A stretch of DNA of 64,000 nucleotides from Micromonospora sp. AMSO31t (lineage in GTDB: Bacteria > Actinomycetota > Actinomycetes > Mycobacteriales > Micromonosporaceae): positions 1 through 64,000 of the forward strand of contig NZ_WBKT01000006.1 of assembly GCF_008868175.1 (NCBI RefSeq). The letters run 5' to 3'. Positions 1 through 64,000 of this stretch are shown in pieces; position 1 is the first letter of the stretch; each line of letters starts with the position of its first letter. Below the pieces are notes generated by a model. It did no database searches, was not told where the DNA came from, and was given only the letters and a program-made list of their open reading frames with translations. The translations under genes and the position numbers were made by a program.

Positions 1-1
1 A

Positions 2-1189
2 TTGGCCGGAGGTGGCAGGGGAACCCGGCTGTCGCGGACCGTCGGTCGGCTGGGGCTACGCTACCCCGGCGGGCCGGGGCTGAGCGAAGAGCGGCACGCC
101 ACCTGGCTTGAACTCTTCTTCGACCTCGTGTTCGCCCTGGCCCTGCTGGGCGTGACCGCCCGGCTGGACACCCGGGCATCGCCAAGTGCAGCAGAGCTGG
201 CCCTGGCCATCGTGCTCTACCTGGTCATCCAGTGGTCATGGCTCGGGCAGTCCTTCTACGACACCCGGTACGACCCGGACGACACTGCGCAGCGATTGCT
301 GGTGCTGACCACGACGGTCGGCGCTGGCGCCATCGCCCTCGGTGTGCCGCAGGCTCCCTCCGGCCTACTGCTGCCCGTCGGGTACCTGATCGTTCGTGGT
401 TGTCTGCTTCTGATGTACCTGCGGGTCCTCACCGCCGACCGGACCGCCGGGGATCTGGTGGCCGTCTATCTCACCGGATTCGGCAGCGGCTGGTTGCTCT
501 GGGTCGGGTCACTGGCCGTCCCCCCGGCCGTACGGCCGGCGGTGTGGACCACCGCCCTGGCTATCGAGCTGCTCACCCCGTGGCTCGGCCGTCGCTGGCT
601 GCGCCGTCATCCCGTGCACCGCACCCACCTGCCTGAACGGCTGGGGCAGTTCACCGTGATTCTGCTCGGCGCCACGCTGACAAACCTGCGCGACGCGATA
701 CCCACCACCCATTCGCCGGCTCGCGTGCTGGCCGCCGCATTGGTGGCCTTCCTCATGCCAGCCAGCATCTGGTGGATCTACATCACCTATGCCAACAGCG
801 GGCTCGCGCTGCCGCGGCTGGGCAGCGGTAACGGCTACGCCTATCTCCACGTGGCCGCCGGCGCCGCGGTGATGTTCCTCGGCTGGGCGCTCGGTGTTGC
901 GGTGTACGAGGTCGGGCAGTCGCATCAGATGCCGATCCACGCGCGACTCGTGCTGGGCGGGTCGATCGTTACCTGGATGGTGTGTGGGTTGGGCCTGCAC
1001 CGCTTCGCTCTCGGTCGCCTGCCCCGGCGTCGGCTCGTCGTCGGCCTGGGGGGAATCACCCTGGCCATCGTGGTGGCACTTGTGGTGACGGACCCGGGCC
1101 GACTGCTCGCGTTCAACTCGGCGATGCTCGTCGGATACGCCATTGTGGTCAACGCGCAGATCGCCAAGGCCGCAAAAGGACATCAGTAA
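2..1189 (+). CDS. LtrA-family (low temperature requirement A) membrane protein
   Basis: An integral membrane protein of 395 residues, close to the usual LtrA length. The family signature RHATWLELFFDLVFALAL lies at residues 31-48, and hydrophobic segments follow to the C-terminus. Only a role in the cytoplasmic membrane can be inferred; the biochemical function of LtrA proteins is not established. The first visible start is a TTG at base 2, so the true start could lie just outside the window. It stands alone, followed by a decayed methyltransferase. A second, double-length LtrA gene occurs at 18608-21091. Confidence 0.85.
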   Translation: MAGGGRGTRLSRTVGRLGLRYPGGPGLSEERHATWLELFFDLVFALALLGVTARLDTRASPSAAELALAIVLYLVIQWSWLGQSFYDTRYDPDDTAQRLLVLTTTVGAGAIALGVPQAPSGLLLPVGYLIVRGCLLLMYLRVLTADRTAGDLVAVYLTGFGSGWLLWVGSLAVPPAVRPAVWTTALAIELLTPWLGRRWLRRHPVHRTHLPERLGQFTVILLGATLTNLRDAIPTTHSPARVLAAALVAFLMPASIWWIYITYANSGLALPRLGSGNGYAYLHVAAGAAVMFLGWALGVAVYEVGQSHQMPIHARLVLGGSIVTWMVCGLGLHRFALGRLPRRRLVVGLGGITLAIVVALVVTDPGRLLAFNSAMLVGYAIVVNAQIAKAAKGHQ

Positions 1190-1296
1190 GCTCTGCTACT
1201 GTAGCGACGGCCCGCCGAGAATCGCCCGCTCAACGGCTCGGATGACCTCTGGTAGGACGTCGCGGCGGCCGGTGAAGCGTTGCAGGACGCCACCAT

Positions 1297-1718
1297 TTGA
1301 TGGTGGCGGCGCTGCGGCCCGGCGGTTGGCTATTGGTAGAGGATGCCGACACCGAGCTGCAGCCGCTGGCCTGCCTCGATGAAATTGGCCCGGCGCAGCG
1401 GCGCGCCAACCGGCTGCGGCGCGCCGTCCGGGAGTTGATGACCCGCGCGGCGCCGACCTGCGCTACGGCCGCACACTGCCGCGGGCGTTGCGTGCGGCGG
1501 GCCTGGTCGACGTCACGGCGGCCGGCTGCTTCCCGGTCGGCGGGGTAGCCTGCGACCGGCTGGAGACCGCGACGGTGCGCTTGGTCCGCGCCGAATTGCT
1601 CGCCGCGGGGCTGACCAACGACGTCGAGATCGACGCGCACCTGGCCGCCGTCGATGCCGGCGAGCTCGACCTCACCCTCGCGCCGTTGATCTCGGCTTGG
1701 GGACGCCGCCCAGGGTAG
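1297..1718 (+). pseudogene. Fragment of a SAM-dependent methyltransferase (truncated and frameshifted)
   Basis: Two overlapping frames read as the C-terminal half of a class I methyltransferase. The first contains MVAALRPGGWLLVEDAD, the typical strand after the SAM-binding fold. The second continues LRAAGLVDVTAAGCFPVGG and ends ISAWGRRPG. The reading frame changes near 1445; restoring one base gives MTRRGADLRYGRTLPRALRAA. No N-terminal SAM-binding motif is found upstream, so the gene is both truncated and frameshifted. It is a remnant unlikely to make an enzyme. Confidence 0.7.
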
Positions 1719-1883
1719 GGCCTGTCCTACCGATCATGGTTGAGCGTCGAGCCGTCGACTTGCGAAGCTGTTTCGTGTGACTGATGGTTCCGAGCCTGAA
1801 CCGACGCCAAAACCTCGACGGACCTAGCGAACCTGAGTACGCCGACTCATGCCTGGCCGGGTTAGGCCGCCCACGCTGAAGGT

Positions 1884-2318
1884 ATGACGTCTGAAGCGGT
1901 CGGCATAGCTCGACGGGGTGGCCCGATCGTGGGGTTCCTGGTCCTGCTCTGGGTCTGCGGGCTGATCGCGGCGGCCGTGTGGTGGGTGGGCATCGGCCCG
2001 GAGCAGTGGAGCGTCAGCTACGGCGACCAGCCCGGCGAGTTCGAGGACCTCCAACGTCGGGCGAGCGTGGCGCTGCTGGTCGCCGCGTTGGTGGCGACCG
2101 CCGGGCCGGCCCTCGTCGCGTTCGTCGCGTACCAACTGCGGCTGGTACGCACCGCGGTCTTTTTCCTGGTGTTGACCGTCGTGATTGCCGTGCCCGCCGT
2201 ACCGTTCGCCGTGCTCGCCGGCCGGGATCTCGATCCGGCGCCGGCCGTGACGACGCCCGGCCCGCCTGGGCACTGCGTGGAACACAGCGGCGGTGACACC
2301 CGCTGCCCGGGCGGCTGA
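1884..2318 (+). CDS. Small membrane protein of unknown function
   Basis: A 144-residue protein with about three hydrophobic segments (roughly residues 13-34, 55-75 and 85-110). A polar C-terminal tail ends CVEHSGGDTRCPGG, with two cysteines. The tail resembles actinobacterial proteins filed under DUF6234, but that is from memory and uncertain. The ATG at 1884 is preceded by GAAGGT. The gene stands alone between two decayed genes. No function is proposed. Confidence 0.6.
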   Translation: MTSEAVGIARRGGPIVGFLVLLWVCGLIAAAVWWVGIGPEQWSVSYGDQPGEFEDLQRRASVALLVAALVATAGPALVAFVAYQLRLVRTAVFFLVLTVVIAVPAVPFAVLAGRDLDPAPAVTTPGPPGHCVEHSGGDTRCPGG

Positions 2319-2381
2319 CCGAACGGTTCCGTCGGACCGTCGTGCCATGATGCCGCTCACCAAGGCAAGGAGCACGGCGGA

Positions 2382-2558
2382 ATGGCCACGGTGACGGTTC
2401 GGGACGAGACAGCGACGGGCAGGGCGATCGATCAGTAGCCGTTGACCGGTCTGCCGGGGCGCATCTCCGCCCGGGAGCTGGTCCGGTTGCGCGTACGCGA
2501 GGAGGTGGCGCGGTTCAAGGATCATGACGCGGAGACCGCCGATGACGCGGCCGGCCCG
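2382..2558 (+). pseudogene. Short conserved ORF interrupted by an in-frame TAG
   Basis: From ATG 2382 the frame reads MATVTVRDETATGRAIDQ, then a TAG at 2436-2438. It continues in the same frame as LTGLPGRISARELVRLRVREEVARF to about 2520 before losing coding character. Uninterrupted amino-acid quality on both sides of the stop argues for one small gene inactivated by a nonsense mutation, with its 3' end eroded against the convergent VCBS gene. I have seen similar small actinobacterial ORFs but cannot name the family. Confidence 0.5.
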
Positions 2559-2559
2559 G

Positions 2560-4347
2560 TCAGCCGGCGGTGCCGGCGCGCCGGGTGCTGCCGCGGCCGG
2601 TGGGCCAGGGCAGGCAGCCCGTGCCGGACCCCGGCACCGTGAACACGTCCAGGCCGTGGTCGATGCTCGACGTCACGATCTCCAGCGTCCCGTCGCCGTC
2701 GAGGTCGCCGATGGACGGCGCCGCCGCGATCCCGACACCGTTGCCGTTGGCGGACTGGCGCGGCAGCCGGGTGTAGGACAGCTGCTGCCCGGTCGCGGAC
2801 ATCACCACCAGCCGACCGGCTCCGACGGAGGGGCCGTACGTGCCGAACACCAGTTCGGGCGTGCCGTCTCGGTTCAGATCTGCCGCAATCACCTCGGAGC
2901 CGAACGTCTTCGCCGCGCCGCGCGCGTAGTTGTACTTCCACAGCAGCTTGCCATCCGGGGATACCGCGTAGACGCGGCCATCCGGGGTCGCGGACACGAT
3001 CTCGGGCCGGCCATCGCCGGTGAGGTCGACCAGGGTTGGTGCCGGGATGCCGCTGGGCGGATACCAGTCGCCGTCCCCGCGTACCGCCGGTTTGGCGGTG
3101 AGCACCGGCGTCTCGAACCCGGCGTGCCGACGTGCGGACCGCGCCCCGCCGTTCTGTGCCCCGTCGAAGGCCATCACCGCGTAGCCCTGGGTCTCGTACG
3201 GCTCCTTCATCTCGGCGTTCGGCAGCCCGATGACCTCAGCGTGCCCGTCGCCGTCGAGGTCGCCCATCGACGGGGGCGACGCAGTCCACTGCAACCACAT
3301 GGTGCTCTTGATGTCCGGCCACGCCCCGGTGTGCTTGTGGTAGTGCGCTTCCTCCACGGCGGGGTCGAGCCAGCGGATCATCTGCCCCCAGCCCAGCCGC
3401 TTGCCCTGGTACTGGTTCTGCCGGTTGGTGAACCAGCGCGAGGCGAGCACCGACGTGCCGTCGGGGTTGAACACGTTGATCTGGTGGTTGTCGTAGGTGA
3501 CCACGATCTCCAGGTCGGGGTCGTCATCGAGGTTGGCGATCCCGACGTTCTCCCCGTAGGTGCCGTAGCCGTGATTGCCCGCGCCGTTGAAGGCGGCGTC
3601 GCTGCCGGTGTTGTACCGCGGCCAGGACGTGGCGGCGGCGCCCTTGGGGTGGTAGACCTTTCCGTTCGCGCCGAACACGAACACCTGCGAGCCGGTGGTG
3701 GAGGTGTTCGTGGTGGTCGCCACGATCTCCATCCGGCCGTCGTGGTCGAGGTCGGCCGCCGCGAGCCCGCGCGTCTCCGGGCATTGTCCGCCGCTGCACG
3801 TGGAGACCGGCCAGCCGGGCTTGACGCGCAACTTGCGGCCGCGGAACTCGTATGCCGCGACGGTGCCCTCGCCGCCGCCGGTCACGATGTCGATGACCGA
3901 GTCGCCGTCGAGGTCGGTGACCACGGCGGGGGCGTACACGCGGCCCTTGCTCGCCGTGCCGGTGGCCAGCCGGGTGCCGGTGGCACTGTAGACGAAGGTC
4001 GAGTAGTTCGGCGCCATGATCTCCAGCTTGCCGTCGCGGTCGAGGTCGACCAGGCTCGGAGAGGAGAACCAGCCGGTCTGGCTGGTGGCGACGGTACGCA
4101 CGTGTTTCGGCCGGGCCACCGCCGCGGCGCCGCCCTGGGCCTGACACTTGGACGGCACCGCCGGGAGTGGCTTTCCCCCTAAGCCTGCTCTGGCGGCGGC
4201 GGTCACCGTCGCGGTGCTCTCGGCCGGCCCGGGCGCCGCCGCCCGGTTGCTGCCGCCTTCGCCGCGCGCCATGGTCACCAAGGCGACCGTCACCAGCACC
4301 ACCGTCGCCAGCGCCGCCGCGCCGACCGCGATCATCCGCCGCCTCAT
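2560..4347 (-). CDS. Exported FG-GAP/VCBS-repeat beta-propeller protein
   Basis: About 595 residues from ATG 4347, chosen because it opens MRRRMIAVGAAALATVVLVTV, a basic stretch plus hydrophobic segment typical of a signal peptide or anchor. At least eight FG-GAP/VCBS blades carry the DxDxDGxxEI calcium-binding consensus, for example LVDLDRDGKLEI, VTDLDGDSVIDI, GDLDGDGHAEV, VDLTGDGRPEI and GDLDGDGTLEI. This predicts a surface or secreted beta-propeller, probably used for binding; no catalytic domain is visible. The gene is monocistronic, its 3' end facing a decayed small ORF. Confidence 0.85.
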   Translation of the reverse strand: MRRRMIAVGAAALATVVLVTVALVTMARGEGGSNRAAAPGPAESTATVTAAARAGLGGKPLPAVPSKCQAQGGAAAVARPKHVRTVATSQTGWFSSPSLVDLDRDGKLEIMAPNYSTFVYSATGTRLATGTASKGRVYAPAVVTDLDGDSVIDIVTGGGEGTVAAYEFRGRKLRVKPGWPVSTCSGGQCPETRGLAAADLDHDGRMEIVATTTNTSTTGSQVFVFGANGKVYHPKGAAATSWPRYNTGSDAAFNGAGNHGYGTYGENVGIANLDDDPDLEIVVTYDNHQINVFNPDGTSVLASRWFTNRQNQYQGKRLGWGQMIRWLDPAVEEAHYHKHTGAWPDIKSTMWLQWTASPPSMGDLDGDGHAEVIGLPNAEMKEPYETQGYAVMAFDGAQNGGARSARRHAGFETPVLTAKPAVRGDGDWYPPSGIPAPTLVDLTGDGRPEIVSATPDGRVYAVSPDGKLLWKYNYARGAAKTFGSEVIAADLNRDGTPELVFGTYGPSVGAGRLVVMSATGQQLSYTRLPRQSANGNGVGIAAAPSIGDLDGDGTLEIVTSSIDHGLDVFTVPGSGTGCLPWPTGRGSTRRAGTAG

Positions 4348-4779
4348 CGCCAGATCATGCACCCACCGGAACTTACCCGGCGATCGTGCCCGCGCACGGA
4401 CCGGTCGCTCGTACACCGGTGCCCGGCCGGGACCTTGTTCGACACCGACGGGCCATCGCCGTACTCGCCGCACCGCATCACCCGGATACCGCCCAGCCGG
4501 ACTATGCCCCACTTCTGCTACCGACAGAGGCGCGAACCGCGCTTACCGAAGCGGTTCGCGCCCGTCGACCTCAGGTGAGGCGGGCGGTTCAGTCACCCTG
4601 AGGGCCTGACACCGAGACCGGCACCCGTCTGGCCTTCCACGCGTCCGTCGGACGAAGTTGGCCAAGGAGGCCGACGAGTCTCGATGTGTGGAGAGGGCCC
4701 ATCGCGCCCGGATCGACAGGATCCTGAGCGAGAAGGGCTTCGACGCCTGATCGACGAGGCCGCGCGCTGCAGCCTGCAC
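4348..4779. other. Intergenic stretch upstream of the VCBS gene
   Basis: About 430 bases without a gene I can name. It holds a perfect 12-bp inverted repeat (4529-4562). On the plus strand it also holds a coding-like tail running RTKLAKEADES to about 4690, then RIDRILSEKGFDA and a stop near 4750. This is probably the end of a decayed small gene. No clear promoter hexamers are visible. Confidence 0.5.
4529..4562. repeat. Perfect 12-bp inverted repeat
   Basis: GGCGCGAACCGC (4529-4540) is exactly complementary to GCGGTTCGCGCC (4551-4562) with a 10-base spacer. It lies about 180 bases upstream of the minus-strand VCBS gene, not behind a visible gene end. It may be an operator, or the terminator of the decayed plus-strand ORF. 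It carries no T-run. Confidence 0.6.
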
Positions 4780-4826
4780 CCGAAGGGGCCCCTGGTCAGC
4801 GGTGACGCTGCCAGGGGCCCCTTCGG
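4780..4826 (-). terminator. Strong hairpin terminator after the phosphoesterase gene
   Basis: A perfect 16-bp inverted repeat, CCGAAGGGGCCCCTGG (4780-4795) and its complement (4811-4826), with a 15-base loop. It starts 17 bases beyond the stop codon of the minus-strand phosphoesterase gene. Confidence 0.85.
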
Positions 4827-4842
4827 TGCGAATCAGGCCAGG

Positions 4843-7599
4843 TCAGCCGTCGGACTCCGCCGGTGGGATGAACGCGCCGGGCACGTTCTCCGGGGCGAAG
4901 ATCCTTTCCTCACCCGGGTACGGCTTCTTCCAGTCGTGTGCCTGGTACCAGGTGAAGTGGTTCATCTGGGCGGGGTTGGCATAGTCGGGTTTGGCTTCCG
5001 GCCCGGTCAGCCGCTGGTGCGACTTCCACTCTTCCCACTGCGCCGCAAGTTGCTGCTTGTCCACCGGCACCGTCGCTGCGGGTGCGGCGGCGGCGAGGGG
5101 ATTCTGCGGTGCGGGCGTGTCCAGACCGCAGGCAGGCGGGGTGGCCAGTCCTGCGGTGAGCGAGGTCCGGTTGGGCACCGCGGTGAACGGCGTGAGGTCC
5201 GGCTTCTTGGTGAAGGCCTGGCGCATGGGGCTGGCAGCGCTGTCCTTCTGGTTCATCGGGTGGATCCCGAGGATCTGCTCGATGGTGCGGATCATCGTGA
5301 TCTGGGAGTAGTAGTGGTTGTCCACGACGCCGTGCTGGGCCCAGGGGCTGATGATCTGGATCGGTGCGCGGTGGCCGTCGACGTGGTCGAGGCCGGCCTG
5401 GGAGTCGTCCTCGACCACGAAGATCGCTGAGTCCTTCCAGTACGGGCTGTGCGAGATCGTGTCGACGATCTTGCCGACGGCGAGGTCGTTGTCCGCGACC
5501 TGAGCTGCCGCGTTCGGCGGGCCGCCGGTGTGATCGCTGGAGAGCCAGAACATATTCAAATTCGCCGGCCCGTTCTTCTGGAAGTCACGGTTCCAGATCT
5601 CGTACCGGTAGATGTCCGGCACGCCCAGGTCGTACTTGGGGAAGCCGGGCACCGACACGCTGTTCAGCGACGGGATGGGGGAGGACGAGACCAGGCGGTA
5701 CGAGGTGTCCTGCCCTGTGGCCGCCATGTTCTTCGTGTCGCAGTACAGGTTCTGCCAGGTGGCACCGGCCGGCTTGGTCAGGAACTGGTGGAACTCGCCG
5801 AAGTTCCGGACGGTCTTGCCCGCCGCTTGCGCACCGGTCCAGATGAAGCCGGTCCGTTGGTGGCCGAGGGCGTCGTCCTCGGTGTCGTAGCTGCGGATGT
5901 ACTCACCGGCCGTGGACTCGGTGTACTCCGGGTTGTCGGCCTGCATCAGCCAGTTGTGACCCTCGGCCGAGTTCGTGCCGATGTCGTAGGTGTTGTCGTA
6001 GAGCCCGAACTGCCGAGCCAGCGCGTGCTGGTTCGGTGTCACGTTCTCGCCGAACTGCGCCAGCGACGGGTCGCCATTGCCCCGCGGGTCGTCACCCAAG
6101 ACCTGGTCGTAGGTGCGGTTCTCCTTGACGATCAGGAAGACGTGCTTGATCGTCGAGGGGTCGCCGAGCCGCTGTGGCACGGGCACCGGCTTCGCCTTGT
6201 TGCCCTTGGCCAGCTTGACCGAGCCACCGGTCCAGCCGTTCTGGCTGAAGACCTTGCCAGTCTCGGCCCTGATGGCCTTGTCGCTGGGCAGCGGGAACCG
6301 CTGCAGGCTTGACGTGGTGTCGTGGGTGCCGTGCCCGGCCGGGTTGTTGGGGCGGCGGGCGTCGACACCACGGGTGTTGACGATCAGCACGTCCTTGCCG
6401 ACGCTGGTGATCTCCGCGGGGAAGTAGTCGGTCGGCAGGAGGCCGACGTAGCTGACCGGCTCCAGCGGCGTCGTGTACCGGTAGACGGCGACGGCGTTGG
6501 CGCGACCGAGCGTCACCAGCAGGTGGCCGTCGTCGGTGAGCGTCACGGCGTTGGGCTGGTAGCCCACGGTCGCCTCGGGCCACGGCTGGGTGGCGATGGT
6601 CTGGACGACCTTGTCGTGTCGGGTGTCGATGACCGACACGTCGTCGCTGTTGGTGTTGGTGACGAACAGTGCCCCGTTCCTCGCGTACAGGGCGGTCGGG
6701 TGCAGGCCGACGTCGATGCTCGCGACGGCGGCGCCCGGGTTCGCCAGGTCGATGACGCTGACCGTGCCGGTGGTGGTGGAGGCAGTCACCTGGTCGGCCG
6801 GCACCTGGGTGTTGTACGAGTTGATCGTGGGCTCACCGGGCTTCGCCGGACGTCCACCCTCGTTGCTGACGTAGAGCTTGCCGCCGACCATGACCATGTC
6901 ACGCGGGGCGTTGCCCACGGCCCAGCTCTGCTGGATGGCGCCGGTCGCCGTGTTGATGGCGACCACCCGGTTCTGGCCGTTGACCGCGGAGTACACGGTG
7001 GAGCCGTCGGGCGAGAACACCGCCTCGGCTACCAGCGCGCGCTTGGGTCCGTCCTGCGGGATCTGGATGAACGCCGGGTTGGCCAGGCTGCCGTCCGGGT
7101 TCACGGTGAACGTGCGGTAGCCGTCGGCCTGGCCCAGCCACAGCTGCGAGCCGTCGGGCGAGTACGTGGGGCCTTCCTGGCCCACGTCGTTGCCGCTGAT
7201 GCGCAGGTCCGCCGCCGCGTTGTTGCCGACGAGCTGCTGCACCCGGTAGTTCTTCAGGTCCACGATGGCCAGAGCCATGCCACCGTCGGTGACCGAAGCC
7301 GCCAGGTGCGTGCCGTCCGGGCTGACCGAGGACGACATGATCTTGCCGTTGTTGAGGACGAAGCGCTCGCCGATCGGGTCGAGGTACTGGTCGTCGGACA
7401 CGACCAAGCCCTTGCCGGTCAGCTGGCCGACCTGGTCGGTGCCGAAGTGTTGCGTCTGGGCGAAACTGATGCCGGTGCCGGCGGCGACGACGACGGCGGT
7501 GGTGCCCGCCGTCACGAGGGGTAGCCGGCGGCCGATGCGTCGACGGAGAAGGTCGGATACGCCCTTCTCGACACGCCGACGGCGGCGTGTTACCTGCAT
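4843..7599 (-). CDS. Exported YncE-like beta-propeller / alkaline phosphatase-like phosphoesterase fusion
   Basis: A 918-residue two-domain secreted protein. ATG 7599 follows AAGGGATGACTTC, a good ribosome site. It gives a basic N-terminus (MQVTRRRRR) and a hydrophobic signal at about residues 25-45. Residues about 45-470 form a YncE/lactonase-type seven-bladed propeller. From about residue 484 a phosphoesterase domain of the PF04185 type begins with IKHVFLIVKENRTYDQVLG; its conserved block VVEDDSQAGLDHVDGHRAP lies near residue 725. Such proteins are usually annotated as bifunctional YncE/alkaline phosphatase family; the substrate is unknown. Four bases separate it from the upstream ABC permease stop, so the two are co-transcribed. 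Confidence 0.88.
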   Translation of the reverse strand: MQVTRRRRRVEKGVSDLLRRRIGRRLPLVTAGTTAVVVAAGTGISFAQTQHFGTDQVGQLTGKGLVVSDDQYLDPIGERFVLNNGKIMSSSVSPDGTHLAASVTDGGMALAIVDLKNYRVQQLVGNNAAADLRISGNDVGQEGPTYSPDGSQLWLGQADGYRTFTVNPDGSLANPAFIQIPQDGPKRALVAEAVFSPDGSTVYSAVNGQNRVVAINTATGAIQQSWAVGNAPRDMVMVGGKLYVSNEGGRPAKPGEPTINSYNTQVPADQVTASTTTGTVSVIDLANPGAAVASIDVGLHPTALYARNGALFVTNTNSDDVSVIDTRHDKVVQTIATQPWPEATVGYQPNAVTLTDDGHLLVTLGRANAVAVYRYTTPLEPVSYVGLLPTDYFPAEITSVGKDVLIVNTRGVDARRPNNPAGHGTHDTTSSLQRFPLPSDKAIRAETGKVFSQNGWTGGSVKLAKGNKAKPVPVPQRLGDPSTIKHVFLIVKENRTYDQVLGDDPRGNGDPSLAQFGENVTPNQHALARQFGLYDNTYDIGTNSAEGHNWLMQADNPEYTESTAGEYIRSYDTEDDALGHQRTGFIWTGAQAAGKTVRNFGEFHQFLTKPAGATWQNLYCDTKNMAATGQDTSYRLVSSSPIPSLNSVSVPGFPKYDLGVPDIYRYEIWNRDFQKNGPANLNMFWLSSDHTGGPPNAAAQVADNDLAVGKIVDTISHSPYWKDSAIFVVEDDSQAGLDHVDGHRAPIQIISPWAQHGVVDNHYYSQITMIRTIEQILGIHPMNQKDSAASPMRQAFTKKPDLTPFTAVPNRTSLTAGLATPPACGLDTPAPQNPLAAAAPAATVPVDKQQLAAQWEEWKSHQRLTGPEAKPDYANPAQMNHFTWYQAHDWKKPYPGEERIFAPENVPGAFIPPAESDG

Positions 7600-7603
7600 G
7601 AAG

Positions 7604-8956
7604 TCATCCCTTCGTGGTGTGGAGCAGTTCGACGTTGCCGTCGAACTGCCAGAGCGGGTTCGGTGCGTCACCGATCGGGGTCCGCACCAGGAAGTAGCCG
7701 TTCACTTCCTTCGGTCCGTCGCCGTCGGCCACGAACCGCCCGTCGGGGGTGACGTCGAGCTGGTAGATCGCCGTCCCCGCGGCCTCGACGTCGGGGAGAT
7801 GCCAGGAGACGACGCAACGCCAGTCGTTGCCCGGCCCTTCGGCGGCGAGCTTGCCGCCACCCTTGTTGCAGCTCGCCGTCGCCTTCAGTTGCGCCTCGGT
7901 GACGTCGGGGCGGTTGAGCTGCTCGGTCTGCAGGCGATAGAGATGGGCGAATGCCGTGGCGACCGAGCGCTCCACCTTCTCCTGCGCGATACCGGAGCCC
8001 GTGGCGGGCGTCGCCGCGGCGACGACCCCGACCGTCACGGCGAGCAACCCGGCCAGCGGCAGTGCCCCGACGGTGACAGCGCGGCGTCCCGAGCCCTCAT
8101 CGGTCGGGTTGGTGAAGTCGCGCCGGATGAACAGCAGGTAGGCCAGCGCCGTCGCGGTCACGGCCCACAGCAGGCTGACCACGATGCCGATCAGGAGTGG
8201 GCCGATTTGAGCCGGGCTGGTGAACAGGCCGTTCCAGGCGATGAAGGCGTAGCCGGGCAGCGCGAGGCGCACGGCGACGGGCAGCGGCAGCATCTGGGCG
8301 AGCTGCATGGCGAGCGCCACGAGCGCGGGCAGCAGCAGCCCCATCGGGGACCGCCCCAGCGCCACGGACCCGAGCAGCCCGATGGCGGCCAGCGCCAGCG
8401 TCGGAGCGAGTACGCAGACCCAGGCGAGCAGGATCTTTCCGGCAGCATCCCCCGGCGTCAGCAAATGACCGTCGATACCGACCAGCGGCTGGTTGCCGAC
8501 CGCCACGACCCCGCCCACCGCACTGGAGCAGGCCAGCCCGGCCACGAGCAGCAGGATGACGGTGAGGCTGGACAGCGCCTTCGCGGCGAAGATCCGCCGG
8601 GGCGACCGGATCGCCACGAGCAGGTGACGCCAGGTGCCGAGCCGGTCCTCGGAGGCGAACACGTCGCCGGCGACCACCGAGGTCACCAGCGGAAGTGCCC
8701 ACGTCCCTGCGAAACCGAGCGTCACCAGCGACCCGGCCCACCCGGTGGCGTGCATCCAGCGACCGAAGAGGGTGTCGACCGGTAGCGAGCTCTGCTGGCT
8801 GACCGCGGCGACGAAGAGCGCCGGCGCGATCCAACAGGCGAGGACCAGCAGGCGGATCCGCCACTGCGAGACCAGCTTGACCAGCTCGAAGCGGTAACCG
8901 CGCGCCACGGAGACGCGGCGCCCGGCGACGCGGGCGTCGGCGACGATCGCGGTCAT
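7604..8956 (-). CDS. ABC-2 type transporter permease with C-terminal extracytoplasmic domain
   Basis: A 450-residue membrane protein with about six to seven hydrophobic segments in the first 320 residues. The middle hydrophobic block resembles ABC-2 exporter permeases (VVAGDVFASEDRLGTWRHLL, the conserved loop). A soluble tail of about 125 residues follows (roughly 325-450), with three cysteines, and is probably outside the membrane. Its ATG overlaps the stop of the ATPase gene (ATGA, 8953-8956), and the phosphoesterase gene starts four bases after its own stop. One inference is that the transporter serves export or assembly linked to the secreted phosphoesterase. Confidence 0.82.
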   Translation of the reverse strand: MTAIVADARVAGRRVSVARGYRFELVKLVSQWRIRLLVLACWIAPALFVAAVSQQSSLPVDTLFGRWMHATGWAGSLVTLGFAGTWALPLVTSVVAGDVFASEDRLGTWRHLLVAIRSPRRIFAAKALSSLTVILLLVAGLACSSAVGGVVAVGNQPLVGIDGHLLTPGDAAGKILLAWVCVLAPTLALAAIGLLGSVALGRSPMGLLLPALVALAMQLAQMLPLPVAVRLALPGYAFIAWNGLFTSPAQIGPLLIGIVVSLLWAVTATALAYLLFIRRDFTNPTDEGSGRRAVTVGALPLAGLLAVTVGVVAAATPATGSGIAQEKVERSVATAFAHLYRLQTEQLNRPDVTEAQLKATASCNKGGGKLAAEGPGNDWRCVVSWHLPDVEAAGTAIYQLDVTPDGRFVADGDGPKEVNGYFLVRTPIGDAPNPLWQFDGNVELLHTTKG

Positions 8957-9894
8957 CGGCTGACCTCCTGCTCATCGGTGAGGGTGAGGAAGGCGGCCTC
9001 GAGCGGCGACACCACGGGGGCGAGTTCCCGTACCCCGATGCCCGCGTGGACGAGCCGCACCACCAGGTCGTCCAGGGCGGGCACCAGCGCCTGTACGACG
9101 AGCACCTCGGCGTCGGGCCGTGCCCCGGCGCCGTCGACGACGCGGATCCCGGCCGTGTCGACGGCCAGCCGGCGGGCGGCCTGCGGGTCGGAGGTGAGCA
9201 GCCAGTAGTCGAGTTCGCGGTTCTCGGCGGCCAGCTTGCTCAGCGGGCCGGAGAAGACGACACGTCCGGTGGCGAGGATGGTGACCTCGGAGCACAGCGC
9301 CTCGAGGTCGTCCATGCGGTGGCTCGACAGCACCACGCTGGTGCCCTGGGCCGCGAGCCGACCGAGGACGCCGTGCACGTGCCTCTTGCCGGCCGGATCG
9401 AGGCCGTTGGCAGGCTCGTCCAGCACGAGCAGCCGAGGTTTCGTGAGCAGTGCCGCGGCGAGCCCGAGCCGCTGACGCATGCCGAGGGAGAAGCCGCGGG
9501 TCCGGTCGTCGGCGACATCGGTGAGCCCGACCTGGTCGAGCAGGTCATCGATCCCCGCCGCACGCACGCTGTTGCTGCGCAGAGCGGCCAGCGCGGCGAG
9601 GTTCTGCCGGGCGGTGAGCGAGGGATAGAGGCCCGGCCCGTCCACGAATCCGGCGACCCCCTCGGGAGCGGCGAGCGCCCGCCCGACCGGCGTACCCAGG
9701 ATCTCGAGGTGGCCGCCGTCCGCGACGGCCAGTCCCAGCAGGAGCCCGAGCAACGTCGTCTTGCCCGCGCCGTTTCGCCCGACCAGGCCGTGGATCTGCC
9801 CCTGCGCCACATCCAGGTCGATGCCGTCCAATGCGACGACGTCACCGAAACACTTGGTGATACCGCGAGCGCGGATACCGAGGAGTCCGTCCAT
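8953..9894 (-). CDS. ABC transporter ATP-binding protein
   Basis: A 313-residue ATPase of the ABC-2 export class. The Walker A motif GRNGAGKTT is at residues 39-47, the signature FSLGMRQRLGLA near 137 and the Walker B motif LLVLDEPANGLDP near 160. A C-terminal extension of about 90 residues is usual for this class. ATG 9894 follows AAGAAGGGGCTC. The longer frame upstream lacks family similarity and was not used. Stop and start overlap with the permease gene, so the pair forms one transporter. Confidence 0.9.
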   Translation of the reverse strand: MDGLLGIRARGITKCFGDVVALDGIDLDVAQGQIHGLVGRNGAGKTTLLGLLLGLAVADGGHLEILGTPVGRALAAPEGVAGFVDGPGLYPSLTARQNLAALAALRSNSVRAAGIDDLLDQVGLTDVADDRTRGFSLGMRQRLGLAAALLTKPRLLVLDEPANGLDPAGKRHVHGVLGRLAAQGTSVVLSSHRMDDLEALCSEVTILATGRVVFSGPLSKLAAENRELDYWLLTSDPQAARRLAVDTAGIRVVDGAGARPDAEVLVVQALVPALDDLVVRLVHAGIGVRELAPVVSPLEAAFLTLTDEQEVSR

Positions 9895-10282
9895 GAGCCC
9901 CTTCTTTCGTAGCCTCAAGCAACTTAGGGAGGGGACCCGACCCAGGCAGGGACAGTCTTTGAACGTTCGGAGAACGGGAGGCGGCCAGCTACCGCGCGGG
10001 GCTGGCCGAGCCTCCGTCCTCAAAGGCCGCTGGGCCGCCCTACGAGGAGCGATGCGCAACCGCGCCCGTGCGTCTCAGGCGTCGCCGCCGGGCTCAGCAG
10101 GCTTCGGACGCGGCCCTCTTCGCCGGGCCACAACCCGGTCCTCGGCCCACCGAAGCCCGGCTTTCGGCCAATGGATGATCGGCAGCGGAAGGTTCGGTGA
10201 ATAGGGCTGTCGCGTGTTGCCCGGTGTGGAGCGAGCACTGCAGGGTTTGGGGCAGCCGCCCCCACGACGGAAGTGCTCACCT
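9895..10282. other. Divergent intergenic region (ABC operon / HupE gene)
   Basis: About 390 bases between divergent starts. I see an 8-bp palindrome GAACGTTC near 9961-9968 followed by GAGAACG, possibly an operator half. There is no convincing -35/-10 pair and no gene. Confidence 0.4.
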
Positions 10283-11413
10283 GTGCGTCTACTGGCATTC
10301 CTCGCCGCCCTTGTTGCCGTGTTCCTCGGCGCCGCGCCGGCGCAGGCGCACGTCCGCGCGACCTCCGTCGCGGTCGACCTGCGCAGCAACGGCGAGGGCG
10401 TCGCAGCTGTCGTCGCCATGGAGTACGACGTCCTCGCCCGGCTGCTGAGTCTCGACGGCGTCCTGAGCCAAGACGTTGTCCGCGTCGACGGCCCGGCCGC
10501 CGAGGCGCCGACCGAGGTGCGGCGCAGCTCGCTCGACACGCACGCGAGCGACGTGGCGGCGTACGTCGGCGCGCGGCTTCGGCTGAGCCGCGGCTCGATC
10601 GGGTGCACCGTTGAGGACGACGCCCGCGTCCATCTCGCCGATTCCGGCGCGGTGCGGGTCGCGCTCGCCTACGACTGCCCGGCGTCGGGCGCGCTCACCG
10701 TCCGCAGCGACATCTTCCGCGTCTCCGACGGCGTCATTGACGACACCACCACGTTGGTGGCCTACAACATCGACGGCCGCCGCGGTTCGACGTTGCTCGA
10801 CACCGTCCGCACCAGCCTCACGGTGGGGCACACCGACCTGCTCAGTGAGATCCCGCGGTTCGTCCGGCTCGGGGCGGAGCACCTGCTCTTCGGGCTCGAC
10901 CACGTGTTGTTCCTGTTGGCGCTGCTGCTGGGCGCGAGGCGGCTGCGCGACGTCGTCGAGGTCGCCACGGCCTTCACGGTCGCACACTCGGTGACCCTGG
11001 TGCTGGCCGCGATCGGCTGGGTCAGCGTGCCCGGGTGGATCGTCGAGCCGCTCATCGCGCTGTCGATCGCGTTCGTCGCGCTCGACAACCTGCTCTCGCC
11101 GAGGACGAGCCACCGGCTGCCCGTGGTCTTCGGCTTCGGGCTGCTGCACGGGCTCGGCTTCGCGGGCGCGCTCAGCGTCGACGGGCCGCTGTCGGCCTCG
11201 ACCCTGGCCGACCTGGTCGCCTTCAACGTCGGCATCGAACTCGTCCAGTTGGCGATCATCGCGCTCACCTTCCCGGCGCTGCTGTTCCTGCGCAGGGTCG
11301 CGACCAAGCCGGTCGCCGCCCGCGCTCTCACGCTCGGCACCGTCGCGGCGACGGTCGTCGTCGCCGGTGCCGGTCTGGTCTGGTTCGTCGAACGCTCGCC
11401 GCTCCTGGCCTGA
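10283..11413 (+). CDS. Exported HupE/UreJ-type membrane protein
   Basis: A 376-residue protein from GTG 10283 with a clear signal peptide (VRLLAFLAALVAVFLGAAPAQA). A soluble N-terminal domain of about 190 residues precedes six or so membrane helices. The HupE/UreJ-2 block LGAEHLLFGLDHVLFLLALL, rich in histidines thought to handle metal, opens the membrane part. The VAHSVTLVLA and FGLLHGLGFAGAL motifs follow. In the hydrogenase and urease systems, HupE and UreJ are linked to nickel, but no such genes are nearby. The next gene begins 33 bases downstream on the same strand, so they probably form an operon. Confidence 0.8.
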   Translation: MRLLAFLAALVAVFLGAAPAQAHVRATSVAVDLRSNGEGVAAVVAMEYDVLARLLSLDGVLSQDVVRVDGPAAEAPTEVRRSSLDTHASDVAAYVGARLRLSRGSIGCTVEDDARVHLADSGAVRVALAYDCPASGALTVRSDIFRVSDGVIDDTTTLVAYNIDGRRGSTLLDTVRTSLTVGHTDLLSEIPRFVRLGAEHLLFGLDHVLFLLALLLGARRLRDVVEVATAFTVAHSVTLVLAAIGWVSVPGWIVEPLIALSIAFVALDNLLSPRTSHRLPVVFGFGLLHGLGFAGALSVDGPLSASTLADLVAFNVGIELVQLAIIALTFPALLFLRRVATKPVAARALTLGTVAATVVVAGAGLVWFVERSPLLA

Positions 11414-11446
11414 CACGGACCCCCGCCCCCCATCCGAAGGATCCCG

Positions 11447-14400
11447 ATGTCCGCGTTCACCTGGACACGCGCGCGCCTGCGCGTCGTCCTGTACACCACC
11501 ACGCTGGCGCTCGCCGCCAGCGTCGTGGCCGGCCCGCTCGCGTCGTACGCGGCTTACGCCATCGACCCGCCGGAGGCCACCGTCAGCGGCGTCGTGTACG
11601 TCGACGCCAACGGTGACGCCCAGCGCAACCCCGACGAGGTCGGCCTGGCCGGCGTCCGCGTCTCGGACGGCGAGGCCGCGACCACCACGGCCGCGAACGG
11701 CAGTTACTCGCTGACGATCTCCACGGACCGCCGTACCACCGACATCGTGTGGGCCAGCCAGCCGCGCGGCTACCGCTTCGGGCTGGACCAGTACAAGGAG
11801 CCGAAGTTCTGGGCCAACCTCGGCCAGCTCACGGACGACGCCACCCCGAAGGCCGACTTCGGCCTGGTGCGCGACGAGATGTCCGACGGTGACACCTTCT
11901 CGTGGGCCAACATCGCCGACCCGCACGTCAACGCACAGCTGCCCGACCAGATCCGCGAGATCAACTCCACGGGCACCGACCTGGGTTTCATCGCGGTCAG
12001 CGGCGACCTCACCAACGACGCAAGTCAGGGGCAGTTCGACACGTATCGTCGCGGCACCCAGCAGTCGGCCGTCGGTGTCTGGCCGGCCGTCGGCAACCAC
12101 GAGTACGCGAGCGGGTCGGCGTACGCGGACAAGATCGAAAACTATCGCCGGAACGTCGGCCCGGAGTGGTACTCGTTCAGCTACGGCAACCGGCACTTCG
12201 TGGTGCTGGAGAACAACGGCTCGGCGCCGTTCGACGAGGAGCTGAACTGGCTCGAGAACGACCTCGCCGCGAGTGTTCCGCTCGACGACGACCCGACCAA
12301 CGACATCGAGGTCGTCGTCCTCACCCACCAGCCGATGAACGTCCCGTTCGGCTCACCGTCGACCTACGACGCCTTCGGAGACGTGCTCGAGAAGTACAAG
12401 GCACAGCTCATCCTGGTCGGCCACGAGCACTCCAACCACGTCGAGAACCACTCGGCGTTCGCCTCGACCGCCAAGCACATCCAGACCGTGTCGAGCTCGT
12501 ACACGATCGACAACGCGCCGCGCGGCTTCCGCTACATCCACATGGCGGGTCCGGGCTTCGACAACCCGTTCCGGATGTACGGCGAGAGCGAGCACCTCAC
12601 CATCGTCAGTCCCGCGCCGGGCTCGAAGGTGCCGGCCGCGAAGTTCCCGGGCATCCAGATCAACGCCTACGACACCGGCGACGAGGTCGTCTCGGCGCGC
12701 TACCGGATCGCCGGCGAGAAGAACTGGATGCCGCTGCACCACAGCGGCGAGTTCACCTGGCAGAGCAACCTGCCCAACAGCCTGCAGACGGTCGGTGCGC
12801 ACAGCATCGAGGTGAAGGTGGTCGACGCGGCGGGCAAGACCTGGACCAGGTCGGCGGACTTCACCCTCACCGACGAGCCGGCGCTCCAGCCGGTCGCCGG
12901 CGGTGACTGGGACCAGCACCACGGCAACGCGGCCCACTCCGGCGTCGCGCCGCCACAGCCGGCCGGCCGTCGCCTGGCCTGGAGCTTCCGCACCGACGGC
13001 ACCTTCCTCACCGGGTCGCCGGTCATCCACAACGGCGTCGTCTACGCGGGCACCCGCGACGAGAACGGCGACGGCAACAGCCGGATCCACGCCGTGCAGC
13101 TCAAGGACGGCAAGGAGCTGTGGAACCTCGAGGTGCCGCAGTCGATCCACGGCAGCCTCGCCTACGGCGACGGCCTGATCTTCGCCCCGACCCTCGGCTT
13201 GGAGCTCTACGCCGTGGACGCGGCAACCGGCAAGCTGCGCTGGAAGACCGTGCCCGAGCAGGCACCGGCCCCGAACAACCAGCGCACCTACGGCTACTAC
13301 TCGCCGGCCGTCTCCGGCCACACCGTGCTCTGGCCCTACCAGACCCGCTTCGGCATCGGCAGCCAGGGCGTCCTCAAGGCGCTCGACACCCGCACCGGCG
13401 CGCAGATCTGGGCCTCCCCGATGTCCGGAGCGACCATGAGCGACGGCACGCCCGCCGTCATGGACGGCACCGTGTACGTCGGCAACGAGACCGCCGACCG
13501 CGTGCTCGCCTACGACCTGGCCACCGGCGCCCGCAAGTGGACCGGTACCGAGTCGCTCGGCAGCTGGCAGGACGGCGTACCGACCACAGCCGAGGGCAAG
13601 GTCTTCATCGGCGCCAACAACGGCATCGCCGCCCGTGACGCCAAGACCGGCGCGACGCTGTGGACCTACCGGAGCACGCGCTCCTCGCTCGTCTCGAGCG
13701 GCTCGACCCCGAGCGCCGCAGCCGTCAAGGACGGCATCGTCTACATGGGCTTCCCGAGCGGCGCCGTCGTCGCCCTCGACGCCCAGACCGGCAACGTCTT
13801 CTGGGAGCGGGTGCTGCCCGGCGACATCTACCACGGCGGCGTCATGTCCAGCCCGGTCGTGGCCGGCGACACGCTCTTCGTCGGCGCCAACAACGGCAGG
13901 TTCTACGCCCTGGCCACCGACACCGGCCAGATCCTGTGGAGCCACGAGACCGGCACCTGGGTGGGCGCCGGCCCGGCCGCCAGCGGCAACACCGTCGTGA
14001 CGGGCGCCTGGGACGGCAACCTCTACGCCTACGTGCCCGGCGGCGAGTCCGCACAGCGCTGGGCGACCGTGACCGGCACGGTCAGCGACCCGGAGACGGG
14101 CGCTCCGATCACCGGCGCGAAGGTCACCGCCGTCGCCGCCGGCCAGGACACCGCGGTGACCAGCACCGACGCCAAGGGCCACTACCGGATCGGCCTGCCG
14201 GAGTCGACCTGGAGCGTCACGGCGGCCAAGCGCGGCCTGATCGCCGACGACCGCTCGGCGGCCACCGTCACGGTCGGCGCCATCGGCACCGCGACGGCAG
14301 ACCTCAAGCTGATCAAGGTGGCCCACCCGGTCGCCGGCATGTCGACGTACGCGCCGGACTACGGCAACGGCAGCACGCGTACGGACGTTGTCCCGGGCAA

Positions 14401-16147
14401 GGAGTACTACTACCTGGCCAACGACATGGTTCGGGCGTCGGTGACGCCGTACGCCGCCGGCAACAACGGCGTCGGCGGTCTGGGCCAGGGCGCGCTGTCG
14501 GACCTCATGCTCAACGACGCCAACGGCGCCGAGACCCTCGACTGGGGCGAGATGTTGCTGCGGCCGAGCCTCACGCCGCCCGACTCGTGGGACCGGCCGA
14601 ACGACCAGCTCGACCTGCCCGACCTCGCGGTCGACGGCGCTGCCGTGGTCGGCAACGGTCACTACCGGGCGAACCCGGCCATCAAGGCGCAGGTCCGCTA
14701 CGAGACCCTGCCCGACGCCCCGATCGTGAAGATGACGGTCAAGCTGACCAACACCGGCACGACGGGCTACCAGGGCTACTTCAACTACATGATCGACCCC
14801 GACAGCTCGGTCGACAACGGCCGGATCCCCGGGTTCAGCGGCATCAACCCGGGTCTGAAGACCTCGGGCTGGACCGGGAACTACATCTACGCCGGTGCCG
14901 ACGCGGCCACCACGAACGGCCAGGCCGCGCACGGTCTCGCGTGGGCAACGGACACGCCGACCGCGCTCGGTGCGTACGGCTACGTCGAGGGCCTCTACTA
15001 CGACGCCACGGTGGCGGCCGGCGCCACCAGGCAGTTCAGCTTCTACCACCTGACCGACTACGCGACCGCCGGTGGCGACCCCACCCGCAACATCGCGAAC
15101 TGGGCCGGTGAGATCGACCTGCACGACCCGGCGGTCCCGGACGCCGCTCGCGCGGCCGGCACGATCACCGCGGGCGGCGCCGCCGTCTCCGGTGCCCGGG
15201 TCGCCCTCGAGCAGGCCGGTACGGTGGTCGCGACCACGAGCACCGACGCGCAGGGCAAGTACCTCGTCAGGGCGCCGGCCGGTCGGTACGACGTCCGGGT
15301 GTCCATGCTGGGCTACCGGACGGCCGCCGGCACGGTCACCGTGCCGACGGTGGGCAGCGGCGTCGCCGACGTCGCGCTGAGTCCGGTCACGGTCGAGGCG
15401 AGCTACGGCAAGCAGATCGGCTCGGGTCTGATCGAGGCGGGCCACGGCGACGTCATGCTCGAGAACGACAAGCTCTCGATGGCGATCGCCGACGCCTACA
15501 ACGACTCGCAGCTCTCCGGTGGCACCCGTGGCAAGCCGGTCGACATCGCCGTCCGGGGCATGGCCGACCAGTTCGACTGGATCAACCTGCCCTACGTCTC
15601 GGCGACCCAGCCCACCGGCGGTAGCGCGTGGGACAACCGGTCGGTGGCGGCGACCGACGTCCAGATCGTGCAGGCGACCGGCGACAAGGCCGTCGTCCGG
15701 GTCTCCGGGCTGGTCAAGGGCTTCACGGACCTGACGGCGACGACGACGTACACGCTGAAGCCGGGCGACAACTTCGCCACGGTCGCGACGGAACTGAGCA
15801 ACTCCGGCTCGGCTTTACTCAGCGTGTGGACCGGCGACGCGATGGACCACGACGCGGCCGGCCAGGCCAGTGTCGTCCCGGGCACCGGCATCGTGCCGCC
15901 GGGCACGACGGCGGCATACGCGCCGAGCAAGCCGTACATCGGCATGACCGGAACCGATCCGCAGGTCTTCGGTCTCGTCTACGGCACGCCGGCCAGCGCC
16001 TTCGACGTCTACGCCGCGGGCAACTGGGTAATGAGCCGGTTCAACGTCGACGTGCCGGCGGGTGGCACATACACCCTCACCCGCAAGCTCGTCGTCACCC
16101 CGGGCACCGACGCGGTCGACATCCTCGACGGCGTACCCGCGCCATAA
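11447..16147 (+). CDS. Giant secreted metallophosphoesterase with PQQ-like beta-propeller
   Basis: A 1566-residue multidomain protein. A signal peptide (about 1-38) leads into an SdrD-like B/carboxypeptidase-regulatory domain (about 45-140). A calcineurin-type phosphoesterase follows, with its metal-binding motifs in order: ADPH (~155), GDLTND (~186), GNHE (~216), THQP (~293) and GHEHSNH (~325). Next come a linker Ig-like domain (~380-470) and a PQQ/quinoprotein-like propeller with repeated Asp-Ala-Thr-Gly-Lys blades (~485-865). Carboxypeptidase-regulatory repeats (~870-950, ~1235-1310) flank a beta-rich domain, and another beta-rich domain ends the protein. It is probably a cell-surface or extracellular phosphohydrolase; the substrate is unknown. 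The start ATG 11447 lies 33 bases after the HupE stop. Confidence 0.85.
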   Translation: MSAFTWTRARLRVVLYTTTLALAASVVAGPLASYAAYAIDPPEATVSGVVYVDANGDAQRNPDEVGLAGVRVSDGEAATTTAANGSYSLTISTDRRTTDIVWASQPRGYRFGLDQYKEPKFWANLGQLTDDATPKADFGLVRDEMSDGDTFSWANIADPHVNAQLPDQIREINSTGTDLGFIAVSGDLTNDASQGQFDTYRRGTQQSAVGVWPAVGNHEYASGSAYADKIENYRRNVGPEWYSFSYGNRHFVVLENNGSAPFDEELNWLENDLAASVPLDDDPTNDIEVVVLTHQPMNVPFGSPSTYDAFGDVLEKYKAQLILVGHEHSNHVENHSAFASTAKHIQTVSSSYTIDNAPRGFRYIHMAGPGFDNPFRMYGESEHLTIVSPAPGSKVPAAKFPGIQINAYDTGDEVVSARYRIAGEKNWMPLHHSGEFTWQSNLPNSLQTVGAHSIEVKVVDAAGKTWTRSADFTLTDEPALQPVAGGDWDQHHGNAAHSGVAPPQPAGRRLAWSFRTDGTFLTGSPVIHNGVVYAGTRDENGDGNSRIHAVQLKDGKELWNLEVPQSIHGSLAYGDGLIFAPTLGLELYAVDAATGKLRWKTVPEQAPAPNNQRTYGYYSPAVSGHTVLWPYQTRFGIGSQGVLKALDTRTGAQIWASPMSGATMSDGTPAVMDGTVYVGNETADRVLAYDLATGARKWTGTESLGSWQDGVPTTAEGKVFIGANNGIAARDAKTGATLWTYRSTRSSLVSSGSTPSAAAVKDGIVYMGFPSGAVVALDAQTGNVFWERVLPGDIYHGGVMSSPVVAGDTLFVGANNGRFYALATDTGQILWSHETGTWVGAGPAASGNTVVTGAWDGNLYAYVPGGESAQRWATVTGTVSDPETGAPITGAKVTAVAAGQDTAVTSTDAKGHYRIGLPESTWSVTAAKRGLIADDRSAATVTVGAIGTATADLKLIKVAHPVAGMSTYAPDYGNGSTRTDVVPGKEYYYLANDMVRASVTPYAAGNNGVGGLGQGALSDLMLNDANGAETLDWGEMLLRPSLTPPDSWDRPNDQLDLPDLAVDGAAVVGNGHYRANPAIKAQVRYETLPDAPIVKMTVKLTNTGTTGYQGYFNYMIDPDSSVDNGRIPGFSGINPGLKTSGWTGNYIYAGADAATTNGQAAHGLAWATDTPTALGAYGYVEGLYYDATVAAGATRQFSFYHLTDYATAGGDPTRNIANWAGEIDLHDPAVPDAARAAGTITAGGAAVSGARVALEQAGTVVATTSTDAQGKYLVRAPAGRYDVRVSMLGYRTAAGTVTVPTVGSGVADVALSPVTVEASYGKQIGSGLIEAGHGDVMLENDKLSMAIADAYNDSQLSGGTRGKPVDIAVRGMADQFDWINLPYVSATQPTGGSAWDNRSVAATDVQIVQATGDKAVVRVSGLVKGFTDLTATTTYTLKPGDNFATVATELSNSGSALLSVWTGDAMDHDAAGQASVVPGTGIVPPGTTAAYAPSKPYIGMTGTDPQVFGLVYGTPASAFDVYAAGNWVMSRFNVDVPAGGTYTLTRKLVVTPGTDAVDILDGVPAP

Positions 16148-16165
16148 CACACACGCGCCCCACCA

Positions 16166-16204
16166 CACGGGGCCGGCCCGGATTCCCACCGGGCCGGCCC
16201 CGTG
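16166..16204. terminator. Bidirectional hairpin terminator
   Basis: A perfect 16-bp inverted repeat, CACGGGGCCGGCCCGG (16166-16181) and its complement (16189-16204), with a 7-base loop. It lies between the convergent ends of the phosphoesterase gene (16147) and the MFS gene (16220) and can serve both. Confidence 0.88.
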
Positions 16205-16219
16205 CGGGCATTCGGTGGA

Positions 16220-17773
16220 TCAGGAAGTTGCCGCGGGGCGCCGGACGAACAGCACCGTCGGCACCACCATGACGAGCAGGACGACGCCGCCGACGAGCCA
16301 GCCCAGGTGAAGGGCGTCGGTGAAGGCCCGTGGCACGGCCAAGGAGAGCGTGTGTGCCAGCGGGGCCGGGAGCTGACCCGTGCTGCCGCCGCGCGTGGCT
16401 CCCGCGACGACCGCTTCAGCCTTGTCGGACGGTACTCCAGCCGCCACGAGCTGCTCGTTCAGGTACGTCGGGAAGCGGGTCGTCACCAGGGTGCCGAGGA
16501 TGCTCGGACCGAGCACGCTGCCCAGCTGGCGGAACATGTTGACCGACCCGGCGGCCATGCCGGCCTGCAGCGCCGGCACGCTGTTGACGGCGGCCGCGGT
16601 CGACGGCGCTACCAGCAGCGCCGAACCGACGCCGGCGGCGACCAGTCCCGGCCACATCGCCCCGTAGCCGCTGAACGGGCGGACCATCACCAGCGCGAGG
16701 GCCCCGGCGCCCATGAGGACGAGCCCCGCGGCGAGCACGGGAGCGATGCCGGCGCGACGGGCCAGGCGTCCGGCGAGTGCGCTGACCGCGACGTAGGGGA
16801 CGAACATGGGGAGCATCTTCACCCCGGTCTCCAGGGCGCTAGCGTGGGCGATCCGTTCCAGGTAGAGGACGGTGAGCAGGCAGATGCCGACGAAGCCGAA
16901 CATGGTGACGGCGCTGATGGCCATCACGGTCGCGAACGAGGCGCTCTTGAACAGCCGCAGTTCCAGCATGGGGTCGTGGTGGCGGAGTTCGAGCCGGACG
17001 AAGGCCACCAGCGAAACGGCGGAGACCACGTAAGCCACGATGATCATAGGGCGGTCGTAGCCGCTGGCGCCGCCCTGGATGATGGCGTAGGTCGCCGAGG
17101 CGATCGCGATGGTGCCCAGCAGCACGCCGGCGGGATCGAGTCGTCGGGTCGGGTGCTTGCTCTCCGCCACGAACAGCGGGGTGAGCACGAGGGCGAGTCC
17201 CCCGAGGGCGAGGTTGGTGAGGTAGACCGTGTGCCAGGGGGCCTGGCCCAGGAGCATGCCTGCCACCAGCGGCCCGATCGCCAGCCCGAGGCCGGAACAG
17301 CTGGCCCAGACGCTGATGGCGCCGGCCCGCTCGTTTTGGTCGGTGAAGGCGTGACTCACGATCGACAGGCTCGACGGCAACACAGCCGCCGCGCCGAAGC
17401 CCATCACGGCCTGGGCCACGATGAGCAGACCCGCGTTCGGGGCGGCGACGGCGAGCGCGCTGCCGAGCGTGAAGAGAGCGACGCCGTAGGAGAAGACCCG
17501 CCGTCGCCCGAGCAGGTCGCTCAGCGTGCCGGCGGAGAGGACCAGGCTCACCACGGCGAGGCTGAAGGCGCTGCTCACCCAGACCAGCGTGCTGGCGGAC
17601 ATGCGCAGGTCGTCCTGGATCGGGGGGAGCGCCGAGATGGTCGACGACACGTTGACGAAGGTCATCATCACGCCCAGGCAGACGACGAGGAGGGCGAGCC
17701 ATCGTCGGCGTGCCTCCGTCGTGGGCGCCAGGGTGGGCCCTGCGGCGGTGTTAGGTTGGCTAGTGGAAACCAT
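16220..17773 (-). CDS. MFS drug exporter, DHA2-like (14 helices)
   Basis: A 517-residue transporter of the major facilitator superfamily. Motif A appears as GTLSDLLGRRRVF near residue 90, and motif C as the glycine-rich helix LGLAIGPLVAGMLLG near residue 167. Length and hydrophobicity pattern fit the 14-helix DHA2 proton antiporters, which export drugs or dyes. ATG 17773 was chosen over an upstream TTG because it precedes the polar N-terminus directly. It lies inside the operator described at 17773-17816, and no ribosome site precedes it, so the transcript may be leaderless. It is divergent from an HxlR regulator that probably represses it. Confidence 0.87.
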   Translation of the reverse strand: MVSTSQPNTAAGPTLAPTTEARRRWLALLVVCLGVMMTFVNVSSTISALPPIQDDLRMSASTLVWVSSAFSLAVVSLVLSAGTLSDLLGRRRVFSYGVALFTLGSALAVAAPNAGLLIVAQAVMGFGAAAVLPSSLSIVSHAFTDQNERAGAISVWASCSGLGLAIGPLVAGMLLGQAPWHTVYLTNLALGGLALVLTPLFVAESKHPTRRLDPAGVLLGTIAIASATYAIIQGGASGYDRPMIIVAYVVSAVSLVAFVRLELRHHDPMLELRLFKSASFATVMAISAVTMFGFVGICLLTVLYLERIAHASALETGVKMLPMFVPYVAVSALAGRLARRAGIAPVLAAGLVLMGAGALALVMVRPFSGYGAMWPGLVAAGVGSALLVAPSTAAAVNSVPALQAGMAAGSVNMFRQLGSVLGPSILGTLVTTRFPTYLNEQLVAAGVPSDKAEAVVAGATRGGSTGQLPAPLAHTLSLAVPRAFTDALHLGWLVGGVVLLVMVVPTVLFVRRPAATS

Positions 17774-17816
17774 AGCCAGGACGGTAGCACCCTGGCTATG
17801 CAAATGCCTAGCCAGG
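17773..17816. promoter_or_regulatory. Three-half-site operator between MFS and HxlR genes
   Basis: TAGCCAGG (17773-17780), CCTGGCTA (17791-17798) and TAGCCAGG (17809-17816) are three exact copies of one 8-mer in alternating orientation, each separated by exactly 10 bases (period 18). The outer left pair extends to a 10-bp match (CATAGCCAGG/CCTGGCTATG). The sites cover the MFS start codon on one side and the ribosome-site region of the HxlR gene on the other. This is the layout expected for HxlR-dimer autoregulation plus repression of the exporter. Confidence 0.8.
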
Positions 17817-17829
17817 GGGTGTGGCAGCT

Positions 17830-18378
17830 ATGACACAGCCAGGCGGGCCGACCAGGCCCGACACCGACGCCGTCATCGCACTGACCGGCCGCTTCGCCGA
17901 CCGCGACGCCTGGCAGGCGGAGGGCTGGTGCCGCATCGAGCACGCGTTGGAGCTGATCGGCACCCGGTCTGCGATGATCCTCATGCGCGAGGTCTACTAC
18001 GGCGGCCGGCGCTTCGACGAACTCGCCCGACGCACCGGCCTCACCGAGGCGGTGGCCGCCAAGCGGCTCAAACAGCTGGTCGTCGACGGCCTGCTGCAGC
18101 GGCAGCCGTATCAGGAGCCGGGCAAGCGGACCAGGTACGAGTACGTTTCCACCGAACTGGGCCGAGACCTCTTCCCCGTGCTGGTCGCCCTGATGCAATG
18201 GGGGGACCGGCTCGGTCGCGAGGGTGGCGTCGAACTCGTGCACGCCGGCTGCGGAAGTCCGCTCGGAGTCGTCGTGGAGTGCGCAAATGGGCACGAAGTG
18301 GCGCTACCCGACACCGCTGCCCGACTGGTGACGGACGGAAACGACACTGACCCCCATAACCCTCAATCCGATGGATGA
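17830..18378 (+). CDS. HxlR-family transcriptional regulator
   Basis: A 182-residue winged-helix regulator. The HxlR core covers residues about 35-125: ELIGTRSAMILMREVYYGGRRF, then the recognition region FDELARRTGLTEAVAAKRLK, then LVVDGLLQRQPYQEPGKRTRYEY and a terminal helix. A C-terminal extension carries HAGCGSPLG and ECANGHE, two cysteine pairs that could bind a metal. ATG 17830 is preferred over GTG 17821 because CAGGGGG sits at a usable distance. It probably controls the divergent MFS exporter through the 8-mer operators. Confidence 0.88.
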   Translation: MTQPGGPTRPDTDAVIALTGRFADRDAWQAEGWCRIEHALELIGTRSAMILMREVYYGGRRFDELARRTGLTEAVAAKRLKQLVVDGLLQRQPYQEPGKRTRYEYVSTELGRDLFPVLVALMQWGDRLGREGGVELVHAGCGSPLGVVVECANGHEVALPDTAARLVTDGNDTDPHNPQSDG

Positions 18379-18607
18379 AGATCTCAATCTACGCACCTGA
18401 CGCTGCGCCGAAACGGACGGGACGATAGCCGATGGCCAACATGCGCCGGTCCCGGTTGGTGAGCCTGCAGGCTTGACGGCGGCCGCCGCCGGCTTGTGTG
18501 AGGTGCCCGGATCGATCAGCGACTTCACCGGACGGTGGACGGAGCTGGCATTTGGGCGAGCACCCATCGGCATCGGCACCTGAACGCGCCCCCAACCACG
18601 CACCCCT

Positions 18608-21091
18608 TCAATGAGCTGCTTGTGATAGCGGATCTCCGCGTGTCAGCTCGAGCGCGGCGAACCCGAGGCAGACTGCCGCCAGTGCGGCGAGGGCGCTCAG
18701 CGCCGGTAGTTGAGCGCTGGCGGGTGCCAACGCCGTGACCACCAGTGTCTCGGTGATCCGTTGTGGGTGGACGCGGTGAGTCATCCGCCAGCGGATCGCG
18801 TGATCTGCGAGCAGGTAGGTGATCACGCCGACGAAGAGGGCCAGGTGCGGGAGTGCGTCGAGCGGGGCGCCGGGCGCGAACAGGCCTCGGCTGCCCAGCA
18901 CGGACATGGTCTTGCCGAGCCCTAGCGAGACGAGCACAATGCCGGCGATCATCGGCAGGTGCAGCAGCGCGTAAGCGTCCTGAGCCAGCGCCGCCCGCCG
19001 GTCTGTGCTGCTTGCCGCCAGCACCCGCGCCCCGTAGATGGCGGTCGTGCTGAAGTAGATCCACCAGAGTGCGGCGAGCAGGGCAGTGCCCAGTGCGGCA
19101 GCGACGATGATCCGAGCGGATATGGGCGTGTAGACCACAGCGGTGCCCATGGAGATGACCGCTTGACCGAGCGCGATGATGATGATGAGGCTGTACCGAT
19201 CGGCCCAGTGCTCGGCGGACCAGGTCCACGAGTGGCGTGCTCTGGCGAGCCGGTTGCCGACCAGGTCCACGGCGATGGCGGCGATCCAGAGGCCGGCGCG
19301 CGAGGGGGTCAGCAGCCGAGTATCGCCGACAGGCTGCTGCAGCAACGCGGAGGCGAACAGGATGGCGAGCGCCAGCAGGGTCGGCACGGCGCTGCGCATC
19401 ACGGCGCTCCGCTGCGTCGGCTCCTGCCGAACGGTGAGCCAGAACGCGGCGAGGAACAGCAGCCGGATCAGTGCGTAGCAGGTCGCGAAGGCCAGCGGCC
19501 CGGGCACCCCGCTACCGTCGGCGTTGAACGCTTCCGGGCTGGCCAGGGTGATCAGCGCGGTGAGCGTGACGACGAGCAGCACCACCAGGCGCACCACCGG
19601 CTGCTCCGAGCGGACCGCGACGCCCAGCCAGGTGTAGGCGCACCAGGCAATCCACAGAACGATGAGCACCAGCAGCCCGCGCACCATTCCGCGCCAGGTC
19701 GGGTCGTCGGCCATCATGGCGGCGACCTGCAGGAACGCGTACACGTAGACCAGGTCGAAGAAGAGCTCCTTCGGCGTCACCCCGGACTGCTTCATGAGCG
19801 GTTGTATTTCGGCGTGCAGCCGGCGGTGGCGGTGCCGGAAGACCGTGGCGTCGGCCAGCGCCATGGCAGCCACCGCCGCCGTCAACAGCGCCAGTTGGGC
19901 CAGCACCGGCACGTGAGGAGCGACCGCCGCCAGGGACCCCACCAGGAGGATCCCCAGGATGGGTGATCGACCGAGCAGGCGCAGCGTGCGTACCTCGAAC
20001 AGGACCAGCCCGACAAGGTAGAGGATCACCCCGCCGTAGAGCACCAACAGCCGTATTGCGGCCGACGTTTCCGACGGCACGCGCTGCTCGGACAATGTGT
20101 GGTGGATGCCGAGAGCGACCAGGATGAGCCCGGCCATCATCGGCAGGTGCAAAAAGCTGTACGCATCGCGCCCTAGGAGCGCTCGTCGGGCCTCCGACAC
20201 CCGTTCCAACGCCAGCTCCGCGGCGAACCGGGCCACATCGAAGTAGGTCCACCACAGCAGCCCGGCAAGCACGACGCCGAGCAGCGCGCCAGCCAGCACC
20301 TCCAGGGTGAGGGGATGCGCCACGGCCACGCCCTGGCCCAGCCCGACCGAAATGATCGCCTCGCCAACACCGATCAGGATGATCAAGCTGTGCCGTTCCG
20401 CCCAGTAACGGATGGATCTGATCCGCCAGGTCCCGGCACCCAGCAGAAAAGTACCGCCGTACCCGGCGATGATCGCGCAAGCGACCAGGACAAACCGGAG
20501 CCATTCGCGGGCCACCACATCCCCGACGAACGCCTGCTCACTGTGCTCATACGACGGCACGAGTGCGGACGCCAGCAACGCCAGCTCACCGGCCACGATC
20601 AACGGCCCGGCCTTCCACAGCCGCCGGCGGGTGCCCGGTTGCGCCACGCCGGCGGCGATGGCGAACACGAGGGCGCCACTGCGGGCCACGATGTAGCAGA
20701 TCGCGAACACCACCGGACCGGAGAGCCCGCCGGGGCGGTCGATGAAAGCCTCCCGGGCCGTCAGACCCATCACGAAGAGCGTCGCGCTGAGTCCGAACAT
20801 GAACAGCGGCATGATGCCTCGGTTGAGCCGCAGGATGTTGCCGAGCCACGCGTACGGAGCCCAACAACCCCACAGCAGCACGAGCAGCAGCAGCCCTCGG
20901 GGAAGACCGGCCGGATTGAGCTGCTCGGCAGTCACACCCGTGACGTTCAGAAACGCGAACACGAAGATCAGGTCAAGGAACAACTCCAGCCGGGTAACGT
21001 TGCCCTCTCCCCGGGCCAGGTGGAGTCGACCGAAGCTCCACACGACCTCACTCTGCCAACAAGCCGCCCCCGCGACAGTGGATCGGCTCAC
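18608..21091 (-). CDS. Tandem (double) LtrA-family membrane protein
   Basis: An 827-residue protein made of two LtrA units in one frame. Unit 1 starts with RLELFLDLIFVFAFLNVTG near residue 34. Unit 2 starts with PKELFFDLVYVYAFLQVAA near residue 440. Each unit shows the same series of hydrophobic helices and a repeated WAxRYSLIIIIALGQAVIS / WAERHSLIILIGVGEAIIS block. Single LtrA proteins are about 380-400 residues, so this is an internal duplication or gene fusion. The GTG at 21091 has no clear ribosome site; GTG 21043, behind GAGTGAGG, is an alternative. Function unknown. Confidence 0.85.
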   Translation of the reverse strand: MSRSTVAGAACWQSEVVWSFGRLHLARGEGNVTRLELFLDLIFVFAFLNVTGVTAEQLNPAGLPRGLLLLVLLWGCWAPYAWLGNILRLNRGIMPLFMFGLSATLFVMGLTAREAFIDRPGGLSGPVVFAICYIVARSGALVFAIAAGVAQPGTRRRLWKAGPLIVAGELALLASALVPSYEHSEQAFVGDVVAREWLRFVLVACAIIAGYGGTFLLGAGTWRIRSIRYWAERHSLIILIGVGEAIISVGLGQGVAVAHPLTLEVLAGALLGVVLAGLLWWTYFDVARFAAELALERVSEARRALLGRDAYSFLHLPMMAGLILVALGIHHTLSEQRVPSETSAAIRLLVLYGGVILYLVGLVLFEVRTLRLLGRSPILGILLVGSLAAVAPHVPVLAQLALLTAAVAAMALADATVFRHRHRRLHAEIQPLMKQSGVTPKELFFDLVYVYAFLQVAAMMADDPTWRGMVRGLLVLIVLWIAWCAYTWLGVAVRSEQPVVRLVVLLVVTLTALITLASPEAFNADGSGVPGPLAFATCYALIRLLFLAAFWLTVRQEPTQRSAVMRSAVPTLLALAILFASALLQQPVGDTRLLTPSRAGLWIAAIAVDLVGNRLARARHSWTWSAEHWADRYSLIIIIALGQAVISMGTAVVYTPISARIIVAAALGTALLAALWWIYFSTTAIYGARVLAASSTDRRAALAQDAYALLHLPMIAGIVLVSLGLGKTMSVLGSRGLFAPGAPLDALPHLALFVGVITYLLADHAIRWRMTHRVHPQRITETLVVTALAPASAQLPALSALAALAAVCLGFAALELTRGDPLSQAAH

Positions 21092-21282
21092 TCAGCGGGC
21101 GATGTCGACAGAAGCTGTCGGCTCGCCCATGCCGGGCAGCGCACGCGGCTCGCCACGACGGGCGACCAGGGCTCTCGGCAGAACCCGGGCACCGCTTCGC
21201 GTAGGCCCGCCTCAGTGAGTCTCTGCTCGATCGGTGTCTGTACCGGCCCTGCTGTCTGGCCGGGGAAGGATGATCGAGGGGC

Positions 21283-21891
21283 TTAGCGCAGGGCAATCTC
21301 GCCCGCGTGGACGGCACGCATGGCGCGCTCGACAGTCTCCTGATTTTCGCCGACCGGAGCCACGTAGTCGATGACGTCGCGCGCAGCGTCGCACCCGAGC
21401 ATTCGGGTGATCACCCAGGTGGCGAGATACTGGGACGCCAGGCATCCCCCCGCCGTAGCAATGTTCCCCTCGGCATGAAACGGCGCGTCCAGCACGGTGA
21501 CATCGCAGGCTTCGACAAAAGGCCGGCTCTTCCTGTCCGTGCACGCCGGCATGCCATCGAGCAACCCGAGCCGGGCGAGCACCAGCGCGCCCGAGCACTG
21601 CGCACCGATCAGCTGCCTCGAAGGATCGAGTGCCAGCCTGGAGATCAGCCGGTCGTCGGCGACCACCTCGCGCGCCTTCACCCCGCTACCGATCAGCACG
21701 ACGTCGGCCTCGGTCACGAACTCGATCGGGCGTTGCCCTGTCACCTCGACGCCGTTCATCGACGTGACCACAGGCGTCGGCGTCGTAATGAAAGCCTCCA
21801 AGCCGTCCTTACGACACCGGTTGATCAGCGCGGAAGCGATGAAGCTGTCGAGCTCGTTGAACCCGTCAAAGGTGACGACGGCTACCTGCAT
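21283..21891 (-). CDS. DJ-1/PfpI family protein
   Basis: A 202-residue protein of the class I glutamine amidotransferase-like fold. The nucleophile elbow is IGAQCSGALVLA, with the Cys in the expected place after the strand. The glutamate of the first strand region (FNELD) and an AGGCLASQYLA block are also present. ATG 21891 follows AGGGGGTTGTG. Members include AraC-linked amidase-like regulators, isonitrile hydratases and chaperone/deglycase types; the sequence does not decide between them. It is a single gene with its own upstream gap. Confidence 0.82.
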   Translation of the reverse strand: MQVAVVTFDGFNELDSFIASALINRCRKDGLEAFITTPTPVVTSMNGVEVTGQRPIEFVTEADVVLIGSGVKAREVVADDRLISRLALDPSRQLIGAQCSGALVLARLGLLDGMPACTDRKSRPFVEACDVTVLDAPFHAEGNIATAGGCLASQYLATWVITRMLGCDAARDVIDYVAPVGENQETVERAMRAVHAGEIALR

Positions 21892-22019
21892 CACAACCCC
21901 CTGAGTGCGGCATCAGGTCACCACTGTCCCGGGCGCGCCGCTCCGGGCCCAGTGCCAATCGGCGGCTCGCGGCATGTACCAGCGCTCCGCGTCTTGAGCC
22001 CGCACGTTGAGCTTGGGCT

Positions 22020-22310
22020 TCAGGCCTGCACGGTTCCCCTTCGGCTGGCGTTGGACGGCAGCACCTTGTTGACCAGGAAGACGCCGGCTCGTCGTCCGAT
22101 GATCGCCTCGCCGACGAGTTCCTCAGAGGCGCCGTCACCGTACATCTCCGCGGTGTCGATCATGGTCATGCCCAAGTCGAGCCCGGCGCGTAGGGCGGCT
22201 ATCTCGTCTTGCCGCCTTCCGGGGCGCTCGCCCAGGTACCAGGTTCCCTGGCCGAGCACGGGCATGGTCTGGCCGGATGGCAGCTCGATCGCGGCGGCAG
22301 CGAGGGTCAT
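22020..22310 (-). pseudogene. Aldo/keto reductase, N-terminal third only
   Basis: From ATG 22310, with ribosome site GAAAGG, the frame reads as a normal aldo/keto reductase start: [20 protein letters not shown], then [20 protein letters not shown] with the catalytic Asp and Tyr region, then [17 protein letters not shown]. It then stops at residue 96. Family members are about 270-280 residues and continue past this point with the catalytic Lys/His strands, which are missing. This is a 3'-truncated gene. An expressed fragment is possible, but an enzyme is not. Confidence 0.75.
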
Positions 22311-22426
22311 GGCGGCCTTTCGGGAGCCTGGGTACCAGTGGGTTGAGTGCGTTACCCGCTGCGACAGGAAGCAGTCTCGTAGCGCGACCTTCCTCCGCGC
22401 AGGCCCACTGTGAGCGGCGGGCGTAT

Positions 22427-22443
22427 AGGCGGATTGTCCGCCT
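22427..22443. promoter_or_regulatory. 7-bp inverted repeat in divergent intergenic region
   Basis: AGGCGGA-TTG-TCCGCCT is a perfect inverted repeat located between the divergent aldo/keto reductase remnant and the DJ-1-like gene. It may be an operator; no regulator gene is adjacent. Confidence 0.35.
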
Positions 22444-22549
22444 CGAGTGGGGTTCGGTGGCCTGTTTCCCGGTGCCAACACCGGGAAGGCGACCGCGAGC
22501 GAACGATGCGCCGCCGTCGGGGCGGCGCCGCGAAGGGAAGGCCGCAAAA

Positions 22550-23131
22550 ATGGCGCAGAGCCAGCAGCCGCTGACCGGCAAACGAGTCGCTTGCCTCGCC
22601 GCCGACGGGGTTGAGGACGTGGAGTACACCCAGTCCCGGGCCGCTGCGGAGCAGGCGGGGGCCGAAGTCCACCTGATCTCACTGAATTCCGGCGAGATTC
22701 AGTCAATGAACCAGGACATCAACCCGGCCAACCGCTATCGGGTGGACCGGACCGTGAACGAGGCGAATGCGGCCGACTACGACGCCCTGCTGTTGCCAGG
22801 CGGGACGGTCAATCCCGACCGGCTCCGGATGAACCCGCAGGCGATGGACTTTGTTCGGGCGTTTTTTGAGCAACAGAAGCCGGTGGCGGCGATCTGCCAC
22901 GGCCCCTGGTCGTTGGTCGAAACCGGGATGGTCAACGGGCGGACCGTCACCTCGTTCCCCAGCCTGCGCACCGACATCGGCAACGCGGGCGGGAACTGGG
23001 TGGACCAGCAGGTACAGGTTGACAACGGCCTGGTCACCAGCCGCAGCCCGAGCGACCTTCCGGCCTTCTGCGCCAAGATGGTGGAGGAGTTCGCCGAGGG
23101 CAGACACGTCCGCCAGATGGCGACGGCCTGA
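22550..23131 (+). CDS. Type 1 glutamine amidotransferase / PfpI-YhbO-like stress protein
   Basis: A 193-residue protein. ATG 22550 sits behind GGGAAGG and fits the family start ([21 protein letters not shown]). The PfpI nucleophile motif [12 protein letters not shown] contains the Cys-His pair, and [15 protein letters not shown] is the second signature. Relatives such as YhbO and PfpI are described as stress-protective deglycase/chaperone-like or protease-like proteins. It is a single gene followed by a hairpin at 23161-23185. Confidence 0.87.
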
Positions 23132-23160
23132 CCCGGTGGGGCTCCAGGCCGGGAGGCTCA

Positions 23161-23185
23161 GCCGGGCCAGGAGCCCCGGCCCGGC
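23161..23185 (+). terminator. Hairpin terminator candidate after the PfpI-like gene
   Basis: GCCGGGCC (23161-23168) pairs with GGCCCGGC (23178-23185) across a 9-base loop, 30 bases after the stop of the PfpI-like gene. No T-run. Confidence 0.6.
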
Positions 23186-23632
23186 GGGTATCCCGCCAAC
23201 CGGATCTTGGCGCCGCTTGGATGCTTTCCGCGCTGAGGCCCGGGCGGCAGTACGGCGATGACTTCGCCGATGACGGCTACAGGCATGTCCGCGGGCATAG
23301 CGTCTGCGACGATCCCGGCGACCGGGCTGACAACGGCGTCGGTGACGAGCTCGGGCAGCCGCTGAGCCCAACGGCTCCGCCCTCGCGGTCACCCCCCGTC
23401 ACCTGCGAAGTCGCGTTCGTGCGGCGATCCTGGGACTCTCATGATCGCTTCAGTTAGGGTGATTGCCAGCCGACCGGGATGGCGCCGAAACGCGCAGCCT
23501 GGGTTGGTGATCGGTTCGTGTCGATCCCGACACACAGCCAAACACTCGAGGTCAAGCCCTGTTTCGCCCGGTTCAAGGTCCGCTAACCCGAACCCCCGCG
23601 AAGCCGCCAGCCACCGGATCACCCACCCAGCC
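23186..23632. other. Intergenic stretch with coding-like remnant
   Basis: About 450 bases without an intact gene. On the minus strand, about 23380 down to 23200, one frame looks protein-like (PELVTDAVVSPVAGIVADAM, then PVAVIGEVIAVLPPG). It has a stop just upstream and no start, so it is probably a remnant I cannot identify. It also holds the repeat at 23471-23533, which contains a GTGTCG-ATCC-CGACAC hairpin (23518-23533). Confidence 0.45.
23471..23533. repeat. Dispersed ~65-bp repeat, copy 1
   Basis: This stretch aligns by eye with 26091-26157. Both contain GGATGGCGCCG, AACGCGCA, GTTGG and TGTCGATCC, with only short gaps. I estimate about 75% identity. It lies upstream of the small gene at 23633. 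Confidence 0.6.
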
Positions 23633-23923
23633 ATGACCGGCACAATGACAACCGTGACGATCGACCAACCCGGGGACATCAACCCAGGAGACATCTACGA
23701 GGACTGCTCCTTCCACCCCGTCCTATGCACCCACAACGACGGCGAAGTGCTCATGGGCATCTCCCTGATCGACGCCACCGCACCACGAACCTGCGACCTC
23801 AAACACTGCGGCGTCATCAAGCTCTCCATCGACGACGTCAACGCCGCACGAGCCGACTGGCCGGCATACCTGGTACGACGCAAAGCAGAGTTCGAAGCCG
23901 AGTACGACAAGCCGACTACCTGA
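23633..23923 (+). CDS. Conserved hypothetical small protein
   Basis: About 96 residues from ATG 23633; ATG 23645 is equally possible, as neither has a clear ribosome site. The sequence contains DIYEDCSFHPVLCTHNDGE and GISLIDATAPRTCDLKHCG, with four cysteines (CSFHPVLC, CDLKHC). These could bind a metal, but nothing proves it. I recall similar small Micromonospora-type proteins without a function. No pentapeptide or WD repeat is seen. Confidence 0.6.
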   Translation: MTGTMTTVTIDQPGDINPGDIYEDCSFHPVLCTHNDGEVLMGISLIDATAPRTCDLKHCGVIKLSIDDVNAARADWPAYLVRRKAEFEAEYDKPTT

Positions 23924-24084
23924 CCGACCATCGGCAAGAGGCCACAAGGAACTACAAGATCGTCTAGCCGGACGTGTCACTTACGTCCCGAGACTGATCT
24001 GTCACGGAAGTCCTGAGACCCGACACGGCGCCAGCCGGTGTCGTACTCCGGTTGATGCCTTACCGGTTGGCTCCGCTTGATGGG

Positions 24085-24645
24085 TTAGGTGATACCTGAG
24101 CCGCTCGCTACCGACTGTGAAGCGCTGGTCGAAGACCCTTGATCGGCGGCCGACCGCCAACCCACGAGACTCTTGGTCATGATGTGCTCCCGACGTACGC
24201 CGTCGGGCATCAGGTCGCCGAGTTCCCCTGTGTCACGGAAGCCGTTGCGCTCGTAGAGGGCCCAAGCGTTCTTGTTGCCCTCCACCACGGACAGCCGCAA
24301 CATCCCCGCGCGGACCAGCCGAGCCCATTGCTCGACCGCCTGCACGAGGTGGTCGCCCACGCCGCGGCCACCTCCCGGCGGCGCCACGTGCATCGAGATC
24401 AGCTCGACGACGCCGTCCTGATCGGTCGGCACCCCGCTGGCCATCCCGACGGGCTGCCCGTCGAGCATCGCCAGGATGTTGTACGAGCCGGGGATGGCCA
24501 GTCGACCGCGCCAACGTTCCTCACGGTCGCCGTCGCCCTGCCAATCCGCAAGCTGGGAACCGAACGCGTACGCCGCCTCCGCCAGCGCAGGGTCAACCAC
24601 GGCGTCGCCGGGGAGGACTACGCGGATTTCGTCCGAGCCAGGCAC
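24085..24645 (-). CDS. GNAT family N-acetyltransferase
   Basis: About 186 residues from GTG 24645. The acetyl-CoA binding motif A is PGGGRGVGDHLVQAVEQWA, followed by LSVVEGNKNAWALYERNGF and DTGELGDLMPDGVRREHIM, as in GNAT enzymes that acetylate small amines or protein N-termini. The start is uncertain; the frame is open further upstream, but that part has no family similarity. Residues about 15-22 (GDAVVDPAL) look shorter than relatives, which hints at a small deletion in this region. Substrate unknown. Confidence 0.75.
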   Translation of the reverse strand: MPGSDEIRVVLPGDAVVDPALAEAAYAFGSQLADWQGDGDREERWRGRLAIPGSYNILAMLDGQPVGMASGVPTDQDGVVELISMHVAPPGGGRGVGDHLVQAVEQWARLVRAGMLRLSVVEGNKNAWALYERNGFRDTGELGDLMPDGVRREHIMTKSLVGWRSAADQGSSTSASQSVASGSGIT

Positions 24646-24828
24646 TCCTGACTCAGACGTCGAAGCGGAACATAGGCCGCCTCTCCCGTGACCTGCGGCG
24701 ACCTCGTCGGCGACGGCAGGGGCTCGGGAAGCTCGACAGACCGCTCTCGTGACTGCTGCTGCTGCTGTCAGCGTTGCTGTCACCGCCCTGGGGAGTGATC
24801 TTCTCGGGGCGGTTTTCGTGGTATTTGG

Positions 24829-24873
24829 TGGTGGGCGCGGCAGGTTTCGAACCTGCGACCCATGCTTGTAAGG
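24829..24873 (-). other. 3' half of a tRNA-Val (TAC), probable relic attachment site
   Basis: On the minus strand, positions 24872 to 24829 read as an anticodon loop CTTACAA (anticodon TAC), a T-arm GCAGG-TTCGAAA-CCTGC (24840-24856), a seven-base acceptor strand CGCGCCC, discriminator A and an encoded CCA. The 5' half (GGGCGCG acceptor strand, D-arm) is absent upstream. A 3' tRNA half starting in the anticodon loop is the usual duplicate left by a tRNA-targeting integrative element. Confidence 0.7.
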
Positions 24874-25039
24874 CGCTTCCGGCGAGAGCCGCAGCGTCCG
24901 TGACGTTCACCAGGCCCGGTCCAGAGGCGACATCCGTCCGCGCTGGTGCGGCCTCGGCCGCCACTGTTGATGTCAACGGCTGATGTCAGGTCGCCGCTGC
25001 AATCGGCACTCAACGCTAGGGGGAGTGACCCCTGTCGGG

Positions 25040-25271
25040 CACCGCGACCTGGATACGACTATCGCCGCCGGTCGCGCACTGATGGACCGCATCGCCGACC
25101 TCCAGGCGGCGCACCTCCACCAGCTCGCCGCGCTCCCGACGGCCGCCCGGCCAGCACCTAGGTCAGGCCCGCCGGATACTCGAGAAGTACCGCGTCCAGC
25201 TCTGGGCCCAGCAGCTCGGCACCGCGCAGACGGTCAGCGATGCCCGCATCCGCAAGATGCTGAGTCCGTAG
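25040..25271 (+). pseudogene. Decayed C-terminal end of a HrpA-like helicase (tentative)
   Basis: The last part reads ARRILEKYRVQLWAQQLGTA then QTVSDARIRKMLSP and a stop at 25269-25271. This closely resembles the conserved extreme C-terminus of bacterial HrpA RNA helicases (WmlEElRVslfAQ-LGT-pvSekRi). The preceding coding-like stretch (RALMDRIADLQAAHLHQLAA) is in another frame, with the change near 25160. No helicase core is present. It lies beside the tRNA fragment. Confidence 0.5.
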
Positions 25272-25277
25272 CCGGCC

Positions 25278-25997
25278 CTACTCAGCTTTCTGTGCCTCGA
25301 TCAGGTCGAGGTCGCGGACGCAGAAGCCGTGGTGCTCGAAGGTCTCGTTGAGCACCGTGCCGAGGCACTGCCGCACCGAGCGGCCCCGGGCGTACGGCGG
25401 CCAGACATCGTCGTCGGGCACCGGTGCTCGCGCTGCGAGCTGCACAGCGGTGACCTCGTCGAGCCAGGCCTCGAGCTCGGCGGCCTGTGCGTCACGCACG
25501 CTCACGATCTCGTCGAGGGCCGGATCGAGCGAGAGGTCAAGCCCGTGCGCTCCCCGGTAGGGCTCGACGGTCGTCCCGATGCCCATCGGCGTGAACAGCT
25601 CCGTCGAGCCCAGGCAGCAGCGGCGGAACCACGAGTCGTGGACGAAGACCAGGTGGCGCATCGTCTGCACCGCCGACCACTCGTCGTTCACGCTGCGGCG
25701 CTCGATGCCGGGCGTACGGCGGATTCGCTCGATCGTGGCGGCCCAGCCGGCATGCAGCTGACGCGATGCCTCGCGCAGATCGGCAGGGTCCTCGGAGCGG
25801 ATCAGCACCCGCACCGGATGACGCCGGTCGAGCTCTGCCTCGACGTACTCGGTGACCTCGACACCGTTCACCACGAGGTTGGTGATGAGCCCGTCGATCA
25901 CGGCATCCTGCATGACGACGCCGATCAGGCGTGCCCCGGTCAGATCGCACTCGCGGAACTCCGCACCGTGCAGATCCTCGTCGACATAACGCGTCAT
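25278..25997 (-). CDS. DinB-like protein with N-terminal pentapeptide-type segment
   Basis: A 239-residue protein from ATG 25997 (TRYVDEDLHGAEFRECDLTG). Residues 5-45 contain pentapeptide-like A(D/E)F/L repeats. From about residue 75 a DinB/YfiT-type four-helix domain follows, with histidines that usually bind a metal: RHLVFVHDSWFRR and the C-terminal FEHHGFCVRDLDLIE. DinB relatives in actinobacteria are often thiol-dependent transferases, but the substrate here is unknown. Its stop abuts the HrpA-like remnant. Confidence 0.8.
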   Translation of the reverse strand: MTRYVDEDLHGAEFRECDLTGARLIGVVMQDAVIDGLITNLVVNGVEVTEYVEAELDRRHPVRVLIRSEDPADLREASRQLHAGWAATIERIRRTPGIERRSVNDEWSAVQTMRHLVFVHDSWFRRCCLGSTELFTPMGIGTTVEPYRGAHGLDLSLDPALDEIVSVRDAQAAELEAWLDEVTAVQLAARAPVPDDDVWPPYARGRSVRQCLGTVLNETFEHHGFCVRDLDLIEAQKAE

Positions 25998-26090
25998 GCT
26001 CCGCATACTAGGTCCGAGCACCGACAAGCAGCCTGCCCGGCTTGATTTGGCCTCTTCCAGGTCCCACGGGCAGATGGGCTTGCTATCCGC

Positions 26091-26157
26091 CGATCAGGAT
26101 GGCGCCGTGAACGCGCAACCCGAGTTGGGTATCGCTTGATGTCGATCCTTTGACACG
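26091..26157. repeat. Dispersed ~65-bp repeat, copy 2
   Basis: Partner of 23471-23533, sharing GGATGGCGCCG, AACGCGCA, GTTGG and TGTCGATCC. It lies between the DinB gene and the first duplicated cassette. Confidence 0.6.
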
Positions 26158-26174
26158 AACCCCCACGTCCGCGC

Positions 26175-26332
26175 GGCGCGCGGCGCCGACCGTGGCGCGG
26201 GGCCGGCCCCGCGCCAGCCGGCGAACGAGACGGCCCACGCGGACGCGTCATCGGCCGCGGGCAACGGCCGTCCGACCGTGGCCAGGCCGTAGTGGGGCGT
26301 GACCGGCCGTTGATCAAGGCGGCGTTCGACAT
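26175..26332 (-). pseudogene. Frameshifted copy A of the small divergent gene
   Basis: From ATG 26332, behind AAAGGCGATC, it reads MSNAALINGRSRPTTAWPRS then DGR. A single missing base then breaks the frame. Restoring it gives GRLPAADDASAWAVSFAGW, which matches the intact copy at 27413-27583 (GRLPVAASAVWFADW). This is a decayed paralogue; the 3' limit is approximate. Confidence 0.55.
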
Positions 26333-26650
26333 GATCGCCTTTCGATCGTCAGCCGTCCATACGGTATGTATGCTTGCTGACCGGGACCTGCCCCTCCAAC
26401 TCATGCCATCCCACCCATCAGCCGGGTGACGCTGGCCAGATCGGAGCGACTTGGGCTGCTCACACGCTCAGGACTGCCCCCTCTTCCCCCTGCTCAACGC
26501 AAGCTTGGGCGTCTGGCGTAACCACTACTGCGACAGTGCGGAGGGTTGGCGGACATGTGCTCGGTACCAGCTGTACAGGACAGGTCAGCTCGTGCCAATC
26601 ACTCTCCTGCCGAACGGAGTCGACGCGTTCAAGCCCGTACCTGCGGCAGT
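26180..26650. repeat. Duplicated divergent cassette, copy A
   Basis: Aligns with 27425-27890 at roughly 80% identity. It covers the small minus-strand gene, the intergenic region with palindrome and the first ~65 codons of the plus-strand four-cysteine gene. Beyond that the two plus-strand genes are unrelated. Ends were estimated by eye. Confidence 0.75.
26358..26372. promoter_or_regulatory. Palindrome in divergent intergenic region, copy A
   Basis: CATACGGTATGTATG, an imperfect palindrome (CATAC...GTATG arms), lies 26 bases upstream of the minus-strand start and about 80 bases upstream of the plus-strand start. The same element with one base change recurs at 27609-27623. It is a candidate operator shared by both divergent genes. 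Confidence 0.55.
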
Positions 26651-27353
26651 ACCCAGGTCCACTCAGCAGGTGAACGCACGCCGCCAGCGGACGTCAGCAA
26701 CATCACGAGAGGAATTGGATGGATTACCGGCTGCGGAAAGCGCAGGTGCTACGGAGCCGAGTCCACCGGTAAGCCACCCGGATCGCTCAGGCGCGCGAGA
26801 CGAGGTCAGCGATGCGTGGGTGCTTGCCGTCGCCGACGATGCCAAACGCCGCGGCGGTGAACGGCTGCACCTGTGGGTGACGAGCCAGGAGGAGCCGTGG
26901 GCTGCTCCTTTTCCCATCCCGCCGCCAGGGGAGCCTTCTCACGCCGACGGACCGGTGGGGGTCGCCGTCGCGTGGTTCGAGCCAGTCAGCGCCGCGTGGA
27001 CGGAAACCCTCACCGGCTCGCGATGCGAGGCGCAGGTGGAGGCGGCGATCTTGTTGGGCCTGCCCCGCTGGCCATCGGCGACACATCCGGCGAGGGTGAC
27101 CACCTGGGGTGTGGGTCTGGGCGCTACGGGTCTCGCGTTGCGTGACCCGACCGGTCATGTATTCGCCTACGGCGTCGCCGAGATACCGTCCACTTGGACG
27201 ACCGCCGCAAGGGCGCTGGGCGCCGTCGCCGCCGTCTACGGAGTTGGTCCCCCGCAGCAGGCAGTGCACTCCGAGCCGCTTCCGGCCCAACGGCTCACCG
27301 AGGCGCGACGCGACGGAACCGTCGCCGCCGCATGGGTGCCACTGCTCGAGTGA
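26451..27353 (+). CDS. Four-cysteine N-domain protein A with unknown C-terminal domain
   Basis: A 300-residue protein from TTG 26451, behind GGAGCGAC; the paralogue has ATG at this place. Residues 1-60 hold the cassette domain: Cys3, Cys9, Cys27 and Cys36, followed by VPITLLPNG, compatible with a zinc or iron-sulfur site. I recall this type of short domain next to other domains in unrelated bacteria, but cannot name it. Residues about 60-105 are a polar linker. Residues about 110-300 form a second domain (WVLAVADDAKRRGGERLHLW, then AILLGLPRWPSATHPARVTT) that I do not recognise. It is divergent from a decayed small gene. Confidence 0.7.
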   Translation: MGCSHAQDCPLFPLLNASLGVWRNHYCDSAEGWRTCARYQLYRTGQLVPITLLPNGVDAFKPVPAAVPRSTQQVNARRQRTSATSREELDGLPAAESAGATEPSPPVSHPDRSGARDEVSDAWVLAVADDAKRRGGERLHLWVTSQEEPWAAPFPIPPPGEPSHADGPVGVAVAWFEPVSAAWTETLTGSRCEAQVEAAILLGLPRWPSATHPARVTTWGVGLGATGLALRDPTGHVFAYGVAEIPSTWTTAARALGAVAAVYGVGPPQQAVHSEPLPAQRLTEARRDGTVAAAWVPLLE

Positions 27354-27412
27354 CAGGCCGAGGCGGCGGCGTATCCGTTCGAGCACGGCGCGGGCGTGAC
27401 GTTCGTTGTAGA

Positions 27413-27583
27413 TCAGGGGTCCTTGGGTGCACCTGTGCCCGGACGCGCCGACCGGGCGCGGGGCTGGCCCCCGCACCAGTCGGCGAACCAGACGGCCGAC
27501 GCGGCCACGGGCAAACGGCCGTCCGACCGCGACCAGACCGTAGTGGGCGTGGTCAGGCCGTTGATGAAATCGCCATTCGACAT
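27413..27583 (-). CDS. Small protein of the divergent cassette, copy B
   Basis: A 56-residue ORF from ATG 27583 behind a strong GAGGAGG ribosome site. It reads MSNGDFINGLTTPTTVWSRS, DGRLPVAASAVWFADWCGG and a basic tail. It is transcribed away from the four-cysteine gene at 27702, with the 27609-27623 palindrome between them. Conservation with the broken copy at 26175-26332, including its ribosome site, supports it as a real gene. Function unknown. Confidence 0.55.
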   Translation of the reverse strand: MSNGDFINGLTTPTTVWSRSDGRLPVAASAVWFADWCGGQPRARSARPGTGAPKDP

Positions 27584-27890
27584 GATCGCCTCCTCATCGC
27601 CAGTCGTCCATACGATATGTATGCTTGCTAATCGAGACCTGCCCCTCCAACTCATGCCATCCCACCCATTCGCCGGGTGATGCTGGCCAGATCGGAGTGA
27701 CATGGGCTGCTCACACGCTCAGGCCTGCCCCCTCTTCCCCCTGCTCAACGCAAGCTTGAGCGCCTGGCGCAACCACTACTGCGACAGTGCGCAGGGCTGG
27801 CGGACGTGCGCTCGGTACGAGCTGTCCCGGACGGGCCGGCCCGTACCCATCACGCTCCTGCCGAATGGAGCCGACGCGATATATCTGGGG
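27425..27890. repeat. Duplicated divergent cassette, copy B
   Basis: Direct-repeat partner of 26180-26650, about 1.25 kb downstream in the same orientation. The plus-strand N-domains are identical at about 50 of 60 residues. Confidence 0.75.
27609..27623. promoter_or_regulatory. Palindrome in divergent intergenic region, copy B
   Basis: CATACGATATGTATG, the second copy of the palindrome at 26358-26372, again 26 bases from the small minus-strand gene start and about 80 bases before the four-cysteine gene. Confidence 0.55.
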
Positions 27891-28136
27891 CGCGTACCCG
27901 CCGGTGTGGGGTCGGACACGGCGCGCCAGACACCCCCGTCGCGGCTCGATCCGGGGTCCTCGCAGCGGTTCGAGCCCGTGCCGGCCGGGGAGCTCAATCC
28001 GATACCGGCACCCGCTCAAGGGGTCAACCCCGGCTCGTCCGCAGCGGGTCCGTACAGAACCCCATCCGCTCGACCGGCGCCTCGGCGGGTCCCGTGGTGG
28101 ACCCGACTCGTAGATTGGATTGCAGGTCCCGCATGA
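27702..28136 (+). CDS. Four-cysteine N-domain protein B, coupled to YeeE transporter
   Basis: A 144-residue protein from ATG 27702, behind GGAGTGAC. Residues 1-60 repeat the Cys3/Cys9/Cys27/Cys36 domain and VPITLLPNG end of protein A. A Pro/Ser/Gly-rich linker (about 65-125) follows, then a tryptophan-rich hydrophobic tail (VPWWTRLVDWIAGPA) that could sit at the membrane. Its stop overlaps the start of the YeeE-type gene (ATGA, 28133-28136), so the two are translationally coupled. This links the domain to the sulfur transporter; a sulfur-relay or redox role is inference. Confidence 0.72.
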   Translation: MGCSHAQACPLFPLLNASLSAWRNHYCDSAQGWRTCARYELSRTGRPVPITLLPNGADAIYLGRVPAGVGSDTARQTPPSRLDPGSSQRFEPVPAGELNPIPAPAQGVNPGSSAAGPYRTPSARPAPRRVPWWTRLVDWIAGPA

Positions 28137-28789
28137 CTGAATACTGGCCCTGGTGGGCGGGGGCTGCCGGGCTCGCTCTCATCACCATCAACTACGCCGT
28201 CACGACCGATCGATCCTTCGGAGTGTCCGGTGCGTGGGACCGCGTGCTGCACTGGCGCGCCGAACGCCGGGTCGAACGGGTGAACGAGCAGTTCGCTGAC
28301 GAACGTGTCCTCGTCGAGGCTCTCGCCGCGGCGGCCGCCGACCAGTTCGGAGCCGGTTCGGCGGCACCTGCTGCACATCCCGCCTCGCACGGCGACGCGC
28401 GGGCACCGCGACAGGACGGACGACCACCTGCCTCGCCGAGCTCCTCACTGGCGAGCCGGCTCCCGGCACCCTTGGTCAGCCAGGTCGCCCTGCTCCTGTC
28501 AATCTTCGTCGGCGGGTGGATAGCGGCGGTTACCGCCGGCCGGTTCCGGCTCCGCCTCGACATGGGCGACGCCTTCGGCCAGATCGTGACCGATAAACCG
28601 ATCGCAATGATTGGCGCGCTGTTCGTCGGCGGGGTGCTCGTCGGCTTCGGTACCCGTCTCGCCGGAGGGTGCAGCAGCGGTCACGGGCTCAATGGCTGCG
28701 GCCGGCTACAGCCGGTCAGCATCGTCGCGACCGCCGTCTTCTTCGGCACCGGCGTCCTCGTGTCGTTCCTGCTGTGGAAGGTGATCTGA
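28133..28789 (+). CDS. YeeE/YedE-family sulfur (thiosulfate) transporter, first half
   Basis: A 218-residue membrane protein. A first helix (about 7-24) and a charged cytoplasmic stretch of about 80 residues precede the family core (about 112-218). The core signature is GTRLAGGCSSGHGLNGCGRL. Cysteines in this signature form the sulfur-relay path in the thiosulfate importer TsuA/YeeE. The gene overlaps its neighbours on both sides (ATGA before, TGATG after). The N-terminal extension is longer than in usual half-size YeeE proteins. Confidence 0.85.
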   Translation: MTEYWPWWAGAAGLALITINYAVTTDRSFGVSGAWDRVLHWRAERRVERVNEQFADERVLVEALAAAAADQFGAGSAAPAAHPASHGDARAPRQDGRPPASPSSSLASRLPAPLVSQVALLLSIFVGGWIAAVTAGRFRLRLDMGDAFGQIVTDKPIAMIGALFVGGVLVGFGTRLAGGCSSGHGLNGCGRLQPVSIVATAVFFGTGVLVSFLLWKVI

Positions 28790-29205
28790 TGCGTACCCGG
28801 GGCGGGATAGTCCTCGCTAACATCATCGCTGGGCTGGCGCTCGGCTTTACCGTCGCGAACATCGGGTTCGGTGACTACGCCGAACTGAACCGTATGTTCA
28901 CCTTCCAGGATCTGCGCATGTTCCTGGCCTTCGCCGGCGGCGTAGCGATCATCGTCGTGGTATTCGCCGTATTGCGCGTCCGCCGCACCCCAGGTCGAAT
29001 CCACGCCGGCGTAATCCCCGGCGCAATCTTGTTCGGCGCGGGCTGGGCGATCTCGGGTGGCTGCCCGGCGATCCCCATCGTCCAAGTCGCCAGCGGGTAC
29101 CTCCCCGCCTTGGTCACGATCGCCGGCATAGTCGTCGGCATCCGGCTCTGCCGCTGGGCCAACACGAGGTACTTCCACCTCGACAGCGGATCCTGCGAGC
29201 GGTAG
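28789..29205 (+). CDS. YeeE/YedE-family transporter, second half (DUF6691-like)
   Basis: A 138-residue membrane protein with four hydrophobic segments. The second family signature, ISGGCPAIPIVQVASG, contains the conserved cysteine. It is normally found in the second half of full-length YeeE proteins, or in the DUF6691 partner of split systems. It starts inside the stop of the preceding gene (TGATG), so the two halves are made together and probably form one channel. Confidence 0.83.
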   Translation: MRTRGGIVLANIIAGLALGFTVANIGFGDYAELNRMFTFQDLRMFLAFAGGVAIIVVVFAVLRVRRTPGRIHAGVIPGAILFGAGWAISGGCPAIPIVQVASGYLPALVTIAGIVVGIRLCRWANTRYFHLDSGSCER

Positions 29206-29425
29206 CCGAACCGAGCGACTCGGACGGCACGTCTCCGCAATGGTGACTTCCGATTTACCCGACTTCGCCCACGGTCTGCTGATTTGGGGGTCTGCGAATG
29301 CCCGGGTGGTTCGGGCGTCCACTTACCGGCCGTGAGGTCCCGATCCACCAGCAGCTGCACCCGTCGGAAACGATCCGCTCGTGGCGCAGCCTGATCCGGC
29401 CCGGCGAGACCTGTGGGGTCACCCG

Positions 29426-30223
29426 TTAGCCTCGGCCGCGGATCATCGACATCAGCAGCCCGTGGGTCTCGGCGTCGCCGGCCGCCACAAGCCCGCGACC
29501 TGCCGGCCCGATCGGGGCGCCGTCGATCCCGGTGACCACGCAGCCGGCGGCCCGGCACACAGCGATGCCGGCGGCGAAGTGCACACTCCCGGACAGGTCA
29601 CCGCCGTCGGTGACGTACGCGGCGCGCTTGCCGGCCGCGACCCAGGCCAACGCCAGCGTCGTGGACACGACCCGCGGCCGGAACCACTCGACGAACCCGG
29701 GGTGCGCCAGCAGGTCGACGGCCCGGAATCCGGGCGCGCTCGGAAACGGCGGGTCCAGGTTGACGTCCACCAGATGGTTGGCGGAAGTGGGCGTCAACCG
29801 CGCGTCGGCACCGTCGTGCCGCACCCACGCGGTCTCACCGTCGGTGAAGTAGACCTCGCCGCTGAACGGGTCGGCCACCGCCGCTGCCCCGTTGCGCAGC
29901 GCCACGTTGACGGCCACCAGCATGTTGCCGACGGCGTAGTTCAGCGTGCCGCACAGGGGATCCACCAACCACTGGCGCGCAGCGTCGGGCGCGCCCCGCT
30001 GCCCGCCTTCCTCGCCGAGCACCGCATCATCGGGCCGAGCGGCACGGATGACGCCGAGGATCGTCTGCTCGGCCTCCACATCGGCGGTGGTGGCGAAGTC
30101 CCCGGCGCCCTTGTCGATGCGGCCGAGCCGTTGGCCGTACATGTCGCGTACCACGTCAGCGCCGGCACGGGCCGCGGCCATCGCGACCCCGGCATCGTCA
30201 AGGCCCGCATACGAGCTGATCAT
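29426..30223 (-). CDS. Inositol monophosphatase-family protein with altered metal ligands
   Basis: A 265-residue protein with the IMPase fold order: the Glu pair GEEGG (~70), the WLVDPLCGTLNY motif (~85-96) and a C-terminal GSVHFAAGIAV segment (~215). In canonical enzymes the second motif is DPxDGT and the third contains WD. Here a Cys (residue 90) replaces the second Asp, and no WD is present. Metal binding, and perhaps activity, should therefore differ. ATG 30223 is preferred to the GTG three codons earlier. It lies 90 bases downstream of the pyrimidine cluster's last gene, on the same strand. Confidence 0.78.
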   Translation of the reverse strand: MISSYAGLDDAGVAMAAARAGADVVRDMYGQRLGRIDKGAGDFATTADVEAEQTILGVIRAARPDDAVLGEEGGQRGAPDAARQWLVDPLCGTLNYAVGNMLVAVNVALRNGAAAVADPFSGEVYFTDGETAWVRHDGADARLTPTSANHLVDVNLDPPFPSAPGFRAVDLLAHPGFVEWFRPRVVSTTLALAWVAAGKRAAYVTDGGDLSGSVHFAAGIAVCRAAGCVVTGIDGAPIGPAGRGLVAAGDAETHGLLMSMIRGRG

Positions 30224-30313
30224 GGCAGGCACAGTATCGGGGCGAAGCTGACTCCCGTCGGTCAGGGCCGCGCCGCTCCCGCCGCCGCAGGGCTCATGGC
30301 CGTGCGCGACGCA

Positions 30314-31312
30314 CTAGACGTGCGTGATCACGTTCTTGCCGTACGCGGTGAGGGTCTTCTCCTTGTCGTCATGCATGAGGTAGAGAGCGAAGTTGTGGAC
30401 CCCGATCTCCCTGAGCTCCTGTAGCCGGTCGACATGGGCCGACTCGGGGCCGAGCAGGCAGAATCGGTCGACGATGGCGTCGGGGACGAAGTCGGTGGAC
30501 GGATTGTCGGCGCGGCCGTGGTGTGCGTAGTCGTAGCCCTCGCGGCCGATGATGTAGTCGGTCAGCGCCTTCGGCACCACGCCGGAGTCGCCGTAGCGGG
30601 CGACCAGGTCGGCCACGTGGTTGCCGACCATGCCGCCGAACCAGCGCAGCTGATCCCTCTGGTGTACGAGGTTCGTACCCACGTAGGCGGGGGCGGCCAC
30701 GCACATCGTGATCGCGTCCGGATCCCGGCCGGCGGCGCTGGCCGCGTCCCGTACCGCGCCGATCGTCCAACGGGCGATGTCCGGGTCGGCGGTCTGCAGG
30801 ATGAAGCCGTCGGCCTGCTCGCCGACCAGCCGCAGCGCCTTCGGGCCGTAGGCGGCCATCCAGATCTCCAGCTTGCCGTCCCGCACCCACGGGATGCGCA
30901 CCGGCGTGCCGTGGTGTTCGACGTCGCGTCCCTCGGCCAGTTCCTTGATCACGCGCATGGCGCTTCTGAGGGTGGCCAGGCTCGCCGGCGGTTGGCCGAT
31001 GACTCGGCGGGCCGAGTCGCCGCGGCCGATCCCGCAGACGGTTCGGTTGCCGAACATGTCATTGAGGGTGGCGAAGAGGGATGCGGTGACCGACCAGTCG
31101 CGGGTGCTCGGGTTGGTCACCATCGGTCCGACGATCAGGTGCTTGGTCGCGGCGAGGACCTGCGAGTAGATGACGAACGGCTCCTGCCACAGCACGCAGG
31201 AGTCGAACGTCCACCCGTAGCGGAATCCGTTGTCCTCGGCGGCGGCGAGGCCCGCCACGACGTCGCGGGCGGGCGGGTCGGTCTGCAGTACGACACCGAA
31301 GTCCACGGTCAA
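30314..31312 (-). CDS. LLM-class F420-dependent oxidoreductase (TIGR03842-like)
   Basis: A 332-residue luciferase-like TIM-barrel protein with the expected GPMVTNPSTRDWSVTASLF, FGNRTVCGIGRGDSARRVIG and ADGFILQTADPD segments. It resembles the F420-type subfamily that I recall beside hydantoinase genes. It starts seven bases after the stop of the dihydropyrimidinase gene, so it belongs to the same operon. Its substrate is unknown. No dihydropyrimidine dehydrogenase gene is in the window, so a redox step on a pyrimidine or dihydropyrimidine is a reasonable but unproven guess. Confidence 0.82.
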   Translation of the reverse strand: MTVDFGVVLQTDPPARDVVAGLAAAEDNGFRYGWTFDSCVLWQEPFVIYSQVLAATKHLIVGPMVTNPSTRDWSVTASLFATLNDMFGNRTVCGIGRGDSARRVIGQPPASLATLRSAMRVIKELAEGRDVEHHGTPVRIPWVRDGKLEIWMAAYGPKALRLVGEQADGFILQTADPDIARWTIGAVRDAASAAGRDPDAITMCVAAPAYVGTNLVHQRDQLRWFGGMVGNHVADLVARYGDSGVVPKALTDYIIGREGYDYAHHGRADNPSTDFVPDAIVDRFCLLGPESAHVDRLQELREIGVHNFALYLMHDDKEKTLTAYGKNVITHV

Positions 31313-31319
31313 CTCCTCG

Positions 31320-32723
31320 TCACACCAGGTACTGGCTGAGGTCGCGCTTCAGGAACGTGCCGTGCCCGGCGGCGCCGTGGAAGGCGTTGGCGTCGACGAC
31401 GATCCGGCCGCGGGACAACACGGTGGAGACCTTGCCGGTCAGCCGCATGCCCTCGTACGCGGAATAGTCCACGTTCATGTGGTGGCTGCCGGCGGAGATG
31501 GTCTGCTCGGCCGTCGGGTCGTACACCGTGATGTCCGCGTCCGCGCCCGGGGCGATGACGCCCTTGCGGGGGTAGAGGCCGAACATCCGGGCGGGCGTGG
31601 TCGAGCTGATCTCGACCCAGCGCGGCAGGGTGATCTCGCCCTTCACGACGCCCTGGTAGAGCAGGTCCATCCGGTGCTCGACGCCCGGCATCCCGTTGGG
31701 GATCTTCGAGAAGTCTCCCCGGCCCAGCTCCTTCTGGTCCTTGAAGCAGAAGGGGCAGTGGTCGGTGGACACCAGCGACAGGTCGTTGGTGCGCAGGCCC
31801 CGCCACAGTTCCGCCTGGTGCTCCTTGGGCCGCAGCGGGGGAGAGGCGACGTACTTCGCGCCCTCGAAGTCAGGCCTGGCCAGGTCGTCCAGCGACAGGA
31901 ACAGGTATTGCGGGCAGGTCTCGGCGAACACGTTCTGCCCGGTGTCGCGGGCCTGGGTGACCGCGTCGAGGGCGTGCGCGGCGGACAGGTGCACGATGTA
32001 CAGCGGTGCGCCGGTGACCTTCGCCAGGGTGATCGCCCGGGAGGTTGCCTCGCCTTCCAGCTCGGGCGGCCGGGTCAGTCCGTGCTGTACCGGGTCGGTC
32101 CGCCCACTCGCCAGTGCCTGCGCGACGAGCTGGTCGATGGCGATGCCGTTCTCCGCATGCATCATGATCATCGATCCGGTGTCCCGGGCCTTCTGCATCG
32201 CCCGCAGGATGTCCCCGTCGGTGGCGTAGAAGACACCCGGGTAGGCCATGAACATCTTGAAGGTGTTCACGCCCGCGTCGATGCAGGCCTCCATCTCTTT
32301 GAGCGACGTGTCGTTGACGTCCGAGACGATCATGTGGAACCCGTAGTCGATCGCGCAGTTGCCGTCGGCCTTGCTGTGCCACTTGTCCAGCGCGGACAGC
32401 AGCGACGTTCCCTTGCCCTGCACGGCGAAGTCGATGATCGTGGTCGTGCCGCCCCAGGCCGCGGCGGTCGTCCCGCTTTCGAAGGTGTCGGCCGAGAAGG
32501 TGCCCCCGAACGGCATCTCCATGTGGGTGTGGCCGTCGATGCCGCCGGGCACCACGTACTTCCCGGCGGCGTCGATCACTCGTTCGGCGCCGGACGCCCA
32601 CTGCTGGGCCAGACCCGAGTCCGGCGCGGCGAGCGCGGCGATCCGCTCGCCCTCCACCAGCACGTCCGCCGGGTACTCCCCGGTGGCGTTGACGACTGTT
32701 CCGTTGCGGATGACGATGCTCAC
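31320..32723 (-). CDS. hydA: Dihydropyrimidinase / D-hydantoinase
   Basis: A 467-residue cyclic amidohydrolase that opens the dihydrouracil/hydantoin ring. The metal motif GGIDGHTHMEMPFGG, the carboxylated lysine region NTFKMFMAYPG, HAENG, YIVHLSAAHAL and the Asp of STDHCPFC are all present. The GTG start at 32723 overlaps the stop of the upstream amidohydrolase gene (GTGA). The longer frame to 32777 lies inside that neighbour and was rejected. Operon order: transporter, carbamoyl hydrolase, this gene, F420 oxidoreductase. Confidence 0.92.
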   Translation of the reverse strand: MSIVIRNGTVVNATGEYPADVLVEGERIAALAAPDSGLAQQWASGAERVIDAAGKYVVPGGIDGHTHMEMPFGGTFSADTFESGTTAAAWGGTTTIIDFAVQGKGTSLLSALDKWHSKADGNCAIDYGFHMIVSDVNDTSLKEMEACIDAGVNTFKMFMAYPGVFYATDGDILRAMQKARDTGSMIMMHAENGIAIDQLVAQALASGRTDPVQHGLTRPPELEGEATSRAITLAKVTGAPLYIVHLSAAHALDAVTQARDTGQNVFAETCPQYLFLSLDDLARPDFEGAKYVASPPLRPKEHQAELWRGLRTNDLSLVSTDHCPFCFKDQKELGRGDFSKIPNGMPGVEHRMDLLYQGVVKGEITLPRWVEISSTTPARMFGLYPRKGVIAPGADADITVYDPTAEQTISAGSHHMNVDYSAYEGMRLTGKVSTVLSRGRIVVDANAFHGAAGHGTFLKRDLSQYLV

Positions 32724-33558
32724 GGCGTCACCAGCGATTCGTAGGTCTCCGGCCGGCGGTCGCGGTAGAACGCCCACAGGTCGCGCACCTCGGCCAGCCG
32801 GTCCATGTCGAGATCGCGGATGACGACCTCTTCTTCGGTGTCCGACGCGGCGTCGCCGACCAGTTGCCCCCGCGGGTCCACGAAGTAGGACTGGCCGTAG
32901 AAGTCATTGTCGCCCAACGGTTCCACGCCGACGCGGTTGATCGTGCCGACGTAGTACTCGTTGGCGACCGCGGCGGCCGGCTGCTCGAGGCGCCAGAGGT
33001 ACTCGGACAGGCCGCGGCTCGTGGCGGAGGGGTTGAAGACGATCTTCGCGCCGGCCAGCCCCAGCGCCCGCCAGCCTTCGGGGAAGTGCCGTTCGTAGCA
33101 GATGTAGACGCCGATGCGGCCCACCGCGGTGTCGAACACAGGATAGCCGAGGTTTCCCGGCCGGAAGTAGAACTTCTCCCAGAACCCCTTCACCTGCGGG
33201 ATGTGGTTCTTGCGGTGCTTGCCGAGATAGGTGCCGTCGGCGTCGATCACCGCCGCCGTGTTGTAGTAGACGCCTGGTTGTTCCTGCTCGTACATCGGCA
33301 CGATCAGCACCACGCCGTGCTGCTCGGCCAGCTCACGCATGAGCGCGGTCGTCGGCCCGTCGGGGATCGCCTCGGTGTACGAGTAGTAGTCGGCGTCCTG
33401 CACCTGGCAGAAGTACGGGCCATAGAACAACTCCTGCAGGCAGACGACCTGTGCGCCCTGCGACGCGGCGCTGCGGATCGCCTCCACCGCGTTCGCGATC
33501 ATCGACTCCTTGTCGCCGGTCCACTTCTGCTGCACCAGCCCGGCTCGGATGATGGTGC

Positions 33559-33562
<4 letters not shown>
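32720..33562 (-). CDS. Beta-ureidopropionase-like nitrilase (N-carbamoyl-beta-alanine amidohydrolase)
   Basis: A 280-residue carbon-nitrogen hydrolase. The catalytic triad is visible: Glu in VVCLQELFYGPYF (~44), Lys in GKHRKNHIPQ (~115) and Cys in GVYICYERHFPEG (~155). The protein is most like the beta-ureidopropionase/N-carbamoyl amidase branch, which releases beta-alanine, CO2 and ammonia. ATG 33562 has a strong site (AAGGAGGAGAACCG) and overlaps the transporter stop (ATGA). A much longer open frame upstream is only the shadow of the transporter gene. Confidence 0.9.
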
Positions 33563-35118
<1,556 letters not shown>

Positions 35119-35345
35119 CGGTCACCTCCTGTTACGGTGCCGCAACACTGGCCGACCAACCCGGCTCACGCGCTCCTGGTGGGCGGTTCAGCGCGATCTT
35201 TATGGGGGAATGGTGGGTGTCGCGAGCCCGCCCCGGGCAGCGGCAAAGTGTCCACGCTTGCCTTGATCGGGGCACACTCTGTCCACGGCATGCCCGCACC
35301 CACCTGTCAATCAGTACGGTGGGTGGATTAGCGCTGCGAGGGCTC

Positions 35346-36947
35346 CTACGCGTCGAGCTCGTGCACCAGGAGCGCGACGTACAGCGACAGCACCGACTCC
35401 GGGTCCTCCAGCGACACCCCGAGCACCTGCGCGATCCGCGACAGCTGCTGGTAGTAGGCCGTACGCGACAGGTGCGCCGCAGCGGCCGCCGCCGACTTGT
35501 TCCCGCCCTGCTCGCAGTAACAGCGCAGCAGCTCCACCAGCCTGCTGCGCTGGTGGGCGTCCCGCGCCAGCAGCGGGCCCAACTCCCGGTCTGCGAACGC
35601 CTGGACCCGCTCGTCCTCCCGCAACAGGTGCAACAGGCCGCGCAGGCGCACGTTGTCCAGCTTGTGGTAGAGCTGGGCACCGGGGGTGCGGAGGGCCGCC
35701 CCCGCGACGTGGGCGGCCTCGCCGAGGCTGCGGCGCACCTCGGCGGCGTGTGACACGGTGGTGCCGACCGCCACCAGCACCGGGCCGGCTGTCGAGCGGT
35801 GTACCTCCTCGGCCAGTCGACGGAGGACCGCGTCGACCCTGGCGTGGGCGGGCAGCGACAACAGCGCCCGTACGCTCGTGTCGTCCACGACGCCCACCAG
35901 GGCGGGCACCGACACCCGCCGTGCGGCCGACGCGGTCACCTCGGCGAGGTCGCGCAGCACCTCCTGAGTGGCCAGCGCCGGCGCGCGTGGTGTCATGTGC
36001 CCGGGTCGGATCGCCACCCCGACGAGCTGCCGCCGTTCGAGGGTGACCCCCAGCGCGGCCGCCCGGGCGGCCAGATCCGGCGGCGGTACCGCCTGGCCGA
36101 GCAGTTGCGCGAGCAACATCCGATGCGTCTGCCGTTCCAGGCTCTCCCGATCACGTGCCACGAGCCGATGCACCGCCAGCGCCGACGCGGCCCGCTCCGC
36201 GACCACCATGTGCCGGTGCGGCGGAGGGTCCGGCGAGAGCAACACGAGGCGTCCCCAGTCGGCGCCCTGCGCGCCGACCACCGTGACCAACCAGCCGGCC
36301 TCCTCGTCGTAGGCCGTTCGCTCGGGCACGGCCACGGACCGGGACCGCTGACTCCAGTCCGCGAGCAGCTCGGTGGGATCCTGCCCGGCCGCGTCGTACG
36401 CGAGCACCTCGTGCCCCAGCGTCTCCAGCACGACGGGCAGCCCGGAGATCCGGGCCACCTCGCGCAGCACCTCGGCCGGCTCGGCCCCGGCCACCGTGAG
36501 CGAGGTGAACGTCTCGTGCACCTGCTCGGCGGCCCGCAGCTCGGCGAGCTGGGCGTCGACGATCAGCGCCACCACCGCCTCGGTGACGGACACGAACCGC
36601 GTCTCTTCCGCGAGCGTGATCAGGGGAAGTCGGTGCCGGTCGGCTGCAGTCACGAGCGCCTCGGGTACGTGATCGTTCCACCGGCGGACCAACTCGATGA
36701 CCAGTCCGGCCGCGTGGACCGCGGCCAGGTCGTCCACGTAGCCCGTGAGCGCCGCCGGCTCCTCGGGCAGCGCGATGCCGGTGGTCAGTACCAGTTCCCC
36801 ACCGCGGAGCAGGTGGGCGATGTCGGCGACCTCCGCCACGTGGACCCAGCGGACCCGGCCCTGCATCCCGGCCGACCCGGCCACCACCTGTGGCCTCGCG
36901 CGTCGGATCACCGGCAGCGCGACGGCTTCTGCGACGGACGGATACAT
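35346..36947 (-). CDS. PucR-family transcriptional regulator
   Basis: A 533-residue regulator from ATG 36947, behind TAGGGAGGTCGCG. The N-terminal PucR purine-catabolism sensor domain (SVAEAVALPVIRRARPQVVAG) covers about 1-125. A central GGDEF-like/CdaR region follows, and the C-terminal PucR helix-turn-helix (GGNKSAAAAAAHLSRTAYYQ) is near residue 480-500. It is divergent from the aminotransferase gene and upstream of the transporter operon, so it is the likely regulator of the pyrimidine cluster. Confidence 0.9.
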   Translation of the reverse strand: MYPSVAEAVALPVIRRARPQVVAGSAGMQGRVRWVHVAEVADIAHLLRGGELVLTTGIALPEEPAALTGYVDDLAAVHAAGLVIELVRRWNDHVPEALVTAADRHRLPLITLAEETRFVSVTEAVVALIVDAQLAELRAAEQVHETFTSLTVAGAEPAEVLREVARISGLPVVLETLGHEVLAYDAAGQDPTELLADWSQRSRSVAVPERTAYDEEAGWLVTVVGAQGADWGRLVLLSPDPPPHRHMVVAERAASALAVHRLVARDRESLERQTHRMLLAQLLGQAVPPPDLAARAAALGVTLERRQLVGVAIRPGHMTPRAPALATQEVLRDLAEVTASAARRVSVPALVGVVDDTSVRALLSLPAHARVDAVLRRLAEEVHRSTAGPVLVAVGTTVSHAAEVRRSLGEAAHVAGAALRTPGAQLYHKLDNVRLRGLLHLLREDERVQAFADRELGPLLARDAHQRSRLVELLRCYCEQGGNKSAAAAAAHLSRTAYYQQLSRIAQVLGVSLEDPESVLSLYVALLVHELDA

Positions 36948-37077
36948 CGCGACCTCCCTACTACCGGGATTGCACACAACGTAATGGCAGCGGCCGCAGA
37001 GCGGTACAGGTTGCACATAGCGGTTGGACAACGAATGCCGCCACACTCGGCCTACCGGCGGAGATACGGAGGACGCG
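36948..37077. promoter_or_regulatory. Divergent control region of pucR-type regulator and aminotransferase
   Basis: A 130-base region holding two direct TTGCACA copies (36970-36976 and 37011-37017), 41 bases apart or about four helical turns. They could be -35-like elements or regulator sites. Strong ribosome sites flank it on both sides (GGGAGG and CGGAGG). Confidence 0.45.
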
Positions 37078-38382
37078 ATGGCGCACCGCGAGCTGCTGAC
37101 CAGACACCGGTCCGTGATGCCGAAGTGGCTGGCGCTGTACTACGAACAGCCGATCGAGTTCGCCAGCGCGTCCGGTCGCCGGGTGACCGACCGGGAGGGT
37201 CGCACCTACCTCGACTTCTTCGCCGGCATCCTCACCAACGCGATCGGCTACGACGTGGCCGAGATCAGCGACGCGGTCCGGTCGCAGATCGACACCGGCG
37301 TGCTGCACTCCTCCACGCTCTACCTGATCCAGTCGCAGGTCGAGCTCGCGGAGAAGATCGCGGAGCTCTCCGGGATCCCGGACGCCAAGGTGTTCTTCAC
37401 CAACTCGGGCACCGAGGCGAACGAGACCGCGCTGATGCTCGCCACCCAGCACCGGCGCAGCGAGCAGGTGCTCGCCCTGCGCAACTCCTACCACGGCCGC
37501 GCGTTCGCCACCGTCGGCATCACCGGCATCCGCGGCTGGTCGGCCAGCGCGCTCAGCCCCGTGAAGGTGAGCTGGGTGCACGGCGGCTACCGCTACCGCA
37601 GCCCCTTCCGGGACCTGTCCGACGCGGACTACGTCCGCGCCTGCGTCGCCGACCTGCGCGAGATCATCGAGACGACGACCGCGGGCGACGTCGCGTGCAT
37701 GATGGTCGAACCGATCCAGGGCGTCGGCGGCTTCGCGACCCCACCCGACGGGCTGTTCGGCGAGTTCAAGAAGGTGCTCGACGAGTACGGGATCCTCCTC
37801 GTCTCCGACGAGGTGCAGACCGGCTGGGGCCGCACCGGCGAGCACTTCTGGGGCATCCAGGCGCACGGCGTCGTACCCGACGCGATCACCTTCGCCAAAG
37901 GGCTGGGCAACGGCCTGGCGATCGGCGGAGTCATCGCCCGGGCGGACCTCATGGACTGCCTCGGTGCCAACTCGATCTCCACCTTCGGCGGCAACCCGCT
38001 CGCCACCGCCGGCGCTCTGGCCTCGCTCAACTATCTCCTGGAACACGACCTCCAAGCCAACGCCGCAGACCTCGGTGCCCGGCTGCTCGACGGCCTCCGT
38101 GCGGTCGCGCAGGCGCATCCCGTGGTCGGCGACGTCCGCGGCAAGGGCCTGATGATCGCGCTGGAACTCGTCGGAACCGACGGTGCGCCCCACCCGGCGG
38201 CCGCCGCCGCGCTGCTGGAGGAATCCCGGGAACGGGGACTGCTCGTCGGCAAGGGCGGCCTGTACGGAAACGTCATCCGCCTGGCACCACCGATGACCCT
38301 GACCCGGGCCGAGGCGGACGAGGCGCTGGAGATCCTCACCCAGTCGATCGAGGCCGTGGCCAAGGAGGTGCAGCAGCGATGA
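37078..38382 (+). CDS. Class III aminotransferase, probable beta-alanine transaminase
   Basis: A 434-residue PLP enzyme. Visible are FFTNSGTEANETALMLA, SYHGRAFATVG, the Asp motif LLVSDEVQTGWGRTG and the Schiff-base lysine in TFAKGLGNGLAIGG (~280). ATG 37078 follows ACGGAGGACGCG. It overlaps the next gene (ATGA). Together with the malonate-semialdehyde dehydrogenase, this context points to beta-alanine (or 3-aminoisobutyrate) as amino donor. The fold alone would also fit ornithine- or acetylornithine-type enzymes. Confidence 0.87.
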   Translation: MAHRELLTRHRSVMPKWLALYYEQPIEFASASGRRVTDREGRTYLDFFAGILTNAIGYDVAEISDAVRSQIDTGVLHSSTLYLIQSQVELAEKIAELSGIPDAKVFFTNSGTEANETALMLATQHRRSEQVLALRNSYHGRAFATVGITGIRGWSASALSPVKVSWVHGGYRYRSPFRDLSDADYVRACVADLREIIETTTAGDVACMMVEPIQGVGGFATPPDGLFGEFKKVLDEYGILLVSDEVQTGWGRTGEHFWGIQAHGVVPDAITFAKGLGNGLAIGGVIARADLMDCLGANSISTFGGNPLATAGALASLNYLLEHDLQANAADLGARLLDGLRAVAQAHPVVGDVRGKGLMIALELVGTDGAPHPAAAAALLEESRERGLLVGKGGLYGNVIRLAPPMTLTRAEADEALEILTQSIEAVAKEVQQR

Positions 38383-39869
38383 GGACCACCCATTGGATCG
38401 GCGGCAAGCCGTGGAACGGCGTCGCCGAACGCGCCGGCGACATCTACGACCCCGCCACCGGACAGATCGCAGGACAGGTCGACTTCGCGACCGCCGCCGT
38501 CGTCGACCAGGCCGTCGCCGTCGCCGGCGAGGCCTTCACCCGCTGGCGTACGGCTTCCCTCGCCCAGCGGTCGAACGTGATGTTCGCCTTCCGGGAACTG
38601 CTGAACGCCCGCCGGCCCGAACTGGCCAAGATCATCACGGATGAGCACGGCAAGGTGCTGTCCGACGCCACGGGGGAGATCCAACGCGGGCTGGAGAACG
38701 TGGAGTTCGCCTGCGGCATCCCGCAGATGCTCAAGGGCGGGTTCAGCGAAAACGCGTCCACCCAGGTCGACGTGTACTCCATCCGGCAGCCGCTCGGCGT
38801 GGTCGGCGTGATCACCCCCTTCAACTTCCCCGCCATGGTGCCGCTGTGGTTCGCGCCGAACGCGATCGCGTGCGGCAACAGCGTGGTCCTCAAGCCGAGC
38901 GAGAAGGACCCGTCCGCGGCGAACTTCCTCGCCGAACTGTTCGCCGAGGCCGGGCTACCGGACGGAGTATTCAACGTCGTGCACGGCGACAAGGAGGCAG
39001 TCGACCGCATTCTCGAACACCCGGCGGTGAAGGCGATCTCCTTCGTCGGCTCCACCCCGATCGCCCGCTACGTTTACGAGACCGGCACCCGCAACGGCAA
39101 GCGTGTGCAGGCGCTCGGCGGCGCGAAGAACCACATGGTCGTACTGCCCGACGCCGACCTCGACCTCGCAGCCGACGCCGCTGTCTCGGCCGGCTTCGGC
39201 TCGGCCGGCGAACGCTGCATGGCCATCTCCGTCGTCGTGGCCGTCGACCCGGTCGGCGACGCGCTGGTCGGCAAGATCAGCGAGCGGATCGCCGCGCTCC
39301 AGGTCGGCGACGGGCGCCGGCCGGGCTGCGAGATGGGACCGCTGGTCACCGGAGCCCACCGCGACCGGGTGGTGTCGTACCTGGACGCTGGACGTGCCGC
39401 GGGCGCAGAGTTGGTGGTCGACGGGCGAAGCCACCCGATCGACGGTGAGCGAGCCGGCTTCTGGCTCGGGCCGACGCTCTTCGATCACGTCGACACCGAC
39501 ATGTCCATCTACACCGACGAAATCTTCGGACCGGTGCTCTCGGTGCTGCGCGTGCCCAGCTACGACGACGCCGTCGAGGTGGTCAACACCAACCGCTACG
39601 GCAACGGCACCGCCATCTTCACCAACGACGGCGGCGCAGCCCGGCGCTACCAGAACGAGATCGAAATCGGCATGGTCGGTGTGAACGTCCCGATTCCGGT
39701 CCCGGTTTCGTACTACTCCTTCGGCGGGTGGAAGGACTCCCTGTTCGGTGACGCGCACGCGTATGGGCCGGAAGGAGTGAATTTCTTCGTCAGATCCAAG
39801 GTGGTCACCAGCCGGTGGCTCGACCCCTCCAACGGAGGAGTGAACCTCGGCTTCCCGCAGAACAGCTGA
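38379..39869 (+). CDS. mmsA: CoA-acylating (methyl)malonate-semialdehyde dehydrogenase
   Basis: A 496-residue aldehyde dehydrogenase of the MMSDH type, converting malonate semialdehyde to acetyl-CoA or methylmalonate semialdehyde to propionyl-CoA. Typical features are VITPFNFPAMVPLWFAPNAI, LGGAKNHMVVLPDAD (the usual catalytic Glu is absent, as in MMSDH), the catalytic Cys in GFGSAGERCMAISV (~285) and TFGG-type ending YYSFGGWKDSLFGD. ATG 38379 overlaps the aminotransferase stop. A far longer open frame upstream is only the shadow of neighbouring genes. Confidence 0.92.
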   Translation: MRTTHWIGGKPWNGVAERAGDIYDPATGQIAGQVDFATAAVVDQAVAVAGEAFTRWRTASLAQRSNVMFAFRELLNARRPELAKIITDEHGKVLSDATGEIQRGLENVEFACGIPQMLKGGFSENASTQVDVYSIRQPLGVVGVITPFNFPAMVPLWFAPNAIACGNSVVLKPSEKDPSAANFLAELFAEAGLPDGVFNVVHGDKEAVDRILEHPAVKAISFVGSTPIARYVYETGTRNGKRVQALGGAKNHMVVLPDADLDLAADAAVSAGFGSAGERCMAISVVVAVDPVGDALVGKISERIAALQVGDGRRPGCEMGPLVTGAHRDRVVSYLDAGRAAGAELVVDGRSHPIDGERAGFWLGPTLFDHVDTDMSIYTDEIFGPVLSVLRVPSYDDAVEVVNTNRYGNGTAIFTNDGGAARRYQNEIEIGMVGVNVPIPVPVSYYSFGGWKDSLFGDAHAYGPEGVNFFVRSKVVTSRWLDPSNGGVNLGFPQNS

Positions 39870-39909
39870 GCACCAGAGCCTGAGCCGCGCGGCACAGATG
39901 GCAGGCGGC

Positions 39910-40058
39910 GCCTCGGTCACGGGGGTGGCAATGGCGTTGGATTCCGCCCGGCTCACCGCCGCGGTGCGTTCGGCGCGGGAGCAGGCCGACCTGGTCATCG
40001 TCTTCATGCGCTGGGCGTCGAGGGCAACTCGTGCCCGAGCGGGGAGATGAAGACGTGA
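39910..40058 (+). pseudogene. Fragment of a CapA-type (poly-gamma-glutamate) protein
   Basis: The frame reads VAMALDSARLTAAVRSAREQ then ADLVIVFMRW. After one missing base near 40016 it continues VEGNSCPSGEMKT and stops at 40056-40058. This matches the CapA metallophosphatase-like core (RLTAAVRxAR-xADxVIVxxHWGVEG-xSCPSG). Both ends of the roughly 380-residue gene are lost. The rest of the 39870-40231 gap shows nothing else. Confidence 0.65.
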
Positions 40059-40231
40059 GCCCTCCGGCGTGGCCTCTTCTGCCCCCTGCAGGAAATTCTT
40101 GATTCTGCCTCGTCCGCAGGTGGCTCTGTAGATCCCGGCGGCTCGCCTCGCTGTCAAAGTCCTCTGGGGCCGACGGCGGCGCGGCCGATAGGCTGTGCGG
40201 ATGCAGGAGGCGGTGTCCTGGAGCGACCTCG

Positions 40232-40618
40232 ATGGCTGACGCGGACGATGTCCGTCACCTCGCGCTGGCGCTGCCTCACGTGGTCGAGATCAACAGTGAC
40301 GGCTTCGACTTCCGGGTCGCCGGCAAAGGGTTCGTCTGGTCCTACCCGGAGCGCAGACCCGGTACGGCACGCCGCATCCGGACCGATATCGCGGTGCTGT
40401 ACGTGGGCGACGAAGCGGAGAAGCAGGCGTTACTCCTCGGCGAGCCCGAGGTCTTCTTCACCACGCCCGCGTATGACGGCCTGCCCCTGGTCATGCTTCA
40501 CCTGGCGCAGGTGAGCGTCGATCGGCTGAAGGAGCTCGTCGTCGACGCGTGGCGCATGCGTGCCCCAGACTCGCTCGTCGGTGACCTCGATGACGGCGGT
40601 GGTGCTCCGTCACCTTGA
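40232..40618 (+). CDS. MmcQ/YjbR-family protein
   Basis: A 128-residue protein of the MmcQ/YjbR fold (DNA-binding-like double-wing). Signature segments are DDVRHLALALPHVVE at the N-terminus, FRVAGKGFVWSYPE, and a C-terminal VSVDRLKELVVDAWRMRAP, where relatives end with a helix containing the LxxLVxxAW pattern. Role unknown. It is a single gene. Confidence 0.82.
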   Translation: MADADDVRHLALALPHVVEINSDGFDFRVAGKGFVWSYPERRPGTARRIRTDIAVLYVGDEAEKQALLLGEPEVFFTTPAYDGLPLVMLHLAQVSVDRLKELVVDAWRMRAPDSLVGDLDDGGGAPSP

Positions 40619-40818
40619 GCCCGGCCGGGCCGCGTTGGGCCCGGTACCGCGCTGCCGCATCGCCTGCTGACCAGGTCGCGGGCCTCGCCGGATCAGTGGG
40701 AACCGGCGACGTCAGAGACGTGGCGGCCCGCGGATCGTGCACCCGGGTGCCAGCCATGCGAGACCGAACTGGATGTGCTCACGAGCGCGCGACACGCTCG
40801 CCGGGGATCCGGCAGGGC

Positions 40819-41574
40819 TCAGAGCCAGGGTGGTGGGCCCTCGAAGGTGAGGGTGTGAACGTCGAACAGGACCGCCGCCTCCACGCCCAGCGCCGGGCCG
40901 CCCTGACGGGCCGCCCAGGTCAGGAACGGCCCGGGTTCAGGTCCGGCCACACCCAGGCCCTGGGTGTATTCCGCGTGCGCGGCCAGCGAGGCGATGCCGC
41001 GCCGCAACGGTTCACCGGTGACATCCACGCCGTGTGTGGGGCGTTCGGCGCCGCCGAAGCAGACGTAGCGCACGCCGCCCCAGGGCGGCAGCCCCTCGTC
41101 CACCAGTTCCGGGAAGATCCACCGGTTGCCCGCGTCGCGGGCGGCGTCCAGCGTCGCCAGTCCCACTGCCCGGTGGTCGGCCTGGTTGGTCATACCGCCC
41201 ACCATGCGGACAGTGAATGCGCCCGAGACGATCACGTCGGGCCGGTGGCGGCGGATCGCCCGCACGATGTCGCGGCGCAGGTCCGGACCGTACTCGACGA
41301 CACCGTCGCGGTGGTCGAGGAACTCCACGACGTGTACGCCGACCTCGCGGGCCCCCGCGCGCTCCTCCTCCTCGCGTAACGGCCCGGCCTGGTCCGGGTG
41401 CATCGCGTCGATCCCCGCCTCGCCCCGGGTGGCCAACAGGTAGGTGACCTGCTTGCCCTGAGCGGTCCAGCGGGCGATCGCCGACGCCGCACCGTACTCG
41501 AGGTCGTCGGGGTGTGCGGCCACCGCGAGACAGCGGTCCCAGTCCTCCGGCAGTGCCGGCAGAAGCTCGTCCAC
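40819..41574 (-). CDS. PIG-L family N-acetylglucosaminyl deacetylase-like protein
   Basis: About 251 residues from GTG 41574. The PIG-L zinc site is clear: AVAAHPDDLEYG (~15-26) and TNQADHRAVGLATLDAARDA (~115). The YLLATRGEAGI strand is also present. The family includes the mycothiol enzymes MshB and Mca; which substrate this enzyme uses cannot be told. The start is uncertain (a weak GGAG site), and the upstream frame overlaps the divergent esterase gene. Confidence 0.83.
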   Translation of the reverse strand: MDELLPALPEDWDRCLAVAAHPDDLEYGAASAIARWTAQGKQVTYLLATRGEAGIDAMHPDQAGPLREEEERAGAREVGVHVVEFLDHRDGVVEYGPDLRRDIVRAIRRHRPDVIVSGAFTVRMVGGMTNQADHRAVGLATLDAARDAGNRWIFPELVDEGLPPWGGVRYVCFGGAERPTHGVDVTGEPLRRGIASLAAHAEYTQGLGVAGPEPGPFLTWAARQGGPALGVEAAVLFDVHTLTFEGPPPWL

Positions 41575-41659
41575 GCTCCAGACCGTAGCCGCCTCTTCGT
41601 CCGTCCGGCACCGCCGTGTCGGCAACACTGGCATCCGCCGGGCCGGCGATACTGACCGG

Positions 41660-42580
41660 GTGGACCCCAGTCGGCTCCACCCGCAGGCGCGGGCGGCGAT
41701 GCGAGTCCAGCAGCGTGTCCCGCTCATCCGGGCCAACCTGCCGGCGGCACGGCTCAGCATGGTCCAGGCGACTCCCGCCGAGGTGGGCAGCGGCCCGCCG
41801 ATCCGGTCCGTGGTGACCGTCGACGCCGGCGGCGTGCCCGCCCGCCTCTACCGCGACGGAGCTGACGACGCGAAGCCGGTGGTCCTCTACGCGCACGGCG
41901 GTGGCTGGGTGATGGGCAGCGTGGACACCCACGACGGGCTGTGCCGGCACCTGGCGGCCACGTCCGGCTGGGCCGTTCTCTCCGTGGACTACCGGCTCGC
42001 CCCCGAGCATCCGTACCCGGCTCCGGTGGACGACATGGTGCGCGCGCTCGCCTGGCTGCGCGGGCCCGAGGCGCCTCGGCACGGCCTCGATCCGGACCGG
42101 ACAGCGGTGGCCGGTGACTCCTCGGGAGGGCACCTGGCGGCGGTGACCGCCCGCCGTGCCCGGGACGCCGGGATCCGGCTTGCGGGACAGATCCTCGTCT
42201 GCCCGGTCATCGACCCCGCTGCCGACTATCCGGCGCTGGACGAGTACGGCCTGGACCGGGAGGAGATGGGGTTCTTCTGGGACGCGTTCGCCCCGCCCGG
42301 CGTGGACCGTACGCAGCCGGATCTGGACCTGCTGCGGGCCGACCTCACTGGCCTGCCGCCCGCCGTGGTCGTCACCGCCGAGCTCGACCTGTTGTCTGCC
42401 GAGGGGGAACGGTACGCCGCCGCGCTGCTGGCGGCGGGCGTTCCCGTCACCGCGGCCCGGTACCAGGGGCTCATCCACAACTTCCCTCGGAAGCTGGCCC
42501 AGTTCGACGCCGCCCACGTCGTCCTGGCTCAGATGTCCGCTGTGCTGCACCGTTGGTCAGAGGCGGCGCCGACCGGGTGA
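41660..42580 (+). CDS. Alpha/beta hydrolase, hormone-sensitive lipase-type esterase
   Basis: A 306-residue esterase. The oxyanion motif LYAHGGGWVMG (~74), the nucleophile motif AGDSSGGHLAA (~150) and the catalytic His in GLIHNFPR (~273) are all present, with an Asp in the expected ELDLLSAEG region. This is the HSL/Aes family, which acts on short-chain esters. GTG 41660 starts it, in the same small region as the divergent PIG-L gene. Confidence 0.9.
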   Translation: MDPSRLHPQARAAMRVQQRVPLIRANLPAARLSMVQATPAEVGSGPPIRSVVTVDAGGVPARLYRDGADDAKPVVLYAHGGGWVMGSVDTHDGLCRHLAATSGWAVLSVDYRLAPEHPYPAPVDDMVRALAWLRGPEAPRHGLDPDRTAVAGDSSGGHLAAVTARRARDAGIRLAGQILVCPVIDPAADYPALDEYGLDREEMGFFWDAFAPPGVDRTQPDLDLLRADLTGLPPAVVVTAELDLLSAEGERYAAALLAAGVPVTAARYQGLIHNFPRKLAQFDAAHVVLAQMSAVLHRWSEAAPTG

Positions 42581-42666
42581 TCAGCGATGGGTCACAGCAC
42601 CGCCAGCCGGTCCTGGGGCTCGATGTCGCAGGCGGAGGCCGTCGCGTTGGTCGACGGCGTACGACG

Positions 42667-42855
42667 TCAGGTGATGGCCAGCAGCACGGCTTGGCCGTTC
42701 GTGGCTGCGGCGTCCAGGTCCAGCTCTGGCTCGGGCATCTCGGCCTCGTCGTCGTTGAGGTCGCCGTAGAGCAGCGCGTCGACCGCTGTCGGGTCGGCGC
42801 GCACGATCGCCAGTTCCTCGGCCGACAACCGGCGTCCGATCAACACCATGCCCAC
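42667..42855 (-). pseudogene. N-terminal fragment of a DUF1877-type protein
   Basis: A 62-residue ORF reading MGMVLIGRRLSAEELAIVRA, DPTAVDALLYGDL and DDEAEMPEPELDLD. It then departs into an unrelated tail and stops. DUF1877 (YfbM-like) proteins are about 160 residues and continue DLDKxWHGIHYLL at this point. It appears to be a truncated or frameshifted gene. Confidence 0.6.
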
Positions 42856-42992
42856 GCAGCGGTCCTCTTCCCATCGGCGGTGTCTGTCCCGCGCTCCTCA
42901 GCTTTCGTGACGCGGACCGTACCGGAACCGGCTCTTTGCCGGGGTTCGGGTGTCCCGTTGAACGTCGTATGAGTTTGCAGGACGTGGAGCGG

Positions 42993-43028
42993 GCCGGCCG
43001 GGACTGGCGGGTGCCCGTCCCGGCCGGC
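42993..43028 (-). terminator. Hairpin terminator after the DUF6745-like gene
   Basis: GCCGGCCGGGAC (42993-43004) pairs perfectly with GTCCCGGCCGGC (43017-43028) across 12 bases. It lies 13 bases past the stop of the minus-strand gene ending at 43041. Confidence 0.82.
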
Positions 43029-43040
43029 TGTCGACTCAGC

Positions 43041-43910
43041 TCACCTGCTCAGGAGTGGTTGCCAGCCGTCGCGGTAGCGCAGGCCGCGAGGTTGCAGTCG
43101 GATCTGGTCGTGCACCGTTCCGGAGACCGGCTCGGTTCGTATCGTCTGGGGCCGGTCCACCACGACGCAGACGTCCTCGCCGGGCCACCACCAGCCGCAG
43201 GAGCGGGCCAGGCCGGCCCAGGCGTTGAGGTGTTCGGCCTCGTCCGGCCCGTACCGGGCAAGGCCGACTCGATGCAGCACGTCGTAGTAGGCGATCCATG
43301 ACGCGTCCTGCTGCCCGTACCAGCACACGGGTACCGGACCGTCGCCCGCGAGCGCCGCACGCACGGGTAGGTAGTACCCGTGCGCGAGGCTCCGGTGCAG
43401 TGCCGTGCGTACGCCTTGGTGCAGCACGACAGCGAGCGGAACGTCGCTGTCGAGCGCCTGCAGCGGCGCCAGTTCGGGCCATGGTTCCTTGGTCTTGCTC
43501 GTACGCACGGGTGACAGTTCGGGATCGGTGTGCGTGACGCCCGCGCTCAGCGCCCCGCGTAGCTGGGAGATGATCATGGCGAGATCGCTTGCCAGCGGTG
43601 GTGTCCCGCGCGGCCGAGGGTCCCGGATGCGCTCGTAGAGCTGATCGAGGGTAGGCCAGCCGGTGATCAGGGGGCGCGCCTTGTCCGGCGAGTCGACCCA
43701 TTCGAACCGGGGTCGCGGCCGTGCTGCCCTGGCGTAGATGGCGGTCAGGCAGCGCTCGGCGGTCGACTTGTCAGCCGGCTGTGTGGACAGGGCATGGCCG
43801 AGCCATTCCCGGCGGATCCGGATGGTCTGCTGCCACAGGTCGTGAGGGTCGCCGCGGCGAACGGCCTGTGGGGGTTTCGCGGCGTCGTCGCGCCGCGCGG
43901 GGGCGCTCAC
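43041..43910 (-). CDS. DUF6745-like domain protein
   Basis: A 289-residue soluble protein. The C-terminal CGWWWPGEDVCVVVDRPQTI then LRYRDGWQP resembles the DUF6745 domain, a family of unknown function in which a leucine-rich-repeat-like protein ends with such a CxxWWP motif. GTG 43910 is the first start in frame. It is a single gene bordered by strong hairpins on both sides (42993-43028 and 44048-44089). Confidence 0.7.
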   Translation of the reverse strand: MSAPARRDDAAKPPQAVRRGDPHDLWQQTIRIRREWLGHALSTQPADKSTAERCLTAIYARAARPRPRFEWVDSPDKARPLITGWPTLDQLYERIRDPRPRGTPPLASDLAMIISQLRGALSAGVTHTDPELSPVRTSKTKEPWPELAPLQALDSDVPLAVVLHQGVRTALHRSLAHGYYLPVRAALAGDGPVPVCWYGQQDASWIAYYDVLHRVGLARYGPDEAEHLNAWAGLARSCGWWWPGEDVCVVVDRPQTIRTEPVSGTVHDQIRLQPRGLRYRDGWQPLLSR

Positions 43911-44047
43911 CGCGCCAGGGCGTCGCCGCCCTTCCGGTACGAGATCATGGAACGACTATGGCCCACGACGCGGCACCGCCGCAAGGCGGTTCCCCACCTG
44001 CAGCGCCGGCGAGCCGCGATACCTGACGAAACGCCGACGTCGCGAGA

Positions 44048-44089
44048 CCGGGGCCCGGCCAGGTCCTGTCGCTCCTGGCCGGGCCCCGG
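44048..44089. terminator. Perfect 16-bp hairpin terminator
   Basis: CCGGGGCCCGGCCAGG (44048-44063) and its exact complement (44074-44089), with a 10-base loop; two more base pairs extend the stem. It follows the stop of the minus-strand EamA gene by three bases. Confidence 0.88.
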
Positions 44090-44092
44090 TCG

Positions 44093-45007
44093 TCAGTGGT
44101 GCGTGCTGCGGGTGTTCACCACGATGGCGGTGGTGATCAGCGCGGCGCCGATGAGCCCGGTCGGGCCGAGGCGATCGCCGAGGAACAGCGTTGCCAGGAG
44201 CGTGGCGACGAGCGGTTCCAGTAGTGCGATCAGCGCTGCCCTACTGGCCGGGGTGGTACGCAGGCCCCGGAAGTACAGGGCGTACGCCACCGCGGTGGGT
44301 GCGGTGCCCAGCAGGAGCAGCAGCCCCACGGATGCCCGGGTCGGGACGAAATCCATACCGGATGTCACCGTGGCCGCCGGGGCGAGCACGGCCGCACCGA
44401 TCGCGAAGCTCACGCCGGTGCCGGTGAGGTCGTGGAGACCGGCGACGGGCCGGGTTCCTATGAAGGTCATCGTGGCGAAGCCGGCTGCCGACAGCAGCGC
44501 GAATCCGGCTCCGGCGAGCACGCTCGTGGCGGCGAGGCCCCCGGACGGCGTGCCGACGAGCAGGGCGAGACCGCTGACCGCCAGCGCCACCGTGGCGAGC
44601 ATCCGCGCGCTGACCCGCCGCCGTCCGATGATCCATTCGGCGGACAGCACCAAGGCAGGTGAGGCGCCGATCGTGAGGAGGGTGGCGAGGCTGACGGTGG
44701 TCAGTGACACCGCGGCGAAGAAGCAGGCCTGGAAAACGGCGGCGAGCAGCCCGTTGACGGCCATCCGGGCCCAGGCGTGACGGCCGCGTGGCAGCGGCTG
44801 CCGGGTCAGACAGAGCGAGGCGATGACGAGCGCGCCGCCGGCGGCGAGCCGGTAGGCGGCCACCGCCAGGGGTGACAGCCCCGTTTCGTGGGCGAGGAGG
44901 CTGCCGGTGGGGCCACCGGTGCCCCACAGCACGCCGGCGAGGACGAGTGACCACAGGCCGGTGGCGGAGCGCCGGGCGGCGGCCGCCGGGTGTTCGGAGA
45001 CAAGCAT
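44093..45007 (-). CDS. EamA/DMT-family metabolite or drug exporter
   Basis: A 304-residue protein with ten hydrophobic helices in two EamA halves. Markers are VLAGVLWGTGGPTGSLLA in the first half, FYRGLRTTPASRAALIALLEPL-type wording (YFRGLRTTPAS, then ALLEPLVATLLA) in the second, and a helix ending FLGDRLGPTGLIGAALI. The family exports amino acids, nucleosides or drugs. ATG 45007 follows GCAGGAGCG. A leader peptide and hairpins precede it (45088-45183), so expression is probably attenuated. Confidence 0.86.
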   Translation of the reverse strand: MLVSEHPAAAARRSATGLWSLVLAGVLWGTGGPTGSLLAHETGLSPLAVAAYRLAAGGALVIASLCLTRQPLPRGRHAWARMAVNGLLAAVFQACFFAAVSLTTVSLATLLTIGASPALVLSAEWIIGRRRVSARMLATVALAVSGLALLVGTPSGGLAATSVLAGAGFALLSAAGFATMTFIGTRPVAGLHDLTGTGVSFAIGAAVLAPAATVTSGMDFVPTRASVGLLLLLGTAPTAVAYALYFRGLRTTPASRAALIALLEPLVATLLATLFLGDRLGPTGLIGAALITTAIVVNTRSTHH

Positions 45008-45087
45008 GGAGAAACGCTCCTGCGACGAGAGGAATCGGGGTCGCGGAAGCGGGGCGTATCGGACTCAGCGCTGCATGGACCGCGCGT

Positions 45088-45183
45088 CCAGCCGACACAG
45101 GCTGGGCACGATGAGCACAGTCGCCCCGCTCAGGAGCGCGGCGGGGCGATGATGCCGAAGGTCCGACCCATGGCCCGATCCTA
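45088..45183 (-). promoter_or_regulatory. Leader region with promoter and attenuator hairpins
   Basis: Reading on the minus strand: a -10 element TAGGAT (45183-45178), a six-base gap, then ATG of a 13-codon leader (45171). A 9-bp hairpin TCGCCCCGC/GCGGGGCGA (45149-45121) has its 5' arm inside the leader ORF and its 3' arm directly after the leader stop. A second hairpin CCAGCC/GGCTGG follows (45105-45088). This is the geometry of ribosome-controlled attenuation. Confidence 0.6.
45130..45171 (-). CDS. 13-residue leader peptide of the EamA gene
   Basis: MGRTFGIIAPPRS then TGA. The ATG lies seven bases from the -10 element TAGGAT, so the transcript would be leaderless and this peptide would be its first product. 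The Ala-Pro-Pro codons lie in the 5' arm of the attenuator hairpin. No run of one regulated amino acid is present, so the signal is not obvious; drug-induced ribosome stalling is one possibility. Confidence 0.5.
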   Translation of the reverse strand: MGRTFGIIAPPRS

Positions 45184-45278
45184 GTTGCCGCCGGTGGACG
45201 ACACGAACCTGTTGTCGTGACCGCCGAGCCGAAATCGCGGTTCGCGCGGGCTGGCACAGTGGACGGAAGCCGGCAGGT

Positions 45279-45314
45279 TTGACATCACATAGACGTACTG
45301 TTATTTGTTAATAA
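45279..45314 (+). promoter_or_regulatory. Chitosanase promoter and operator
   Basis: A consensus -35 box TTGACA (45279-45284), then a 17-base spacer and TATTTG as the -10 (45302-45307). An AT-rich inverted repeat TTATT-TGTT-AATAA (45301-45314) lies over the -10. This is striking in such GC-rich DNA. It suggests a repressed, substrate-induced promoter with about 95 bases of leader before the chitosanase ATG. Confidence 0.7.
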
Positions 45315-45409
45315 GGTTTTCTGATGTCCGTGGCGGTAGCCGGAGGCGGTTCGACGCGCCGGCCACCGACCGGGGACGGCCCCTGCCCCTCGCAATCCCA
45401 GGAGAGCCG

Positions 45410-46615
45410 ATGCTTCCCAAGCGGACAATCGTCCACCTCTCGGCGGCTCTGCTGATGTCCGCCGCGGCGCTGGGCTACGGCCTGTCGTCGGCCAGCGCCG
45501 CGACGGCCGGGCCGATCACCGGCCTCGGCGGGAAGTGCGTCGACGTGGCCGGCGCCGCCCCGGCCAACGGCACGCCGGTCCAGCTCTGGGACTGCAACGG
45601 CACCCCGGCCCAGGCTTGGACGGTCGGCAACGCCGACGGCTCCATCCGCGCCCTCGGCAAGTGCCTGGACGTCACGGCCGCGTCGAGCGCCGACGGCGCG
45701 AGGGTGCAGCTCTACGACTGCAACGGCACCGGTGCGCAGAAGTGGGCCGCCAGCAACGGCGCGCTGGTCAACACCGGCTCCGGCAAGTGCCTCGACGTCA
45801 CGGGCGGGAGCACCGCCAACGGCACCCGCCTGCAGATCTGGGGCTGCGTCGGCAACGCCAACCAACGGTGGGTCCTGCCCGGCGGCGGCACCACACCGAG
45901 CCCGTCCGCCCCGGCCGGCGCCTCGCTGGACGACCCGGCGAAGAAGGACGTCGCCATGCAGATCGTCTCGGCGGCGGAGAACTCCTCGCTCGACTGGCGC
46001 GCGCAGTTCTCCTACATCGAGGACATCGGTGAGGGGCGGGGCTACACCGCCGGCATCATCGGCTTCTGCTCCGGGACCGGCGACATGCTGGAACTGGTGC
46101 AGGCCTACACGAGAACCAAGCCGGGCAACGTGTTGGCGGGGTACCTGCCGGCCCTGCGGGCCGTCAACGGCAGTGACTCCCACGCCGGCCTCGACCCGAA
46201 CTTCCCTCGCGACTGGCGGGCCGCCGCCGCCGACCCGGTGTTCCGGGCCGCGCAGGAGGCCGAGCGGGACCGCGTCTACTTCAACCCGTCGGTGCGCGAC
46301 GGCAAGACCGACGGAGTACGGGCGCTCGGCCAGTTCGCCTACTACGACGCGGCCGTGATGCACGGCTACGAAGGCATGCGGGCGATCCGCAGCCGCGCCC
46401 TCACCCGGGCGAAGCCGCCGGCACAGGGCGGCGACGAGCGGACCTGGCTGCACGCCTTCCTCGACGAGCGCGTCGTCGAGATGAGGAAGGAGGAGGCCCA
46501 CTCGGACACCTCCCGCGTCGACACCGCCCAGCGGGTCTTCCTCAACAACGGCAACTTCGATCTGAACACGCCGCTGGCCTTCGCCGTCTACGGCGACCAG
46601 TACCGCATCGGCTAA
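45410..46615 (+). CDS. csn: Secreted GH46 chitosanase with ricin-type (CBM13) domain
   Basis: A 401-residue endo-chitosanase. The signal peptide (1-31) ends SASAAT. A ricin-B/CBM13 beta-trefoil covers about 35-155, with three Cys-Leu/Val-Asp-Val ... QxW repeats (QAW, QKW, QRW). A short Pro/Ser linker leads to the GH46 domain (172-401), very close to the Streptomyces N174 enzyme. The catalytic Glu is E190 (SAAENSSLDW). The position of the second catalytic Asp (D40 in N174) is E208 here (IEDIGEGRGYT). ATG 45410 follows AGGAGAGCCG. Confidence 0.93.
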   Translation: MLPKRTIVHLSAALLMSAAALGYGLSSASAATAGPITGLGGKCVDVAGAAPANGTPVQLWDCNGTPAQAWTVGNADGSIRALGKCLDVTAASSADGARVQLYDCNGTGAQKWAASNGALVNTGSGKCLDVTGGSTANGTRLQIWGCVGNANQRWVLPGGGTTPSPSAPAGASLDDPAKKDVAMQIVSAAENSSLDWRAQFSYIEDIGEGRGYTAGIIGFCSGTGDMLELVQAYTRTKPGNVLAGYLPALRAVNGSDSHAGLDPNFPRDWRAAAADPVFRAAQEAERDRVYFNPSVRDGKTDGVRALGQFAYYDAAVMHGYEGMRAIRSRALTRAKPPAQGGDERTWLHAFLDERVVEMRKEEAHSDTSRVDTAQRVFLNNGNFDLNTPLAFAVYGDQYRIG

Positions 46616-46973
46616 CGCCCCGCCTGCGGCCTGTCGCCGGCCACGGCTCAGAGAGGGCGCCGGACCCGGGGCGCAGGCGACACGCCCCGGCCGCGGTCCC
46701 GGCGGCCCATCGGCCGGCGCGCGTCCACCGCGCCTGGCGACGGATGACGCGCCGGCCCGGGGTGGATGCAGGCCAGAGGTGCTGCGAGATCGGGTTGGAA
46801 CTCAAGCCGGCCCGGGGGAGCGGCAGCGGTCCGCAGCCCGATAGCCGATACGCCGACAGCGGCAGCGTCAGACAATGGTGGGGCGATCGCCGGTGTGGCC
46901 GGGACCGTCGGCGAAGGGGCCGCGTCACTGTTCAAGCCGAAGAAGCGGGGCAAGCATGCCGCTGGTGTGAAAT
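46616..46973. other. Intergenic stretch between chitosanase and DUF4236 genes
   Basis: About 360 bases with no gene I can defend. On the plus strand an open frame from about 46860 ends GGAIAGVAGTVGEGAASLFK then PKKRGKHAAG, overlapping the DUF4236 stop. It has protein-like composition but no supported start; it may be a remnant. GC-rich partial inverted repeats after 46621 could terminate the chitosanase transcript. Confidence 0.4.
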
Positions 46974-48095
46974 CTAGGTGGCGAGCGTGAGCTCGGCCAG
47001 ATCGACGGCATCGATGAGTGCGGCCAGCGCGGGCTCTGTTTCGAGCTTCAACGGCAGCAGTTCCCCCGTACGAGGTCGCTGGTTGAGCAGAAGTTCCGAG
47101 CTCGTGTCGTTGACGATGTCGGCTGCGTCAACATCCTGCCACCGCACTCCCGTCAGCGAGGCGCGCTCGATCTTGGTCGCCATCAGGCACGACACGCGGG
47201 CTCGGCCGTAGCTGTCCGTTCCATCCTGCCGAAGTACGGCCACCCTCGCTGAGCCGATACCCGGTGCAACGGCGAAGGTTTCCCGCACGGTGACCAGGAC
47301 CTGCCCACAAACGAACAGCTTGTAGTAGGCCGCCCGGTCGCGCTGCGGGAGCTTACGCAACGACAGGTTGCCGGCCTCTGTCGTGGTCGGCATCCGCTCA
47401 GGCACAGCTTGGTCGACGGCGGGAACGAGCACGACGACGGAAGCCTCGTCGTCGCTGACTCCGACGGCGGCGCTAGGCGCCTCGTTGTCCTCGAAGGCTT
47501 CCTCAAGGGTTTCCAGGACGACATCCGGCTCGTTGTTGCACAGCTGCTGCCAGCGGTCGTCGAGGTATCGCTGCCAGCCTGCCTGCTGCTCCCGAAGGCT
47601 GGCCCACTGCCGCTGCACCTCCGCCTCGGTCCACCCGGTCGCGCGCTGTTTCGCCTGTGCCCGCTTGCTTCGCTCGAAGAAACCGATGCCGGCCAGGGCG
47701 TGCTGCTCATAGTGCTTGTAGATAGCGTCATGGTTCGGTGGTGCCGGTTCCGGCGCCGGCGGTCTGGACGCGGCGGGAAACTCCACCCGGTGCAAGCCGA
47801 GGATGCGCAGAAACGCCTGCGCGAGCATCGTGGCTTCCTGCACCCGCTGCGCCTGCACCGCCTGACGCCGCCGCGCCGCGACCTGCCGCTGGTAGTTCCC
47901 CGCTGGCGCCGCTCGCCCGCCTCTGCGGCCACCGCCCAGCGACGTGTAGAAACCCACCGGGCCGACTCCGCTGGAGAAGCCGGTTCGCCCGGCGCCGACG
48001 TGGACACGGGCGGCCCGCGGGCCGACACTGGTACGAATGCCGCGCGACGAAGCGCGAATCCGCACCCCCGGAGCCAGCCTGATCGAAAACCCCAC
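46974..48095 (-). CDS. DUF4236 domain protein
   Basis: A 373-residue protein from GTG 48095. The DUF4236 domain opens it (VGFSIRLAPGVRIRASSRGI, then GPVGFYTSLGGGRR, residues 1-65). An Arg/Gln-rich helical stretch follows (about 70-190, with predicted coiled-coil character), then an acidic segment and a C-terminal globular part (about 240-373) that I do not recognise. A -10 element TACGGT lies six bases before GTG 48095, fitting a leaderless transcript. Function unknown. Confidence 0.78.
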   Translation of the reverse strand: MGFSIRLAPGVRIRASSRGIRTSVGPRAARVHVGAGRTGFSSGVGPVGFYTSLGGGRRGGRAAPAGNYQRQVAARRRQAVQAQRVQEATMLAQAFLRILGLHRVEFPAASRPPAPEPAPPNHDAIYKHYEQHALAGIGFFERSKRAQAKQRATGWTEAEVQRQWASLREQQAGWQRYLDDRWQQLCNNEPDVVLETLEEAFEDNEAPSAAVGVSDDEASVVVLVPAVDQAVPERMPTTTEAGNLSLRKLPQRDRAAYYKLFVCGQVLVTVRETFAVAPGIGSARVAVLRQDGTDSYGRARVSCLMATKIERASLTGVRWQDVDAADIVNDTSSELLLNQRPRTGELLPLKLETEPALAALIDAVDLAELTLAT

Positions 48096-48334
48096 ACGCC
48101 GACCGTAGAGCCGGGGGCCACGTTTGCCGTTCAGCCTGTCGCCCGATGTCAGCTCCGACGCCCAGCCACTCCTTACGGCGATGATCGTCACGAACGCTCA
48201 GCCGAACGCGTCGGCCCAGGCTGCACTGCGTGCAACGGTTGAGGGCTGGAGCGAGGTGGCGTTACGGCCGACCGAGGCCGGTTCCTGATCAGTAAGACCG
48301 CCCAGTGAGCTAGAACCAGCACCCGTCCGCCGGG

Positions 48335-48690
48335 TCAGATGGCCACAAGGTGCTGGCCCACATCAGTGGAAAGTTCGTAAGAACTACGCCAACGCTCGTC
48401 GTGCGGTGCCACGGCGGGCGCGAACTCGCCCGCGAAGTACGCCGCCAGCTCCGCGTCGCCTGCCCCGACCAGCCAGCGGCGGGCCTCGGGGGCGGCACCG
48501 GGCGCACGGTCCGGCACGGCCAAGAGCAACTGACAGCGCTGCATGAGCGACCCCGGTAGGTCGGCAACCGGCCAGAGGGTGCCGATCACGCATCCTGCGC
48601 CGGCCGCAGGAAGCCTGCGGGCAGGCCGACCTTCTCGGTCGGCAGCCGCCGGACGTCGGTCACGGCCGTCTGGCATTCTCGATATCCGCC
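48335..48690 (-). pseudogene. C-terminal remnant of a CHAT-domain peptidase-like protein
   Basis: On the minus strand one frame reads ECQTAVTDVRRLPTEKVGLP then AGFL, with the CHAT catalytic cysteine context (S-A-C-x-T). After a frame change near 48605 the next frame continues AGAGCVIGTLWPVADLPGSL and APEARRWLVGAGDAELAAYF. These are the typical last CHAT strands and helix. The N-terminal part is missing. The flanking 48192-48334 and 48691-48781 hold nothing recognisable. Confidence 0.65.
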
Positions 48691-48781
48691 GCTTGCCGCC
48701 GGATCTGATGGCACCCTGAACGCGGGGAGGCGGTCGCGAGCCCGGGAGAGGCGGCATCGGGATCACGGTGAACGGCTTCTG

Positions 48782-49792
48782 ATGCGTACCGCGTTGATCG
48801 TGTTGGCCGCACTGGCGGCGGCCGTGGTCGTGGACCTGGTCTCCGGCGTGCTGATCCGCCGGGGTGCCCGTGGCCGCTACAAGTGGTTGCTGGAGCCGCT
48901 GCGGCACGCCTGCCGCCGCCCGGCGGCCGCGGTCCTGCTGGTCGGGGCGCTGTACTACGCGCTGCCGCCCGGACCGGCCGAGTGGCAGCGTTATCTGCGG
49001 CACGCCATCCTGCTGGTCCTGATCGCCCTCAGCGCGTGGCTGGTGATCAAGGCATTGAGCGTCGTTGAAGCGGTCGCGTTCAGCCGGCTGCCGGGCGACG
49101 TGGTCACCAGCCGGCGGATCCGGCGGGCCCGGACCCAGATCCGCCCCGTGCGGCGGCTCACCGTCGCCGTGGTTACGGTCGCCGCTATCGGCCTCATCCT
49201 GATGACCTTCCGGCCGGTACGCCTCTTCGGCATCTCCATTCTGACCTCGGCCGGGGTGGTCGGCGCGGTGATCGGCCTCTCCGCCCGAACCGCGCTCGGC
49301 AACGCGTTCGCCGGCATCCAGGTCGCCTTCGCCGACGCAATGCACGTCGGCGACGTGCTGGTGGTGGACGGCGAATGGGGCCGGGTCGAGGAGGTGAAGC
49401 TGACCAACGTGGTGATCCGGCTCTGGGACGACCGGGTGCTCATCCTGCCGACCACGTACTTCACTGAGCGGCCGTTCCAGAACTGGACCCGGAACGAGTC
49501 GCGGGTGGTCGGCAAGATCCAGATCCATGTCGACCACACCGCCGACCTGGACGACCTGCGCCGGGAGGCACGCCGACTGGTCGAGTCCTCACCGCTGTGG
49601 GATCGAGACCAGTGGGTGCTCCAGATGGTCGACTCCACCCCGCAAACCGTGGTCATCCAGGTGCAGGCCTCGGCCGCGGACGGCGCCAGCGCCTGGGACC
49701 TGCGCTGCGACCTACGCGAGGGACTGATCCGCTACCTACGCGACCAGCACCCCCAGTGGCTGCCCCGCACCCGCAGCCAGTACCAGCCCTGA
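48782..49792 (+). CDS. MscS-family small-conductance mechanosensitive channel
   Basis: A 336-residue membrane protein. Four hydrophobic segments lie in the first 190 residues. The pore-lining helix region is GVVGAVIGLSARTALGNAFAGIQVAF, given here as two overlapping parts GVVGAVIGLSA and ALGNAFAGIQVAF. The beta-domain follows (MHVGDVLVVDGEWGRVEEV and LTNVVIRLWDDRVLILP), then the PTTYFTERPFQNWTR segment. It senses membrane tension and releases osmolytes. Alone on the plus strand. Confidence 0.9.
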   Translation: MRTALIVLAALAAAVVVDLVSGVLIRRGARGRYKWLLEPLRHACRRPAAAVLLVGALYYALPPGPAEWQRYLRHAILLVLIALSAWLVIKALSVVEAVAFSRLPGDVVTSRRIRRARTQIRPVRRLTVAVVTVAAIGLILMTFRPVRLFGISILTSAGVVGAVIGLSARTALGNAFAGIQVAFADAMHVGDVLVVDGEWGRVEEVKLTNVVIRLWDDRVLILPTTYFTERPFQNWTRNESRVVGKIQIHVDHTADLDDLRREARRLVESSPLWDRDQWVLQMVDSTPQTVVIQVQASAADGASAWDLRCDLREGLIRYLRDQHPQWLPRTRSQYQP

Positions 49793-49882
49793 CCGGCGGG
49801 TCGGCGTGGCCGCCGGGGCGCGGATGAATGAGTCGGCGCCTACCGGGGACTAGCTGGAGGCCGACAGGGACGGGAGGCGGCG

Positions 49883-50170
49883 ATGGGCGTCGACCGGGAC
49901 TGCACCGAGGTGGGGGACGACTTCGTCCGGGTCCCATCTTCCCCAGAACCGGACACTCGCCGGCAATCGTGCGCCAGCAGCGTCACCACCGACGGGAACA
50001 CCCCGGGCCTGCGCCGGACGAACGCCTCCGACGACGGCTCGACCAACGAGGAGGAACTGCTGACGGTGGACGAACCGGCCCCGGCGGGCACCAAGGAGGA
50101 CCTGCTGCCGCTCTATACCGAGCGGCTGAAGCCGGCGATGAGCATCCTGAAGGACGACCTCGAGTGTTGA
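49883..50170 (+). CDS. Hypothetical acidic small protein
   Basis: A 95-residue polar, Ser/Thr/Asp/Glu-rich protein (for example DDGSTNEEELLTVDEPAPAG) with two cysteines in the first 32 residues and one at the end. ATG 49883 follows GGGAGGCGGCG, a strong site, which is the main support. It probably shares a transcript with the membrane protein starting at 50229. Function unknown. Confidence 0.5.
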   Translation: MGVDRDCTEVGDDFVRVPSSPEPDTRRQSCASSVTTDGNTPGLRRTNASDDGSTNEEELLTVDEPAPAGTKEDLLPLYTERLKPAMSILKDDLEC

Positions 50171-50228
50171 CGACGGCGCCACGGACCGGCGCCGCGCCCG
50201 GGGGAGCGGCCGAGCCGGCTCCGGGAGT

Positions 50229-51425
50229 GTGGTGACCGGGCGCGGGTCCGTCGTCGTGGGTGTCGTGGCCGCCCCCGGGGCCGCGGCCGACCTGGCGCGG
50301 GAGGCCGCCACGGAGCTCGCCGACCGGCTCCGCAACCGGGTCCCGGAGGTCGACTGGGCGGTACGCCTCCAGGTGGCGCGGCTCGTCGAAGGGCCGGCCG
50401 ACCTCGGCCAGCTCATCGAGGCAGCCCGGCGCTGGATGCTGGCCGAGGGCTGGAGTCTGGTCCTCTGCGTGACGGACCTACCGTTGCAGACCGCGCGGCG
50501 GCCCGTGGTCGCCCACGCCAGCACCACCCACGGCGTCGCGGTCCTTTCCATGCCCGCGCTCGGCCCCGTCGCCGTGGCCCGGCGGATGGCCGAGGCCGGG
50601 GACCGGCTCCTCGCGGCACTGCTCGGCGATACCGACGCGGTCGGCGACCCGGTACGGGCCGGCCCGCGCCGCCTGCGCCTGGCCACCGGGCGGCGGGCCC
50701 GGGAACTCGGCGCGCGCGTGAACCCCCAGGCGTCCGGCATCGGCCTGCTGGCCGGGGTGATCGGCGGCAATCTGCGGCTGCTGCTCGGCATGCTCCGGGC
50801 GAACCGGCCGTGGCGGCTGGCCGTCCGGCTCTCCCGGCTGCTGGTCGGTGCCTTCGCGACCGCGGTCCTCGCCCTGGTGAGCGCCGATATTTGGCAGCTG
50901 TCGGCGGCGTTGGGCAACCTGCGGCTCGGCCTGCTCGCGGCCGGCTCCGTCCTGGCGGTGGTGCTGACCATGGTGCTCGGCGCGCGCCTCTGGGAGCGGG
51001 TTCCGCGCGACCGGGGCGCCCGGGAGCAGGTCGTCCTCTTCAACGTGGTTACCGTGCTCACCGTGGTGATCGGTGTCCTCGCGCTGTACGTGGCGCTCGC
51101 CGCGCTGACCATCATCGGGGCGATCGCCCTCGTCCCCTGGGACCTGCTCGCTGAATCGACCGGCCGACCGGCCGGCGTCGCCCACCAGGTCAAACTGGGC
51201 TGGCTGGCCAGCTCGCTGGCGACGGTCGGCGGCGCGCTCGGCGCCGGACTAGAGTCCGACTCGGCGGTACGGGAGGCGGCGTACCGTTATCAGCCCGACG
51301 CGGAGCTGACCGGCGAGCAGGGTGGGCCGGGCCCGACCGGCGGGGCCGGACCGGGACCAAGCGGCGAGTCCGGGTCGCCGCGCGGAGACAGGTCTGAGTC
51401 GGAGCGGAACCACGAGGCCGGCTGA
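50229..51425 (+). CDS. Membrane protein of unknown function
   Basis: A 398-residue protein. A soluble N-terminal domain (about 1-180; VVVGVVAAPGAAADLAREAA, then LVLCVTDLPLQTARRPVVAH) precedes three to four membrane helices (about 205-330). The C-terminal tail is polar and Gly/Ser/Pro-rich. The N-terminal part looks like a conserved actinobacterial domain I cannot name. A GTG-GTG pair opens the frame. Confidence 0.65.
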   Translation: MVTGRGSVVVGVVAAPGAAADLAREAATELADRLRNRVPEVDWAVRLQVARLVEGPADLGQLIEAARRWMLAEGWSLVLCVTDLPLQTARRPVVAHASTTHGVAVLSMPALGPVAVARRMAEAGDRLLAALLGDTDAVGDPVRAGPRRLRLATGRRARELGARVNPQASGIGLLAGVIGGNLRLLLGMLRANRPWRLAVRLSRLLVGAFATAVLALVSADIWQLSAALGNLRLGLLAAGSVLAVVLTMVLGARLWERVPRDRGAREQVVLFNVVTVLTVVIGVLALYVALAALTIIGAIALVPWDLLAESTGRPAGVAHQVKLGWLASSLATVGGALGAGLESDSAVREAAYRYQPDAELTGEQGGPGPTGGAGPGPSGESGSPRGDRSESERNHEAG

Positions 51426-51430
51426 CGGCC

Positions 51431-51640
51431 CTGGTCTGTGCTGTGATGTCGTGGGTGTGCATCAGCGTCTCGTTTACGCCCAGCGCCGCGAAGCCGCTCG
51501 GGTCTGTCGGGCCCCAGTGCCAGGCTCGTACCGAAGGGTCGAATGCGGATAACGCGGTGCTCAGCAACTTTCCTGCGCCGGCGGCGGTCCCCTCGCCGAC
51601 GAGGAACCGGCCTCGATCGGTCAGCCACACCGCTTGCTGG
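51431..51640 (-). pseudogene. Fragment of a DinB/maleylpyruvate-isomerase-like gene
   Basis: About 65 codons on the minus strand (LTDRGRFLVGEGTAAGAGKL, then WHWGPTDPSGFAALGVNETL and MHTHDIT) match the central part of actinobacterial mycothiol-dependent DinB-type proteins. No N- or C-terminal part is present. The opposite strand at 51560-51849 has a partly coding-like frame that I could not place. Confidence 0.5.
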
Positions 51641-51868
51641 CGGCGGCAACAGACGCCGGGCTACACCCGGCCAGGACCATCCTCGCCCTGCGAAATCCCG
51701 GCCACGGCGACCGCCACCTCTACGGCGCCGTCAACGAGCAGATTCGAACCTTCCTCGTCGTGCACTCCGCCCCCGCGGTCCCGCCGGTGACGGTCGCGCT
51801 GCTCACGAGCAGCGGCTTGGTCCGAGCCCAGGCGCCGGCAGATGCATAAAGGCTTCATATAGATCTGC

Positions 51869-51880
51869 TATGCTTCGAGC
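51869..51880 (+). promoter_or_regulatory. -10 element of a leaderless marR gene
   Basis: TATGCT (51869-51874) lies six bases before ATG 51881, the spacing of a leaderless start. A short CATA-N9-TATG inverted repeat covers it and may be the MarR operator. Confidence 0.5.
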
Positions 51881-52336
51881 ATGGCCCGTCAAGACGCCAC
51901 TCGTCGCGCTTCCACTGCAATCGGGTCAGCCCTCTATGGACTGGCCACCAGGGCCGTCAGGCGTCTTCCCCGTGACATGAGCCTCACGTCCGCTGCCACC
52001 CTGGCCACCCTGGATAGGACCGGCCCACGACGAATCACCGATCTCGCCGTGATTGCGGGCGTCACCCAACCCGCGATGACCGTCCTGGTCCGGGTGATGG
52101 AGGAATCCGGGCTGGTCGAGCGGAGAGGCGACCCGTCCGACAAGCGGGTGACGCTGGCGTGTCTGACCGAGGCCGGCGCGTCCTACGTCCGGGCGCGGCG
52201 CCAGGCGGGCGTCCAGGCGTATGCAGGCTTGATCGACAAGCTCACCGACGACGAGGTTGACGCCTTGGTGGCAGCCCTTCCGGCGCTGCAACATCTGGCC
52301 GAGCTCGACAGTCAAGATCGAGAAGGGTCGAAGTAA
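51881..52336 (+). CDS. MarR-family transcriptional regulator
   Basis: A 151-residue winged-helix regulator: ITDLAVIAGVTQPAMTVLVR as recognition helix region, ERRGDPSDKRVTLACLTEAG as the wing, and a final dimerisation helix. It opens a three-gene unit in which each stop overlaps the next start (TAATG at 52334-52338, then ATGA at 52581-52584). The unit ends with an MFS exporter, a common MarR-exporter arrangement. Confidence 0.9.
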   Translation: MARQDATRRASTAIGSALYGLATRAVRRLPRDMSLTSAATLATLDRTGPRRITDLAVIAGVTQPAMTVLVRVMEESGLVERRGDPSDKRVTLACLTEAGASYVRARRQAGVQAYAGLIDKLTDDEVDALVAALPALQHLAELDSQDREGSK

Positions 52337-52584
52337 TGACAGGGTGGTCATTCGGCGGAGTCACGGTCAACGTCGGCGGCGGCTTCACGCGGATGCGGGC
52401 GATGATCGCCGAAACCACGGGGCTCGATCCGGTGATGATCAAGGCGTTCCCGACCTTCGGCATGCTGCTCGACAACGGTGCCGCGCTTCAGGTCGCCGAA
52501 CTGGACCAGCCGTGGGCGTGGCGGGTCCGGACATGCATCCGTCCCGGCCTGTTGGACCACATCACGACTGGGACCGACCGATGA
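52336..52584 (+). CDS. Small conserved-looking protein between MarR and MFS genes
   Basis: An 82-residue protein: WSFGGVTVNVGGGFTRMRAM, LDPVMIKAFPTFGMLLDNG, then VRTCIRPGLLDHITTG. Stop/start overlaps on both sides show that it is translated with its neighbours. It may be a truncated larger protein or a complete small one; no family is recognised and there is no membrane segment. Confidence 0.55.
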   Translation: MTGWSFGGVTVNVGGGFTRMRAMIAETTGLDPVMIKAFPTFGMLLDNGAALQVAELDQPWAWRVRTCIRPGLLDHITTGTDR

Positions 52585-54083
52585 GCACTACCGTGGAGCG
52601 CTCCGAGGCGCGGCTGCTTGTCCCCTCGCTGATGTTCATCGCCCTGGTCGTGGCGGCAGTCGCCAGCCTCGGGACGCCGCTGATCACCAGCGTGGCGACC
52701 ACGTTCCACGTCGCACTCGACAGCGCGCAGTGGACACTGACCATCGCGCTGCTCAGCGGCGCCGTCGCTACGCCCGTCCTCGGCCGGCTCGGAGCCGGCC
52801 CACACCGGCGGGCCACGATTCTCGCCACGCTGGCGGTCGTCGTCGCCGGCAGTGCGCTCACCGTGCTACCGCTGCCGTTCGCGTGGCTGCTTGTCGGTAG
52901 GGCGGCCCAAGGCGTCGGGCTCGGTCTGACGGCGCTGATGATGGGCGTGGCCCGTGACCATCTTCCCGAGGGGCGCAGCGCGGCCACGATTGCCCTGATC
53001 TCGGTGGTGTCAATCATCGGGGCCGGCGTCGGGTACCCGCTCGCCGCGCTGCTCACCGACTTCGGCGGGGTGCGGGCCGCCTACGGCCTCGGTCTGTTCG
53101 TCACCGCTCTCGCCTTCCTGACCGCGTGGCGCTCCATGCCCGTCGCCCCCGGAGGCCGCTCCGCTCACGTGGACGTGGTGGGCGCGCTGGTCCTGGCGGG
53201 TGGACTGCTCCTCGTCCTGTTCCTCGCAAGCCAGACGAGTCTCTGGAGCGATCACCTCACCGTGGCGGTGGTCCTCGCCATCGTCGCCGTGCTCCTGCTC
53301 TGCGTCTGGATCTTCTCCGAGCTGCGCAGTAGGACGCCCCTGGTCGATGTCCGGGCGATGCGGCACCCGGCGGTCGCCGGGGCGAACATCGCCATGTTCG
53401 TCGCCGGGATCGGCATGTACCTCCTCCTCACCCTCATCACCCGGTACGCGCAGACGCCGCACAGTGCCGGCTACGGCTTCGGGCTGACCACCTTCGTGGC
53501 CGGGCTGGTCCTGGTCCCGTTCTCGGTGCTGGGGTTCGTCGCCGGCAAGCTCACACCGCGGGTGGGGATGCGGATCGACGGGCCGTTGCTCCTGGCCGGC
53601 AGCGCCGTCGTCGTCGGAGGCGGGTTCGTCCTGTTCGCTGCGGCCCGGTCGAACCTGGCCGAACTGTTCGTAGCGATGGGCGTGCTGGGTTTCGGTGTCG
53701 GCAGCTTCTCGGCCGCCATGCCCGGCGTCATCCTGGCCGTCACCCCCAAGAGCGAGACGTCGAGCGCCATGAGCTTCAACTATGTCGTCCGTAGCGTCGG
53801 GTACTCCCTGGGCAGCGCCACAGGCGGCCTGGTCCTGGCCGCCGGCACCCACCCCGGCGATCTCTTCCCGAACGACGGCGCCTACACCACGGCAGCCCTG
53901 ATCGGCATCGCCGCGATGGCGATCACGACTATGACCAGCCTCGCTCTCGCCCGCCGACGCTCGCCCGAGACCAACCCGACACCCAGCGGTGACCGGCGCG
54001 CCCAGCCAGGGCCGGTCGAGTCGATGACCGGCTCGCCGGAAGGGCGGCGGCCCGAACAAGAACGAAAAGTAGCCGACACGTAG
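52581..54083 (+). CDS. MFS transporter
   Basis: A 500-residue transporter with 12 to 14 hydrophobic helices. Motif A-like GRLGAGPHRRATILATL lies near residue 70, and the helix pair AQGVGLGLTALMMGVARDHL follows. The C-terminal tail (about 460-500) is polar. The class fits proton-driven drug or metabolite export. It is coupled to the MarR regulator through the small gene. Confidence 0.87.
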   Translation: MSTTVERSEARLLVPSLMFIALVVAAVASLGTPLITSVATTFHVALDSAQWTLTIALLSGAVATPVLGRLGAGPHRRATILATLAVVVAGSALTVLPLPFAWLLVGRAAQGVGLGLTALMMGVARDHLPEGRSAATIALISVVSIIGAGVGYPLAALLTDFGGVRAAYGLGLFVTALAFLTAWRSMPVAPGGRSAHVDVVGALVLAGGLLLVLFLASQTSLWSDHLTVAVVLAIVAVLLLCVWIFSELRSRTPLVDVRAMRHPAVAGANIAMFVAGIGMYLLLTLITRYAQTPHSAGYGFGLTTFVAGLVLVPFSVLGFVAGKLTPRVGMRIDGPLLLAGSAVVVGGGFVLFAAARSNLAELFVAMGVLGFGVGSFSAAMPGVILAVTPKSETSSAMSFNYVVRSVGYSLGSATGGLVLAAGTHPGDLFPNDGAYTTAALIGIAAMAITTMTSLALARRRSPETNPTPSGDRRAQPGPVESMTGSPEGRRPEQERKVADT

Positions 54084-54261
54084 GTACCAGTCGCAGCAGT
54101 ACGACGTGATCGGCCAGCAACCCCGAGCCCCTGCCACAGATGCCCCTAGAACTGGCGCCGTCGATGCCGAGGACGCCTGTGCGCCTTCGGTACCGGCAAG
54201 TGCGTGATCCTCGATCACCGGCACGCCCATCCGATCGAACCGGAAGCTAAGGACCGCCCGC

Positions 54262-55134
54262 ATGCAGTTCCCTCACATGGCAGCCCGCGACGCCGTGACC
54301 CTCGCGCTATCCGAGGATGCAGCCGCCGATGACGTCACCACTCGATGGAGCGTCGCGCCGCGACAATGGGCGACGGCAGTCATCATCACCCGCCAACCGG
54401 GCCTGGCCGCCGGTGTGCCTCTGGCCTCCGAGGTCTACGCCCGTATCGGCGGCGAAACACAGGTCGACGAATCAGTACCCGACGGCACGCGACTTGAGGC
54501 CGGCGACGTCCTAGCGAGCATTTCCGGCCCCGCGCACCAGATCATCACCGGCGAACGGACGGTACTGAATTTCCTCCAGCGCCTGTGCGGCATCGCCACA
54601 CTCACCGATCGGTACGTGGCCGCCGTGCGCGATCTGCCTGTCCGCGTCCTGGATACCCGCAAGACCGCCCCTGGACTTCGGCTGCTGGACAAGTACGCGG
54701 TCGCCGCGGGCGGCGGGCACAACCATCGGCTGGACCTCGGCGCGATGGTGCTGCTCAAGGAGAACCACATCGCCGCCGCAGGCGGCGTCACCGCCGCCAT
54801 CGACAACGTCCGCAAGAACATGGCGTCGGAGGGCAAGACCATGCCCATCGAAGTAGAGGTGGCCACGATCGCCCAAGCCCGTGAGGCGCTGCGCGCCGAG
54901 CCGTCATGGATCATGCTCGACAACATGACCGTGCCGCAGCTGGCCGAAGCCGGCCGCCTTCGACGCGAACTGGCCCCCGACTCCGACATCAGGCTGGAGG
55001 CCTCGGGCACGATCACCCTGGACAACTTGCGCGCCGTCGCGGAAACCGGTGTCGACGCCATCTCCGTCGGCTCGCTGACCCACAGCGCACCCGCCATGGA
55101 CCTGAGCATGCTTCTGAGCATCACCCGATCTTGA
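54262..55134 (+). CDS. nadC: Nicotinate-nucleotide pyrophosphorylase (carboxylating)
   Basis: A 290-residue quinolinate phosphoribosyltransferase, joining quinolinate and PRPP in NAD synthesis. The signature LDTRKTAPGLRLLDKYAVAA (~131-150), HNHRLDLGAMVLLKENHIAA (~155), IEVEVATIAQA and WIMLDNM with the C-terminal LEASGTITLDNLRAVAETGV are all present. nadA and nadB are not nearby, which is unusual. A DUF1330 gene follows by 17 bases on the same strand. Confidence 0.92.
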   Translation: MQFPHMAARDAVTLALSEDAAADDVTTRWSVAPRQWATAVIITRQPGLAAGVPLASEVYARIGGETQVDESVPDGTRLEAGDVLASISGPAHQIITGERTVLNFLQRLCGIATLTDRYVAAVRDLPVRVLDTRKTAPGLRLLDKYAVAAGGGHNHRLDLGAMVLLKENHIAAAGGVTAAIDNVRKNMASEGKTMPIEVEVATIAQAREALRAEPSWIMLDNMTVPQLAEAGRLRRELAPDSDIRLEASGTITLDNLRAVAETGVDAISVGSLTHSAPAMDLSMLLSITRS

Positions 55135-55151
55135 CAAAAACTGGAGGTTCC

Positions 55152-55445
55152 GTGGCCAAGGGCTACTGGGTCAGCGTCTACCGCACCATTTCCGACCCTG
55201 AGAAGCTGGCTGCCTACAACAAGCTGGCCGGCCTGGCCGTCCGGGCCGGGGGAGGCCGGACCCTCGTCCGTGGCGGTCGGGTCGTCGCGCATGACGCCGG
55301 AATCGCCGAGCGCACCGTCCTGGTCGAGTTCGACAGCTTCGAGCAGGCCGTCGCGGCGCACGAGAGTGCGGCCTACCAGGAGGCGCTGGTCGCCCTCTCC
55401 GACGGCGTAGAGCGCGACTTCCGCATCGTCGAAGGCATCGACTGA
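55152..55445 (+). CDS. DUF1330 protein
   Basis: A 97-residue dimeric alpha-beta barrel-type protein: GYWVSVYRTISDPEKLAAYN, then GGRTLVRGGRVVAHD, RTVLVEFDSFEQAVAAHES and YQEALVALSDGVERDFRIVEG. GTG 55152 follows CTGGAGGTTCC. The fold is shared with monooxygenase-like and stress proteins; no catalytic role is known for the family. It is co-oriented with nadC. Confidence 0.85.
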   Translation: MAKGYWVSVYRTISDPEKLAAYNKLAGLAVRAGGGRTLVRGGRVVAHDAGIAERTVLVEFDSFEQAVAAHESAAYQEALVALSDGVERDFRIVEGID

Positions 55446-55545
55446 CCAAGGGCTCAGTCGGCGACCTGCCCGGCGTCCAGCTCCCACAGGCACCGCACGG
55501 CAGGAGCGCCACGCGGGCGTCTGGGTCTGCCGGAGGAAGTCTTCC

Positions 55546-56970
55546 TCACTCAGCTGGCGGCGGATCGTTCTCCGTCGGGCAGGAAGTTGCCAGCGCGCCG
55601 AGGGTGAGGGGAGAGGAGACGGGGCGTTCGGCGAAGCCGGAGGTGCCGGAGGGCTCTTGACCGAGGATGCAGCTGACGGCGTAGCCGCAGGTGCGTGCCT
55701 GGCAGTAACCCATGCCGACCCGGGTGAGCATCTTCGCCGACCGGCCGTCGTGCCCGACGAGGTCCTGCTGCATGGACCGCAGTGCCCCGAACGGAACCTC
55801 CTCGCAGCGGCAGACGGTCGTGTCGTCGGACAACCGGTCCACCCAGCCAGGCGGCACCGGGTGGGACCGGTGCATCGCCTGCGCGAAGCGGCGGAGCGCC
55901 GCCCGCGAGCGGCGCAGCCGTGGTGCGACCGACGAGGCGCCCGCCGCGACGGCACCGGCGATCTGGCCTTCCACCGTCGCCAGCGCGGCGCCGCCCACGC
56001 CGCAGGCTTCGCCCGCGACGAAGACGCCCTCGACCGATGAGCGCTGCTCGTCGTCGACCTCGCACACCAGCGACCCGTCGACATCCACGCGCGTCGCACA
56101 GCCGAGCGCCAGTGGCAGCTCCAGTTGCGGGGTGAAACCCCACCCCACGGCCAGCACGTCGACGGCGACGGTGCGCTCAGTTCCGGGTACCACCCGTCCC
56201 TGGTGGTCCAACCGCATGGTGGTGACCCGTTCCACGGCGTCCGTGCCGTGGGCGGAGACCACGACGGACCGGGCGCGGACCGGGATGCGGTGCCGCGCCA
56301 GCACCCGGGCGTAGCCGGCGCCCTCACCGAGCTTGCCGACGTTACGGATCACGGCGCCGAGCTCGCTCAGCCACGCCGGCGGGGAGGCGGCCTCGTGAAC
56401 ACCCACGACGCGCGCACCCGACTCGGCCAGGCCGGCCGCGACCGGAAGCAGGAAGGGGCCGGTTCCGGCCACCAGCACCCGCTGTCCGGCAACGACGCCG
56501 TGACCCTTGAGCAGAGCCTGCACACCCCCCGCCGTCATCACGCCCGGAAGATCCCAACCGCGGAACGGGATCTGACGGTCGTACGCCCCCGGGGCCAGGA
56601 CGAGCCGGCGGCTGTGCAGCTCGACGGCCTGTTCGCCGCCACCGGTCCGGTCGACCAGGTGCACGACGAAGCCGCGCCGGTCGCGGGTGACCGTCCACAC
56701 GTGGTGCTGGAAGAACTGGGCAACGGCCGGGAGTCCGGCCACGAGACGGTGGTAGGTCGCCAGGTCGTGATGAAGGTGGGCCACCTCGGCGGCGCTCACG
56801 CCGTGCTCGCTGGGTGCCGGGTGGCGCCAGTACTGGCCGCCGGGCGCCACACCGGCGTCCACGATGGCCGTGCGCGCGCCGGCGCGGGTGGCGCTGGTCG
56901 CGGCGGCCAGCCCGGCCGGCCCGGCGCCGACCACGAGCACGTCGAACCTCCGCTCAGACTTCGAGGTCAC
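55546..56970 (-). CDS. lhpE: FAD/NAD(P)-dependent oxidoreductase subunit, D-hydroxyproline dehydrogenase type
   Basis: A 474-residue flavoprotein of the hydrogen-cyanide-synthase-B/opine-oxidase-A type. It has an FAD dinucleotide fold at the N-terminus (DVLVVGAGPAGLAAATSA) and a second nucleotide fold (VLVAGTGPFLLPVAAGLAES). A C-terminal BFD-like [2Fe-2S] segment, TTVCRCEEVPFGAL ... GMGYCQARTCGYAV, carries four cysteines. GTG 56970 overlaps the (2Fe-2S) gene by 17 bases. With the next two genes it should form a heterotrimeric D-hydroxyproline dehydrogenase. Confidence 0.85.
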   Translation of the reverse strand: MTSKSERRFDVLVVGAGPAGLAAATSATRAGARTAIVDAGVAPGGQYWRHPAPSEHGVSAAEVAHLHHDLATYHRLVAGLPAVAQFFQHHVWTVTRDRRGFVVHLVDRTGGGEQAVELHSRRLVLAPGAYDRQIPFRGWDLPGVMTAGGVQALLKGHGVVAGQRVLVAGTGPFLLPVAAGLAESGARVVGVHEAASPPAWLSELGAVIRNVGKLGEGAGYARVLARHRIPVRARSVVVSAHGTDAVERVTTMRLDHQGRVVPGTERTVAVDVLAVGWGFTPQLELPLALGCATRVDVDGSLVCEVDDEQRSSVEGVFVAGEACGVGGAALATVEGQIAGAVAAGASSVAPRLRRSRAALRRFAQAMHRSHPVPPGWVDRLSDDTTVCRCEEVPFGALRSMQQDLVGHDGRSAKMLTRVGMGYCQARTCGYAVSCILGQEPSGTSGFAERPVSSPLTLGALATSCPTENDPPPAE

Positions 56971-57229
56971 CGTGACCGGTTCCTTCCTGCGTGCTGACCT
57001 CCATGCCCGGCTCGGCGAGCCGGAGGCAGGCGCGTTCGTTCGGGCGCCCGTCGACGACGATGAGGCAGTCGAAGCACACGCCGATACCGCAGAACAACCC
57101 CCGCGGGCGGCCGGCGCCTCGGGTGCTGCGCCACGACCGCACCCCGACCGCGGTCAACGCGGCGCCCACGCTCTGCCCGGGCCGGAAGGGGATCTGGCTG
57201 CCGTCGAAGGAGAAGTGTGGCTGGCTCAT
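56954..57229 (-). CDS. lhpF: (2Fe-2S)-binding subunit of the D-hydroxyproline dehydrogenase
   Basis: A 91-residue ferredoxin-like protein: PFRPGQSVGAALTAVGVRSW, then RGLFCGIGVCFDCLIVVDGR and ERACL, giving the C-x4-C-x2-C ... C plant-type [2Fe-2S] pattern used in opine/hydroxyproline dehydrogenases. Its ATG overlaps the stop of the flavoprotein gene before it (ATGA, 57226-57229). Confidence 0.87.
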   Translation of the reverse strand: MSQPHFSFDGSQIPFRPGQSVGAALTAVGVRSWRSTRGAGRPRGLFCGIGVCFDCLIVVDGRPNERACLRLAEPGMEVSTQEGTGHGDLEV

Positions 57230-58377
57230 CCTGTGGTCACCTGCGCGAACCTCGATGGCGCGAACGCCGAGGGGTCGATGTCCGGCTGACCGTCGGTCAG
57301 CATCTGGCTGATCAGCCTGCCGGTCGCCGGGGCGAGACCGATCCCGGCGCCCTCGTGCCCGCAGGCGTGGAACATCCCGCGGACCCGGGGGTCCGCACCG
57401 ATGACCGGCAGGTGGTCCGGGCAGTACGGGCGGAACCCGTGGTAGGTCCGCATCAGCCTCACGTCGGCGAGGAAGGGGAAGAGGCGTACCGCCAGCGCGG
57501 CCAGCCGCCGCAGCACCTCCACGGACATGGTGTCGTCGAACCCCACCCGCTCCCGGCTCGCGCCGATGAGCACCGTTCCGCCCTGGGTGCCTTCGACGAC
57601 GGTGGACGTCTCCAGCCCGGCGACGTCGGACGCGACGTTCTCGACGTAGTCGGCGGAGTACACCTTGTGCCGGACCACCCGGGGCAGCGGCTCGGTCACC
57701 AGGATGAACCCGCGGCGGGGGAGGATCGGGATCGGCGCGCCGAGCCGCTCGCCGACCTGACCACCCCAGGTTCCGGCGGCGTTGACGACCGCGTCGGTGG
57801 GATACCTGCCGGTGCGCGTCCGGACCGCCGTGACGCGCCCGTCCGGACCCCGTTCGGCCGCCACGACCTCCTCGCCGCAGGCCACCGTGGCGCCGAGGGA
57901 CCGGGCCGCGGCGAGGAGTGACACCGCCGCACGTACCGGCTGTACCTGCATGTCCTGGGGGTAGAGGACTCCAGCGGGCAGGTCCGGGGCGAGGTTCGGC
58001 TCGTGGTCGTGGAGCTGGTCCGCGCTCACCGCGACCGTCTCCACGCCGGTGGCCCGTTGCCCCTCGGCGAACCGGGTCAGTGCTGCGGCACCCGGATCCG
58101 AGGTGGCCACGACCAGGCCACCCTTCTCTTCGAGTTCGAACGGGTCGGGGCCGAACTCGGCGGCCAGTTCCCGCCAGCGCGTACGGGATGCCAGAGCCAG
58201 GTTCAGTTCGGGGCCGGGCTCCTTGTCCGAGACGAGGATGTTGCCCTCACCGCGGCTGGTGGTGCCGCCGGCCAGGTTTCCCCGTTCGAGGACGGTCACC
58301 GACAGTCCCTCGCGCGCGGCGTAGTAGGCGCAGGCGGCCCCCACGATGCCCGCACCGACGATGACCACGTCAGGCAT
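57226..58377 (-). CDS. lhpB: FAD-dependent D-hydroxyproline dehydrogenase catalytic (beta) subunit
   Basis: A 383-residue D-amino-acid oxidase-like flavoprotein. The FAD motif is VVIVGAGIVGAACAYYAARE (4-23), followed by NLAGGTTSRGEGNILVSDKE. The C-terminal substrate region contains RPYCPDHLPVIGADP and GHEGAGIGLAPATGRLISQ. Context (epimerase, deaminase and ALDH in the same operon) supports oxidation of cis-4-hydroxy-D-proline; a general D-amino-acid or sarcosine oxidase is the alternative. It overlaps both neighbours. Confidence 0.87.
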   Translation of the reverse strand: MPDVVIVGAGIVGAACAYYAAREGLSVTVLERGNLAGGTTSRGEGNILVSDKEPGPELNLALASRTRWRELAAEFGPDPFELEEKGGLVVATSDPGAAALTRFAEGQRATGVETVAVSADQLHDHEPNLAPDLPAGVLYPQDMQVQPVRAAVSLLAAARSLGATVACGEEVVAAERGPDGRVTAVRTRTGRYPTDAVVNAAGTWGGQVGERLGAPIPILPRRGFILVTEPLPRVVRHKVYSADYVENVASDVAGLETSTVVEGTQGGTVLIGASRERVGFDDTMSVEVLRRLAALAVRLFPFLADVRLMRTYHGFRPYCPDHLPVIGADPRVRGMFHACGHEGAGIGLAPATGRLISQMLTDGQPDIDPSAFAPSRFAQVTTG

Positions 58378-59305
58378 GCCGTCTCTCCGTCCAGCGCTGG
58401 TGGGCCAGATCGGCCACCACGAGGTCCTGCCAGCCCATGCCGACGCTCTTGAAGACCGACGAACCGGTGGTGGGTGTCAGGTGTACCGCGTCGCGAAGCT
58501 CGATGAGGCTGTCCTCGCGGACGACGCCGGCGCGTACGGCCTGGATGATGTCGCCAGCTTCGCACAGGGCGACGCCGTGGGACTCGACCACCACCCGTTC
58601 GGCAGAGCTGATCGTCGCGTCGTCGAGTTCACGGGCGTCCGGCTCGTGGGAGCCCACCGCGACGACACAAGTTCCCGGGCGCAACCGGCGGCCGTCGAAG
58701 AGCGGCTGGCGGGCGGTGGTGGCGCATACCACCACGTCCGCGTCCGCGACGTCGGTGTGGCTGCCCACGCGCACGTGCAGACCGCTGTCCCGGACCCTGG
58801 CCGCCAGGGCCGCCGCGCGGTCGGGGTCCCGGCCGACCACCGTGACCCTGTCGAGGGGGCGAATGGCTCGCAGCGCCTCCACATGCCCCCACGCCTGGGG
58901 GCCGGAGCCGAACACGACCAGGTGTCGCGCCTCGCGCGCGGCGAGGTGGTCCATCGCGACCGCGGAGACGGAGGGGGTTCGCAACGTCGTCAGGGTTGTG
59001 CCGTCCAGCAGCGCCACCGGCGCCAGCGTGACCCGGTCGTAGAGCACGTACAGCGCCTGGACGCGTGGGAGCCCGCGGTCAGCGTTGCCCGGAGCCACCG
59101 TGCTCAGCTTCACTCCCACGACGGCCGCGGTCTCGGCGGGCATCAGGAGCAGATGTCCGTGCTCCACGTCGTGGATGGAGCGCTGCAGGGACGCCTGCGG
59201 GTCGAGCCCGCCGGACAGGGCCTTCGCCAGTGCGGCGACGGCATCGGCGAACGGCACCAGGCCGAAGATGTCAGCCTCGTCGAGGTACGGCAGTGCCGCG
59301 GTCAT
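58370..59305 (-). CDS. Ornithine cyclodeaminase/mu-crystallin family, probable Delta1-pyrroline-2-carboxylate reductase
   Basis: A 311-residue NAD(P)-binding enzyme. The Rossmann motif is LVVFGSGPQAWGHVEALRA (~120), followed by VTVVGRDPDRAAALAARV. ATG 59305 overlaps the stop of the aconitase-X small subunit (ATGA). In hydroxyproline clusters this family reduces Delta1-pyrroline-2-carboxylate, the product of 3-hydroxyproline dehydratase, to L-proline. That assignment here rests on the adjacent dehydratase genes. Confidence 0.87.
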   Translation of the reverse strand: MTAALPYLDEADIFGLVPFADAVAALAKALSGGLDPQASLQRSIHDVEHGHLLLMPAETAAVVGVKLSTVAPGNADRGLPRVQALYVLYDRVTLAPVALLDGTTLTTLRTPSVSAVAMDHLAAREARHLVVFGSGPQAWGHVEALRAIRPLDRVTVVGRDPDRAAALAARVRDSGLHVRVGSHTDVADADVVVCATTARQPLFDGRRLRPGTCVVAVGSHEPDARELDDATISSAERVVVESHGVALCEAGDIIQAVRAGVVREDSLIELRDAVHLTPTTGSSVFKSVGMGWQDLVVADLAHQRWTERRHA

Positions 59306-59754
59306 CGGCTTGTCGCAATCACGCTCGCCGCGAGGGGTGCGGTGTGGGCAAGGACGGCGGCTCGGGTGCCGGTGTGCAGTCGTGCCAGGTCGTCGTGGGC
59401 GAGCTGCACGATGGGCAGCGTGGTGCCGTAGATCTCGGCGGCGACGAGGGCCCCGATCACCAGGATCGCGTCGCACTCGGCCAGGAGAAGGGCCGCCGGC
59501 GCATGCCCCGACCGGATCAGCTCCGCGAGCACGGCCGTCGAGGAGCTGGAGCCGCGCCCGGCCCGCATCGCGAGGACCTGCCCGGCGACCGTGGAGCCGC
59601 GTTGCGGATGGTGGGCGTCGACGATCACTCCGCGCGGGTCGACCCCGCCCCAGAACGAGAGCGGTTCGTCGAGCGTGAGCACGACGCCGTTCGCCTGTCC
59701 CGGGTGGAGGGAGCGGCCGGACAGTGTCACCGGGTCATCCCCACAGCCGCTCAT
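59302..59754 (-). CDS. Aconitase X small (swivelling) subunit, cis-3-hydroxy-L-proline dehydratase
   Basis: A 150-residue DUF126-type protein: PLSFWGGVDPRGVIVDAHHP, then RGSSSSTAVLAELIRSGHAP and ILVIGALVAAEIYGTTLPIV. It is the mobile domain of aconitase X, separate from the large subunit in bacteria. ATG 59754 is preferred to an upstream start and overlaps the large-subunit gene by 20 bases. Confidence 0.86.
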   Translation of the reverse strand: MSGCGDDPVTLSGRSLHPGQANGVVLTLDEPLSFWGGVDPRGVIVDAHHPQRGSTVAGQVLAMRAGRGSSSSTAVLAELIRSGHAPAALLLAECDAILVIGALVAAEIYGTTLPIVQLAHDDLARLHTGTRAAVLAHTAPLAASVIATSR

Positions 59755-61021
59755 CGCGCACCACCGTCCCGGCTCTCGCCGAGGCGACACACTCGGCCAG
59801 GCTTCCCAATACGGTGTCGATGCCGAGGTTCGCCGGCGCGTACCAGGCCCACTTGCCCGAGTTCGTCATCACGGTGCGGATCCCGTCGTTCAGCACGGGC
59901 GTGACGTACGTGCACGTGTCGGTGAGGATGCGGCCTCCCGCATCGCGCACGGTGTCGGCGTACCCGCGTGCCTCCGCCTGGGCCAGCACGGCCCGGCTGG
60001 TCGACACGAACACGTCAACCGACGAGCTGAACGACGGGCCGGCCCGCAACTCGCGCGCCAGCGCCGCGAACTCGGACAGCGAGAAGTGCGGGGTGCCGAG
60101 GCTGACCGCGTCGAGTGACGTCGTGGCGGCGGTGCTCAACCGCTCGCGCGCTCGCCTGAGGTCGTGTGCCGTCACCGGCACGGTGGTGGCCTCGGGCGCG
60201 AGCACCGCGTCCAGCGTCGGTGCCTCCGGTGTCATCCCCACGACGTGGAACAGCGCGACGCCGCCGGCGGACGCGGCGGTCGCGCCGAGCGCCTTGACCC
60301 GGTCCTCGGTGACCCCGCCGTCGTTCAGGTCGCCCGGCAGGCCGGTGAGCGCCGCGACCCGGGTTCCGGCGAATTCGCCGAGCAGCGCCCCGATCGCGGG
60401 CCAGGCGACGTCGTCGTCGAGCAGCGCGGCGGGGACCGCCGAGAAGTCGAGCACCAGCGCGGCGGCGCGGTTTCGCGTCAGGTGCAGGCCGGAGTAGGGG
60501 ACCCGGCCGGCAACGCCGGCGGCGATGTCGATGAAGTCGCCGTACCGGTCCGTGCGCGCCCCGAGTACCGAGTTGACGAAGGCGATGGCGTTCGACTCCG
60601 CCCACGCCACGTGGCTGCCTTCTGTCGGGCGGTGGCCGGACTGGTACGGCGCGCACGACCAGATCGGCTCGCAGCCGAGCGCCACGTGCGCGTCCATGAG
60701 GCGCCGGCCGTTCTCGGCCACCTCGGGGTCGGCGCGTACCAGTCCGGGATGCAGGAGGTCGAGCGAGCCGACGTTGAGCGTCGTGCGCACCCGCACCCGG
60801 GCGCCGAGGGAGACCAGCCGCTCGGTGAACTCCAGCCCTGCCACGCCGTGGTAGAGGCAGCCATCGGCGTGCGCCGACTCGATCGGCACCAGTCGTTCGG
60901 CCCCGTTCGCGCGCGCGACCCCGACGATCAGACGCATGCACATCGCGGTGGCCGGGCCCTGCTCTCCGGCCAGCATCGACTGTTCCTCGGCCGTGAGGAC
61001 CAGGCCGTCGTCGCCGGGCAT
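59735..61021 (-). CDS. Aconitase X large subunit, cis-3-hydroxy-L-proline dehydratase
   Basis: A 428-residue dehydratase. Features of the AcnX catalytic domain include PIESAHADGCLYHGVAGLEF, CEPIWSCAPYQSGHRPTEGS, WAESNAIAFVNSVLGARTDR and, near the end, LTDTCTYVTPVL and MTNSGKWAWYAP. Cysteines in these blocks bind the iron-sulfur cluster in characterised relatives. ATG 61021 overlaps the ALDH stop (ATGA); a long upstream open frame is a shadow of that ALDH gene. Confidence 0.88.
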   Translation of the reverse strand: MPGDDGLVLTAEEQSMLAGEQGPATAMCMRLIVGVARANGAERLVPIESAHADGCLYHGVAGLEFTERLVSLGARVRVRTTLNVGSLDLLHPGLVRADPEVAENGRRLMDAHVALGCEPIWSCAPYQSGHRPTEGSHVAWAESNAIAFVNSVLGARTDRYGDFIDIAAGVAGRVPYSGLHLTRNRAAALVLDFSAVPAALLDDDVAWPAIGALLGEFAGTRVAALTGLPGDLNDGGVTEDRVKALGATAASAGGVALFHVVGMTPEAPTLDAVLAPEATTVPVTAHDLRRARERLSTAATTSLDAVSLGTPHFSLSEFAALARELRAGPSFSSSVDVFVSTSRAVLAQAEARGYADTVRDAGGRILTDTCTYVTPVLNDGIRTVMTNSGKWAWYAPANLGIDTVLGSLAECVASARAGTVVRDERLWG

Positions 61022-62442
61022 CAGGCTCCTTCGCCCGGGGCCAGCGTCACGGTGTGGAGCGAGGTGAAGAAGTCCTGCGCGGCCTTGCCCTGCTCGCGGC
61101 CGCCGACACTGGATGCCTTCTCGCCGCCGAACGGCAGGTAGAAGTCGACCCCGGTGGTCGGTGCGTTGACCTTCACCAGGCCGGCGGCCAACGCGTCCGC
61201 CGTCGCGAGCGCGGCGGTGAGATCGCGCGTGTACACGCCGGCGGCCAGTCCCTGCGGAACATCGTTGGCCACCGCCACCGCCTCCTGGAGCGTAGGCACC
61301 GCCTGCAGGGTGGCGATCGGCCCGAACACCTCGTCGCACGAGAGCGGGTGGCCGGCGGGGACGTCCTCGAGCAGGGTCGGGCGGACGAACCAGCCGGGGT
61401 CGTCGGTCGCCACGCCGCCGGTCAGGAGACGGGCCCCGGCCGCGGTCGCGCTGCCGGCGGCGGCCAGCACCCTGTCCCGGGCGGCTTCGTTGATGACCGG
61501 CCCCACCGCGGTCGTCGCCTGCGCCGGGTCGCCGAACCCCAGCGCCTCGATCGCCGCGACGAGGGCGTCACGCATCGGCGCGACGTCCCCGACGACGATC
61601 ACCCGCTTGGTCGCCGTGCACTTCTGGCCCGCGAATCCCATCGCGGCCGCGGCGAGTTGCCTGGCGGTGGACTCCACGTCGGCGTCGGGCAGGACGATCG
61701 CCGGGTTCTGGCCGCCCATCTCCGCCTGTACCCGAACCCCGCGGGCCGCGGCCGAGCGCACCACGTCGCCACCGACCGCCGTGGACCCGGTGAACGACAC
61801 CACGTCGGCCTCGGCCACGATCGCCCGGCCGGTGTCGCCGTCGCCGGGAAGGACCGTGAACAGTCCCTCGGGCAGCACCTCGTCGAGCAGGGCGGCCAGC
61901 CGCAGCGCTGTGGCCGTGGCGTCCGGCGACGGCTTGAGCGCCACGGCGTTGCCGAACGCCAGTGCCGGTGCGGCCTTCCACAGCGGGATGGCGATGGGGA
62001 AGTTCCACGGGGCGACGAGCCCGGCGACGCCGAGCGGTCGCCGCCGGGTGAAGAGCAGGCCGAGGGCCGACGGCTCGTGCATCGCGCCCACCGGGTCGTA
62101 CACCTGCTGGGCGTAGTAGCGGAGGATGGCCACCGCCCGAGCCACCTCGCCGCGCGCTTCGCCGAGGGGCTTGCCGACCTCGCGAACCGCCAGTCGGCTC
62201 AGTTCGTCGGATGCTGCCGCCACCGCGTCGGCAGCGTCGGACAGGGCCTGCGCCCGGGCGGCCGCGGGGCCGCGCCCCCACTGGGCCTGCGCCGCGCGAG
62301 CGCGGGCAAACGCCTTCGCCACCTCGTCGGCGGTGGTCACGGGTGCCTCGGCGACGAGGTCCTCGGGTGCGTGCGGTGAGTAGCTCTTGATCACGAAGGC
62401 TCCCTCAGCATCGGTACGTGGGCCGGGTGGGGACGAGGTCAC
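61021..62442 (-). CDS. lhpG: Aldehyde dehydrogenase, probable 2-oxoglutarate semialdehyde dehydrogenase
   Basis: A 473-residue NAD(P)-dependent aldehyde dehydrogenase: VAPWNFPIAIPLWKAAPALA (~145), FTGSTAVGGDVV, the catalytic Glu in QAEMGGQNPAIV (~245) and the catalytic Cys in GFAGQKCTATKR (~280). In hydroxyproline catabolism this step oxidises 2-oxoglutarate semialdehyde to 2-oxoglutarate. GTG 62442 starts two bases after the epimerase stop. Confidence 0.9.
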   Translation of the reverse strand: MTSSPPGPRTDAEGAFVIKSYSPHAPEDLVAEAPVTTADEVAKAFARARAAQAQWGRGPAAARAQALSDAADAVAAASDELSRLAVREVGKPLGEARGEVARAVAILRYYAQQVYDPVGAMHEPSALGLLFTRRRPLGVAGLVAPWNFPIAIPLWKAAPALAFGNAVALKPSPDATATALRLAALLDEVLPEGLFTVLPGDGDTGRAIVAEADVVSFTGSTAVGGDVVRSAAARGVRVQAEMGGQNPAIVLPDADVESTARQLAAAAMGFAGQKCTATKRVIVVGDVAPMRDALVAAIEALGFGDPAQATTAVGPVINEAARDRVLAAAGSATAAGARLLTGGVATDDPGWFVRPTLLEDVPAGHPLSCDEVFGPIATLQAVPTLQEAVAVANDVPQGLAAGVYTRDLTAALATADALAAGLVKVNAPTTGVDFYLPFGGEKASSVGGREQGKAAQDFFTSLHTVTLAPGEGA

Positions 62443-62443
62443 G

Positions 62444-63448
62444 TCACAGCAGGAAACCCGCCGGGAACGGGTCGTCCGGATCGAGGAAGTACTGTGCCGT
62501 GCCGGTCAGCCAGGCGCGCCCGGTGATGGTCGGCACCACTGCGGTGACGCCGCCGGCGAGCCGGGTCTCCTCGACGAGCCGGCCGACGAAGCGCGTCCCG
62601 ATGAAGGACTCGTTGACGAAGTCGACGTCCAACGCCAGCTCGCCACGCGCGTGCAGCTGCGCCATGCGGGCGCTCGTGCCGGTACCGCACGGGCTCCGGT
62701 CGAACCAACCCGGGTGGATGGCCATCGCGTGGCGCGAATGCCGGGCGTCCGAGCCGGGAGCGATGAGCTGTACGTGGTGACATCCGCTGATGTCGGGGTC
62801 GTCGACGTGGACCGGGCGGTCCTGTTCGTTGATCGCTTCCATGATCGCCAGCCCGGCGTCCAGCAGTGCCTGCCTGTGTCCCCGGTCGAACGGCAGGCCG
62901 AGGTCGTCGAGGTGGACCATGGCGTAGAAGTTGCCGCCGTAGGCGAGGTCGTAGCGGACCGTCCCGAAACCGGGCACCTCGACCGTCGCGTCCAACTGCT
63001 GCGAGTAGGACGGTACGTTGCGGATCGTGACCGCCCTGGCCGCGCCGTCGGAGACGGCGACCTCCGCGACCACGAGGCCGGCGGGCGTGTCCAGGCGGAT
63101 CGTCGTGACCGGCTCGGTCACCTCCACCATGCCGGTTTCCACCAGCACGGTGGCGACCCCGATGGTGCCGTGTCCGCACATTGGCAGGCAGCCGGACACC
63201 TCGATGTAGAGCACGCCCCAGTCGGCGTCGGGCCGCGTCGGCGGCTGCAGGATCGCTCCGGACATGGCGGAGTGCCCGCGTGGCTCGTACATCAGCAGGG
63301 TGCGCAGGTCATCGCTGTTGTCGAGGAACCAGCGCCGGCGCTCCATCATGGTGGCGCCGGGCAGTGGTGCCACGCCGCCCGTGATGACCCTGGTCGGCAT
63401 GCCCTCGGTGTGCGAGTCGACGGCGTGCAGTAGTCGGCGGGCCCGCAT
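62444..63448 (-). CDS. lhpA: 4-hydroxyproline 2-epimerase (proline racemase family)
   Basis: A 334-residue cofactor-independent epimerase. The two catalytic cysteines appear in GCLPMCGHGTIGVATVLVE (~88) and RSPCGTGTSARMAQLHARG (~252). Both are Cys, as in proline racemase and hydroxyproline epimerase, unlike the dehydratases with Ser or Thr. It would convert trans-4-hydroxy-L-proline into cis-4-hydroxy-D-proline, the substrate of the flavoprotein trio downstream. Three bases separate it from the deaminase stop. Confidence 0.92.
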   Translation of the reverse strand: MRARRLLHAVDSHTEGMPTRVITGGVAPLPGATMMERRRWFLDNSDDLRTLLMYEPRGHSAMSGAILQPPTRPDADWGVLYIEVSGCLPMCGHGTIGVATVLVETGMVEVTEPVTTIRLDTPAGLVVAEVAVSDGAARAVTIRNVPSYSQQLDATVEVPGFGTVRYDLAYGGNFYAMVHLDDLGLPFDRGHRQALLDAGLAIMEAINEQDRPVHVDDPDISGCHHVQLIAPGSDARHSRHAMAIHPGWFDRSPCGTGTSARMAQLHARGELALDVDFVNESFIGTRFVGRLVEETRLAGGVTAVVPTITGRAWLTGTAQYFLDPDDPFPAGFLL

Positions 63449-63451
63449 GGC

Positions 63452-64000
63452 TCAGGCCAGTCCGGCTTCGAGGGCTGCCTCGGTCGCGGCGCGGACCGAC
63501 TGCTCCTGCTCGGCGGTCAGCGGCTGTCGCGGCGGCCGGCAGATGCCGCCGTGACGGCCGGCGATGTCCATGGAGAGCTTGATCGCCTGTACGAACTCGG
63601 TCTTCGAGTCCCAGCGCAGCAGGGGGTGCAGCAGCCGGTACAGCGGCAGCGCGGTCTCCAGGTCCCCTGCCACCGAGGCCTCGTACAGCGCCACGGTCGA
63701 GCGGGGAAAGGCGTTCGTGTATCCGGCGACCCATCCCTTGGCGCCCGCGATGCCGACCTCGAGCACGACGTCGTCGGTGCCGATCATCAGGTCCAGTCCG
63801 GGCGCGAGTTCCGAAATCTCGTAGGCCCGGCGCACGTCCCCGCTGAACTCCTTGACGCCCACGATGAGGCCCTCGTTGTACAGCGTGGCGAGGATCCGAG
63901 GCGTCAGGTCGGTCTTGGTGTCGATCGGGTTGTTGTACGCGGTCACCGGCAGGCCGGCCTTGGCGATCTCGCGGTAGTGCTCCAGGACGGCCCGCTCGTC
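63452..64000 (-). CDS. lhpC: DHDPS-family protein, probable Delta1-pyrroline-4-hydroxy-2-carboxylate deaminase (partial)
   Basis: The C-terminal 182 residues of a dihydrodipicolinate-synthase-fold enzyme; the N-terminus runs off the window. The conserved Tyr (VTAYNNP) and the Schiff-base lysine (VGVKEFSGDVRRAYE) are visible. The position next to the epimerase supports deamination/dehydration of pyrroline-4-hydroxy-2-carboxylate to 2-oxoglutarate semialdehyde. The operon promoter must lie beyond base 64000. Confidence 0.88.
   Translation of the reverse strand, partial: DERAVLEHYREIAKAGLPVTAYNNPIDTKTDLTPRILATLYNEGLIVGVKEFSGDVRRAYEISELAPGLDLMIGTDDVVLEVGIAGAKGWVAGYTNAFPRSTVALYEASVAGDLETALPLYRLLHPLLRWDSKTEFVQAIKLSMDIAGRHGGICRPPRQPLTAEQEQSVRAATEAALEAGLA

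Follow-up and report, generated by a model that had tools for sequence, protein, structure and literature searches.

In the YeeE/YeeD (TsuA/TsuB) system, YeeD takes thiosulfate at the exit of YeeE (PMC11073785). A second arrangement is the PmpA/PmpB pair, in which PmpA corresponds to the C-terminal half and PmpB to the N-terminal half of YeeE, with one key cysteine each (PMC11582611). We studied a 64,000-nt stretch of DNA from Micromonospora sp. AMSO31t (the window), in which three overlapping genes, P0001, P0002 and P0003, encode a small four-cysteine protein and two short YeeE-type proteins (Table 1).

As in YeeE/YeeD (PMC11073785), the gene of a YeeE-type membrane protein here adjoins that of a small cysteine protein, which is cytoplasmic in the case of YeeD. 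Unlike YeeD, which the same source describes as a TusA-family protein with a CPxP motif, P0001 has the motif CPLFP, four invariant cysteines, a linker and a Trp-rich tail, and unlike YeeE the transporter of the cassette is split in two (PMC11073785). In this respect it resembles PmpA/PmpB (PMC11582611), with two short proteins whose key cysteines lie at the third and second YeeE cysteine positions. It differs from that pair in the extra invariant cysteines C189 and C136, in a PmpA-like half of 218 aa, which includes a long, poorly conserved stretch, and in the four-cysteine partner (PMC11582611). No four-cysteine partner of YeeE was found among the literature matches listed, judged by titles and abstract openings, with subscription journals mostly outside the search.

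Other YeeE-type pairs offer a further comparison. By eye, four of the eight that we examined have a TusA-like or a rhodanese/metallo-beta-lactamase-like partner: in L207, a TusA-like CPVP protein is encoded between the halves; in L204 (1759–3111) and L206 (524–1870), the PmpB-like N-half runs on into a rhodanese-like region with GGCG at its end; and in L202, a metallo-beta-lactamase-like gene lies alongside the pair. The other four showed no recognisable partner. In this small and distant sample, a cysteine at the C189 position was found in none of the eight pairs, and a tail cysteine like C136 in none of the five unfused N-halves (L201, L202, L203, L205 and L207).

Layout of the cassette and its transporter halves

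An earlier note on this DNA had described the three genes as overlapping and as coding for a split YeeE-type transporter with two cysteine signatures, and these features were all recovered. In the DNA, the P0001 stop lies over the P0002 start (ATGA) and the P0002 stop over the P0003 start (TGATG). Inspection of the sequence found GGCSSGHGLNGCG in P0002 and ISGGCPAIPI in P0003, the second and third genes. Both proteins also scored above the PF04143 cut-off of 27 bits, P0002 at positions 227–308 of the family (40.5 bits) and P0003 at positions 8–100 (32.1 bits), and the gene order is therefore C-half, then N-half.

Table 1. Coordinates in the window of the cassette, its parts, the longer upstream copy and the direct repeat
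Feature	Position	Strand	Remarks
P0001, four-Cys partner, 144 aa	27702..28136	+	domain residues 1-59, Pro-rich linker, C-terminal WWTRLVDWIAGPA
Four-Cys domain of P0001	27702..27878	+	Cys codons 27708, 27726, 27780, 27807
Codons for WWxRxxxW region of P0001 C-terminus	28095..28133	+	run into ATGA overlap
P0002, 218 aa, PmpA-like C-half of putative YeeE-type transporter	28133..28789	+	profile, structure match, conservation
P0003, 138 aa, PmpB-like N-half of putative YeeE-type transporter	28789..29205	+	profile, conservation
P0004, longer paralogue, 300-aa ORF, TTG start	26451..27353	+	same four-Cys domain, different C-terminal region
Upstream copy of 300-nt direct repeat	26263..26562	+	88% identity
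Downstream copy of 300-nt direct repeat	27514..27813	+	88% over 300 nt

In a structure-database search, P0002 matched solved YeeE chains (E 2.7e-6), and its C180 aligns with the GGC motif of YeeE. P0003 had no convincing match among solved structures, and its C92 was assigned by motif. Scores against narrower families stayed low: P0003 reached 20.1 bits against DUF6691 (PF20398; cut-off 27) and P0002 34.8 bits against TsuA (NCBIfam NF052577), for which the cut-off of 400 was made for the full-length protein. The AMED_5909 family, tried as an identity, was rejected (12.4 bits versus a cut-off of 35). Going by sequence, we assign the transporter to PF04143 as a PmpAB-like member; its substrate would, as expected of this family, be thiosulfate or a different sulfane-sulfur compound. 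The cysteines of P0001 are C3, C9, C27 and C36 in the ORF translation. Upstream of its start codon, a GGAG resembling a ribosome-binding site is, together with its surroundings, common to most copies.

Linkage, selection and loss of the four-cysteine gene

The earlier note had named restriction of the coupling to a single genome as grounds for doubt, and we found the coupling in other genomes too. Using a profile of the four-cysteine domain (A1; E 0.01), we detected 13 of 160 genomes of the genus, one of which (G058; 19.5 bits over 19 residues) was left out, giving 12. PF04143 was above its cut-off in the same 12 genomes and gave one match each below the cut-off in five others; the probability of this overlap by chance is 2.6e-18 if genomes are taken as independent, which they are not. 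The 12 genomes contain 13 loci, all with the transporter directly downstream of the domain, and an additional domain fragment at a contig end of G039 that was not placeable. In a phylum sample of 396 genomes, there was no strong A1 match outside the genus, and three weak matches pointed us to the wider family described below. Among the phylum matches of at most 20 bits, the eight that were examined (L057–L061, L063–L065) looked like chance, as did L090.

A profile of P0003 found eight of 397 genomes of the order: five of the genus, one of another family (G779), in which two loci have the full cassette, and, more weakly, G678 and G837, without a four-cysteine gene in the stretches fetched. In the family of G779, where loci were located by the four-cysteine domain, 27 loci were found, spread over 24 of 390 genomes and 6 of 46 genera, and the transporter was directly downstream in 26 of them, the remaining one (L176) being cut by a contig end. 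Over both families, which contribute 7 genera, the count comes to 39 of 39 testable loci. The overlap between the four-cysteine gene and the transporter is 4 nt in the eight undamaged genus loci and, as computed, in 24 of the 26 second-family loci, the two exceptions overlapping by 7 and 8 nt. Some second-family copies carry an extra one or two cysteines.

The surroundings of the cassette differ far more. Flanks compared in 15 loci were common only to G004, G039 and the first locus of G087, and to G047 and G056. In the wider flanks of 33 loci, once the cassette genes and the frames read on the strand opposite them are set aside, no family was present in more than five; this survey used a simple ORF caller, which may miss small neighbours, since it recovered P0002 at only 25 of these loci. 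In the same survey no other sulfur gene recurred near the cassette, which we count against the explanation preferred below. That the association just reflects the common descent of a few genomes is highly improbable: the counts are uncorrected for kinship and G678 and G837 have the transporter relative alone in the fetched stretches, but the linkage holds at every testable locus in two families and amid differing surroundings.

The genes are also conserved together. For this comparison we used 33 loci (8 of the genus, 25 of the second family), after dropping the five damaged genus loci described below and the two cut ones, L176 and L183. Cysteines 3, 9, 27 and 36 and the C-terminal WWxRxxxW of P0001, C180 and C189 of P0002, and C92 and the tail C136 of P0003 are invariant throughout. 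In the eight undamaged genus loci, dN/dS was 0.22 for the four-cysteine domain, 0.21 for the P0002 core and 0.16 for P0003, compared with 0.61 for the P0001 linker and 0.53 for its last 18 codons. Given the selection on the domain and the recurrence of the arrangement in two families, the arrangement goes beyond chance. Distances between domains correlated with those of the two transporter halves (r 0.77 and 0.73; reached in 0 of 2000 shuffles, with kinship ignored). A weak point is the P0001 linker, whose base composition hardly looks coding (GC 0.75, 0.71 and 0.75 at the three codon positions).

The window has a second copy of the domain, absent from the earlier note, in P0004, the longer paralogue upstream of the cassette. 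The direct repeat, with its copies 1.25 kb apart, spans the four-cysteine domain and 188 nt of DNA 5′ of it, and the P0004 extension (about 200–240 aa) has no Pfam match. Longer copies of this type are present in 7 genus loci. The short gene (P0001 type) is damaged in 5 of the 13 genus loci while the transporter is intact there, a further point against our preferred explanation. In G032, G039 and the first locus of G087, the damaged genes keep the four cysteines and have lost the rest or the tail; in G004 and G589, cysteines are among what is lost. Four of these five loci have an intact longer paralogue, and the fifth (G039) ends at a contig end. Where no longer copy was found, the short gene is undamaged in all of five genus loci (two-sided p 0.075 for the contrast, with G039 counted as having a longer copy). 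This pattern hints that one copy of the four-cysteine domain is kept; equally, it makes plain that loss can extend to the short gene itself. The dN/dS of the domain, the invariance of cysteines and tail across two families and these five undamaged genes make it very unlikely that a mobile operon just carries the four-cysteine gene along as a passenger without a role in transport, even though the gene's patchy occurrence (12 of 160 and 24 of 390 genomes), the mostly unshared flanks of the genus loci and G779, and the damaged copies would fit such a passenger.

The four-cysteine family and the possible role of P0001

P0001 matched no Pfam family at E 1 and therefore neither TusA (PF01206) nor rhodanese. 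To judge from this and from its CPLFP in place of the CPxP of TusA and YeeD, P0001 is no TusA. The proposal that a different four-cysteine protein holds the place of TusA or rhodanese is supported for the locus, where P0001 is the constant neighbour of the transporter, but not for the genome: TusA is encoded away from the cassette in all 12 cassette genomes of the genus, so P0001 is no replacement for it in the whole cell. We count this, too, against the preferred explanation.

By profile comparison, P0001 belongs, as a divergent member, to an unnamed family of small four-cysteine proteins (cassette domain versus wider family, hhalign 97.2%, E 3.5e-11). A scan of genome contigs gave 33 loci, of which one (L124; 20 residues) was dropped; the remaining 32 (L092–L123), with open frames of 60–131 aa, are spread over numerous groups of bacteria and two of archaea (Archaeoglobales and Thermoplasmata). 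The four-cysteine protein of L092 is identical to that of G272, a genome of the same phylum, Actinomycetota. L101 (without the first two cysteines as called), L120 (cut) and L122 (divergent) were left out of the family alignments A7 and A9; the 29 aligned members, like the protein in the window, keep all four cysteines without exception. The cassette domain shares with this family the same pattern of four cysteines, YC, CAR, VP and LxP. Unlike P0001, the family members have no linker and no WWxRxxxW tail, and they are not encoded beside YeeE. P0001, with its linker and conserved tail, is not a stand-alone single domain, and neither is P0004, with its long extension. The wider family had no common match in Pfam (26 sequences) or NCBIfam (31 sequences).

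With YeeE profiles, which we preferred over a motif pattern that misses, for example, DGCPSG, no YeeE half was found beside the four-cysteine gene at any of the 32 loci (flanks of up to 6 kb on each side, less at contig ends). As a control, both halves were recovered in 10 of 10 loci with the own sequence excluded, some of them having close relatives in the set; for two cassette control loci, the window's sequence was the one excluded. PF04143 is present somewhere in 17 of the 31 genomes with wider-family loci. The other doubt raised in the earlier note, that the domain might normally occur away from sulfur genes, is therefore justified as far as the YeeE neighbourhood is concerned. Sulfur handling is thus not the general context of the wider family, and the actinobacterial cassette puts a general domain to a special use.

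Most likely, the transporter has in P0001 a dedicated partner, which takes the position that TusA or rhodanese holds elsewhere; that P0001 is a partner of the transporter, we regard as very probable. In the mechanism that we propose, the three genes would form a self-contained cassette, in which P0002 and P0003 jointly make up a PmpAB-like, YeeE-type transporter of a sulfur compound, and P0001 would be its dedicated cytoplasmic partner and contact it. The flexible linker and the Trp-rich C-terminus would tether the four-cysteine domain to the membrane or to the transporter. No hydrophobic segment of P0001 is strong enough for a membrane span; the helical moment of the tail peptides is 0.48–0.75, and four of eight peptides exceed 95% of shuffles, so that tail amphipathicity is only suggestive. 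By analogy, P0001 may work like YeeD: its domain, using at least one of the four invariant cysteines, would accept imported sulfur where it emerges on the cytoplasmic side, the part that YeeD/TsuB plays for YeeE/TsuA. C189 of P0002 and the tail C136 of P0003, beyond the usual two, may lengthen the relay. We give the proposal as a whole, a cassette with a tethered cytoplasmic P0001 taking over imported sulfur, an even chance. The sulfur hand-off on the P0001 cysteines, argued from YeeD, is a tentative assignment whose chance falls slightly short of even. Overall, the sulfur-partner interpretation of the earlier note is partly supported.

Four invariant cysteines suit a metal site at least as naturally. 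They could bind zinc or an Fe-S cluster, with P0001 gating or sensing transport and accepting no sulfur, which we consider possible, if on the doubtful side. All four are invariant in the 33 cassette loci as well as in the 29 aligned members of the wider family, when one conserved cysteine would be enough for a TusA-like acceptor, and in the relative L055 (913–1716) the four-cysteine domain forms the C-terminus of what looks by eye like a uracil-DNA glycosylase, remote from sulfur transport. Neither the absence of a match to a known metal-binding fold nor L101 as called agrees with such a site. The four-cysteine profile had no convincing match among solved structures. Structure prediction gave a poor model for the window domain (mean pLDDT 64.5, pTM 0.43), and a fold search with it found no match; the model of a stand-alone relative, which is helical (pLDDT 86.4, pTM 0.69), had no match in the PDB and hit six viral models only at E 3.6 or worse.

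We think it unlikely that P0001 represents a new class of sulfur acceptor, in which an extended relay of C92, C180, C189 and C136 would deliver imported sulfur to a membrane-tethered four-cysteine domain, to be kept there as a persulfide or on a metal-sulfur site. If this were true, the widespread stand-alone relatives in bacteria and archaea would be unrecognised sulfur or metal carriers. A selected, co-inherited partner from another protein family would in itself enlarge the known set of hand-over proteins. The compact three-gene cassette is open to experiment, and it provides a first functional context for a family of small proteins that is widespread and for which our searches found no model in Pfam or NCBIfam.

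Further observations on the locus and its surroundings

Viral contigs held no relative of P0001 or of A1, and plasmids none of P0004 or P0002, in collections where records near the window's genome are possibly missing. A viral or plasmid origin was rejected, the only trace being one weak 133-base phage match to transporter DNA. Two separate four-cysteine loci each are present in G087, G779, G1132 and G1196. In the window, a short inverted repeat, CATAC-N5-GTATG, lies 5′ of P0001 at 27609–27623, with CATACGGTATG in other copies of the genus; it could be an operator or chance. Adjoining the cassette, the stretch 31320–35118 contains a dihydropyrimidinase-like gene, recognised by eye, and an NCS1-type transporter, so called by its database name, and is probably a pyrimidine-breakdown cluster.
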